Origin: a virus | DNA length: 31,263 bases | IMG/VR virus record: IMGVR_UViG_3300044623_000205 | Span: 1-31,263 of that record | Reading direction: 5' to 3' (one strand) | In this document: positions 1-31,263 of the stretch, piece by piece | Layout: each line of letters begins with the position of its first letter | Numbering within the stretch: position 1 is the first letter of the stretch | Made by a program: the position numbers and the translations under genes | Notes under the pieces: model-generated | The model's database searches: none | What the model was told of the DNA's origin: nothing | Seen by the model: the letters and a program-made list of their open reading frames with translations, nothing else

Positions 1-87
1 TGGAAATCAAAAGGACAAGCAGAAGCTACAACGGGAAGCTTTAATTATGAATTATACTTACAGTATTTAAAAGCAATAAACAAATAA
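1..87 (+). CDS. small hypothetical protein, 3' fragment
   Basis: The window opens in frame inside a small gene, of which the last 28 codons are present before the stop at 85-87. The complete counterpart is at 29902-30057 (51 residues), and the fragment corresponds to its residue 24 onward. The visible part is rich in Lys, Gln and Tyr, without a motif I recognise. It is the first gene of the early operon whose promoter lies at 29833-29862. The truncation is only the contig edge. Confidence 0.8.
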   Translation, partial: WKSKGQAEATTGSFNYELYLQYLKAINK

Positions 88-89
88 TT

Positions 90-359
90 ATGAGAAACAC
101 AATTAAAACCCTAGAAGAGTGCATAGCTGATTTAAAGAAATTAATTCCTAGTCATGCAAAAACAACATTTATCAATTATAAAGATATTGATTTAGAAGTA
201 GAATTTCAAGATAGCTACGACAATAGATTCCCTGAAGACGGTCAATATGTTTATGTATTAAGAGTGTACGTTGCTGGCGTAGATATTACAGAATTATTCG
301 AACAGGAATGGATGCAAAATGAATTAGTAGAAATTTATCTTAAAAACCAAGAGTTATGA
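90..359 (+). CDS. conserved hypothetical early protein (89 aa)
   Basis: An acidic 89-residue protein with no domain I recognise; a charged N-terminal helix (residues 5-20) is followed by a strand-rich, Tyr/Val-rich middle. The start follows AATTATG, the commonest start context in this genome. The stop overlaps the ERF gene start in an ATGA junction, so translation is probably coupled. The second copy (30061-30330) has six nucleotide differences in this gene but only one amino-acid change (R2K). That shows purifying selection and hence a real, functional gene. Function unknown; its place suggests a role with the ERF recombinase. Confidence 0.85.
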   Translation: MRNTIKTLEECIADLKKLIPSHAKTTFINYKDIDLEVEFQDSYDNRFPEDGQYVYVLRVYVAGVDITELFEQEWMQNELVEIYLKNQEL

Positions 360-868
360 AAATATACGCAAAAATACACGCAGCAAAACAAGAGATAGGA
401 GTAGTTAAAAAGAACGCTAAGAACCCACACTTTAAAAATACATACGCAGATTTAAACGCATTAATTGAAGCAGTTGAACCAATACTACTATCGAAAGGTT
501 TAATACTCTTACAACCGATTAAAGACGGTAAGGTGTTCACACAAGTAATAGATACCGAAACTTTTGAGATGGTTGAAAGTAGTATTGATTTAACAGCTAA
601 TTTAACAGCACAGGCGCTCGGGTCTCAAATAACGTACTATCGTCGTTACACGCTCCAAAGTCTGATGAGCCTTCAATCTGACGACGATGACGGACAAAAA
701 GCCAGTGCGCCACAAGCAATAACGAAACCTATTTGTTCTGCTGCATTATTTGAGAAAGCAATAACTAGATACGAAGGATTAGAGTTAGATGTATTTGACA
801 AGCTTAAAACGGCATATACATTAACAGCACAACAGCAATTAGAAATAAACGAAATAACTAAAAGATGA
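356..868 (+). CDS. erf: ERF-family single-strand annealing protein
   Basis: A 170-residue protein of the ERF superfamily, phage recombinases that bind single-stranded DNA ends and anneal homologous strands; in phages they promote circularisation and recombination. The N-terminal half has the family pattern: a Lys-rich helix, then NPHFKNTYADLNAL (about residues 23-36) and VEPIL. The signature ALGSQITYYRRY followed by an acidic DDDDGQ stretch lies near residues 87-114. The C-terminal 50 residues form a variable tail. It overlaps its neighbours by ATGA junctions on both sides. The second copy at 30327-30839 diverges sharply in the signature region while its flanks stay nearly identical. Confidence 0.9.
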   Translation: MKIYAKIHAAKQEIGVVKKNAKNPHFKNTYADLNALIEAVEPILLSKGLILLQPIKDGKVFTQVIDTETFEMVESSIDLTANLTAQALGSQITYYRRYTLQSLMSLQSDDDDGQKASAPQAITKPICSAALFEKAITRYEGLELDVFDKLKTAYTLTAQQQLEINEITKR

Positions 869-1086
869 GCGCAGTAGGAAGAGAATTTCTACACTTCAGA
901 ATGGAAGAGGAACAATATAGACAACTAGAAGACGAGCAAAGAAACGCTTTAAATATCTACAAAGTTGAAGTAGACGGTATAGATTACTCAAGCGATGAGA
1001 TTTGGGCCGCATTAAAAAAGAAGTCAACAAAGGCATACATTGATTTAAAAAATAGAGAATACGACTTAAGACACGATGTAAGATGA
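865..1086 (+). CDS. small hypothetical protein (73 aa)
   Basis: A highly charged, mostly helical 73-residue protein with no recognisable domain. It overlaps the ERF gene by four bases and the next small gene by four bases (ATGA at both ends), so it is an internal member of the early operon. The second copy (30836-31057) differs in residues 3-4 (AV to IA) and otherwise encodes the same protein, with silent changes. That supports a real coding region. Its constant position after erf suggests an accessory role in recombination, but this is inference. Confidence 0.8.
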   Translation: MSAVGREFLHFRMEEEQYRQLEDEQRNALNIYKVEVDGIDYSSDEIWAALKKKSTKAYIDLKNREYDLRHDVR

Positions 1087-1208
1087 GAGAGTTTCAAGAC
1101 GACAAGAATATAAAAGAGATGAAGTTCCTATTAAAATTATTCTTAACGATAATAGGATTAGTAGGAATAATGATAGGGTTAACAGTTTACGAAATACTTA
1201 CAAAATGA
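1083..1208 (+). CDS. 41-residue single-span membrane protein
   Basis: This short reading frame starts in the ATGA overlap with the previous stop and ends in a four-base overlap with the next start. The product has a charged N-terminus (residues 1-14), then one hydrophobic segment of about 22 residues (15-37) rich in Leu, Ile and Gly, and a short Lys-ended tail, so a single transmembrane helix is likely. The second copy at 31054-31179 keeps frame and hydrophobicity with conservative changes (K8E, M13I, K14R). Function unknown; an early membrane-acting peptide such as a host-takeover or exclusion factor is possible. Confidence 0.7.
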   Translation: MREFQDDKNIKEMKFLLKLFLTIIGLVGIMIGLTVYEILTK

Positions 1209-1378
1209 AAAGACAATTGAAGAAAAACATTATAGATTTTAGTGAAATAGACCTTACTAATATCTTAATGATTACAGAAAATAACGGTTTAAAAGATGAT
1301 GCTAACAGCCTTGTTAAATTAGCCTTTGAATTAATTAATAGATTAGTAGAAGCAGACCTTAAAATATTGAAACCATGA
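1205..1378 (+). CDS. small hypothetical protein (57 aa)
   Basis: A 57-residue product starting in a four-base overlap with the preceding membrane peptide and ending in a four-base overlap with the next gene. It is helical in character, with a basic N-terminus (MKRQLKKN) and alternating Leu/Ile and acidic residues, and no known motif. The partial second copy (31176 to the window end) is preserved in frame with mostly silent changes. The compact overlap pattern is the main support for translation. Confidence 0.65.
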   Translation: MKRQLKKNIIDFSEIDLTNILMITENNGLKDDANSLVKLAFELINRLVEADLKILKP

Positions 1379-1584
1379 AACAGACAGCAGTAGAATTTTT
1401 AATAGAGCAAATTACAGATAGTACAATGACTGTACGTGAAGCAATGAAACAAGCCAAAGAAATGGAGAAGCAACAGATTATAGAAGCTCACGGAAATAAA
1501 CTAAGGAAATCTAGGGGAGCGGGAACTAGTTACGATTATTGGGTAGGAGGTATTGATTATTATAACGAAACCTTTAAACCATGA
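1375..1584 (+). CDS. conserved small phage protein (69 aa)
   Basis: I recognise the pattern of this 69-residue protein from flavobacterial phages, though no function is known. It has an N-terminal helix with AVEFLIEQI (residues 5-13), then a helix containing QAKEMEKQQIIEAHG (about 26-40), and an aromatic C-terminus ending DYYNETFKP. It overlaps the genes on both sides by four bases. The central charged helix could mediate a protein contact, but no enzymatic motif is visible. Confidence 0.75.
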   Translation: MKQTAVEFLIEQITDSTMTVREAMKQAKEMEKQQIIEAHGNKLRKSRGAGTSYDYWVGGIDYYNETFKP

Positions 1585-1862
1585 AATTAGAAGAAGCTAT
1601 AAACATTTTAAAAAGAAACGAAGACTGGAGGTCTATTGATATAGTAATAAACGAATTTACACTAATAAAAAAAGAGATGACAGCAAAAGAGAAAGCAGAA
1701 CACTTAATAAGACAAATGACCGTGGACTTTAATATAGACTATCAACAAAGCAAGTTATGCGCTTTGATATGTTGTGATGAGGTTTTAGAACACTTACAGC
1801 TTCACGATATAGTAATGATAGATTATTGGGATAGAGTTAAATTAGAATTATGCCGTTTATAA
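1581..1862 (+). CDS. small phage protein, apparent fusion of two microprotein types
   Basis: A 93-residue protein with two recognisable parts. Residues 1-32 have a LEEAINILKRN.DWR.IDIVINEF pattern seen as a free-standing small protein in related phages. Residues 33-93 start with MTAKEKAEHLI and continue with a CALICCDEVLEHL segment and a final YWDRVKLEL helix, a pattern also usually found alone and with its own Met start. An internal Met at residue 33 leaves open separate internal initiation. It is the last gene before the promoter-like gap at 1863-1903. Function unknown. Confidence 0.75.
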   Translation: MKLEEAINILKRNEDWRSIDIVINEFTLIKKEMTAKEKAEHLIRQMTVDFNIDYQQSKLCALICCDEVLEHLQLHDIVMIDYWDRVKLELCRL

Positions 1863-1874
1863 TTATTATTTTTG

Positions 1875-1882
1875 TATATTTG
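1875..1882 (+). promoter_or_regulatory. Bacteroidota -7 promoter element
   Basis: TATATTTG matches the Bacteroidota housekeeping -7 consensus TAnnTTTG exactly and lies 21 bases upstream of the ATG at 1904, in a short gap between genes. No clear TTG at -33 is visible at 18-20 bases upstream, so it may be weak or internal to the early operon. Confidence 0.5.
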
Positions 1883-1903
1883 TAAAAATTAAAACACAAA
1901 ATT

Positions 1904-2146
1904 ATGGAAGATATAGAAAAACAAATAGTGGATACAATGTTTGCTATTTTAAATAAATTAATTGATGATGCACCCGTAGAACTTCATTTTAACAAAGAAA
2001 CTACTTATTTATTTATACCTTTTTATTTAATATTATTATCAAGGATAGGAAGTTTTAGAGGTTATAATGTAAGTACTTCTCCATATAGCAATAAAATAAT
2101 TTTATCAGACTTAAAGAATTATTCTTTAATAGAACAAAATATTTAA
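1904..2146 (+). CDS. hypothetical protein (80 aa)
   Basis: An 80-residue protein unlike anything I recognise. The first 25 residues are a mixed charged helix, and a hydrophobic stretch around residues 40-49 (LFIPFYLILL) could be a short amphipathic or buried helix. The C-terminal half is polar with Ser, Tyr and Asn. It is the first gene after the -7 element at 1875-1882 and its ATG sits in the AAATTATG context typical here. It lies outside the repeated segment, so no second copy tests it. Confidence 0.65.
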   Translation: MEDIEKQIVDTMFAILNKLIDDAPVELHFNKETTYLFIPFYLILLSRIGSFRGYNVSTSPYSNKIILSDLKNYSLIEQNI

Positions 2147-2148
2147 TT

Positions 2149-2322
2149 ATGACGGAGAAAGAACAAATACTAGAATTAATAAAGTTAGAAATAAAAAGAC
2201 ACGATGAAAAAAAAGAAAGTTTTTTTATTAAATATTTTACAACAAAAGGAGATAAAAGATGGTTTAGCGGTGCAAAATTTGCACTTGAAGAATTAGAATG
2301 TTTAATTGAAATTAATCTTTAA
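2149..2322 (+). CDS. small hypothetical protein (57 aa)
   Basis: A 57-residue, charged, mostly helical product starting at the ATG of an AATTATG context two bases after the previous stop. The N-terminal 22 residues are a Lys/Glu helix, the centre holds KRWFSGAKFALEELE, and the end is hydrophobic. No domain is recognisable. The tight spacing to the genes on both sides and the standard start context support it. Function unknown. Confidence 0.6.
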   Translation: MTEKEQILELIKLEIKRHDEKKESFFIKYFTTKGDKRWFSGAKFALEELECLIEINL

Positions 2323-2333
2323 ACACATAAATT

Positions 2334-2594
2334 ATGATAACAGAATATTGTTTAGTAGGGTGCAAAGAAACACACCACCATAAAAATTGCAGCGAGTACA
2401 CAACAGGAATAGACTACGTTAAACCCAACTTTTTAGAAGCTAAACAAGTTATTGCACGCGCTGGATATGCTAATTTAATAAGTACATTGAACATTTACAC
2501 GATTATAGAAACTTATAAGCAGCAATATAGAATCCAATGCGACAACGGTAAAGTTCACAATCTATCAAAGAAATTATTTTACAGTAAAATTTAA
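2334..2594 (+). CDS. hypothetical protein with N-terminal Cys/His cluster (86 aa)
   Basis: An 86-residue protein whose first 20 residues contain Cys6, Cys10, His14-16 and Cys19, a spacing that could bind a metal ion, although it matches no zinc-finger family I know. The rest is strand-rich, with YRIQCDNGKVHNLSKKLF near the end, which resembles a small SH3-like barrel. It starts in an AAATTATG context and is followed closely by the next small gene. Metal binding is inference. Confidence 0.65.
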   Translation: MITEYCLVGCKETHHHKNCSEYTTGIDYVKPNFLEAKQVIARAGYANLISTLNIYTIIETYKQQYRIQCDNGKVHNLSKKLFYSKI

Positions 2595-2598
2595 AGAT

Positions 2599-2778
2599 AT
2601 GGATAGCGAGATAGCATATATGAGATGGCTAAAACGGTTTAAACGTACTAGATTAATGCCACTAACTAGAGAACACAACGGGGGTATTTTAAGAAACAAA
2701 TATGAACGTAAAGATAAGATAGCATTTAACAAGTGTTTAAATGGCTTAGAATGGTTTAAAAACAACGAAAACGATTAA
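2599..2778 (+). CDS. basic small hypothetical protein (59 aa)
   Basis: A 59-residue, strongly basic protein (many Arg and Lys between residues 9 and 40) starting four bases after the previous stop. The pattern RWLKRFKRTRLMPL followed by a short Gly loop and a helix ending in an acidic tail (NNEND) would suit a nucleic-acid-binding protein, but no family is recognisable. It is followed four bases later by the lipoprotein gene. Confidence 0.6.
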   Translation: MDSEIAYMRWLKRFKRTRLMPLTREHNGGILRNKYERKDKIAFNKCLNGLEWFKNNEND

Positions 2779-2782
2779 TAAG

Positions 2783-3031
2783 ATGAAAAAGTTAATAATG
2801 TTAGTGTCAATAGTAGGATTAAGTTACGCATGTAATAAAGACAATCCACAACCGAAGCCACAAGAAAATTGTAATTGTGGTAAAATATTGTCAGACGATG
2901 TAACGGATTACTCTGTAGTGATAAGAAATAGTTGCACGGGTAACAATAAAAAGTTTATACTATATCCTGGTGATTGGGTAACAGCTTATGTAGGAAGTGA
3001 TATGTGTATAGAAGGAGCTAATAAATGGTAA
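2783..3031 (+). CDS. phage-encoded lipoprotein (82 aa)
   Basis: A small predicted lipoprotein. Residues 1-16 form a signal peptide (MKK, then a hydrophobic core) ending in the lipobox LSYAC, with Cys17 as the lipidated residue. The mature part starts CNKDN with a Pro/Gln/Lys linker and then a compact Cys-containing domain (Cys30, Cys32, Cys51, Cys75). It should sit on the inner or outer face of the outer membrane. The Lys-Asp residues after the Cys resemble the surface-export signals described for Bacteroidota lipoproteins, but match is partial. Phage lipoproteins often block superinfection by masking a receptor; that role is inferred. Confidence 0.8.
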   Translation: MKKLIMLVSIVGLSYACNKDNPQPKPQENCNCGKILSDDVTDYSVVIRNSCTGNNKKFILYPGDWVTAYVGSDMCIEGANKW

Positions 3032-3033
3032 TT

Positions 3034-3327
3034 ATGAATAAGAAATTTAAAACACAAGCACGAAAGTTGAAGTTGATTAATAACCAACTACACTACAATA
3101 AGCTAATAGCTGAAACAATGACAATGCAACCGCTATTTTTAGAAAACTTTGAGGAGCTTAATGAAGTATTGCCAGAGTTTTTTACAACTGACTTGCTTAA
3201 AAAGTTAGAGATGTTTAGCAATAGTCTGTATTATAAGCAATCAGATGAAGATTTAGCAGGGGTAGCAGACGAGCAGATACAAAATACAAAGGAACTAAGA
3301 GAGTTTTTTGATAAAAGTTTTGTATAA
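3034..3327 (+). CDS. hypothetical protein (97 aa)
   Basis: A 97-residue protein, helical, with a basic N-terminus and an acidic C-terminal half (ELNEVLPEFF, then DEDLAGVADEQIQ). I chose the ATG at 3034, because it has the usual AATTATG context and does not overlap the lipoprotein gene; an in-frame ATG at 3025 would add three residues. It is the last gene of the left operon and is followed by the hairpin region. Function unknown. Confidence 0.7.
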   Translation: MNKKFKTQARKLKLINNQLHYNKLIAETMTMQPLFLENFEELNEVLPEFFTTDLLKKLEMFSNSLYYKQSDEDLAGVADEQIQNTKELREFFDKSFV

Positions 3328-3332
3328 CGTTG

Positions 3333-3403
3333 TATTAGCGTCTGCGAAGTTGCGCTAATAAAGTGTTATAGTTGCTTAATGCGTATTGTTCGGTTAAGCA
3401 ACT
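3333..3403. repeat. two perfect inverted repeats after the early operon
   Basis: TATTAGCG at 3333-3340 pairs with CGCTAATA at 3353-3360 (8 bp, 12-base loop). AGTTGCTTAA at 3370-3379 pairs with TTAAGCAACT at 3394-3403 (10 bp, 14-base loop). Neither is followed by a T-run, so simple intrinsic terminators are less likely than RNA-processing, protein-binding or replication structures. Confidence 0.75.
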
Positions 3404-3404
3404 G

Positions 3405-3460
3405 AATAGGGGGAGTAAAATAAACGCAATTATTTTGTCTAAACTCCCCTTATTCTATTT
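3405..3460. terminator. long interrupted hairpin, probable bidirectional terminator
   Basis: The 12-base arm 3405-3416 pairs with 3443-3454 (G-rich against C-rich, one G-U wobble). Directly inside, AAAATAA at 3417-3423 pairs with TTATTTT at 3430-3436 over a six-base loop. Together they give about 19 pairs with one internal bulge. The 3' side is followed by a T-rich tract (CTATTTT). It ends the left operon and insulates it from the cassette. Confidence 0.65.
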
Positions 3461-3520
3461 TGGCACTATTATTCATTTACTGCCGAAACACAAATACACT
3501 ACAAACACAATCATTTGCCG

Positions 3521-3528
3521 TATATTTG
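3521..3528 (+). promoter_or_regulatory. isolated Bacteroidota -7 element
   Basis: TATATTTG fits TAnnTTTG exactly, but the next gene start is almost 190 bases downstream and no TTG is found at the expected -33 distance. It could start a longer transcript through the structured leader at 3605-3694, or be a chance match in AT-rich DNA. Confidence 0.35.
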
Positions 3529-3592
3529 TGCAAAACACTATTTAGAATTAATATAAATAAGAGTAAAAAGATTATAATTAAATAATTATTGT

Positions 3593-3600
3593 TATATTTG
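3593..3600 (+). promoter_or_regulatory. promoter of the accessory cassette (-7 element)
   Basis: TATATTTG is an exact -7 consensus. The -33 position reads TTA rather than TTG. Transcription would start about 3605-3608, just ahead of the first arm of the structured leader at 3610. The same promoter-to-helix distance is found at 4953-4960, which supports the assignment. Confidence 0.65.
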
Positions 3601-3604
3601 CCCC

Positions 3605-3694
3605 GTTACGGTCTCACACCATAGTAACTAAAGGAATTTTAAGCTTTGTAATGATTTAAGACGTGAGACCCTTAATGATTTACAGGGCTTTTTT
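3605..3694 (+). ncRNA. structured leader RNA 1 (interlocked helices plus U-run)
   Basis: Four segments occur in the order a, b, a', b'. GGTCTCAC (3610-3617) pairs perfectly with GTGAGACC (3663-3670). AAGCTTTGTAA (3641-3651), inside that loop, pairs over 11 positions (two G-U) with TTACAGGGCTT (3680-3690), which runs into a T tract. The helices interlock, so they form a pseudoknot or act as alternatives, with b-b' resembling a terminator. Leader 2 (4965-5049) has the same order, near-identical spacings and different helix sequences. The ATG of the 54-residue gene follows 21 bases later, so read-through control is likely. Confidence 0.75.
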
Positions 3695-3711
3695 AATTTA
3701 ATATAAATAAT

Positions 3712-3876
3712 ATGAAAGAGAAAATTTTTTTTTGCAACCTTGAGGTTAAAGATGGTAAAAAAGTAAAACATTTTAAAAACGTAGTAATATCTGAAAATGA
3801 TATTTATTATAAAAAATTTGAAATATTAAAAATAGATTTAATTAAAGAAGTAGGATTTAAAAACAATATAAAATAA
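3712..3876 (+). CDS. small hypothetical protein of the accessory cassette (54 aa)
   Basis: A 54-residue protein, first gene after leader RNA 1. It alternates charged and hydrophobic residues (FFCNLEVKDGKKVKHF, then NVVISEND and YYKKFEILKIDLIKEVGF), suggesting a small beta-rich fold. The gene includes a nine-T run at 3725-3733. It stops five bases before the ThyA-like gene. Composition is more AT-rich than the replication genes, in line with separate acquisition of the cassette. No function can be assigned. Confidence 0.6.
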   Translation: MKEKIFFCNLEVKDGKKVKHFKNVVISENDIYYKKFEILKIDLIKEVGFKNNIK

Positions 3877-3881
3877 TAAAA

Positions 3882-4523
3882 ATGAAAAATAATAATAAGT
3901 ACTACAAGCTATTAAATAAAATAGTAATTAAGGGAAATTTACAAGAGGCAAAAAAAGCTAATAGTATTTTTTTAATAAACCAAACATTAAGCTTTAATGA
4001 AAGCGAAATAAAAAAATTGTTTAATACTCATAAAGTTTCAAAAATAAAACTTGATAAGGAGTTACAACTATACATGGAAGGGGAAACTAATATATTAAAA
4101 TATAATGAAAATGGCATTAATTGGTGGGATTATTGCTCTCCGGAACTATTAAACTCTTACCCTACATATTTTAAAAGTCTTCCGGAGTTATTAAATAAAA
4201 TAAATACATTAAGACCATCAAAAAATTATGTTTTATTTATTGGCGACACGCTAAAGCCCACAAATCAATTGCCATGCCTTAGCCTTATACAATTTCAAAT
4301 TATTGGGGGCAAAATACATTTAACTGTTTACCAACGAAGCGCTGATTGTAATCTTGGGCTGCCTAGTGATATTTATCAAATTTATTTGATTAGTAAGATG
4401 ATAAATTTAAAATTTGGCTCAATTACTTTTTTTATTGGAAACGCTCATATTTATGAAAATAATATAGAGGAAACAAAAAAATTATTAAATAACGAAAATT
4501 ATTCTTTTAAATTAAACGTTTAA
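3882..4523 (+). CDS. thymidylate-synthase-fold protein, putative dCMP/CMP hydroxymethylase-type
   Basis: A 213-residue, short member of the ThyA family (bacterial enzymes have about 264). Visible motifs in order: EL..YMEGETNI..Y..NGI.WWD (residues 60-83); PTYF (94-97), in place of PVYG; LPC with the catalytic Cys132 (the usual following His is Leu); QRSADCNLGLPSDI (151-164); GNAHIYENN (186-194). Arg152, Ser153, Asp155, His189 and Tyr191 match nucleotide-binding residues. The Asn that selects dUMP is Asp163 here. In T4 dCMP hydroxymethylase an Asp at this site favours cytosine nucleotides. The paired Arg of the phosphate site reads Lys-Asn and the C-terminal tail is missing. Substrate is therefore inferred; a non-catalytic relative cannot be excluded. 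Confidence 0.8.
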   Translation: MKNNNKYYKLLNKIVIKGNLQEAKKANSIFLINQTLSFNESEIKKLFNTHKVSKIKLDKELQLYMEGETNILKYNENGINWWDYCSPELLNSYPTYFKSLPELLNKINTLRPSKNYVLFIGDTLKPTNQLPCLSLIQFQIIGGKIHLTVYQRSADCNLGLPSDIYQIYLISKMINLKFGSITFFIGNAHIYENNIEETKKLLNNENYSFKLNV

Positions 4524-4526
4524 ATT

Positions 4527-4946
4527 ATGAGAAATTATATAGCAAAAATAAAAATACCATTTGATAAAGTTAATTTGTCAACGGGTATAATAGGGGAAGA
4601 AATGTTTAAAATATGGTTTGATAATAATTACCATGACGAATATATATTTAAACAAAAAGCAGATAGAGACTACGAAAAAATTGACTTTGCATGTGATAAG
4701 GGGTTTACATACCAAATTAAAACTACTAAAAACAATTCTTATACATTTAATTGTGATTTAGAGGACATTACAGGCCATTTAAAGTCTTCTATATATGTTT
4801 TTATACAATTAATAAATGGCTATGCTTATATTGAAGGATTTTATAATACTGAATATGTATTAAATAATATAAAAAAGTCATTTAGATATAAAAATTCTTT
4901 TATTTGGGCGAAAAACTTATTACAAAAAGAATTAATATTAAAATAA
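4527..4946 (+). CDS. putative PD-(D/E)xK-fold endonuclease
   Basis: A 139-residue protein with the order of a PD-(D/E)xK nuclease core: an N-terminal helix with Glu24 and Glu25 (STGIIGEEMFKIWF), Asp53 in KIDFACD, a strand, then Gln63-Ile-Lys65 followed by two Thr. A Q-x-K final motif replaces E-x-K in several characterised members of this fold. The remainder, with strands rich in Tyr and Ile, would complete the sheet. It starts four bases after the ThyA-like gene, so the two are co-transcribed and may share a role. The family is inferred from motif order only. Confidence 0.6.
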   Translation: MRNYIAKIKIPFDKVNLSTGIIGEEMFKIWFDNNYHDEYIFKQKADRDYEKIDFACDKGFTYQIKTTKNNSYTFNCDLEDITGHLKSSIYVFIQLINGYAYIEGFYNTEYVLNNIKKSFRYKNSFIWAKNLLQKELILK

Positions 4947-4952
4947 ATTTAC

Positions 4953-4960
4953 TATATTTG
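4953..4960 (+). promoter_or_regulatory. promoter of the replication operon (-7 element)
   Basis: TATATTTG, an exact -7 consensus, begins seven bases after the nuclease stop codon. The -33 area reads TTA. Transcription would start around 4965-4968, immediately before the first arm of leader RNA 2. Confidence 0.7.
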
Positions 4961-4964
4961 TACT

Positions 4965-5049
4965 CGAAGCTTGGACACTTCTAAAAATATTTTTATAAAA
5001 GTCATTTATTAAGGGTAAGTCCAAGCACCTTTTTTAAATGGCTTTTTTT
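4965..5049 (+). ncRNA. structured leader RNA 2 (interlocked helices plus U-run)
   Basis: GCTTGGAC (4969-4976) pairs perfectly with GTCCAAGC (5019-5026). AAAAGTCATTTA (4997-5008), inside that loop, pairs over 12 positions (one G-U) with TAAATGGCTTTT (5035-5046), which leads into seven T. Gaps a-b, b-a' and a'-b' are 20, 10 and 8 bases, against 23, 11 and 9 in leader 1. CTAAA and TTTT recur between a and b, and TTAAG between b and a'. The replication gene starts 16 bases after b'. Confidence 0.75.
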
Positions 5050-5062
5050 ATTTAATTTTATT

Positions 5063-5770
5063 ATGGCAGAAAACAAAACATCTTTTATTCTTTACTCCGA
5101 TCAGCGTTCTTTAATTAATTTGCTATCGGACGAACAGGCAGGCGTTCTTTTAAAACATATATTTGCATACGTTAATGATGAAAACCCAATTAATACAGAC
5201 CAATTAATAAATGTTGTTTTTGAGCCTATAAAACAGCAGTTTAAAAGAGATTTAATTAAGTGGGAGCGAACAAAAGAAGGACGAAGTGCAGCAGGGAAAG
5301 CGAGCGCAGAAGCTAGGAGAATTAACAAAGCTCAACAAACTTCAACAAATGTTAACAAAGCTCAACAAACTTCAACAAATCCAACTGTAAATGATAATGT
5401 TAATGTTAATGTTAATGTAAATGATATAAAATATAATAGTGCCGAGTCTATTGACTTCGGAGTATTACTAAATTATATTAATTCGTCATTTGATAGAAAG
5501 TTTAAAATAATATCTGAAAGTGTAAAAACAAAATTTAAAGCAAGGATGAAAGAAAAGTATACAAAAGATGATATTAAAAACTGTATAGACAATTTAAAAA
5601 ACATTCAATACCATATTGACAATGGATTTCAATATTGTACTCCCGAGTTTATTTCAAGGGCTGATACTTTAGATAAATATTCTGTAAAAACCGCGGAGGT
5701 AAAGGTAAGCGGTGATGATGAATACTACAATAACGTAATGAAACAAGTAAACGCAAATAAATTATTATGA
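5063..5770 (+). CDS. replication-associated protein (DUF6291-like N-terminus)
   Basis: A 235-residue protein. Residues 5-65 (FILYSDQRSLINLLSDEQAG..LKHIFAYVNDENP) match the pattern I associate with DUF6291-type phage replication proteins. A basic segment with GRSAAGKASAEARR (about 73-86) follows, then a low-complexity linker with NKAQQTSTN repeated twice and an Asn-Val tract. The C-terminal half (about 125-235) is a helical domain like those in primosome or DnaD-type proteins. It is the first gene behind leader RNA 2 and overlaps the helicase gene by four bases. It probably recognises the origin or loads the helicase; this is inference from family and place. Confidence 0.75.
   Translation: MAENKTSFILYSDQRSLINLLSDEQAGVLLKHIFAYVNDENPINTDQLINVVFEPIKQQFKRDLIKWERTKEGRSAAGKASAEARRINKAQQTSTNVNKAQQTSTNPTVNDNVNVNVNVNDIKYNSAESIDFGVLLNYINSSFDRKFKIISESVKTKFKARMKEKYTKDDIKNCIDNLKNIQYHIDNGFQYCTPEFISRADTLDKYSVKTAEVKVSGDDEYYNNVMKQVNANKLL
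5322..5380 (+). repeat. tandem 29-base repeat inside the replication gene
   Basis: A 29-base unit starting TTAACAAAGCTCAACAAACT occurs at 5322-5350 and again at 5352-5380 without visible change, with a period of 30 bases, so it stays in frame. Each unit has internal CAACAAA-type near-repeats. An AT-rich run of AATGTT units follows to about 5425. The arrangement resembles iterons beside an unwinding element. Confidence 0.8.
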
Positions 5771-6660
5771 TACTACAAGCAGGACATAGTACAGATTATC
5801 TACATGACTACATGAATGGTAAAATACCTTTTGGCTTAGGCATAGGATGTTATTTAGATGACCATTTAAAATGGAAAACAGGACAACTTAATATTATTCT
5901 AGGTCATGACAACGTCGGTAAAACATATTTTATAGAATGGTATTTTTTAGCGTTAGCAACTCAACACAACCTGACATTTACTTTATTTATGGATGAAAAC
6001 TATCAAGGAAAGGTCATGCGAGATTTAATACAGATGTACATGGGTAAACCTTTTAAGGATTTAACCCCTACAGAATTACGAAAAGGAATTATTAAAATGG
6101 AGCATTATTTTAAATTTGTAGATAATCAAAAAAGATATACTCCAGATGAATTATTAAATATTTTTGCTAATTCTAATACTGATAATTATTTAATTGACCC
6201 TTTCAATGGATTAAAAACAGCTATGAGCTACAGTAGCAACTACGATGTATTAAACGAATTAAAACACTTTACTAAAAACGGTAAGACAATCTACGTAAAT
6301 ACACACCCAAGTTCAGCAAGTGGTAGGCGTTCTGCCGTATATCCTGAAAAGCATCATTGGGCAGGTCATGTAATGGCTCCATTAAAAAGTGATATTGAAG
6401 GAGGTAAAGCATTTGCGAATAAAGCTGATGACTTTCTAGTAATACACAGAATGACTCAACACCCAACGATGTGGAATCAAACAATGTGTGAAGTAGTAAA
6501 AGTTAAGGACACCGATACAGGGGGCATGCCTACAAAATTAAATAGTCCAGTACTTTTAGATTATAATCATGGCCTAGGATTTAAAGCTGGAGGTATAGAT
6601 TGCATAAAACGAATTAAAGAAGCACAAGCAAGTATTTTAAAACCTAATTTTGGATTTTAA
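5767..6660 (+). CDS. RecA-fold replicative helicase / ATPase
   Basis: A 297-residue ATPase of the DnaB/Twinkle-like RecA fold, expected to unwind DNA at the phage fork. Walker A is GHDNVGKT (residues 46-53), Walker B ends in LIDPFNG with Asp144, and VNTHPSS (177-183) is the family's sensor strand. Residues 207-228 (KSDIEGGKAFANKADDFLVIHR) match the GG.AF.NKAD..I..HR segment found in these helicases. There is no primase domain and no long N-terminal domain, so it is a compact form. It overlaps the replication protein gene by four bases and the next gene by one. Confidence 0.85.
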   Translation: MILQAGHSTDYLHDYMNGKIPFGLGIGCYLDDHLKWKTGQLNIILGHDNVGKTYFIEWYFLALATQHNLTFTLFMDENYQGKVMRDLIQMYMGKPFKDLTPTELRKGIIKMEHYFKFVDNQKRYTPDELLNIFANSNTDNYLIDPFNGLKTAMSYSSNYDVLNELKHFTKNGKTIYVNTHPSSASGRRSAVYPEKHHWAGHVMAPLKSDIEGGKAFANKADDFLVIHRMTQHPTMWNQTMCEVVKVKDTDTGGMPTKLNSPVLLDYNHGLGFKAGGIDCIKRIKEAQASILKPNFGF

Positions 6661-6950
6661 TGGACGACTTAAGATTAACACAATCGGAAATTTATTTATC
6701 AATGACAATAAATAAACTACTATTTCGCAAAATAAGCATGAAAAGGAAAGGTTTAAGCGACTTAAAGATAAAAGAAGTAGAAAGTACTATCAATGATTTA
6801 AACATAGTCTTAAACACGTTTAAAACACTTGAGAAAGAATGGAGGGTTGCACGAAGTAGATGTTCAGATTTAGAATTGCATTGGCTAATAGCTAAAAAAG
6901 AAACAACCGAACAGATTAAAATTAACGAAGAACTAATAAAAATGATATGA
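6660..6950 (+). CDS. hypothetical coiled-coil protein (96 aa)
   Basis: A 96-residue, almost entirely helical protein with heptad-like Leu/Ile spacing between residues 30 and 65 and a Lys/Glu-rich C-terminus. Its ATG overlaps the helicase stop (TAATG), so it is translationally coupled. Position right after the helicase suggests a replication accessory protein, perhaps a loader or clamp partner, but no motif supports a specific role. Confidence 0.7.
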   Translation: MDDLRLTQSEIYLSMTINKLLFRKISMKRKGLSDLKIKEVESTINDLNIVLNTFKTLEKEWRVARSRCSDLELHWLIAKKETTEQIKINEELIKMI

Positions 6951-7123
6951 AAAAAGAACTTGAAAGGTTAGGATTTGAGAGAGTAGATATTCCTGACATA
7001 ATTTTATACAGAAAATATAATATTACGATTGAAAAAGTATTTTGCGGTTATTTAATTAATAAACCGTATAAAATATTCAAAACAATAGATGAGTTAAAAA
7101 ATATCATTAAATTTGGCAAGTAA
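6947..7123 (+). CDS. small hypothetical protein (58 aa)
   Basis: A 58-residue protein joined to its neighbours by an ATGA overlap upstream and a TAATG overlap downstream. It has a strand-rich pattern (ERVDIPDIILYRKYNITIEKVF) followed by a short helix (TIDELKNIIKF), which looks like a small single-domain alpha/beta protein of a type common in flavobacterial phages. The exact overlaps on both sides make translation likely. Function unknown. Confidence 0.7.
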   Translation: MKKELERLGFERVDIPDIILYRKYNITIEKVFCGYLINKPYKIFKTIDELKNIIKFGK

Positions 7124-7449
7124 TGGAAAAGATAAATATCAAAGCATTAAGCGTAAATTCGTGCTATCAAGGTAAACGATTCAAGAACCAAGTACATAAA
7201 GAATATGTATCAGAAGTTATGAGACAGTTACCTATTTTTTTTATTGGTAGACCGCCTTACAAGCTTATTTTAGAGTTTGGATTGTCTAGTAAGCTTCAGG
7301 ATTTAGATAATTGTATTAAAGTTTTTCAGGATTGCTTAACCGTGAAATATGATTTTAATGATAGAGATATTTACCAACTTGAAGCGGTTAAATTTATAGT
7401 TGATAAAAATAAAGAGTATATTAAATTTGATATAATAGAAACAAAATGA
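7123..7449 (+). CDS. rusA: RusA-family Holliday junction resolvase
   Basis: A 108-residue RusA-type endodeoxyribonuclease, a metal-dependent dimer that cuts four-way DNA junctions made by recombination. The N-terminus has SVNSCYQGKRFK (residues 10-21). The acidic core is DLDNCIKVFQDCL (60-72), with Asp60, Asp62 and Asp70 as likely metal ligands, followed by NDRDIYQLEAVKF (79-91). Length fits the family (about 120). It works naturally with the ERF annealing protein to process recombination intermediates and branched DNA before packaging. Confidence 0.9.
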   Translation: MEKINIKALSVNSCYQGKRFKNQVHKEYVSEVMRQLPIFFIGRPPYKLILEFGLSSKLQDLDNCIKVFQDCLTVKYDFNDRDIYQLEAVKFIVDKNKEYIKFDIIETK

Positions 7450-7649
7450 GTGATATAACGATGTGCAGCGGCAATAACTGCCCTAAAAAAGAAGAGTGCT
7501 ACAGATTTACAGCATACGCAAATGAACACCGACAAAGCTGGTTTAGTGAGCCTCCATTTAAGATAGTGGATGATAAGTTCACGTGTGAAATGTTTTGGGG
7601 TGATAGAAACGAGGGAATTATAAACCAATTTAAAAATATAATGAAATGA
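7446..7649 (+). CDS. small Cys-containing phage protein (67 aa)
   Basis: A 67-residue protein with Cys7, Cys12, Cys18 and Cys47 in the pattern C-x4-CP-x-K-x2-C-YR ... PPFK ... C-x2-FW. I have seen this pattern repeatedly in Bacteroidota phages, without a function. Four Cys at these spacings suggest zinc or iron-sulfur binding. It overlaps rusA and the next gene by four bases each and so belongs to the replication operon. Confidence 0.75.
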   Translation: MSDITMCSGNNCPKKEECYRFTAYANEHRQSWFSEPPFKIVDDKFTCEMFWGDRNEGIINQFKNIMK

Positions 7650-7888
7650 ACGAGCTAGACGTATTAGTTGAGAGATTAAAGAAAATAGGTATTGATATTC
7701 AGTTGACTGGTAACATACCTTGGATTTATTTAAGAAGTGTAAACGGTAATGTAATTAAACGAGATGATTTTAAGAACGCGAATCACGGTCATTGCATTGG
7801 TTGGTATCCTTCGATGAATAATGATACTTATCATATTAATTGGCATGACATTAAGTATACCTTTGAGTTAATTAGAAAATACAAATAA
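7646..7888 (+). CDS. conserved small phage protein (80 aa)
   Basis: An 80-residue protein with a helix, then LTGNIPWIYLRSVNG (about residues 20-34), ANHGHCIGWYP (45-55) and a C-terminal FELIRKYK helix. The combination of a nucleic-acid-like G-x-P-W strand with a final I/L-RKY helix recurs in flavobacterial phages, and no role is known. It overlaps the preceding gene by four bases and ends one base before the next start. Confidence 0.75.
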   Translation: MNELDVLVERLKKIGIDIQLTGNIPWIYLRSVNGNVIKRDDFKNANHGHCIGWYPSMNNDTYHINWHDIKYTFELIRKYK

Positions 7889-7889
7889 T

Positions 7890-8087
7890 ATGAGTACAAA
7901 ATTTGGAGTAAAAATACCTAGCACTGGTGAAGTTATACCAATAGCAAAGAGATGGAACGGACAAATAGAATTTACTAACCCTTTAGCGGAATTATTAAAA
8001 GATAAAACTAAAGTGATAGCAATGAATAACAGCCCTCAAGGGGTTTACACAATTAAAGATTTAAAAGATGGGCAAAGTAACAATTGA
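7890..8087 (+). CDS. small hypothetical protein (65 aa)
   Basis: A 65-residue protein with short strands (KFGVKIPSTGEVIPI, then GQIEFTNPLAEL, then KVIAMNNSPQGVYTIKDL), giving the look of a small beta barrel. Its last 20 bases overlap the next gene in a different frame, a longer overlap than usual here. No family is recognised. Confidence 0.65.
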   Translation: MSTKFGVKIPSTGEVIPIAKRWNGQIEFTNPLAELLKDKTKVIAMNNSPQGVYTIKDLKDGQSNN

Positions 8088-8304
8088 GTTCGATTCAGTA
8101 GAGGAGCAAGACGACATTAACATGGCATTAAATGGCTATAAGTATAGCGTAATACTACACCAATTAGATAATGACTTAAGAAGCATAACTAAGCATGGAA
8201 TTTATAAGAATATAGAAGCCACTGAGCAGGAAATAGAACTAGCACAAGACTTAAGAGATAGCATACAATCATATTTATCAGAATTTAACTTATCATTATT
8301 GTAA
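8068..8304 (+). CDS. conserved small phage protein (78 aa)
   Basis: A 78-residue protein opening KVTIEFDSVEEQDDINMALNGYKY, then a helical region with LDNDLRS and a final amphipathic helix. This N-terminal strand-plus-helix pattern is a recurring flavobacterial phage protein near the metallophosphoesterase gene; its role is unknown. The start at 8068 lies 20 bases inside the previous gene and preserves the conserved N-terminus. It is the last gene of the replication operon. Confidence 0.75.
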   Translation: MGKVTIEFDSVEEQDDINMALNGYKYSVILHQLDNDLRSITKHGIYKNIEATEQEIELAQDLRDSIQSYLSEFNLSLL

Positions 8305-8330
8305 GTATTTAAAAAACTTGTTTACCTTTA
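8299..8330 (+). promoter_or_regulatory. possible promoter before the metallophosphoesterase gene
   Basis: TTG at 8299-8301 and TACCTTTA at 8323-8330 are separated by 21 bases and match the Bacteroidota pattern apart from the final base and a slightly long spacer. The ATG at 8335 lies so close that the transcript would have almost no leader. Modest support only. Confidence 0.4.
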
Positions 8331-8334
8331 GCGT

Positions 8335-9456
8335 ATGGTTGAAAACATAGAACGAATAATGGAGCTGTTTAACTCTGGAATAGGGAAGACAAACGTAGCA
8401 AGGAAAATATGTGAAGAGCAAGGAATTGAATTTGATCACAACAATAGGAGAAGCGTAGGCAAACTAATAAATCGTAGGTTAAACAATGGTATTAATCAAG
8501 AGTGCGAAGCCGTAGGAATAGATATAGAAAAAGTAAAGCACTACTGGTATAAAGGTGAACATTATTCAATAAACGTTAAAGGGGTCGAATCTGACCACTT
8601 TAATTACGAAGAGTTTAAACAAGATTTTATCAGTACAGTTGAGAATATTAAACCTAACCATATTAAAATTGAACGCAATGATCTCATCGAGGACTCGCAC
8701 TGTTTACTTATAGACCCCGCAGACATTCACATAAACAAACTTTGTTCAGCATTTGAAACGGGAGAGGAATACAACTCACAGATTGCAGTTCAAAGAGTAA
8801 AAGATGGCGTTTATTCAATACTTAAGAAAAGTAAATATTTCAACATTGATAAGATTATTTTAATAGTTGGTAACGATGTTCTAAATACCGATAATGCTAA
8901 GAGCCAAACGACAAAAGGCACACAACAAGACACACATTTAAAATGGTTCGATGCGTTCATAATGGCTAAACAATTATACATTGACATTATAGAAACCTTA
9001 GTTCAGATTGCAGACCTAGAAGTAATTTATAACGTATCTAATCATGACGAGATGAGCGGTTTCTTTCTAATGGATTCTTTGTACAGTTGGTATAACACAC
9101 ATCGGAATATAGAATTTAATCGTTCACCGTCACATAGAAAATACACAACCTACGGTAAAAACCTTATAGGAACTACGCACGGAGACGGAGCAAAGCAAAA
9201 CGATTTACCATTACTAATGTGTCATGAAGCTTCAAATTATTGGCACGATTGTAAACATAGATATTGGTTTACTCACCACGTTCACCACAAGACAAGCCGC
9301 GATATTATGAGCGTACAAATAGAGTCATTACGTTCACCAAGCCCAGCTGATAGTTGGCATCATAAAAGCGGTTATCAGCATTCACCTTTAGCAATTGAGG
9401 GGTTTATATTTCACAAGGAGTTCGGGCAGGTTGCCAGACTTACGACACTTTTTTGA
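8335..9456 (+). CDS. calcineurin-like metallophosphoesterase
   Basis: A 373-residue protein. The N-terminal 60 residues look like a helix-turn-helix region (ERIMELFNSGIGKTNVARKICEE). The catalytic domain shows the dimetal phosphoesterase series: DPADIH (Asp130, His132), GND (179-181), NHDE with His237 and Asp238, THGD (281-284) and THHVHH (313-318, in place of GHxH). Such phage enzymes may act on nucleotides or DNA ends, but the substrate is not predictable. It stands between the replication operon and the sigma factor, has its own possible promoter, and is followed by a 100-base gap. Confidence 0.85.
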   Translation: MVENIERIMELFNSGIGKTNVARKICEEQGIEFDHNNRRSVGKLINRRLNNGINQECEAVGIDIEKVKHYWYKGEHYSINVKGVESDHFNYEEFKQDFISTVENIKPNHIKIERNDLIEDSHCLLIDPADIHINKLCSAFETGEEYNSQIAVQRVKDGVYSILKKSKYFNIDKIILIVGNDVLNTDNAKSQTTKGTQQDTHLKWFDAFIMAKQLYIDIIETLVQIADLEVIYNVSNHDEMSGFFLMDSLYSWYNTHRNIEFNRSPSHRKYTTYGKNLIGTTHGDGAKQNDLPLLMCHEASNYWHDCKHRYWFTHHVHHKTSRDIMSVQIESLRSPSPADSWHHKSGYQHSPLAIEGFIFHKEFGQVARLTTLF

Positions 9457-9506
9457 GATATGGATATTTACGAAACCAAAATATTGAATTTATATTTTAA
9501 TTATCA

Positions 9507-9535
9507 TTGTGTTAGGCAAAAAAATATTATATTTG
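9507..9535 (+). promoter_or_regulatory. housekeeping-type promoter of the phage sigma gene
   Basis: TTG at 9507-9509 and TATATTTG at 9528-9535, with an 18-base spacer, match the Bacteroidota sigma-A consensus on both elements. The transcript would start about 9541 and reach the ATG at 9564 after roughly 23 bases. This suggests that the host polymerase makes the phage sigma factor. Confidence 0.75.
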
Positions 9536-9563
9536 CTATGACTTTCACATATTATTTGAATTG

Positions 9564-10097
9564 ATGAGTAATAAATTAATGATAGAGCTATCAAAGTATC
9601 ACTCCGAGTGGTGTAAGATTGTACGGTCATTTGGTGTAAGCTCCGATACTTGCGAAGACGTAGTTCAGGATATGTATTTAAGACTAAACAAATTGTCATC
9701 CTACGAAAAGCTATTTAAAAACGGTGTGATATCAAAGTCTTATGTTTGGATTACTTTACGAAATTTGCAGTTTCAACAATTTAAACAGGACAACTTAACG
9801 ATTTCACTAAGCAACTATGATATACAAATAAATGAAAATTGTACCTTAGATGAGGTTAAAGCGCGTTCTAATTTCAACGTAAAGATTAACAAAGAAGTAG
9901 TCAAGTGGAATATGTACGACCAACTACTATTTTCTATCTACATGAACGATTCAATTTCAATGCGTGATATTTCAAAAGGTAGCGGAATAACTTTGAGGAG
10001 TATACAAAGGACGTTAGAGAATTGCTATCGTAGGTTAAGGCAAAATGTAGGTGAAGACTATCAAGATTTAATAAACAAAGATTACGAACTAATATAA
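9564..10097 (+). CDS. sigma-70-family (ECF-like) RNA polymerase sigma factor
   Basis: A 177-residue sigma factor with region 2 (about residues 5-75, including CEDVVQDMYLRL and the aromatic VWITLRNLQFQQF) and region 4 (about 115-160), where ISMRDISKGSGITLRSIQRTLENCYRRLRQ forms the helix-turn-helix. I start at the ATG at 9564 rather than the in-frame TTG at 9561. It has a good host-type promoter and sits before the terminase and morphogenesis genes. It therefore probably switches polymerase to the late genes, where GGTTACAA elements recur upstream of starts (12315, 21233, 23891). Pairing of factor and motif is inferred. Confidence 0.85.
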   Translation: MSNKLMIELSKYHSEWCKIVRSFGVSSDTCEDVVQDMYLRLNKLSSYEKLFKNGVISKSYVWITLRNLQFQQFKQDNLTISLSNYDIQINENCTLDEVKARSNFNVKINKEVVKWNMYDQLLFSIYMNDSISMRDISKGSGITLRSIQRTLENCYRRLRQNVGEDYQDLINKDYELI

Positions 10098-10132
10098 TGG
10101 CTAAAAACATAAATAAACACTATAATAACTAA
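10097..10132 (+). other. 11-codon leader frame made by a start-site duplication
   Basis: The sequence ACTAATATAATGGC occurs at the sigma gene's end and again before the next gene. The first copy opens a frame of 11 codons plus stop (10097-10132), overlapping the sigma stop by one base. The second copy carries the true start at 10137. The tiny frame could couple translation between the two genes or be a remnant. Confidence 0.4.
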
Positions 10133-10136
10133 TATA

Positions 10137-10508
10137 ATGGCAAAAAGAAGAGTAAGTAAAGGATTAGGTGATACTGTAGAAAAGATTTTACACGCTACGG
10201 GAGTAGATAAATTAGTTCACTTTATTGCAGGAGAAGATTGTGGATGCGAGGAGCGAAAAAAAAAGCTTAACAAGTTATGGAAGTACAAAAAAATAGAATG
10301 TTTAATTGAATCAGAGCATGAATTCCTTACAGATTTTTTCAAGACGTTTAGAAACCAAGTTTCACCAGCTGAACAAGGATATCTACTTAAGATTTACAAC
10401 CGCGTATTTAATGATAAACAGATGGCTACAAGTTGTGGCGACTGTTGGAGAGATATTCTTAAGGATTTGAGATTGTTACACGCGGAATATAAACAAGATG
10501 AAAATTAA
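10137..10508 (+). CDS. conserved Cys-containing phage protein upstream of terminase (123 aa)
   Basis: A 123-residue protein with a basic N-terminus, the segment GLGDTVEKILHATGVDKLVHFIAGEDCGCEERKKKLN split across residues 10-45, and a second Cys pair, SCGDCW, near residue 100. Four Cys in two C-x(1-2)-C pairs suggest a bound metal ion. I recognise the family as usual neighbours of terminase genes in flavobacterial phages, without a known role. Context suggests DNA packaging or terminase regulation. Confidence 0.75.
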   Translation: MAKRRVSKGLGDTVEKILHATGVDKLVHFIAGEDCGCEERKKKLNKLWKYKKIECLIESEHEFLTDFFKTFRNQVSPAEQGYLLKIYNRVFNDKQMATSCGDCWRDILKDLRLLHAEYKQDEN

Positions 10509-10531
10509 TTGATTAATATATATTAATTTTG
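10500..10531 (+). promoter_or_regulatory. AT-rich inverted repeat with -7-like element before terminase
   Basis: AAAATTAAT and ATTAATTTT flank an 11-12 base loop just after the previous gene's last codons. The 3' arm ends in TAATTTTG (10524-10531), a match to TAnnTTTG. This could be a promoter overlapped by a hairpin or palindromic operator. It covers the TTG start chosen for the next gene, so one of the two calls may be wrong. Confidence 0.35.
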
Positions 10532-10843
10532 GATAAGCGAAAAGATAATGGCGGTCATAGCACAAAAGCTACTAAGCCTGATGATAAAAGATTGATGACT
10601 AAAAGCGAATTGCAGGATGCTTATGAGAATTTAAAACCATTCTTACCTGAAGCATTACAGCAGTTAGATTACGCTATGAAATGTGGTGAGAAGTGGGCTG
10701 TTGAATTGTGGTTTAAATACTTCTTTAGATTACCTAAACAAGAAACCGACATTACAACACAAGGCGAAAAAATACAGAATATTATTAGTTTAGGAATAGG
10801 CATAAACCCCAATACAGATGAAGTACAAAATATTGAAGACTAA
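10529..10843 (+). CDS. terminase small subunit-like protein
   Basis: A 104-residue protein, probably the DNA-recognition subunit of the packaging terminase. The N-terminal DKRKDNGGHSTKA is a pattern I know from small terminases of flavobacterial phages. The following region (residues 25-80) is helical, with AYENLKPFLPEALQQL and WAVELWFKYFFRLPKQ, suiting an oligomerisation domain. The start is TTG (10529), chosen to retain the conserved N-terminus; the next in-frame ATG (10592) would remove it. It overlaps the next small gene by 26 bases, and the large subunit follows that. Confidence 0.65.
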   Translation: MDKRKDNGGHSTKATKPDDKRLMTKSELQDAYENLKPFLPEALQQLDYAMKCGEKWAVELWFKYFFRLPKQETDITTQGEKIQNIISLGIGINPNTDEVQNIED

Positions 10844-11015
10844 CGGAAGTGTAATTACATTCAGGGTAAAAAGTGAGTGTGAATACAACGGGTTAAAATT
10901 AGATGTAGATGTGAGTGGTACAGACCCGCACAAATTTCTAGATGATTACGTTTGTAGTGGTAAACTTCGTGAAGAGATGAACGCATGGTTTGAAACGTTA
11001 CCTAAAAAAGATTGA
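10818..11015 (+). CDS. small hypothetical protein between terminase genes (65 aa)
   Basis: A 65-residue protein starting inside the end of the small terminase gene and ending in a four-base overlap with the large subunit. It has short strands (YKILKTNGSVITFRVKSE, GLKLDVDVSG) and an acidic helix ending in LPKKD. No family is recognised. The overlap on both sides suggests that it is translated as a link in the terminase operon. Confidence 0.6.
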   Translation: MKYKILKTNGSVITFRVKSECEYNGLKLDVDVSGTDPHKFLDDYVCSGKLREEMNAWFETLPKKD

Positions 11016-12313
11016 GATTATTAGTAAAGCAGGAACACGCAACCTATTATCTAAACGATAGGACAACTGAAGAAGTTTTATACGGAGGCGCTGCTGGAGG
11101 TGGTAAATCCGCTTTCGGTTGCCTTTGGCTTATATCTATGTGCCAAAAGTACGAAGGCACAAGGTGGCTAATGGGTAGGGCAAAACTGAAAACGTTAAAA
11201 GAAACTACACTAAACACTTTCTTTGAACTATCAGCTTCTTTAAATATCGGAGCTGAATACAACTATAATGCACAATCAAATATTATTTACTTTAATAACG
11301 GTAGTGAAATAATACTCAAAGATTTATTTCTATATCCTTCAGACCCTAACTATGATAGTTTAGGTTCGCTGGAGATTACAGGTGCTTTCATTGATGAATG
11401 TAATCAGGTAGTATATAAAGCATGGCAGATTGTTAAGTCAAGGATTAGATACAAACTAAATGAATACGATTTAATGCCGAAGATTTTAGGCACGTGTAAC
11501 CCTGCTAAGAATTGGACGTATAAAGAGTTCTATTCCCCTGATAAGAACAATACCTTACTACCTTACAGAAGGTTTATACAAGCCCTCCCAAAGGATAACC
11601 CACACTTGCACCCGTCTTACTTAAAATCATTATTACAGTTAGATAAGAATAGTAAACAAAGATTGTACTACGGCAATTGGGAGTATGATGACGACCCTAG
11701 CACGCTTATAGACCAAGATAGTATTATAGATTATTTTAACCCTATTCATATTAAGCGTGAAGGGCAAAAGTATATGACTATTGACGTTGCTCGTATGGGT
11801 AAAGATAAAACGGTTTTTAGAGTGTGGCACGGCTGGCTTGTCATTGATAGATTTGAGATTGCTAAAAGTGGTTTAGATGTGGTCCTAGAAAAACTATACG
11901 AACTACAAAGAAAACATGGTATAAGTTCTAGTAATGTGATAGCAGATGAGGACGGAGTAGGGGGTGGTTTAATAGATTTCACTAAACCAAAGATAAACGG
12001 GTTTGTAAATAATAGCAAGGCGTTGAACGGTGAAAACTACGATAATCTAAAAAGCCAGTGCAGTATCTTAATGGCTAAGAAAATAGTTTTAAAAGAAGTG
12101 GGGGAGATTTGCAACGATGGTAATGTACGTGATATTACAAGCGAGGAGATGGAGCAAATTAAAATGAAGGATATAGATAAAGACGGTCGTTTGTCAATCA
12201 TTCCTAAGGATAAGATTAAGGAAATGATAGGACGCTCACCTGATGAGTGGGATTCTATAATGATGCGATATTGGTTTGAGATTAAACCAGTCGGAAATTA
12301 TGGTATTCGATAG
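11012..12313 (+). CDS. terL: terminase large subunit
   Basis: A 433-residue packaging motor. The ATPase has Walker A GGAAGGGKS (residues 25-33), Walker B GAFIDE with Asp128 and Glu129, and the coupling motif LGTCNP (159-164). The RNase H-like nuclease has Asp258 in IDVARMGKDKT, the acidic ADEDGVGGG (311-319), and Asp414 in SPDEWDS. It powers DNA entry through the portal and cuts concatemers. The start is TTG at 11012, in a TTGA overlap with the preceding stop; the next ATG would cut into the ATPase. Permuted ends of the contig suit headful packaging. Confidence 0.95.
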   Translation: MRLLVKQEHATYYLNDRTTEEVLYGGAAGGGKSAFGCLWLISMCQKYEGTRWLMGRAKLKTLKETTLNTFFELSASLNIGAEYNYNAQSNIIYFNNGSEIILKDLFLYPSDPNYDSLGSLEITGAFIDECNQVVYKAWQIVKSRIRYKLNEYDLMPKILGTCNPAKNWTYKEFYSPDKNNTLLPYRRFIQALPKDNPHLHPSYLKSLLQLDKNSKQRLYYGNWEYDDDPSTLIDQDSIIDYFNPIHIKREGQKYMTIDVARMGKDKTVFRVWHGWLVIDRFEIAKSGLDVVLEKLYELQRKHGISSSNVIADEDGVGGGLIDFTKPKINGFVNNSKALNGENYDNLKSQCSILMAKKIVLKEVGEICNDGNVRDITSEEMEQIKMKDIDKDGRLSIIPKDKIKEMIGRSPDEWDSIMMRYWFEIKPVGNYGIR

Positions 12314-12314
12314 G

Positions 12315-12347
12315 GGTTACAAATATGAATTAAATTAGTTTATAAGT
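12315..12347 (+). promoter_or_regulatory. putative phage late promoter A
   Basis: GGTTACAA (12315-12322), 16 bases, then TTTATAAGT ending directly at the ATG of the tail-assembly gene. The same two blocks with the same spacing stand at 23891-23923, and a close variant at 21233-21266. With the ATG as transcription start, the blocks fall at about -33 and -7, so a leaderless mRNA is predicted. Confidence 0.7.
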
Positions 12348-13034
12348 ATGAAGTTAGAAGTTACAAGAGCAACAAGTGTGAACGAAATTAGTCTAGGAGC
12401 TTATCAAAAGTTTCAAGAGGTTTGCGCCACTTCAAATGATGAAGAGTTTATCTCTATGAAAATGATTGAGATTTTTTGCGGTATTGATTTAAAAGACGTA
12501 GTTAAAATTAAACTTAGTTCGGTAGCTGAAATGATTACACATTTTTCAAAGTTATTTGCTACTAAAAATGAATTTACACACAGATTTAAAATAGGCACTC
12601 AAGAGTTCGGATTTATTCCTAGCATTGAAGATATAAGTATGGGTGAATATATTGATATTGTTAAGTACAGTTCAAGTTGGGAAGAGATGCACAAGGCAAT
12701 GGCTGCAATGTATAGACCAATTATAAAAACAAAAGGTAACGCTTACGAAATACAAGAGTATTCAGGGACTGTAAACTATGCAGACGTAATGAAGTTTGCG
12801 CCTTGTGGTATTGCAATTGCAGCGAGTGTTTTTTTTTGGACTTTAGGAAACGAATTAATAAAGGCTATCCCACACTTTTTGGAGAAGAAGATGAGCAAGC
12901 AGATGAAAACGACTTTAGCGAATCAACTCAATTTAGCAAGCGATGGGGATGGTATCAGTCAATTTATGCAATCGCTAAAGGAAACTTGGAGCGATTCGAT
13001 GCAGTTACCGCACTTTCACTTCACCAATGCTTAA
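12348..13034 (+). CDS. tail assembly chaperone, zero-frame product (G-like)
   Basis: A 228-residue protein in the position of the lambda G/GT chaperones, before the tail-completion and tape-measure genes. It has an N-terminal segment with LGAYQKFQEVC, a middle with EDISMGEYIDIVKY, a hydrophobic stretch IAIAASVFFWTLGNEL (about residues 153-168) and a polar C-terminus with SDGDGISQFMQSLKE. Its last 230 bases are overlapped in the -1 frame by 12803-13102. The nine-T tract at 12829-12837 gives a heptamer T TTT TTT in the right phase for -1 slippage. Such proteins chaperone the tape measure in the cytoplasm. Transcription probably starts at late promoter A. Confidence 0.75.
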   Translation: MKLEVTRATSVNEISLGAYQKFQEVCATSNDEEFISMKMIEIFCGIDLKDVVKIKLSSVAEMITHFSKLFATKNEFTHRFKIGTQEFGFIPSIEDISMGEYIDIVKYSSSWEEMHKAMAAMYRPIIKTKGNAYEIQEYSGTVNYADVMKFAPCGIAIAASVFFWTLGNELIKAIPHFLEKKMSKQMKTTLANQLNLASDGDGISQFMQSLKETWSDSMQLPHFHFTNA

Positions 13035-13102
13035 CGTATTTAACATTTGAAAAACAAAAATTAGCCGTTGAGGTGGCACAAATAAAAAGACAAAATAGAT
13101 GA
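12803..13102 (+). CDS. tail assembly chaperone, -1 frame extension (T-like)
   Basis: This -1 frame carries a conserved pattern that I recognise from flavobacterial phage chaperones: FSKRWGWYQSIYAIAKGN, FDAVTALSLHQCLTYL and a final FEKQKLAVEVAQIKR. It has no convincing start of its own and is open through the nine-T tract at 12829-12837. I therefore read it as the C-terminal part of a frameshift fusion: about 163 residues from the 12348 frame plus about 88 from here, near 251 in all. The fusion would recruit tail tube subunits to the tape measure, as GT does in lambda. It overlaps the next gene by four bases. Confidence 0.75.
   Translation: MWYCNCSECFFLDFRKRINKGYPTLFGEEDEQADENDFSESTQFSKRWGWYQSIYAIAKGNLERFDAVTALSLHQCLTYLTFEKQKLAVEVAQIKRQNR
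12830..12836 (+). promoter_or_regulatory. probable -1 ribosomal slippery heptamer
   Basis: Zero-frame codons read GTT TTT TTT TGG. Slippage by one base at T TTT TTT moves ribosomes from the 12348 frame (phase 0) into the 12803-13102 frame (phase 2), exactly the -1 relation needed. No other X XXY YYZ heptamer in phase was found in the overlap. Confidence 0.65.
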
Positions 13103-13554
13103 GCGGATATTATACTTTAATCGATACTTTAAAACAATTACTAATAGATTCACCTTTTGTAAATCAGGTTACTGAAGGGGATTTATACGATGTGGATTTA
13201 TCTAAGCAAACTATATTTCCTTTAAGCCATATAATAGTTAATAACGTTTCTATATTACCAAATGTTTTAAAAGCTAACATTAGTATAGTTGCTATGGATA
13301 TAGTAGATATTTCAAAGAGTGAGCCTACGGATATGTTCAAAGATAATAACAATAGGCAAGACGTTTTAAATACACAACTTATAATGTTATCCAGAATAGT
13401 TGCACAGTTGACTAATGGGGAAACCTTTGAGGACAATTACCAATTAGAGGGTGAGCCAAGCTGTGAGCCTTTTACTGATAGATTTGAAAACTTACTAGCA
13501 GGTTGGACTATGACCTTTGATGTATTAATCCCTAACGAAATGAGTTCATGTTAG
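13099..13554 (+). CDS. tail terminator/completion-like protein
   Basis: A 151-residue protein with SKQTIFPLSHIIVNNV, ISIVAMDIVDISK, NNRQDVLNTQLIMLSRI and CEPFTDRFENLLAGWTMTFDVLIPNEMSSC, a set conserved in flavobacterial siphophages. Strand-rich with a long central helix, it fits the tail terminator fold, which caps the finished tube and joins it to the head. It lies between the chaperone and an HK97 gp10-like gene, where such proteins are expected. Overlaps of four and seven bases bind it to its neighbours. Confidence 0.65.
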   Translation: MSGYYTLIDTLKQLLIDSPFVNQVTEGDLYDVDLSKQTIFPLSHIIVNNVSILPNVLKANISIVAMDIVDISKSEPTDMFKDNNNRQDVLNTQLIMLSRIVAQLTNGETFEDNYQLEGEPSCEPFTDRFENLLAGWTMTFDVLIPNEMSSC

Positions 13555-14111
13555 ATAAATCTGAAGTTCAAAAACAGTTAGATAAGTTTAAAGCTTATGT
13601 GATTAGTGAAAGCCGTAAGAACTTAACTAGACTAAAAAAGAATAGCAGTAAAAAGCTATATAATTCTTTGAGGGGTGAAGCTAAGGCAATGCCTAATTCG
13701 TTTAGTATGGACTTCTTTATGGAGGATTATGGACACTTTCAAGATAAAGGTGTTAATGGAGTTGGTCCTGCAGGAAAAGATAAAAACGGTAATTTAAAAA
13801 CAGTAGTAAAAGACGGTAAATATAATTTTGGGACGGGTTCAGGTCCTGCGGGAGGATTAAGAAGAGGGTTAGATAAGTGGATGGTTAGAAGAGGAATTGC
13901 ACCCCGAAATGAAAAGGGTAAATTTATTTCTAGGCAAAATTTAAAATTCTTAATTGCTAGGTCAATATTTAGGCACGGTATTAAACCAAGTTTATTCTTC
14001 ACTAAACCTTTTGAAGCTGCTTATAAAAAGTTACCATCTGAATTAGTAGATAAGTTTGGTTTGGATGCTTTAGAATTATTTGATATGACAATACAACAAC
14101 CTAAGATATGA
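13548..14111 (+). CDS. HK97 gp10-like tail completion protein
   Basis: A 187-residue basic protein. A helical N-terminus (SEVQKQLDKFKAYVISESRKNL) is followed by YGHFQDKGVNGVGPAG, a Gly-rich loop with GTGSGPAGGLRRGLDKWMVRRGIAPR, and RSIFRHGIKPSLFFTKPF near the end. This order recalls HK97 gp10-type proteins, which sit at the head-tail joint during tail completion. It overlaps the previous gene by seven bases and the next by four. Role assigned from pattern and place. Confidence 0.7.
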   Translation: MLDKSEVQKQLDKFKAYVISESRKNLTRLKKNSSKKLYNSLRGEAKAMPNSFSMDFFMEDYGHFQDKGVNGVGPAGKDKNGNLKTVVKDGKYNFGTGSGPAGGLRRGLDKWMVRRGIAPRNEKGKFISRQNLKFLIARSIFRHGIKPSLFFTKPFEAAYKKLPSELVDKFGLDALELFDMTIQQPKI

Positions 14112-15166
14112 GTAATAGAATATTTGCACGAAGCCCTTACATAATTACAGTAAACGAAACGGGGCAAACAAGTAGTAAGATAGAAGTATTTTTATGGAAT
14201 GGCACGGGTTCTGCACCCGGTTCACCAACTTATACATTAAGCAAGGCTATTCCTAGCGTTTCTGCACCCTCTACTTATTACGATGTTTCACCTTATATTC
14301 GTGAATACATTAATTTCAATTTAAGACCTGTAAATTATAACGGTACAGGTACTGCTTTAGGGTCAACTGCTTACTGTAATGTAACTATTAAACGGTACAA
14401 AAATACGGGAACTTATTTAGATACTACGACTTACTATGCATTTGATGGGTATGCTGAATATTCAGATGGTTATAACTACGATAGAGGTCAATACTTACTA
14501 GATGAAGGCACTTATTATTACCACTACGATAGTGATTTAACATACATTAATACTAAGGCAGGGGATTTAACATTAGAGGTTACTGCAGGACAAAAAGCGG
14601 TTTATACTGATTTAGTTAATGGGGCGGTTAATACGGCTACATTTGTTTCAAGTGGGATGAAAACGTCTTTTAGAGTATATCCTACATATTGGGCGCATGG
14701 TAATAAATTAGAAATAAAGACAAGTGCGGATGCTGTTTTAAGGACTTATACTTTCATGCCTAGAGAAGAGTGTAAATATCAAGCGTTACCAATTGACTTT
14801 GTAAATAAGTACGGAGCGTGGCAACGGGAGTTTTTATTTAAGGCGTCAAATGATAGTTTTAACATGACTAATCAGGATTTCAATATCATGAACGCTTCAA
14901 TCGTATCTTTTAAAGAATTTGAAGGACAAAAGAAAACTTTTAATACTAATGGTAGGGATTCAATTAAATGCAATACGGGGTGGGTTGCTGAATCATTTAA
15001 AGAAACTATCAAAGAGATTATGTTAAGCGAAAAAATAATACTTAACGATTTACCCGTAACGATTAAGACTAAACAAACTGAATTATTCAAGTCTATAAAT
15101 ACAAAAAATATTAATTATTCTTTAGAGTTCGATTATTCATTTGATACTATCATGTCTATTATATGA
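14108..15166 (+). CDS. tail structural protein (352 aa)
   Basis: A 352-residue, beta-rich protein with many Thr, Tyr and Gly. The N-terminal half resembles stacked beta sandwiches (FARSPYIITVNETGQT, SKIEVFLWNG, YYDVSPYIREYINF). The C-terminal part ends with SLEFDYSFDTIMSII. Patterns like these belong to distal tail or tail-tip proteins in flavobacterial siphophages. It overlaps the 796-residue gene by four bases and lies before the tape measure. The exact location in the tail is unknown. Confidence 0.6.
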   Translation: MSNRIFARSPYIITVNETGQTSSKIEVFLWNGTGSAPGSPTYTLSKAIPSVSAPSTYYDVSPYIREYINFNLRPVNYNGTGTALGSTAYCNVTIKRYKNTGTYLDTTTYYAFDGYAEYSDGYNYDRGQYLLDEGTYYYHYDSDLTYINTKAGDLTLEVTAGQKAVYTDLVNGAVNTATFVSSGMKTSFRVYPTYWAHGNKLEIKTSADAVLRTYTFMPREECKYQALPIDFVNKYGAWQREFLFKASNDSFNMTNQDFNIMNASIVSFKEFEGQKKTFNTNGRDSIKCNTGWVAESFKETIKEIMLSEKIILNDLPVTIKTKQTELFKSINTKNINYSLEFDYSFDTIMSII

Positions 15167-17553
15167 AAAGATTTGTACAGATATATATTGAGGGAGTTCC
15201 TGATAGTAACGATTACAGTAGGATTGAATTATTTGATGAGCAAGCTATTGATTTATCTATGTCGGTGCAGAATATTGCGGATATATCAAAGACATTCACG
15301 GATTTTACTAAGTCATTTACCGTTCCTGCTTCACCAATAAACAACGCTATATTTAAACACTTTTACAATAGTGATGTAGATACAACTTTACAACATGGAG
15401 TTAAAAGAAACGCGTACATTGAGATTGAACAAACACCGTTTAGAAGTGGTCGAATACAAATAGAAGATAGTAGCGTAGTGAACGGTAAAGTGTCAAGCTA
15501 TACGATTACATTCTATGGTAATTTAACGAGCTTAAAAGATATGTTTGGCGTCTTAAAATTAAAGGATTTAGACTATTCAGATTTTACAAGCCCGTTCACT
15601 GGTGATGAGGTTAAGGATAGAATTTCTTTAGATGCTACTGATTACGATATTCGTTACCCTTTGATAAGTTCTAATAGATTATGGAGTTATGGAGATTCAA
15701 CGGCAACTGATATAAACACAACTTCGGGTCATATTCTATATAGTGAGTTATTCCCTGCAATAAAAGTAATACGAATATTTGATGCTATTGAGTTAATGTT
15801 TGGTGTTAACTTTAGCGGTATATTTTTAGGCAATAAAAAGTTTACAAATTGCTTTTTATATTGTAAGAATAAAGATGTGAATGATAGTTTTAATCAGTCG
15901 CAAATAATGGATATTAGTAGCGCTGGAACTTCTTATGCTTTCACTAATATAACACCTAATTTTACTACCAATATTATAAACATTAAATACCTAATGGTTT
16001 TTGGGTGGTATACTACGGGGTCATGGGATATTAGAGTTAAAATGTTTAACGTTTCTAATTTATCAGCCAACTATTATTTTGATGTTTACGTAGATGGTTT
16101 ATTAGTTCATACGGGGAGTGGTATAGGTACAGATGTAGAGTATTCAGTTTGGTCTTTTGATAATAACTCAAGTTTAGATAGTGATATTTACATACTTATT
16201 CGTGCTGATGTTGCTATTACTTTTGATTCGTATATAAAATTTCAAGCTGATTTAATTTACGAAGATGATAGTGCAGGTACGGGTTCGTCTATAATTACTC
16301 CTTACACTACTGCACAATATATTTACTGTTCTACGCAAACACTTTCTGCTAATACGGATATCAATAGCATAATGCCTGATATGACAATAGCGGATTTCTT
16401 TAGCGGTGTGTTAAAAGAGTTTAATTTAACTTGCTATGCTTTAGCCTTAGACACCTTTCAAATAGAGCCTTTAGAAGATTGGTATAACAAAGGTAAGGTT
16501 CACGATATAACAACTTACACAACTACTGAAAGCATAATTATAGAACGTATTAAATTATTTAAAACTATATCTTTTACGCACGCGGATTCTGAAAGCTTCT
16601 TAAATAAAAAATACTTTGAACTAAACTCTTTGAAGTATGGAGATGTTAAAACGGCAACCACTTTTGATGGTGCAGATTTTGCTATAACCGTACCTTTCGA
16701 AAACCTCATCATGCAGAAGTTTACGGGTACAGATTTACAAGTTGGATATTGTTTAACAAAAGAACCTGATTATAAACCCTACGTTCCTAAGCCTATTTTG
16801 CTTTATATGTATGATAAGCAAAATTGCAGTTTTAAATTTAACAACGGGGTTACTACAACAACGGTTTCAACTTATATGCCTTTCGGTCAGGATATGAAAT
16901 TGTCGGGTGTTAACTATTCTTTGAACTTTGGTAATGATAATTCTAGTTTATTATTAGAGCCTATCGAAAATTCACTTTATAAAGTATATTACGAGCCTTA
17001 TTTATTAAATTTATTCAACAACAAAAATAGGTTAACTAAGGTTAAATGTGTATTCCCTTTATCATTGATTACTAAACTTAAACTAAATGACCGTTTAATT
17101 ATACGTGATAAGCGTTATATAATTAACGAGATTAAAAGTGATATTACAAAGGGCATTGTTGACTTAGTATTATTAAACGATTTTAGAAGTATAAAAAGTA
17201 AAACGTGGAGCGGTGGCAAACCCTTTAAAACAGATTATTTGGGAGGTGATGTTCATATAGGTGTGTTAATGAAGGGTGGCACTAAAAGCTGCGTATTAAG
17301 TTCAACAACTGCTGGAGTTACATTCTCAATAGCTACTATATATGCTGATACCGAAGTAACGGTAACTATTCCTGCGGTTGCTGCAAACTATTTTAGTTTA
17401 ATAGGTGAGGATAATAGTAAATTAATTGATGAAACACACGTAAACTTAAGGTCTGAATTAGGAGATAGTCAAGTAATATCAATCAACTTGTTATATACCA
17501 ATGATGACGATACAACGGAAACTTTATCCATTCCTATAATACAAACGAAATGA
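15163..17553 (+). CDS. large tail-tip structural protein (796 aa)
   Basis: A 796-residue protein, the largest in the window. The N-terminus (FVQIYIEGVPDSNDYSRIEL, then SKTFTDFTKSFTVPAS) is a pattern common to large tail proteins of flavobacterial phages. The central region is beta-rich, with FEIN/IEPLEDWY-like segments around residue 435, reminiscent of tail-hub domains. The last 90 residues are a beta domain with Cys-Val and Thr-rich strands, perhaps carbohydrate-binding or for adhesion. Probably the baseplate hub or tail tip. It overlaps its neighbours by four bases. Confidence 0.65.
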   Translation: MKRFVQIYIEGVPDSNDYSRIELFDEQAIDLSMSVQNIADISKTFTDFTKSFTVPASPINNAIFKHFYNSDVDTTLQHGVKRNAYIEIEQTPFRSGRIQIEDSSVVNGKVSSYTITFYGNLTSLKDMFGVLKLKDLDYSDFTSPFTGDEVKDRISLDATDYDIRYPLISSNRLWSYGDSTATDINTTSGHILYSELFPAIKVIRIFDAIELMFGVNFSGIFLGNKKFTNCFLYCKNKDVNDSFNQSQIMDISSAGTSYAFTNITPNFTTNIINIKYLMVFGWYTTGSWDIRVKMFNVSNLSANYYFDVYVDGLLVHTGSGIGTDVEYSVWSFDNNSSLDSDIYILIRADVAITFDSYIKFQADLIYEDDSAGTGSSIITPYTTAQYIYCSTQTLSANTDINSIMPDMTIADFFSGVLKEFNLTCYALALDTFQIEPLEDWYNKGKVHDITTYTTTESIIIERIKLFKTISFTHADSESFLNKKYFELNSLKYGDVKTATTFDGADFAITVPFENLIMQKFTGTDLQVGYCLTKEPDYKPYVPKPILLYMYDKQNCSFKFNNGVTTTTVSTYMPFGQDMKLSGVNYSLNFGNDNSSLLLEPIENSLYKVYYEPYLLNLFNNKNRLTKVKCVFPLSLITKLKLNDRLIIRDKRYIINEIKSDITKGIVDLVLLNDFRSIKSKTWSGGKPFKTDYLGGDVHIGVLMKGGTKSCVLSSTTAGVTFSIATIYADTEVTVTIPAVAANYFSLIGEDNSKLIDETHVNLRSELGDSQVISINLLYTNDDDTTETLSIPIIQTK

Positions 17554-17699
17554 TACAAAAAATAATAGAGCTATTAGCAATTGATGAATTTTACGGACAA
17601 AGTGAATTGATTGATATTGCAAAAGGAAAGTATAAGATACAACATTCAATAGTCGATAAGTATAAACAAAAGAAACGTATTAGAAATGGCAGAAAGTAA
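17550..17699 (+). CDS. small basic protein before the tape measure (49 aa)
   Basis: A 49-residue protein beginning in a four-base overlap with the 796-residue gene and ending 14 bases inside the tape-measure gene. The first 25 residues form an amphipathic helix and the rest is very basic (KYKQKKRIRNGRK). The two overlaps make it a likely translated link in the tail operon. It could be a small tail-assembly factor, but no family is recognised. Confidence 0.6.
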   Translation: MIQKIIELLAIDEFYGQSELIDIAKGKYKIQHSIVDKYKQKKRIRNGRK

Positions 17700-19839
17700 A
17701 GTTATTGACTTAGAAGTAAAAACTAACTTAGGTAGTTTAAAGTCTCAATTACGAGAAGCGCAAGCAGAGGTTGCTAAGATGTCCGAAAAGTTTGGAGCGG
17801 CTTCTGTTGAGGCTTCCAATGCTGCAAAGGCTGCTGGTATTCTTAAAGATAAAATTGGAGATGCTAAAGCTTTAACTGATGCGTTCAATCCTGATGCTAA
17901 GTTTAAATCTGTAACGGCTTCGATTAGTGGTGTAGCGGGTGGATTTGCTGCATACGAGGGTGCTATGAATTTAGTAGGTGTTAAGTCTCAAGAGGTTGAA
18001 GCAGCATTGTTGAAAGTTCAAAGTGCTATGGCTATTTCACAAGGTTTACAATCTGTTGGAGAAAGCATAGATAGTTTTAAGCAATTAGGGGCAGTAATTA
18101 AATCTACTTCTATTTTTCAAGGTATATACAACTTTATACAAACGGGTAGTTTTAAAGCAGCTAAAGATACTACTAACGCAGTAATAGAGGAAACAGTAGC
18201 CACTAAGTTGCAAGGTTCTGCAATGGTAGTAACATCTACTAGCACGGGTATTGCAACGGTTGCTATGAAAGCTTTTAGAGCTGCAATGATAGCAACGGGA
18301 ATCGGTGCGTTAATAGCGGGTCTTGTTATGGCTGTACAAGCGTTAAGTTCATTTGGAGGTGAAACTGAATCTACTGAAGACAAACAAAAAAGATTAGACG
18401 CTGCCTTAGCCGCTACTAACAAAACCTTAGATGCTCAAAAATTAGCTTATGAGAAAGCGGGTGAAGCTTCAAAGTTTGCAAATGATAAACAATTAATTGA
18501 TGCCTTAAATGCGGGTGCAAGTGAAAAGGAATTAAACGCTATAAAATTAAAAGGTTCTCAAGATAGGTTGGCTATAATAAAAGCTGAATACGATAAAAGT
18601 AAAGAGAATGTTTTTACTATGTATTCTAATTTAAAAATTAGTCAAGCTCAAGTAGATGCGTTATTAGCGGCAAGAGATAAAGCAAGTAAGAAATACGCTG
18701 ATGAACTCATCAATCTTGAAATGTCTCAAGCTGAAGAAAAAAATGCGAGAATAAAAGCGGCACAAGCAAAACAAGATGAAGCTAATAAAAAGAATAGAGA
18801 TGCTAATAAAGCTCATAATGACAAGAAAAAAGCGGATGATGAAAAACATCTTGCAGACTCAGCTAAGGCATTAGAAGATAATAGAGTTGCTATGCATAAT
18901 AGCGAGGTTGGATTCTTTGAAGCTACGATTGCCTCTAATGACAAATTAAGTAAAAAAGCTTTTGAAGCGCAAAAAGGATTATTACTAGAAAATAGTGAAT
19001 TTGCGCTAGGAGAATTAAAAATAACTGAAGGACAAAAAGAAGCTATTAAAGCTAAGTATAATGCCGACGCTATACAGCTACAAAAAGACCATGACTTAGC
19101 CGTAAAAGAAGCCGCGCAAAAAGTAGATGAAGATATATATAAAAGTAAAAAAGGATTCTTAGAGGGTGCAATAAGTGACGATGCTAAAAACCTACAATTT
19201 AAAAAAGATTTATTACTAGTCGAAAGGGATTTTACATTATTAAATACTGAATTAACTGAAGGTGAAATTTTTGCTATTAAACAAAAGTACGCTAAGGATG
19301 TAGCTGATTTAGATAAAGCCGAAATTGTACAGAAACAAGAGGGGCAAAAGCAAAAGTTAGAAATGGCGGTTAGAGCGTTTAGTATATTACAAGACGCAAC
19401 TACTTTGTTCACTGCTAAAAACGAGAAAGATGCGCGTAATCAGTTTAAAATAAACAAAGCTTTATCTTTAAGTTCTGCAATTGTTAACACAGCTTTAGGG
19501 GTTACAAGTGCTTTAAAAATGCCTATTGAACTATTCCCCGGGCAAAGATTTGTAGAGGCTGCTTTAGTAGGTGCTGCGGGTGGTGTTTCTATTGCTAAAA
19601 TTGCAGGGACTCAATATGCTGCTACGGGTGGTGGTGGTTCAGGTGGTTCAGGCGGTGGAGGCGGTGGTGGTTCTACTCCTGCAGCTCCACAAAGTGCGCC
19701 TAACTTTAACTTAGTAGGTGCAACGGGTTTAAACCAATTAGATATGTTAGGTAAACCAATACAAGCTTTCGTGGTAGGCGGTGAGGTTACAACTTACCAA
19801 GAGTTAGAACGCAATAGGTTACGAAATGCAACTTTATAA
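17686..19839 (+). CDS. tape measure protein
   Basis: A 717-residue, Ala/Lys-rich, mostly helical protein that sets tail length and passes DNA at injection; at about 0.15 nm per residue it implies a tail near 108 nm. The N-terminus has coiled-coil segments (LKSQLREAQAEVAKMSEKFG). A hydrophobic segment lies at about residues 195-217 and a second Ala/Gly-rich one at about 595-640. A Gly/Ser-rich linker (about 643-662) leads to the short C-terminal tail. The central 230-560 region is charged coiled coil. It is the longest helical protein in the window and follows the tail-tip genes. Confidence 0.9.
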   Translation: MAESKVIDLEVKTNLGSLKSQLREAQAEVAKMSEKFGAASVEASNAAKAAGILKDKIGDAKALTDAFNPDAKFKSVTASISGVAGGFAAYEGAMNLVGVKSQEVEAALLKVQSAMAISQGLQSVGESIDSFKQLGAVIKSTSIFQGIYNFIQTGSFKAAKDTTNAVIEETVATKLQGSAMVVTSTSTGIATVAMKAFRAAMIATGIGALIAGLVMAVQALSSFGGETESTEDKQKRLDAALAATNKTLDAQKLAYEKAGEASKFANDKQLIDALNAGASEKELNAIKLKGSQDRLAIIKAEYDKSKENVFTMYSNLKISQAQVDALLAARDKASKKYADELINLEMSQAEEKNARIKAAQAKQDEANKKNRDANKAHNDKKKADDEKHLADSAKALEDNRVAMHNSEVGFFEATIASNDKLSKKAFEAQKGLLLENSEFALGELKITEGQKEAIKAKYNADAIQLQKDHDLAVKEAAQKVDEDIYKSKKGFLEGAISDDAKNLQFKKDLLLVERDFTLLNTELTEGEIFAIKQKYAKDVADLDKAEIVQKQEGQKQKLEMAVRAFSILQDATTLFTAKNEKDARNQFKINKALSLSSAIVNTALGVTSALKMPIELFPGQRFVEAALVGAAGGVSIAKIAGTQYAATGGGGSGGSGGGGGGGSTPAAPQSAPNFNLVGATGLNQLDMLGKPIQAFVVGGEVTTYQELERNRLRNATL

Positions 19840-19850
19840 ATTATATAGAT
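19817..19850 (+). promoter_or_regulatory. putative phage late promoter D (weaker)
   Basis: GGTTACGA at 19817-19824, inside the last codons of the tape measure, is followed 16 bases later by TTATATAGAT, and the ATG is at 19851. Spacing equals the other late elements, with one mismatch in the first block and several in the second. Coding constraint on the same bases weakens the case. Confidence 0.45.
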
Positions 19851-20438
19851 ATGGAAAAGAGACAATGTATAGAAATGATTATTAACGATGAGATGTTGGA
19901 CGGTGTGTTTGCTATTTCACTTGTTGATAAACCTGCAATAGAAGAAAACTTTATTAAACTTTCATCTGAAAAAATACAGTTAAAGGTAGTTGATGAGGAT
20001 CGTAGAATTGTAGTGGGTTTTGCTTTAGTTCCTGAAAAGAAAATCTTAAGACGTGCAGACGATGGAACGGAATACGATATAAAATTTAGTAGAGAAACGG
20101 TACAATTGACTGCTGAACTATTCATGAAAAATCAAAAAGGTAATGAGTTTACTTTGGAACATGAAGACGATACAGATGGAGTAAACATAATTGAAAGCTG
20201 GATAGTTGAAGATGCTAAAAACGACAAATCTAATATCTACAATTTAGGTGCTAAGGGTGGCGAGTGGTGTTTAATGTCTAAAATTGATAATCAAAAAGTA
20301 TGGGATGAGATTAAGTTAGGAACTTACAACGGTTACTCTATTGAGGGTAAATTCTTCTCTAATAAAGAAGCTTTAAAAGAAGTTGAAATAGTTGATGAGG
20401 ACTTAGAAGCATTAAAGAAATTTTTAGATACTTTATAA
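19851..20438 (+). CDS. XkdF-like prohead protease
   Basis: A 195-residue protein with the XkdF pattern: DGVFAISLVDKPAIEENFI (residues 17-35), VGFALVPEKKILRR (55-68), FSRETVQLTAELF (79-91), EHEDD with His104, ESWIVEDAKNDKSN (115-128) and GYSIEGKF (161-168). His104 and the Ser in ESW or YSIEG are candidate catalytic residues of a serine protease that trims scaffold during capsid maturation. It precedes the scaffold and capsid genes as expected, but follows directly on the tape measure, which is not the canonical order. Confidence 0.8.
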   Translation: MEKRQCIEMIINDEMLDGVFAISLVDKPAIEENFIKLSSEKIQLKVVDEDRRIVVGFALVPEKKILRRADDGTEYDIKFSRETVQLTAELFMKNQKGNEFTLEHEDDTDGVNIIESWIVEDAKNDKSNIYNLGAKGGEWCLMSKIDNQKVWDEIKLGTYNGYSIEGKFFSNKEALKEVEIVDEDLEALKKFLDTL

Positions 20439-20439
20439 T

Positions 20440-21042
20440 ATGCCTACTATATTAAATACAGCATATAACGTACGAACTGATATCTTAGAATCTGAAAGTA
20501 ATATTTCAGTAGAGAATGGAACTTTGCACGTATATAACGACAAGCTAAAAGTACATTTACAAAACGAGATTAGGGAAATAGCAACTACTAATACTATTAA
20601 GAACGGTTCATTTTTAGACCTAACAACCCAAACAGTAACTTCAGGAGCAATTGCAGCGGTTAAGTTAGGTACTACAATCTTTTCAAATGGGGTTACTGTA
20701 AGTAATAATTCTCGAATCAATGTAGATTATTCAGGTATATACAATTTACAGTTTTCCATGCAATTAAGACGTACTAGTGGAGGGGGTACAAAACAAGCTA
20801 GTATTTGGATTAGAGTAAACGGTGTTGATGTTCCTAACTCTGCCACACACGTAACTTTCCAAGCTAGTTCTGATTATTTAGTTCCTGCATGGAATTTCTT
20901 CATAGATATGACAGCGGGGCAATATGTGGAATTAATGTGGACTCAAGACGATGCAATTATATTGACTTATAATGCTGCTGATACTATCATTCCACATCCT
21001 GCCGTTCCAAGTGTAATATTAACAATGAATAAAATAAACTAA
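20440..21042 (+). CDS. C1q/TNF-like jelly-roll virion protein
   Basis: A 200-residue protein with an N-terminal 60-residue segment and a C-terminal jelly-roll of the C1q/TNF type: VDYSGIYNLQFSMQLRR, IWIRVNGVDVPNSATHV, AWNFFIDMTAGQYVELMW and a final PAVPSVILTMNKI strand. Trimeric domains like this form capsid decorations or fibres in phages. It begins one base after the protease stop and is followed closely by the Cys-rich 61-residue gene, so it is part of the head operon. Confidence 0.7.
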   Translation: MPTILNTAYNVRTDILESESNISVENGTLHVYNDKLKVHLQNEIREIATTNTIKNGSFLDLTTQTVTSGAIAAVKLGTTIFSNGVTVSNNSRINVDYSGIYNLQFSMQLRRTSGGGTKQASIWIRVNGVDVPNSATHVTFQASSDYLVPAWNFFIDMTAGQYVELMWTQDDAIILTYNAADTIIPHPAVPSVILTMNKIN

Positions 21043-21043
21043 T

Positions 21044-21229
21044 ATGAAAACAGTAAAAGTAAGCCCAACGGGTGGTAAAAGAGGGTGTGCGTGTCCAGAT
21101 GGAACGTACTCTAAAAAGTGTTGTGATGGTTCGTTACAAGCGCAAGGTGTTGGCTCACTAGAAAGTCAATCTACATCTACAATAGTAATTAACAATTCAG
21201 GTACAACAACGACCACTCAAAGAGGGTGA
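21044..21229 (+). CDS. small Cys-rich phage protein (61 aa)
   Basis: A 61-residue protein with a Cys-rich N-terminal half (CACPDGTYSKKCCDGSLQAQG, Cys15, Cys17, Cys26 and Cys27) and a Ser/Thr-rich C-terminus. I know this motif from many flavobacterial phages, where it sits near the capsid genes. The Cys spacing suggests a small metal-binding or disulfide knot domain. It is two bases after the jelly-roll gene; late promoter C lies just beyond it. Confidence 0.75.
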   Translation: MKTVKVSPTGGKRGCACPDGTYSKKCCDGSLQAQGVGSLESQSTSTIVINNSGTTTTTQRG

Positions 21230-21232
21230 AAA

Positions 21233-21266
21233 GGTTACAATAATAAATTAATAAAGTTTAATAGTT
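21233..21266 (+). promoter_or_regulatory. putative phage late promoter C
   Basis: GGTTACAA at 21233-21240 is followed after 16 bases by TTTAATAGTT and the ATG at 21267. The first block is identical to those at 12315 and 23891, and the first T of the second block is equally spaced. It lies in a true intergenic gap, so coding does not explain it. Confidence 0.65.
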
Positions 21267-21683
21267 ATGAGAGATAACATTTTAAAAGACGTGTACAATA
21301 ATCAATTAGTAGAATTAAATTCTATTGAGGTGAAGTTAGGTAAATTAGATGATATTGAAAAACTAAAAAAATCTCTTTTAGACAAGATTAAAAATCATTT
21401 TAATAAAAGAAACGAATGGGGAGCTGAATCTAGTAAAGTTTTAGCTTTAGTTGGGGATATAGAAAGAAAAGGGATAGATTTAAAAAAAGAAACTAATGTT
21501 TTAGAAAAAGAATTAAATTATATTTATACAGAAACATCTAATTTAAGAAAACAAGCTGATTCTTTAGGTTTGGAACTTCCTGAATCTATATTTTTATTAG
21601 ATGGAAGAGCTATATCTTCTTATGGTAATTCATTTGCTGATACTAATATAATAGTAGATAAATTTAAAGATAATTTAAAATAA
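21267..21683 (+). CDS. coiled-coil protein before the scaffold (138 aa)
   Basis: A 138-residue protein, strongly helical, with two long coiled-coil stretches (about residues 12-45 and 60-100). Its first 13 residues, MRDNILKDVYNNQ, match the last 13 residues of the next gene's product (MRDRILEEIYNNK). Because a C-terminal helix of scaffolds often binds the coat protein, this N-terminal copy may be a second coat-binding helix, making the protein a scaffold partner or decoy. It is driven from late promoter C and ends 11 bases before the scaffold-like gene. Confidence 0.65.
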   Translation: MRDNILKDVYNNQLVELNSIEVKLGKLDDIEKLKKSLLDKIKNHFNKRNEWGAESSKVLALVGDIERKGIDLKKETNVLEKELNYIYTETSNLRKQADSLGLELPESIFLLDGRAISSYGNSFADTNIIVDKFKDNLK

Positions 21684-21694
21684 ATAATACAACT

Positions 21695-22264
21695 ATGAAC
21701 ATAAAAGAAGCAATTAACACAATTAAAACTTACCTAAATATGGAGGTTAAATTAGCAAAAATGATGCTTGTAGACGGAGTTACCGTTTTAGAAGCAAATG
21801 AATTTGTATCAGGTCAAGAAGTTTATATCGTTTCTGATGAAGAAAAAATTCCTTTACCAATTGGAGAATACGAACTTGAAGACGGTAAAATGTTAGTAGT
21901 GTCTGAAGACGGTATTATAGGAGAGATTAAAGATGCTGCTATGGAAGAAGAAGAAGCGGTTGAGCCTGAAGCTGAAACAGAAGTTGAAGCTACGGTTGAA
22001 ACAGTAGAAGCTACTCCTAAGAAAATTATTAAATCTGTAAGTGAAGAACATCATTTTGCTGAATTGGCAAAACTACAGTCAGAAATTGATGCGCTTAAAC
22101 TTGCTGCGGTTGAAGTAATAGAAACAGTTGAAGAGGTTGAACTAGCGAAAGCAATCGTTTACAATCCTGAAAACAGAAATGAAGTTAACTATGTTGACTT
22201 AACACCTAACGCGCCAAAGGGAATGCGTGATAGAATTTTAGAAGAAATATACAATAATAAATAA
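21695..22264 (+). CDS. acidic scaffold-like capsid assembly protein
   Basis: A 189-residue, very acidic protein immediately before the major capsid gene. The N-terminal half is a small beta domain (residues 25-80) with EYELEDGKMLVVSEDGIIGEI. A Glu-rich linker with tandem EVEAT-like units (about 89-110) is followed by a coiled-coil helix (about 120-155) and a basic tail ending MRDRILEEIYNNK. Such a layout fits a scaffolding protein that is processed by the XkdF-like protease. The assignment rests on position and composition rather than a signature motif. Confidence 0.7.
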   Translation: MNIKEAINTIKTYLNMEVKLAKMMLVDGVTVLEANEFVSGQEVYIVSDEEKIPLPIGEYELEDGKMLVVSEDGIIGEIKDAAMEEEEAVEPEAETEVEATVETVEATPKKIIKSVSEEHHFAELAKLQSEIDALKLAAVEVIETVEEVELAKAIVYNPENRNEVNYVDLTPNAPKGMRDRILEEIYNNK

Positions 22265-22274
22265 AAAAAAAAGA
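22262..22274 (+). promoter_or_regulatory. ten-A translation-initiation tract of the capsid gene
   Basis: A run of ten A (22263-22272) stands directly before the ATG of the major capsid gene and begins within the TAA stop of the scaffold gene. Bacteroidota ribosomes rely on upstream A residues more than on Shine-Dalgarno pairing, so this may maximise capsid translation. Expression effect is inferred. Confidence 0.45.
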
Positions 22275-23227
22275 TGGCTACAACAGCAACAATTACGACT
22301 ACATATGCTGGTCAAGATTCAAAAATGTGGGTAAAAGCTGCTCTATTGAGCGGTAACACATTATCAAATGGAGGTATGACTATCATGCCAAACATCGCGT
22401 ACAAAACTACGCTTCACAAACTTGCAACAGATTCTCTTTTAAAAGATGCAACTTGCGACTTTACTGCAACGTCAACTGTAACTATTACAGAAAGACAATT
22501 AACGTTGGAACCGTTTCAAGTTAATTTGCAACTTTGTAAAAAAGACTTTTTATCTTCATGGGGAAGCGAAGAAATGGGATTTTCTGCTCACAAAGTTATG
22601 GCTAAATCTTTCCAAGATTACCTATTAGCTTACGTAACAGAAAAAGTTGCTGCTTCAGTTGAAACTGCTATTTGGGTAGGTGCAAACGCTACTTCAGGTC
22701 AAATTGATGGTATTTCTACTTTGCTTGCTGCTGATGCTGCTTTACCTTCTGCTAATGAGGTTGCAGGAACTACTGTAACTTCTGTAAATGCTATTGCTGA
22801 ATTAGGTAAAATTGTAGATGCTATACCTGCTGCATTGTACGGTAAAGAAGACTTAAAAATCTATGTTTCTCAAAACATTGCTAAGGCTTATGTAAGAGCG
22901 TTAGGTGGTTTTGTTGCTGCTGGTGTTGGTGCTAACGGTACTGAAAACAAAGGTACACAATGGTATAACAACGGTGAGCTTTCTTTTGATGGTATTCCAT
23001 TATTCGTAGCAAACGGATTAGCTGCTAATACTGCTATTGCTGCTCAAACTTCAAACTTGTTTTTCGGTTGCGGATTACTTGCAGACACTAACCTTGTGAA
23101 AGTTTTGGACATGTCTGATTTGGACGGATCAGATAATGTAAGATTGATTTTAAGAGCTTCTTACGCGGTTAACTATCATTCAGTTTCAGATATCGTAAGT
23201 TACGGAATCACGAACTCTGCGAATTAA
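22274..23227 (+). CDS. major capsid protein
   Basis: A 317-residue protein of HK97-fold type, forming the icosahedral shell. Features include an N-terminal arm rich in Thr/Ala, RQLTLEPFQVNLQLCKKDFLSSW (residues 75-97, shown here in part), a spine-helix region YLLAYVTEKVAASVETAIWVG, and FDGIPLFVANGL with a final NYHSVSDIVSYGITN strand. This pattern is common among flavobacterial phage capsid proteins. It has the most Ala-rich composition of the window and an extended A tract at its start. A strong terminator follows the gene, as expected for a highly expressed product. Confidence 0.85.
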   Translation: MATTATITTTYAGQDSKMWVKAALLSGNTLSNGGMTIMPNIAYKTTLHKLATDSLLKDATCDFTATSTVTITERQLTLEPFQVNLQLCKKDFLSSWGSEEMGFSAHKVMAKSFQDYLLAYVTEKVAASVETAIWVGANATSGQIDGISTLLAADAALPSANEVAGTTVTSVNAIAELGKIVDAIPAALYGKEDLKIYVSQNIAKAYVRALGGFVAAGVGANGTENKGTQWYNNGELSFDGIPLFVANGLAANTAIAAQTSNLFFGCGLLADTNLVKVLDMSDLDGSDNVRLILRASYAVNYHSVSDIVSYGITNSAN

Positions 23228-23250
23228 TTAAATTAAATTATAAACTTAAG

Positions 23251-23281
23251 AGGGTGGTGCAATATACACCGCCCTTTTTTA
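23251..23281 (+). terminator. intrinsic terminator after the capsid gene
   Basis: GGGTGGTG (23252-23259) pairs with CACCGCCC (23267-23274), one G-U pair, over a seven-base loop and is followed by six T. It ends the head operon message; the next gene (23295) starts 14 bases later, so some read-through is needed unless another promoter exists. Confidence 0.85.
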
Positions 23282-23294
23282 ATACTTAAATATT

Positions 23295-23840
23295 ATGGCT
23301 TGTGATATAGCAAACGGAAGAGCGGAAGCTTGCAAAGATTCAGTAAGTGGGCTTTTAGCGGTTTATCTAATTAATTACGGAATAACAGCTGCGGAGGTAA
23401 CTTATGATGTAACAAACACGGATTTAATAACTGCAATTGCTGGTGCAACTGTGTTATATAAATTTGAGTTGAAAGGTGAAAATTCTTTTGACCAAGATAT
23501 TAAAACGGATAGAAATACAGGAACAACGTACTTCGAACAAAAATTAAATATCAAGTTGAAAAAACAAGATATTGCTACTACTAAAATGGTTAAGATTTTA
23601 TCTTATGGTCGTCCTCAAATTGTAGTTCACACACGTTCTAATCAATTCTTTTTGATGGGTTTAGAGCAAGGTGCTGATGTGGTTTCAGGAACTATTGGTT
23701 CAGGTGCAAAATTAGGTGATTTTTCAGGATATTCTTTAAGCTTTATGGCTGAAGAGGAAGTTCCTGCTAACTTCTTAAATTGTGCAACTGAAGCGCAATT
23801 ATTAACTGTATTTCCTGCAGGTTCTATTGTAACTTCATAG
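23295..23840 (+). CDS. major tail tube-like structural protein
   Basis: A 181-residue beta-rich protein with a Cys-containing N-terminus (MACDIANGRAEACKDSVSG) and the conserved strings YKFELKGENSFDQDI, GTTYFEQKLNIKLKK, MVKILSYGRPQIVVH and FFLMGLEQGADVVSG, which I associate with abundant virion proteins of flavobacterial siphophages. Size, fold and its own flanking terminators suggest the tail tube subunit. It stands between capsid and portal genes, away from the other tail genes, so a capsid-associated role remains possible. Confidence 0.65.
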   Translation: MACDIANGRAEACKDSVSGLLAVYLINYGITAAEVTYDVTNTDLITAIAGATVLYKFELKGENSFDQDIKTDRNTGTTYFEQKLNIKLKKQDIATTKMVKILSYGRPQIVVHTRSNQFFLMGLEQGADVVSGTIGSGAKLGDFSGYSLSFMAEEEVPANFLNCATEAQLLTVFPAGSIVTS

Positions 23841-23861
23841 TAAATTAATAACTAATATTAA

Positions 23862-23890
23862 GAGCGTACATTTGATGTACGCTTTTTTTT
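23862..23890 (+). terminator. intrinsic terminator after the tube-like gene
   Basis: AGCGTACA (23863-23870) pairs perfectly with TGTACGCT (23875-23882) over a four-base loop and is followed by a run of eight or more T. Late promoter B begins directly after it, so the portal operon is transcriptionally separate from the capsid and tube genes. Confidence 0.9.
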
Positions 23891-23923
23891 GGTTACAAAA
23901 GTAGTATAATTTAGTTTATAAGT
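23891..23923 (+). promoter_or_regulatory. putative phage late promoter B
   Basis: GGTTACAA (23891-23898), 16 bases, then TTTATAAGT up to the ATG at 23924. The last 15 bases before the second block end in TTTAG or ATTAG as in promoter A, and the second blocks of A and B are identical. It sits directly behind a strong terminator, which is independent evidence for a new transcription start here. Confidence 0.75.
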
Positions 23924-24256
23924 ATGATACTATTAAATGAAGGTAGCGCAAATCAAACGATTAAATTTATTCCACGTTCGAATACTTATAATACTTTGAT
24001 AGTTACCAATGAAAGTACAAATGTAAGTACAAATAAAACTATTATTTCAAGTTTAGTAGGTGACTATTATAACGAAATTGTAGCGGTTTTTAATCTTACT
24101 AAAGATACGTTTTACACACTTACTATAAAAAACAATAGTGATATAGTATTTAAAGATAAGATTTTTATAAGCAATCAAAATAGTGAAACTTATTCACCTA
24201 ATCAAAACGTATATACTAGTCATGTATCTACTAACGACTTTATAATATATGAATAA
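23924..24256 (+). CDS. small virion protein before the portal (110 aa)
   Basis: A 110-residue, all-beta protein. It has IKFIPRSNTYNTLIVTNEST, GDYYNEIVAVFNLTKDTFYTLTIKN and KDKIFISNQNSE segments, a pattern found before portal genes in flavobacterial phages. It probably forms a beta sandwich of the virion or a tail-associated domain, but the function is not known. It overlaps the portal gene by eight bases and is the first gene read from late promoter B. Confidence 0.65.
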   Translation: MILLNEGSANQTIKFIPRSNTYNTLIVTNESTNVSTNKTIISSLVGDYYNEIVAVFNLTKDTFYTLTIKNNSDIVFKDKIFISNQNSETYSPNQNVYTSHVSTNDFIIYE

Positions 24257-26030
24257 AATAGAAAATAAAAGACCTAATGTACACGTGCTAAGTTTAGCTT
24301 CTTACGTTGCGCCTGAACTAACGGAAAGTAAAGATGGTGATTACGTACAATATGGGGACAAAAATAGTTACTATAAATTCCTGATTGATAGATACACTAA
24401 TTCAGCTACAAATAACGCGGTTATAAACGGAGTGAGTAGATTGATTTACGGTAAAGGTTTAACGGCCTTAGATGCCGCGAGTAAACCAAATGATTACGCT
24501 TCATTTATTACCATGTTTAAAAGTGAAGACGTACGTAAATTAGTTGTTGACTTAAAAATGTTAGGTCAATGTGCCATGCAAGTTCTTTACTCTAAAGACC
24601 ATAAAAAAGTTATTTCAGTACAACATATTAGCGTTCACCTTATATGCCCTGAAAAGTGCAATAAAGAGGGTAAAATTGCTAACTATTACTATTCTGATAA
24701 TTGGGACAATGTAAAGGAGTACGCTCCTATAAAAGTTCCTGCATTTAATACGTCTACTTCTGATACTGAAATACTATTTGTAAAACCTTACAGCGTAGGT
24801 ATGAAGTATTTTAGCGGTGTGGATTATCAAGGGGGTTTACCTTACGCAACCTTAGAAGAGGAAATAGCACAATACTTAATTACAGAAACTCAAAACAGTT
24901 TTAGCGGAACTAAGATAGTAAACGTTAACGGGGGTAGATATACTGATGAACAGCAAGACGATATTAGTAATAAGATAAAATCTAGTTTAACGGGGTCGAA
25001 AGGTCAAAAGGTAATAGTTGCATTTAATGAGAATCAAGAGTTAGCTACAACGGTTGTAGATATTCCTTTGAACGATGCGCCAAAACATTACGAATATTTA
25101 TCTACGGAATCAAGAGATAAGATTTTAACGGCTCACAATATTACAAGCCCTTTGATGTTTGGTATTATTACGGGAACGGGTTTTAGTTCTAATGCTGATG
25201 AGTTAGCCACGTCAATGACTGCTTTTGACAACACAATAGTACGTTCATTTCAAGACTTATTAATAGATGCTTTTGATAGTATTTTAGCTTTTAATAACAT
25301 AACTTTAAAGTTACATTTTAAGACGTTAAACCCATTTGAGAAACCTATTGACGCTGCGCCACAAGTTGCTGCTAGTTTAAGCTCACAAAAAAGTGCTTTA
25401 CAGGTCATTTTAGATGAGTGTGAGGATGCAGAACAAAATGATTGGATTATTGTAGATAGTAGAGATGTTGAATTAGAGGATGAAGACGTTTTAAATAATC
25501 ACATAGATTCATTAAACGCAGAACTACACGAAAAACTAAACAAAAAAACTGTATTATCTAAATTGATTAATCTAGTAAGTACAGGAACGGCACGACCTAC
25601 GGCAATATCTAAACAAGACGAGTTAGTTAAAGAGCGTTATTTCAAAGTTAGGTATAAATACGTAGGTAATAAATCTCCCGAACGCGACTTTTGTAACGCT
25701 ATGCTAAACGCAAATAAGTTATATAGAAAAGAAGATATTGATAAAATGAGTTCACAAATAGTGAATGCAGGATTCGGAGAGTTTGGTGCAGATGTTTACG
25801 ATATATTCAAATATAAAGGCGGGCCACGATGCCATCATAAATTTGAACGCGTTACAATGATGTACGACTTTAATAATGATAAAGCAGGATTGCAAGAGAT
25901 AGGAACTAGAGCAGCAGAAATTAGAGGTTTCAAAGTTACTAATCCTTTTGAGGTTTCAATTTACCCTAATAACTTACCATTGAAAGGATTTAGCCCTAGA
26001 AATAATAACTTACCTTCAGACGTTAAATAA
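24249..26030 (+). CDS. portal protein with C-terminal extension
   Basis: A 593-residue protein. The first about 430 residues have portal character: YVQYGDKNSYYKFLIDRY (35-52), SATNNAVINGVSRLIYGKG, EEIAQYLITETQNSFSG with a stem helix, and HNITSPLMFGIITGTGFSSNADEL in the wing/crown. It forms the dodecameric channel of the capsid vertex. Residues about 440-593 are an extra domain: RYFKVRYKYVG, a Cys-containing helix with YRKEDIDKMS, GFGEFGADVYDIFKYKGGPRCHH and a basic end. This resembles a minor head domain joined to the portal. It is read from late promoter B and ends two bases before the connector gene. Confidence 0.8.
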   Translation: MNKIENKRPNVHVLSLASYVAPELTESKDGDYVQYGDKNSYYKFLIDRYTNSATNNAVINGVSRLIYGKGLTALDAASKPNDYASFITMFKSEDVRKLVVDLKMLGQCAMQVLYSKDHKKVISVQHISVHLICPEKCNKEGKIANYYYSDNWDNVKEYAPIKVPAFNTSTSDTEILFVKPYSVGMKYFSGVDYQGGLPYATLEEEIAQYLITETQNSFSGTKIVNVNGGRYTDEQQDDISNKIKSSLTGSKGQKVIVAFNENQELATTVVDIPLNDAPKHYEYLSTESRDKILTAHNITSPLMFGIITGTGFSSNADELATSMTAFDNTIVRSFQDLLIDAFDSILAFNNITLKLHFKTLNPFEKPIDAAPQVAASLSSQKSALQVILDECEDAEQNDWIIVDSRDVELEDEDVLNNHIDSLNAELHEKLNKKTVLSKLINLVSTGTARPTAISKQDELVKERYFKVRYKYVGNKSPERDFCNAMLNANKLYRKEDIDKMSSQIVNAGFGEFGADVYDIFKYKGGPRCHHKFERVTMMYDFNNDKAGLQEIGTRAAEIRGFKVTNPFEVSIYPNNLPLKGFSPRNNNLPSDVK

Positions 26031-26031
26031 C

Positions 26032-26532
26032 ATGGCAGAAGCATTATTAATAAGTAGAGCAGATATTGTAAAGCATACAGCTATGAATGGGAACATTGAT
26101 ACTGATAAGTTTATACAGTTTATTAAGATAGCCCAAGATATACATATTCAAGGGTATACAGGTACTAATTTATTAAACAAACTAAAAGCTGATATTGTAG
26201 CGAGTACTTTAGCAGGAAACTACATAACCCTAGTGAACACATATTTGAAACCTATGTTAATTCACTGGGCTATGGTAGAATATTTGCCCTTTGCAGCTTA
26301 CATGATAGCAAACGGGGGTATCTACAAAAAGGGTGCAGAAAACAGCGAAGTAGCTAGTAAAGCTGAAGTAGATTTCTTAATTGAAAAAGAGCGAAGTATA
26401 GCAGAAAGTTATAGTTCTAGATTTGACAGTTACATGACTTATAACCAATCTTTATTTCCTGAATATACAAGCAATTCAAGTGATGATATTTACCCAAAAC
26501 ACAGCACAAATCTAGGAGGATGGAAACTATAA
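26032..26532 (+). CDS. head-tail connector-like protein
   Basis: A 166-residue, mostly helical protein with LISRADIVKHTAMNGNIDTDKFIQFIKIAQDIHI (shown in outline, residues 5-38), KPMLIHWAMVEYLPFAAYMIANGGIYKKG and a polar C-terminal tail. This all-helical pattern is typical of the DUF6712-like connector proteins after portals in Bacteroidota phages. It should form a ring below the portal. It begins two bases after the portal stop, and its last codons overlap the tiny next gene. Confidence 0.75.
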   Translation: MAEALLISRADIVKHTAMNGNIDTDKFIQFIKIAQDIHIQGYTGTNLLNKLKADIVASTLAGNYITLVNTYLKPMLIHWAMVEYLPFAAYMIANGGIYKKGAENSEVASKAEVDFLIEKERSIAESYSSRFDSYMTYNQSLFPEYTSNSSDDIYPKHSTNLGGWKL

Positions 26533-26627
26533 AAAAAACATACGAGCCTAAACAAGAGAATTTAGTTAAGCTAAAAGCATATATTAAAGTAATAAACAAA
26601 AAAGATGGCAGACAAAAAACTAAGTAG
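26520..26627 (+). CDS. possible small basic protein (35 aa)
   Basis: A 35-codon frame overlapping the end of the connector gene by 13 bases and the start of the next gene by 23. The product is basic (METIKKTYEPKQENLVKLK, then a Lys-rich tail). Its ATG follows AGGAGG, an unusually good Shine-Dalgarno sequence for this genome, though these bases also encode the connector's Gly-Gly. Similar short frames recur at this place in related phages as far as I recall; moderate support only. Confidence 0.45.
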   Translation: METIKKTYEPKQENLVKLKAYIKVINKKDGRQKTK

Positions 26628-27048
26628 TTATACAGCGAAAACCACGCAGCCTGCAATATTAGATTTATTGCCTATATTAGAGTGGAACGGTGCAACGTAC
26701 GATAATAAAACTATTACAGGAACACTTGTTTATACTCCGAGAAAACAAAGCGTGGTTAGCGCGGCTAGTATTACTCCTACATTCTCAAATGACATAATAG
26801 ATATTACAGCCGTTGCGCAAACGTTTAAACTAGAAAATCCAACGGGTACAGCTATCGATGGAATGCCTATGCTTATACGTATTAAAGATGACGGTACGGC
26901 GCGAGGCATTGCATACGGAACTAAATACAGAGCGATAGGAGTTACTTTACCAACAACAACGGTAATAAGCAAAACGTTATTTATTGGGATGGTATATAAT
27001 GCAAACGATACAAAGTGGGATGTTTTAGGAATCAATCAGGAAGTTTAA
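26605..27048 (+). CDS. virion fibre-associated protein (147 aa)
   Basis: A 147-residue protein. The N-terminus has ADKKLSSYTAKTTQPAILDLLPILEWNG, a polymer-like anchoring segment. The rest carries a domain found in many phage structural proteins: VVSAASITPTFSNDIIDITA, FKLENPTGTAIDG, LIRIKDDGTARGIAYGTKYRAIGVTLP and a final NANDTKWDVLGI strand. It likely forms a beta-rich trimer on the tail or tail fibre. It precedes the adhesin genes and is followed by a 19-base gap. Confidence 0.7.
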   Translation: MADKKLSSYTAKTTQPAILDLLPILEWNGATYDNKTITGTLVYTPRKQSVVSAASITPTFSNDIIDITAVAQTFKLENPTGTAIDGMPMLIRIKDDGTARGIAYGTKYRAIGVTLPTTTVISKTLFIGMVYNANDTKWDVLGINQEV

Positions 27049-27067
27049 TTAATAAAAAATAAATAAG

Positions 27068-27337
27068 ATGAGTTTACCAAATTTAGATAAGTTAGTAGCG
27101 AGCAAAGGGGTGTTTATAGTAAATGATACAACTGAAAAAACAACAGCATTTGCAGGTATTTTAGTATTAGAAGACACAGTATTTAATGTTATAAAAGTTA
27201 GTGGTTCTGATGTGAAGAGTACTTATATTTCAACTGCTGCAACGGCTATAAAAGCGGGTGCGTTTATTACGGGTCAAGGGGTTAACTTTTCAGGTGTTAA
27301 GTTAACAAGTGGTTCAGTAGCTTTAGTTTTAGCATAA
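27068..27337 (+). CDS. small beta-rich virion protein (89 aa)
   Basis: An 89-residue protein with strand-turn pattern: SLPNLDKLVASKGVFIVND, TAFAGILVLEDTVFNVIKVSGSD, then a short domain ending in SGVKLTSGSVALVLA. It has the look of a single repeat of a tail-fibre shaft or a small adaptor. Its stop overlaps the start of the adhesin gene by one base, so it is translationally coupled with it and probably joins the same fibre. Confidence 0.65.
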   Translation: MSLPNLDKLVASKGVFIVNDTTEKTTAFAGILVLEDTVFNVIKVSGSDVKSTYISTAATAIKAGAFITGQGVNFSGVKLTSGSVALVLA

Positions 27338-28143
27338 TGTTTGGCTTCGGTTATACGGGCATTATTGCCTCGATGAAAAAACTACCAAGCGGTGGTGGTA
27401 ACGGTGCTTTAACTACTGCATGGATAGCGGCAACGTCTGAAACTGATACTACTATTATAAGTGCTTTAAACACCTTAGAAACAGATTTAACAACTTACGG
27501 TTTAACTGCTAAGATTAAGGCTTTATATCCAATGGTTGGGTCAACTGCAGCCAAGCATAAATTTAACTTTATGGATGCAAGGGATTTAGATGCAGCGTTT
27601 AGATTAACTTTTTCAGGTGGTTGGACGCATTCAGCAAACGGAATAAATGGAAATTTAATAAATACTTTTGCAGACACTTTCTTTATTCCATCCGCACAAT
27701 TAACTCTTTCAAGTGGTCACTATTCTATTTACTCCAGAACAAATTTAAATGAAACATCTATTGATTTAGGGGTGTTAAGTGGGTCTGTTCATCAAATAAT
27801 AACAAGACTTGCAAACGAACAGACTTATTCATATGCTTCCACTAATATTGGGGTTGCAGTTGCGAATACAGATTCAAGAGGTTTGTACATTACTAACAGA
27901 AATTCAAGCACAAATACAACTGGATATAAAAACGGGACAAAAGTTGCAGATGTAGCGATGACTGCAGGATTACCTATTGATACCGTTTTTATAGGTGCAA
28001 GAAATCAGGGAGGGTCTGCTATCATACCATCGTCCAGGCAGTATTCTTTTGCTTCTATCGGTTCAGGTTTAACAGATACCGAAGCGGCTAACTTATACAC
28101 AGCCGTACAAGCATTTCAAACAACTTTATCTCGCCAAGTATGA
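27337..28143 (+). CDS. putative tail fibre / receptor-binding protein (268 aa)
   Basis: A 268-residue protein. A Gly-rich linker near residues 15-25 is followed by an Ala/Thr-rich shaft (to about 60). A lectin-like domain follows: KFNFMDARDLDAAFRLTFSGGWTHSANG, SAQLTLSSGHYSIYSR and a C-terminal SYSFASIGSGLTDTEAANLYTAVQAFQ motif (shown in outline). I recognise the ARDLDAAFRL..GGWTH block from flavobacterial phages as a laminin-G/concanavalin-like surface-binding domain. It should bind the host surface at adsorption. The next gene overlaps its stop by four bases. Confidence 0.7.
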   Translation: MFGFGYTGIIASMKKLPSGGGNGALTTAWIAATSETDTTIISALNTLETDLTTYGLTAKIKALYPMVGSTAAKHKFNFMDARDLDAAFRLTFSGGWTHSANGINGNLINTFADTFFIPSAQLTLSSGHYSIYSRTNLNETSIDLGVLSGSVHQIITRLANEQTYSYASTNIGVAVANTDSRGLYITNRNSSTNTTGYKNGTKVADVAMTAGLPIDTVFIGARNQGGSAIIPSSRQYSFASIGSGLTDTEAANLYTAVQAFQTTLSRQV

Positions 28144-28388
28144 AACTAACAGACATAACACAAGCAGAATGGACTACCTACGTAGGTCTATTGACTATTG
28201 AACAAAAGGATTTAATCGTAGGTCAACAGTACACTACGGATAGCTTTTTCAATCCTATTCAGGACTTAAATGACAATTGGGTAATATCTATTGAAGAAAT
28301 GGAATATTGTACAAACGTAGATTACCTTTGGGTAAAAGATTTAGATTTAATTATATACGAGCCAAAGGTTCAAGTTAACCCTTTTTAA
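28140..28388 (+). CDS. small conserved protein after the fibre gene (82 aa)
   Basis: An 82-residue acidic protein: LTDITQAEWTTYVGLLTIEQ, then GQQYTTDSFFNPIQDLNDNWVISIEEM (outline) and a final WVKDLDLIIYEPK. The pattern, with a small two-strand domain followed by a helix, occurs after tail-fibre genes in flavobacterial phages. Place and size suggest a fibre-assembly chaperone, but this is inference. It overlaps the fibre gene by four bases. Confidence 0.7.
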   Translation: MKLTDITQAEWTTYVGLLTIEQKDLIVGQQYTTDSFFNPIQDLNDNWVISIEEMEYCTNVDYLWVKDLDLIIYEPKVQVNPF

Positions 28389-28391
28389 GAA

Positions 28392-28610
28392 ATGAAAGAA
28401 TTTGTAGATATAACAAAAAAGTATGGAGTGACAGGAGTGCTAGCTTGTTGGCTATGGATTACAAACTCACGAGTAGAAGTATTAGAGGCTAAATTAGAAC
28501 ATTGTTACGAGTTAAGAATGGCAAACGGAAATTTAAAAGCTAATAGAATGTATAGTAAATCAATTAATTTTGCTATCTTACCAGACAAATTTAAAATAAA
28601 AAAAGGATGA
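28392..28610 (+). CDS. membrane-anchored coiled-coil protein of the lysis region (72 aa)
   Basis: A 72-residue protein with one predicted transmembrane segment (about residues 11-24, YGVTGVLACWLWIT) and a short coiled coil after it (RVEVLEAKLEHCYE), then a basic C-terminus. Its place just before the holin-like gene and its architecture fit a lysis accessory such as a spanin-like or holin-regulating protein. It overlaps the holin-like gene by four bases. Confidence 0.6.
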   Translation: MKEFVDITKKYGVTGVLACWLWITNSRVEVLEAKLEHCYELRMANGNLKANRMYSKSINFAILPDKFKIKKG

Positions 28611-28804
28611 GAAATTTAAAAGAAGTAAAAAAAAGATGGAACGCTGAAACACCGATGTTTTTTAAGAAGTTAATCCACGTAGGAATAGTAATAGGTTTAG
28701 TTGGTGGTGCGTTAATTACGTTACCTGCTACAGCTTCAGTAGGTGCGGTATTAGTTACAATAGGAACGACTGCCGCAACGGTTTCAAAGTTTGCTAAAAT
28801 ATGA
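28607..28804 (+). CDS. holin-like membrane protein (65 aa)
   Basis: A 65-residue protein with a basic N-terminus and two hydrophobic segments (about residues 23-39 and 43-60) with small residues, ending in KFAKI. This two-span layout, with the segment ETPMFFKKLIHVGIVIG and its position before the cell-wall enzymes, suits a class II holin that opens the cytoplasmic membrane at lysis. I recognise the pattern from flavobacterial phages. It overlaps the next gene by four bases. Confidence 0.7.
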   Translation: MRNLKEVKKRWNAETPMFFKKLIHVGIVIGLVGGALITLPATASVGAVLVTIGTTAATVSKFAKI

Positions 28805-29256
28805 TAACAACTGCTGAATGTATTAAAAGATACGGGACGCCAAACGAGGGTGGAGTAGGTTATTTAGAAACTATTACTTTGCCTTATCCAATGGTTTATG
28901 ATGGTAAGCCAGTTAAGAAAATGAGATGCCATAGGCTTGTTAAACAAAACTTTTTAGACGTGTTTAATGAGTTGCTAAGTGTTTATACGTATCCTGAAAT
29001 AGTACGTTTAGGGATAGATAAGTTTGGCGGTTGTTTCAATTATAGAAAAATGCGAGGGGGTACAGAGTTTAGCCGTCATTCGTGGGGCATAGCAATTGAT
29101 TTAGACCCTCAAAGAAACCAATTAAAAGAAACTAATAAGACTGCTAGATTTGCACGTCCTGAGTATGCTAAAATGATTGACATATTCTACAAACATGGTT
29201 TTGTTTCTTTAGGTAGGGAAAAGGGGTATGATTTTATGCACTTCGAGATAAAATAA
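28801..29256 (+). CDS. M15-family peptidoglycan peptidase (endolysin)
   Basis: A 151-residue zinc peptidase, probably an L-alanyl-D-glutamate or D-Ala-D-Ala type enzyme that cuts peptidoglycan stems. It has the M15 signature SRHSWGIAIDLDP, with His93 and Asp100 as zinc ligands, and His147 in DFMHFE as the third. Length fits the phage M15 peptidases. No signal peptide is seen, so it needs the holin-like product for release. It overlaps the holin-like gene by four bases, and the lysozyme gene follows eight bases later, giving two cell-wall enzymes. Confidence 0.9.
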   Translation: MITTAECIKRYGTPNEGGVGYLETITLPYPMVYDGKPVKKMRCHRLVKQNFLDVFNELLSVYTYPEIVRLGIDKFGGCFNYRKMRGGTEFSRHSWGIAIDLDPQRNQLKETNKTARFARPEYAKMIDIFYKHGFVSLGREKGYDFMHFEIK

Positions 29257-29264
29257 ATTAAAAT

Positions 29265-29702
29265 ATGAAAACATCACAGAATGCAATTCAATTGATAAAA
29301 CAGTTTGAAGGGTGTAAATTGAAATCTTATAAATGCCCTGCTGGCGTTTGGACTATAGGTTATGGGTCAACTTATTACTTAGATGGTAGCAAAGTTCTAA
29401 TGGGTCAAAAGATTAGCCAAGTAGAAGCTGATATGTTAATGTTAAAACTATTGCCTAAATACGAGGCTACAGTAATCAAAAATATTAAGGTTACTTTAAA
29501 CCAAAACCAATTTGATGCTTTAGTATCGTTTTGTTGGAACTGTGGAAGCTCACAAACTTTATTCAGATTAGTAAACCAAAAAGCTACGGATGAGGTTATC
29601 TATGATTGGTTAATAAATCATTATATTATGGGAGGTGGTAAAGTGCTTCCAGGATTAATAAGACGTAGAAGAGCTGAAGCGGATTTGTTTATTAAGAAAT
29701 AA
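29265..29702 (+). CDS. GH24 lysozyme (endolysin) with E-C-T triad
   Basis: A 145-residue muramidase of the T4-lysozyme family that cleaves the glycan strand. The N-terminus has the catalytic Glu15 in QFEGCKL, then Cys24 in KCPAGVWT and Thr30 in WTIGYGST. Spacing (E-x8-C-x5-T) equals the T4 E11-D20-T26 triad with Asp replaced by Cys; a Cys at this place occurs in some phage members and is reported to be active in T4 lysozyme. The C-terminal half ends PGLIRRRRAEADLF, a family hallmark. No signal peptide or SAR segment is obvious. Last gene of the late region. Confidence 0.9.
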   Translation: MKTSQNAIQLIKQFEGCKLKSYKCPAGVWTIGYGSTYYLDGSKVLMGQKISQVEADMLMLKLLPKYEATVIKNIKVTLNQNQFDALVSFCWNCGSSQTLFRLVNQKATDEVIYDWLINHYIMGGGKVLPGLIRRRRAEADLFIKK

Positions 29703-29759
29703 TTACTATATTTACACGGGTTTTTCATAATTTCCCATGTGTTTTAGTTAGGTTAAATT

Positions 29760-29796
29760 AGGCCGAATAGCGAAAGTTGTTCGGCCTTCTTATTTA
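29760..29796 (+). terminator. intrinsic terminator of the lysis/late operon
   Basis: AGGCCGAA (29760-29767) pairs perfectly with TTCGGCCT (29780-29787) over a 12-base loop, followed by a T-rich tract (TCTTATTT). It lies 58 bases beyond the lysozyme stop and ahead of the early promoter. Confidence 0.85.
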
Positions 29797-29832
29797 GATT
29801 CAATATAAATAACAATTATTTTATAATAAAGT

Positions 29833-29862
29833 TTGTAATAGTCAATATTATAGTTATCTTTG
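29833..29862 (+). promoter_or_regulatory. early promoter (Bacteroidota sigma-A type)
   Basis: TTG at 29833-29835 and TATCTTTG at 29855-29862, separated by 19 bases, match TTG-N19-TAnnTTTG on every specified base. The transcript would start about 29868 and reach the ATG at 29902 after a 34-base AT-rich leader. It drives the early operon that in the circular map continues into window position 1. Confidence 0.85.
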
Positions 29863-29901
29863 CTATGTCAATAAGACGTAACAATAATAAAAACACAAAT
29901 T

Positions 29902-30057
29902 ATGAAAGCAACACAAAACAAATTAGAAAACATTTACATCGCACCCCCTTTAGGAATCTGTATTAAATGGTGGAAATCAAAAGGACAAGCAGAAGCTACA
30001 ACGGGAAGCTTCAATTATGAATTATATTTACAGTATTTAAAAGCAATAAACAAATAA
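29902..30057 (+). CDS. small hypothetical early protein (51 aa)
   Basis: A complete 51-residue copy of the gene truncated at window position 1. It starts in an AAATTATG context 34 bases behind the predicted transcription start of the early promoter. The protein has a short N-terminal helix (MKATQNKLENIYIAPPLG), a Lys-Trp-rich centre (IKWWKSKGQ) and a Tyr-rich tail. First gene of the early operon; function unknown. Confidence 0.75.
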   Translation: MKATQNKLENIYIAPPLGICIKWWKSKGQAEATTGSFNYELYLQYLKAINK

Positions 30058-30060
30058 ATT

Positions 30061-30330
30061 ATGAAAAACACAATTAAAACACTAGAAGAGTGCATAGCGG
30101 ATTTAAAGAAATTAATTCCTAGTCATGCAAAAACAACATTTATCAATTATAAAGATATTGATTTAGAAGTAGAATTTCAAGATAGCTACGACAATAGATT
30201 CCCTGAAGACGGTCAATATGTTTATGTATTAAGGGTGTACGTTGCTGGCGTAGATATTACAGAATTATTCGAGCAGGAATGGATGCAAAATGAATTAGTA
30301 GAAATTTACCTTAAAAACCAAGAGTTATGA
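30061..30330 (+). CDS. conserved hypothetical early protein (89 aa), second copy
   Basis: This copy differs from 90-359 at six of 270 bases, and only one change alters the protein (Lys instead of Arg at residue 2). Its start context, overlap with the ERF gene by four bases, and acidic, Tyr/Val-rich sequence are as in the first copy. The silent bias shows that both versions come from functional genomes. Confidence 0.85.
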   Translation: MKNTIKTLEECIADLKKLIPSHAKTTFINYKDIDLEVEFQDSYDNRFPEDGQYVYVLRVYVAGVDITELFEQEWMQNELVEIYLKNQEL

Positions 30331-30839
30331 AATTATTCGCAAAAATACACGCAGCCAAACAAGAGATAGGAGTAGTTAAGAAAAATGCTAAGAATCCACA
30401 TTTTAAAAACACATACGCAGATTTAAACGCTTTAATTGATGCAGTTGAGCCGATACTATTAGAAAAGGGTTTAATACTCTTACAACCGATAAAAGATGGT
30501 AAAGTCTTCACGCAGATAATAGACATTGATAACGGAGAAATGATTGAGAGTAATATTGAACTAACTCCAAACTTAACTGCGCAGGCTCTCGGGTCTCAAA
30601 TAACGTACTATCGCAGGTACCAAATTTCGGCGATTTTATCGTTACAAGCTGATGATGATGACGGACAAAAAGCCAGTGCGCCACAAGCAATTACGAAACC
30701 TATTTGTTCTGTAGTATTATTTGAGAAAGCAGTTAATAGATACGAAGGATTAGAGTTAGACGTGTTCGACAAGCTTGAAACAGCATACACATTAACAGCA
30801 CAACAACAATTAGTAATTAACGGAATAACTAAAAGATGA
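30327..30839 (+). CDS. erf: ERF-family single-strand annealing protein, diverged second copy
   Basis: Same length (170 residues) as the copy at 356-868 and the same ERF signature ALGSQITYYRRY followed by DDDDGQ. Residues about 65-107 are strongly diverged: VIDTETFEMVESSIDLT becomes IIDIDNGEMIESNIELT, and TLQSLMSLQS becomes QISAILSLQA. The N-terminal 45 residues and the C-terminal half are nearly identical. The pattern suggests allele exchange of the central segment. Both versions retain all family motifs, so both should be active. Confidence 0.9.
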   Translation: MKLFAKIHAAKQEIGVVKKNAKNPHFKNTYADLNALIDAVEPILLEKGLILLQPIKDGKVFTQIIDIDNGEMIESNIELTPNLTAQALGSQITYYRRYQISAILSLQADDDDGQKASAPQAITKPICSVVLFEKAVNRYEGLELDVFDKLETAYTLTAQQQLVINGITKR

Positions 30840-31057
30840 GTATAGCAGGAAGAGAATTTCTACACTTCAGAATGGAAGAGGAACAATATAGACAACTAGA
30901 AGACGAGCAAAGAAACGCTTTAAATATCTACAAAGTTGAAGTAGATGGTATAGATTACTCAAGCGATGAGATTTGGGCTGCATTAAAAAAGAAGTCAACA
31001 AAGGCATACATTGACCTAAAAAATAGAGAATACGACCTAAGACACGATGTAAGATGA
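30836..31057 (+). CDS. small hypothetical protein (73 aa), second copy
   Basis: Encodes the same charged 73-residue protein as 865-1086 except for residues 3-4 (Ile-Ala for Ala-Val); the other nucleotide differences are silent. It overlaps erf and the following membrane peptide by four bases each, as in the first copy. Function unknown. Confidence 0.8.
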   Translation: MSIAGREFLHFRMEEEQYRQLEDEQRNALNIYKVEVDGIDYSSDEIWAALKKKSTKAYIDLKNREYDLRHDVR

Positions 31058-31179
31058 GAGAGTTTCAAGATGATGAGAATATAAAAGAGATAAGGTTCCT
31101 ATTAAAATTATTCTTAACAATAATAGGATTAGTAGGAATAATGATAGGGTTAACAGTTTACGAAATACTTACAAAATGA
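31054..31179 (+). CDS. 41-residue single-span membrane protein, second copy
   Basis: The counterpart of 1083-1208, with the same length, same ATGA overlaps and an identical hydrophobic segment (about residues 15-37). Differences are confined to the charged N-terminus (K8E, M13I, K14R). Retention of the frame and of the membrane span supports a real gene. Confidence 0.7.
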   Translation: MREFQDDENIKEIRFLLKLFLTIIGLVGIMIGLTVYEILTK

Positions 31180-31263
31180 AAAGACAATTGAAGAAAAACA
31201 TTATAGATTTTAGCGAGATAGACCTTACTAATATCTTAATGATAACAGAAAATAACGGGTTAA
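31176..31263 (+). CDS. small hypothetical protein, 5' fragment (second copy)
   Basis: The first 29 codons of the gene that is complete at 1205-1378, cut by the window end. All visible residues equal the first copy, and nucleotide differences are silent. It starts in the four-base overlap with the membrane peptide. Confidence 0.65.
   Translation, partial: MKRQLKKNIIDFSEIDLTNILMITENNGL

What the first reader, a model, noticed from the sequence alone, without database searches (positions are those of the whole stretch)
3605..5049. Two leader RNAs share an interlocked two-helix architecture with covarying sequences
Leaders at 3605-3694 and 4965-5049 each begin 8-9 bases after a TATATTTG element and carry segments in the order a-b-a'-b'. 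Helix a is 8 bp perfect in both (GGTCTCAC/GTGAGACC; GCTTGGAC/GTCCAAGC). Helix b is 11 or 12 bp with wobbles, and b' ends in a T-run. Gap lengths are 23/20, 11/10 and 9/8 bases. Helix sequences differ completely while pairing and spacing persist, so two independent helices covary. Short unpaired strings (CTAAA, TTTT, TTAAG) recur. Topology is a pseudoknot or a switch between a helix and a terminator. It looks like a cis-regulatory RNA class used twice in one phage, before the accessory cassette and the replication operon.
Basis: partly seen in the sequence, partly recalled or inferred. Interest (0 to 1): 0.9.

Follow-up and report, generated by a model that had tools for sequence, protein, structure and literature searches.

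The report
Phage leader RNAs with kissing loops
Many viruses of flavobacteria start key genes, above all DNA-replication genes, with a small RNA made of two hairpins whose loops lock together over a transcription stop signal (or, in some relatives, beside the start codon); this previously undescribed RNA family looks like an on/off switch for those genes.

Summary
Both leaders exist as described. The a-b-a'-b' pattern is the skeleton of a richer fold: hairpin 1 (stem P1) carries 'a' in its loop, and hairpin 2 (P2 = b/b', internal loop, inner stem P3) carries a' in its loop. The two loops are complementary, so they can kiss, and P2 ends in a canonical intrinsic-terminator U-tract. A promoter-anchored scan gives 61 strong hits in relatives against 2 in shuffles. 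P1 and P3, not used in detection, are strongly enriched. RNAalifold finds P1, P2 and P3 unaided, with compensatory changes at 14 of 17 pairs. A covariance model that ignores the kissing helix still recovers elements whose own loops match (79% versus 4% for mixed loops). I count about 150 distinct elements with 88 kissing sequences, in phages of Flavobacterium, Polaribacter, Olleya and Cellulophaga and in environmental contigs. Rfam holds nothing like it. Elements sit between a TAnnTTTG promoter and a gene start, mostly before replication initiators. A minority have a poor U-tract and instead repeat 'a' beside the start codon. I read this as a kissing-loop switch with two output modules. The switching itself, its sign and its trigger are inferred.

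The parts
3593..3600 (+). Bacteroidota-type -7 promoter element TATATTTG of leader 1
   Evidence: sequence; the full-model scan did not ask for a promoter, yet 72 of 82 hits have TAnnTTTG or a close variant before P1, most often 4-6 nt before it; the 10 without are the likely false positives
3605..3628 (+). leader 1 hairpin 1: P1 GTTAC/GTAAC with loop GGTCTCACACCATA; kissing strand a = 3610-3617
   Evidence: single-strand fold forms P1 and leaves most of a unpaired (a 3-bp extension is drawn inside); P1 enriched in homologues 60% vs 7% in shuffles
3641..3690 (+). leader 1 hairpin 2: P2 AAGCTTTGTAA/TTACAGGGCTT, internal loop TGAT/TGAT, P3 TTAAG/CTTAA, loop with a' GTGAGACC = 3663-3670
   Evidence: covariance model R1 hit 79 bits at 3602-3696 (the window is in R1's training set)
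3689..3694 (+). U-tract of the intrinsic-terminator-like hairpin 2, leader 1
   Evidence: sequence; family-wide GC-GC-GC then about six T aligned to P2, not to the ATG
3712..3876 (+). first ORF of the accessory cassette (54 aa, no family), 21 nt after P2; followed by ThyA-like 3882-4523 and an unclassified 139-aa ORF 4527-4946
4953..4960 (+). promoter element TATATTTG of leader 2
   Evidence: sequence
4966..4981 (+). leader 2 hairpin 1: P1 GAAG/CTTC, loop CTTGGACA; kissing strand a = 4969-4976
4997..5046 (+). leader 2 hairpin 2: P2 AAAAGTCATTTA/TAAATGGCTTTT, P3 AAGGGT/ACCTTT, loop with a' GTCCAAGC = 5019-5026
   Evidence: orthologous leaders L001, L004, L012 have the same P2 core but GCTCGAC/GTCGAGC, GCTGGAC/GTCCAGC, GCGTCGGA/TCCGACGC
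5043..5049 (+). U-tract, leader 2
   Evidence: sequence
5063..5770 (+). controlled gene: DUF6291 protein (PF19808, E 3e-22; primosomal/replication-initiator-like PHROGs), followed by a helicase-like ATPase 5767-6660

Best explanation
A family of phage 5'-leader RNAs that act in cis as a kissing-loop switch. SHOWN by comparison: transcription would begin at or next to P1. Hairpin 1 exposes 'a' in its loop and hairpin 2 (P2/P3) exposes the complementary a' in its loop. In most members P2 is an intrinsic-terminator hairpin (GC base, then about six U) lying 10-30 nt before the start codon. In a minority with a poor U-tract, the start-codon region carries a second copy of 'a' (a''), so a' can pair with either a or a'' at similar calculated strength. 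INFERRED: the regulated variable is whether a' is held by a. When a and a' kiss (the first pairing possible during transcription), the leader is in the expressed state: a'' is free and, by analogy, termination is disfavoured. When a is taken away, a' binds the start site or the terminator hairpin completes, and expression falls. A possible trigger is a second copy of the short leader RNA made from other phage genomes in the same cell. That would give dose control of replication genes specific to each kissing sequence, and would explain why a/a' changes much faster than the rest. In the window one copy would gate the ThyA-like cassette and the other the DUF6291/helicase replication operon. Rough confidence: structure 0.95; terminator or start-site output 0.8; switching 0.6; trans trigger 0.25.
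For: (1) Promoter-anchored scan of 3636 sites: 61 distinct segments at score >=42 against 2 in dinucleotide shuffles. Full model without promoter or T-run: 81 hits >=60 in 4.1 Mb against 1 in 2.0 Mb shuffled. (2) P1 and P3 were not used in the first detection: P1 60% vs 7%, P3 61% vs 9% in shuffles. (3) RNAalifold on 25 members predicts P1, P2 and P3 unaided, with 14 of 17 pairs showing both-side compensatory changes. (4) A covariance model lacking the kissing helix finds 57 matches; own loops are complementary at score >=18 in 79%, loops mixed between elements in 4%. (5) On a constant P2, different fully complementary a/a' pairs occur, e.g. GGGGATG, GTCGAAG, GTGGAAG and GTGGACG on one P2; the orthologues of leader 2 were fetched by protein homology, not structure. 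(6) U-tract: last three P2 positions 75/88/100% GC, next six 76-94% T, aligned to P2 and not to the ATG. (7) Start-site copy: 8 of 45 U-tract-poor elements against 1 of 71 U-tract-rich (p=0.002; first cut 9/38 vs 0/57); 0.17% expected by mixing. Further triples. Duplex energies a:a' -6 to -16 and a':a'' -7 to -15.5 kcal/mol.
Against: No RNA-seq, probing or termination assay exists here. Readthrough, switching and its sign are not shown. Kissing a:a' is geometrically compatible with P2, so kissing could equally strengthen termination in the terminator class. Only about a dozen independent start-site triples were seen and one (L362) has both outputs. Many viral DUF6291 loci (35 of 78) show no detectable element, although some of these are missed variants. 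Related genes can have a promoter with a plain short leader instead (L287, L292, L293). No partner protein or trans RNA was identified; neither kissing sequence has another full 8-nt copy in the window.
Confidence: 0.6

Rival explanations
1. A put-like element: the folded two-hairpin RNA at the 5' end binds RNA polymerase and makes it ignore pauses and terminators downstream.
For: Same place (just downstream of phage promoters), similar size (about 70-90 nt), two hairpins, more than one copy per phage; HK022 putRNAs are about 70 nt, two stem-loops, downstream of the early promoters (PMC9378689).
Against: putRNA as described there is a V-shaped fold with two stem-loops and a triplex and no mention of kissing loops. 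Here hairpin 2 has a U-tract of its own, and the start-site class acts at a step put does not use.
Confidence: 0.12
2. A constitutive 5' cap-like structure that protects phage mRNA from decay and keeps the start region open; no switching.
For: P1 begins 4-6 nt after the promoter element, so it should lie at or next to the 5' end; the fold is compact and independent of gene identity.
Against: Does not explain the U-tract locked to P2 or the copies of 'a' at the start codon, nor why a/a' should be the most variable paired part.
Confidence: 0.13
3. The main product is a trans-acting small RNA that ends at the U-tract; the downstream gene is read only incidentally.
For: Own promoter and own terminator; IsrK of Gifsy-1 is a precedent for a leader sRNA that also reads through into an mRNA (PMC4825925).
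Against: A gene starts 9-30 nt after P2 in nearly every element, far closer than a free-standing sRNA needs; kissing sequences differ between copies in one phage and have no other full match in the window.
Confidence: 0.12
4. A binding site for a regulator (host or phage protein, or a small molecule), with the kissing loops only as scaffold.
For: A conserved internal loop between P2 and P3 of two types: UGAA/GGAU (about 40 of 116) and AGUA/GAA resembling a loop E motif (about 21 of 116); A-rich linker.
Against: About half of the non-redundant elements have neither internal-loop type by my pattern, and no nucleotide outside the helices is conserved across the whole family as in ligand-binding riboswitches.
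Confidence: 0.15

Closest known systems
Satellite phage P4 immunity leader (seqA - CI RNA/seqB - seqC) and the related IsrK RNA of Gifsy-1
   Same: A phage leader before replication genes in which one RNA segment is complementary to a copy upstream and a copy downstream, and which works through premature transcription termination (P4, as described in PMC4825925). The a - a' - a'' triple here has the same order.
   Different: No sequence or Rfam match; here the segments lie in two adjacent hairpin loops within about 90 nt, hairpin 2 is itself an intrinsic-terminator hairpin, several independent copies occur per phage, and no trans action is shown.
HK022 putL/putR antitermination RNAs
   Same: Two-hairpin RNAs of similar size just downstream of phage promoters, more than one per genome (PMC9378689).
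   Different: No kissing loops described for put; no terminator U-tract or start-site copy there; RNAP binding not testable here.
Riboswitches/attenuators with alternative expression platforms (terminator or start-site sequestration)
   Same: One conserved core joined to either a transcriptional or a translational output (general knowledge).
   Different: No conserved ligand-binding core; the core is a variable, self-matched kissing helix.
Kissing-loop control of plasmid replication (ColE1 RNAI/RNAII; attenuation of rep genes in pT181/pIP501, from memory)
   Same: Loop-loop RNA pairing that limits production of a replication factor, terminator-based in pT181/pIP501.
   Different: Those use a separate antisense RNA; here both loops are in one leader RNA.

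Membership tests
Any Rfam 15 family | match to a curated covariance model | tested here: not met
   window: none at gathering score; 17 related loci searched with E up to 5 or 10 gave only three weak matches, all far below the family's gathering score
Intrinsic (Rho-independent) terminator | hairpin with GC-rich base directly followed by a U-tract | tested here: met
   base of P2 75/88/100% GC, then six positions of 76-94% T, in 72 elements; the scan did not ask for it
Intrinsic (Rho-independent) terminator | terminates transcription | not testable with these tools
   needs 3'-end mapping or in vitro transcription
Cis-regulatory leader (attenuator) | lies between the promoter and the start codon of the gene | tested here: met
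   promoter element mostly 2-10 nt before P1, start codon mostly 9-30 nt after P2, in a scan that asked for neither
Cis-regulatory leader (attenuator) | two mutually exclusive states | tested here: inconclusive
   shown as alternative pairing of a' with a or a'' in a minority; for the terminator class, including both window leaders, no exclusive alternative pairing was demonstrated
Kissing-loop complex | two hairpins with complementary loops | tested here: met
   P1 and P2/P3 predicted without the kissing helix; loops complementary in 79% vs 4% for mixed loops
P4 CI / c4 antisense RNAs | sequence-structure homology | tested here: not met
   no C4 (RF01695) or other Rfam match
P4 CI / c4 antisense RNAs | trans-acting immunity RNA | not testable with these tools
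   needs expression of the leader in trans during infection
HK022 put | binds RNAP beside the beta' zinc-binding domain and suppresses termination | not testable with these tools
   only size and position were compared

The most novel reading that the evidence does not exclude
The kissing sequence is a specificity code: short leader RNA from phage genomes already in the cell pairs through a/a' with the same leader on new genomes and shuts off their replication operon, a protein-free, sequence-coded replication dose control and superinfection immunity in flavobacterial phages, functionally parallel to P4 immunity but of independent make-up.
Probability: 0.2. Interest if true: 0.92.

Novelty: new variant of a known kind. 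Interest (0 to 1): 0.78.

Why it matters
Regulatory RNAs of Bacteroidota phages are little described in the papers I could search. This is a compact, recurrent RNA family absent from Rfam, with strong covariation, present in isolated phages (Freya_1, Harreka_1, phage 11b, Muminvirus tooticki, phi19:3) and in environmental phages, and placed before replication initiators of several unrelated families. The swap between a terminator and a start-codon copy of the same sequence points to a real switch rather than a static structure. It makes a direct test possible: two-sided mutants of an 8-bp kissing helix in an 85-nt leader. If the kissing sequence codes for immunity, related phages could be sorted into groups from 8 nucleotides.

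Tried and rejected
Chance inverted repeats in AT-rich DNA: rejected by shuffles and independent stems. Rfam family: none. tRNA-like or tmRNA: none in the window. Host-derived element: model R1 found nothing in 249 Flavobacterium genomes and one hit in 199 Flavobacteriaceae genomes, which lies before a gene that looks like a phage replication gene; a positive control was recovered under the stricter filters in a 43-genome run. Caveat: R1 models mainly type A and the filters score few candidates per genome. Nucleotide search of phage records with the leaders: no full-length match, as expected for helices whose sequence changes freely. Conserved antiterminator pairing between loop 1 (ATTATA) and b: fits some members by eye but not others, dropped. 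Leader peptide: no conserved ORF in the leaders, except open frames in the DnaD-like variants, not followed. DNA-level structure (origin): P2 tolerates many G-U pairs and no A-C at the same pairs, favouring RNA of the coding strand, though the training members were found with G-U allowed. Trans targets in the window: no other full 8-nt copy of a or a'. Literature: no paper on DUF6291 and none found on such a leader in Bacteroidota phages; the library holds open-licence papers only.

Full report
WHAT WAS CLAIMED.

OBSERVATION. All segments are there at the stated places. Among 71 TAnnTTTG sites on both strands of the window, only these two are followed by a strong a-b-a'-b' plus T-run arrangement (scores 45.5 and 43.0; next best 32).

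HOMOLOGUES. Viral contigs fetched by similarity to the DUF6291 protein carry the same leader before that gene. The b helix core AAAGTCATTTA/TAAATGGCTTT is identical, while helix a is GCTCGAC/GTCGAGC (L001-L003) or GCTGGAC/GTCCAGC (L004); the window has GCTTGGAC/GTCCAAGC. Both sides changed together, including in length. The loci were chosen by protein, not by RNA, so this is unbiased covariation. Loci from a helicase search and several isolated phages extended the set, and further protein-based searches extended it again. Over 3636 promoter sites, 61 distinct segments reach score 42 against 2 in dinucleotide shuffles.

THE REAL FOLD. Stem P1 flanks 'a' (GTTAC/GTAAC in leader 1, GAAG/CTTC in leader 2) and stem P3 flanks a' (TTAAG/CTTAA; AAGGGT/ACCTTT). 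Neither was used in the first detection. P1 is present at my threshold in 60% of clusters versus 7% after shuffling, P3 in 61% versus 9%. So the element is two hairpins whose loops are complementary. A scan for the full arrangement, with neither promoter nor T-run demanded, gives 81 hits at score 60 or more in 4.1 Mb and 1 in 2.0 Mb of shuffled sequence. Its hits lie just after TAnnTTTG (or a close variant) and 9-30 nt before an ATG in nearly all cases. Minimum-energy folding of single leaders returns the outer stems and leaves the two complementary loops largely single-stranded. RNAalifold on 25 aligned members returns P1, P2 and P3, with both-side compensatory changes at 14 of 17 pairs.

THE KISSING HELIX, TESTED INDEPENDENTLY. 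I built covariance model R1 from that alignment with P1, P2 and P3 only. It finds 57 matches in 94 sources, including members outside its training set. In 48 distinct matches the element's own loops are complementary at score 18 or more in 79%, against 4% when loop 1 of one element is paired with loop 3 of another. A constant P2 is combined with up to four different, each internally complementary, kissing pairs; overall 150 distinct elements carry 88 kissing sequences.

OUTPUT. Aligned on the last G/C of P2, the base of the stem is 75/88/100% GC and the next six positions are 76-94% T, dropping to 47%. Aligned on the ATG the T signal is blurred. This is the signature of an intrinsic terminator, and it belongs to the hairpin. 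In about a third of elements the U-tract is poor. In a subset of these the start-codon region contains a second copy of 'a' (a''): L150 GTTGCAGTATG, L128 GGTACAGTAATG, L092 AGTGCAGTACTATG, L081 GTGCAGTTATTATG, L165 GGGCAGTATG, L169 ACAACCATG, L167 ACACGACCGATG, L173 ATACGCAACCAATG, plus L254, L320, L331 and L424. In 116 non-redundant elements, 8 of 45 U-tract-poor and 1 of 71 U-tract-rich ones have it (Fisher p 0.002); the chance level from mixed pairs is 0.17%. A stricter earlier set gave 9/38 versus 0/57, p 1.4e-4. Calculated duplex energies of a:a' and a':a'' are similar. Both window leaders are of the terminator class.

CONTEXT AND RANGE. Downstream genes include DUF6291 proteins (PF19808), DnaD-like helicase loaders, primosomal-type proteins, an N6/N4 DNA methylase, NUMOD4/HNH endonucleases, a DEAD/SNF2-type helicase and a metal-dependent hydrolase. 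Isolated phages with members: Olleya phage Harreka_1, Polaribacter phage Freya_1, Flavobacterium phage 11b, Muminvirus tooticki and Cellulophaga phage phi19:3. Of 78 viral DUF6291 loci with enough upstream DNA, 30 have an element ending within 120 nt of the gene and 43 have one in the locus; of 22 loci from bacterial genome assemblies only 3 do, one of these being a P1-less variant in a Pedobacter contig. R1 found nothing in 249 Flavobacterium genomes and one hit in 199 Flavobacteriaceae genomes, the latter before a gene that looks like a phage replication gene; a control showed that the search setting can find a member. The family therefore looks phage-borne. Several phages carry two or more copies with different kissing sequences.

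MECHANISM. Best reading: a cis-acting kissing-loop switch with interchangeable output modules. Shown: the fold, its conservation, its placement, the U-tract, and the start-site alternative in a minority. Inferred: that a' is released and captured in regulation, the sign, and the trigger. In the start-site class, kissing leaves the start codon free, so kissing should mean ON. If the sign is the same in the terminator class, kissing should hinder completion of P2, although the geometry also allows the opposite. The fast change of a/a' on a constant background, and the use of different sequences within one phage, fit a specificity code, for instance dose control or immunity by the short leader RNA in trans. 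That part is speculative.

COMPARISON WITH KNOWN SYSTEMS. Rfam 15 gives no match near a gathering score. In function the nearest described system is P4 immunity: a leader of replication genes in which CI RNA pairs with seqA upstream and seqC downstream and causes premature termination (PMC4825925). The order a - a' - a'' is the same, but homology is not supported. HK022 put (PMC9378689) shares place and size but not architecture or outputs. I therefore file it as a new variant of a known kind (phage leader RNA switch), not as a member of any named family.

LIMITS. No transcript data; score thresholds are my own; both scanners allow G-U pairs and perfect helices only, so divergent variants are missed; R1 is trained on type A.

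Noticed in passing
window 1-1086 and 29971-31057: The two ends of the record repeat each other at 92-98% identity with spacing 29970-29971: a roughly 29.97-kb circularly permuted phage genome assembled past its end, with strain variation between the two copies.
   Followed up: partly
window 3330-3460: Three hairpins in the gap after ORF 3025-3327 (TATTAGCG/CGCTAATA, GTTGCTTAA/TTAAGCAAC, GAATAGGGGGAGT/ACTCCCCTTATTC then TATTTT), an operon-end terminator region; the second and third also score as an a-b-a'-b' arrangement but no gene follows.
   Followed up: no
window 3882-4523: A short thymidylate-synthase-like protein (PF00303, E 1e-23, 213 aa) in a small accessory cassette under leader 1; possibly a nucleotide-modifying enzyme.
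   Followed up: no
L106, L115, L122, upstream of DUF6291 (e.g. L106 6810-6998): A different, larger and more G+C-rich structured leader after TATATTTG: hairpin AACGCT..AGCGTT whose loop AGGCAA matches TTGCCT further down. Perhaps another solution to the same task.
   Followed up: no
L123 upstream of DUF6291 (9812-10000); L329, L330, L357 leaders: Further variants of the theme: 5' segment complementary to a segment in the loop of a later hairpin, with differing layouts.
   Followed up: no
L057 9868-10000 (Pedobacter sp. Leaf170 contig): A P1-less variant: 5' AAGATTGACA complementary to TGTCAATCTT in the loop of a perfect 18-bp hairpin followed by a T-run, just before DUF6291.
   Followed up: partly
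L169, L180, L167, L173 leaders of DnaD-like genes: In these start-site variants the upstream copy of 'a' is itself followed by ATG and an open frame runs across the leader, so it may be a decoy start or a leader peptide.
   Followed up: no
L287, L292, L293, L295: Relatives of a gene that elsewhere has the element have only a promoter and a plain A-rich leader, so the element can be gained or lost.
   Followed up: no
internal loop between P2 and P3 of many members: Two recurring types, UGAA/GGAU and AGUA/GAA (loop E-like), which may be protein or tertiary contact sites.
   Followed up: partly
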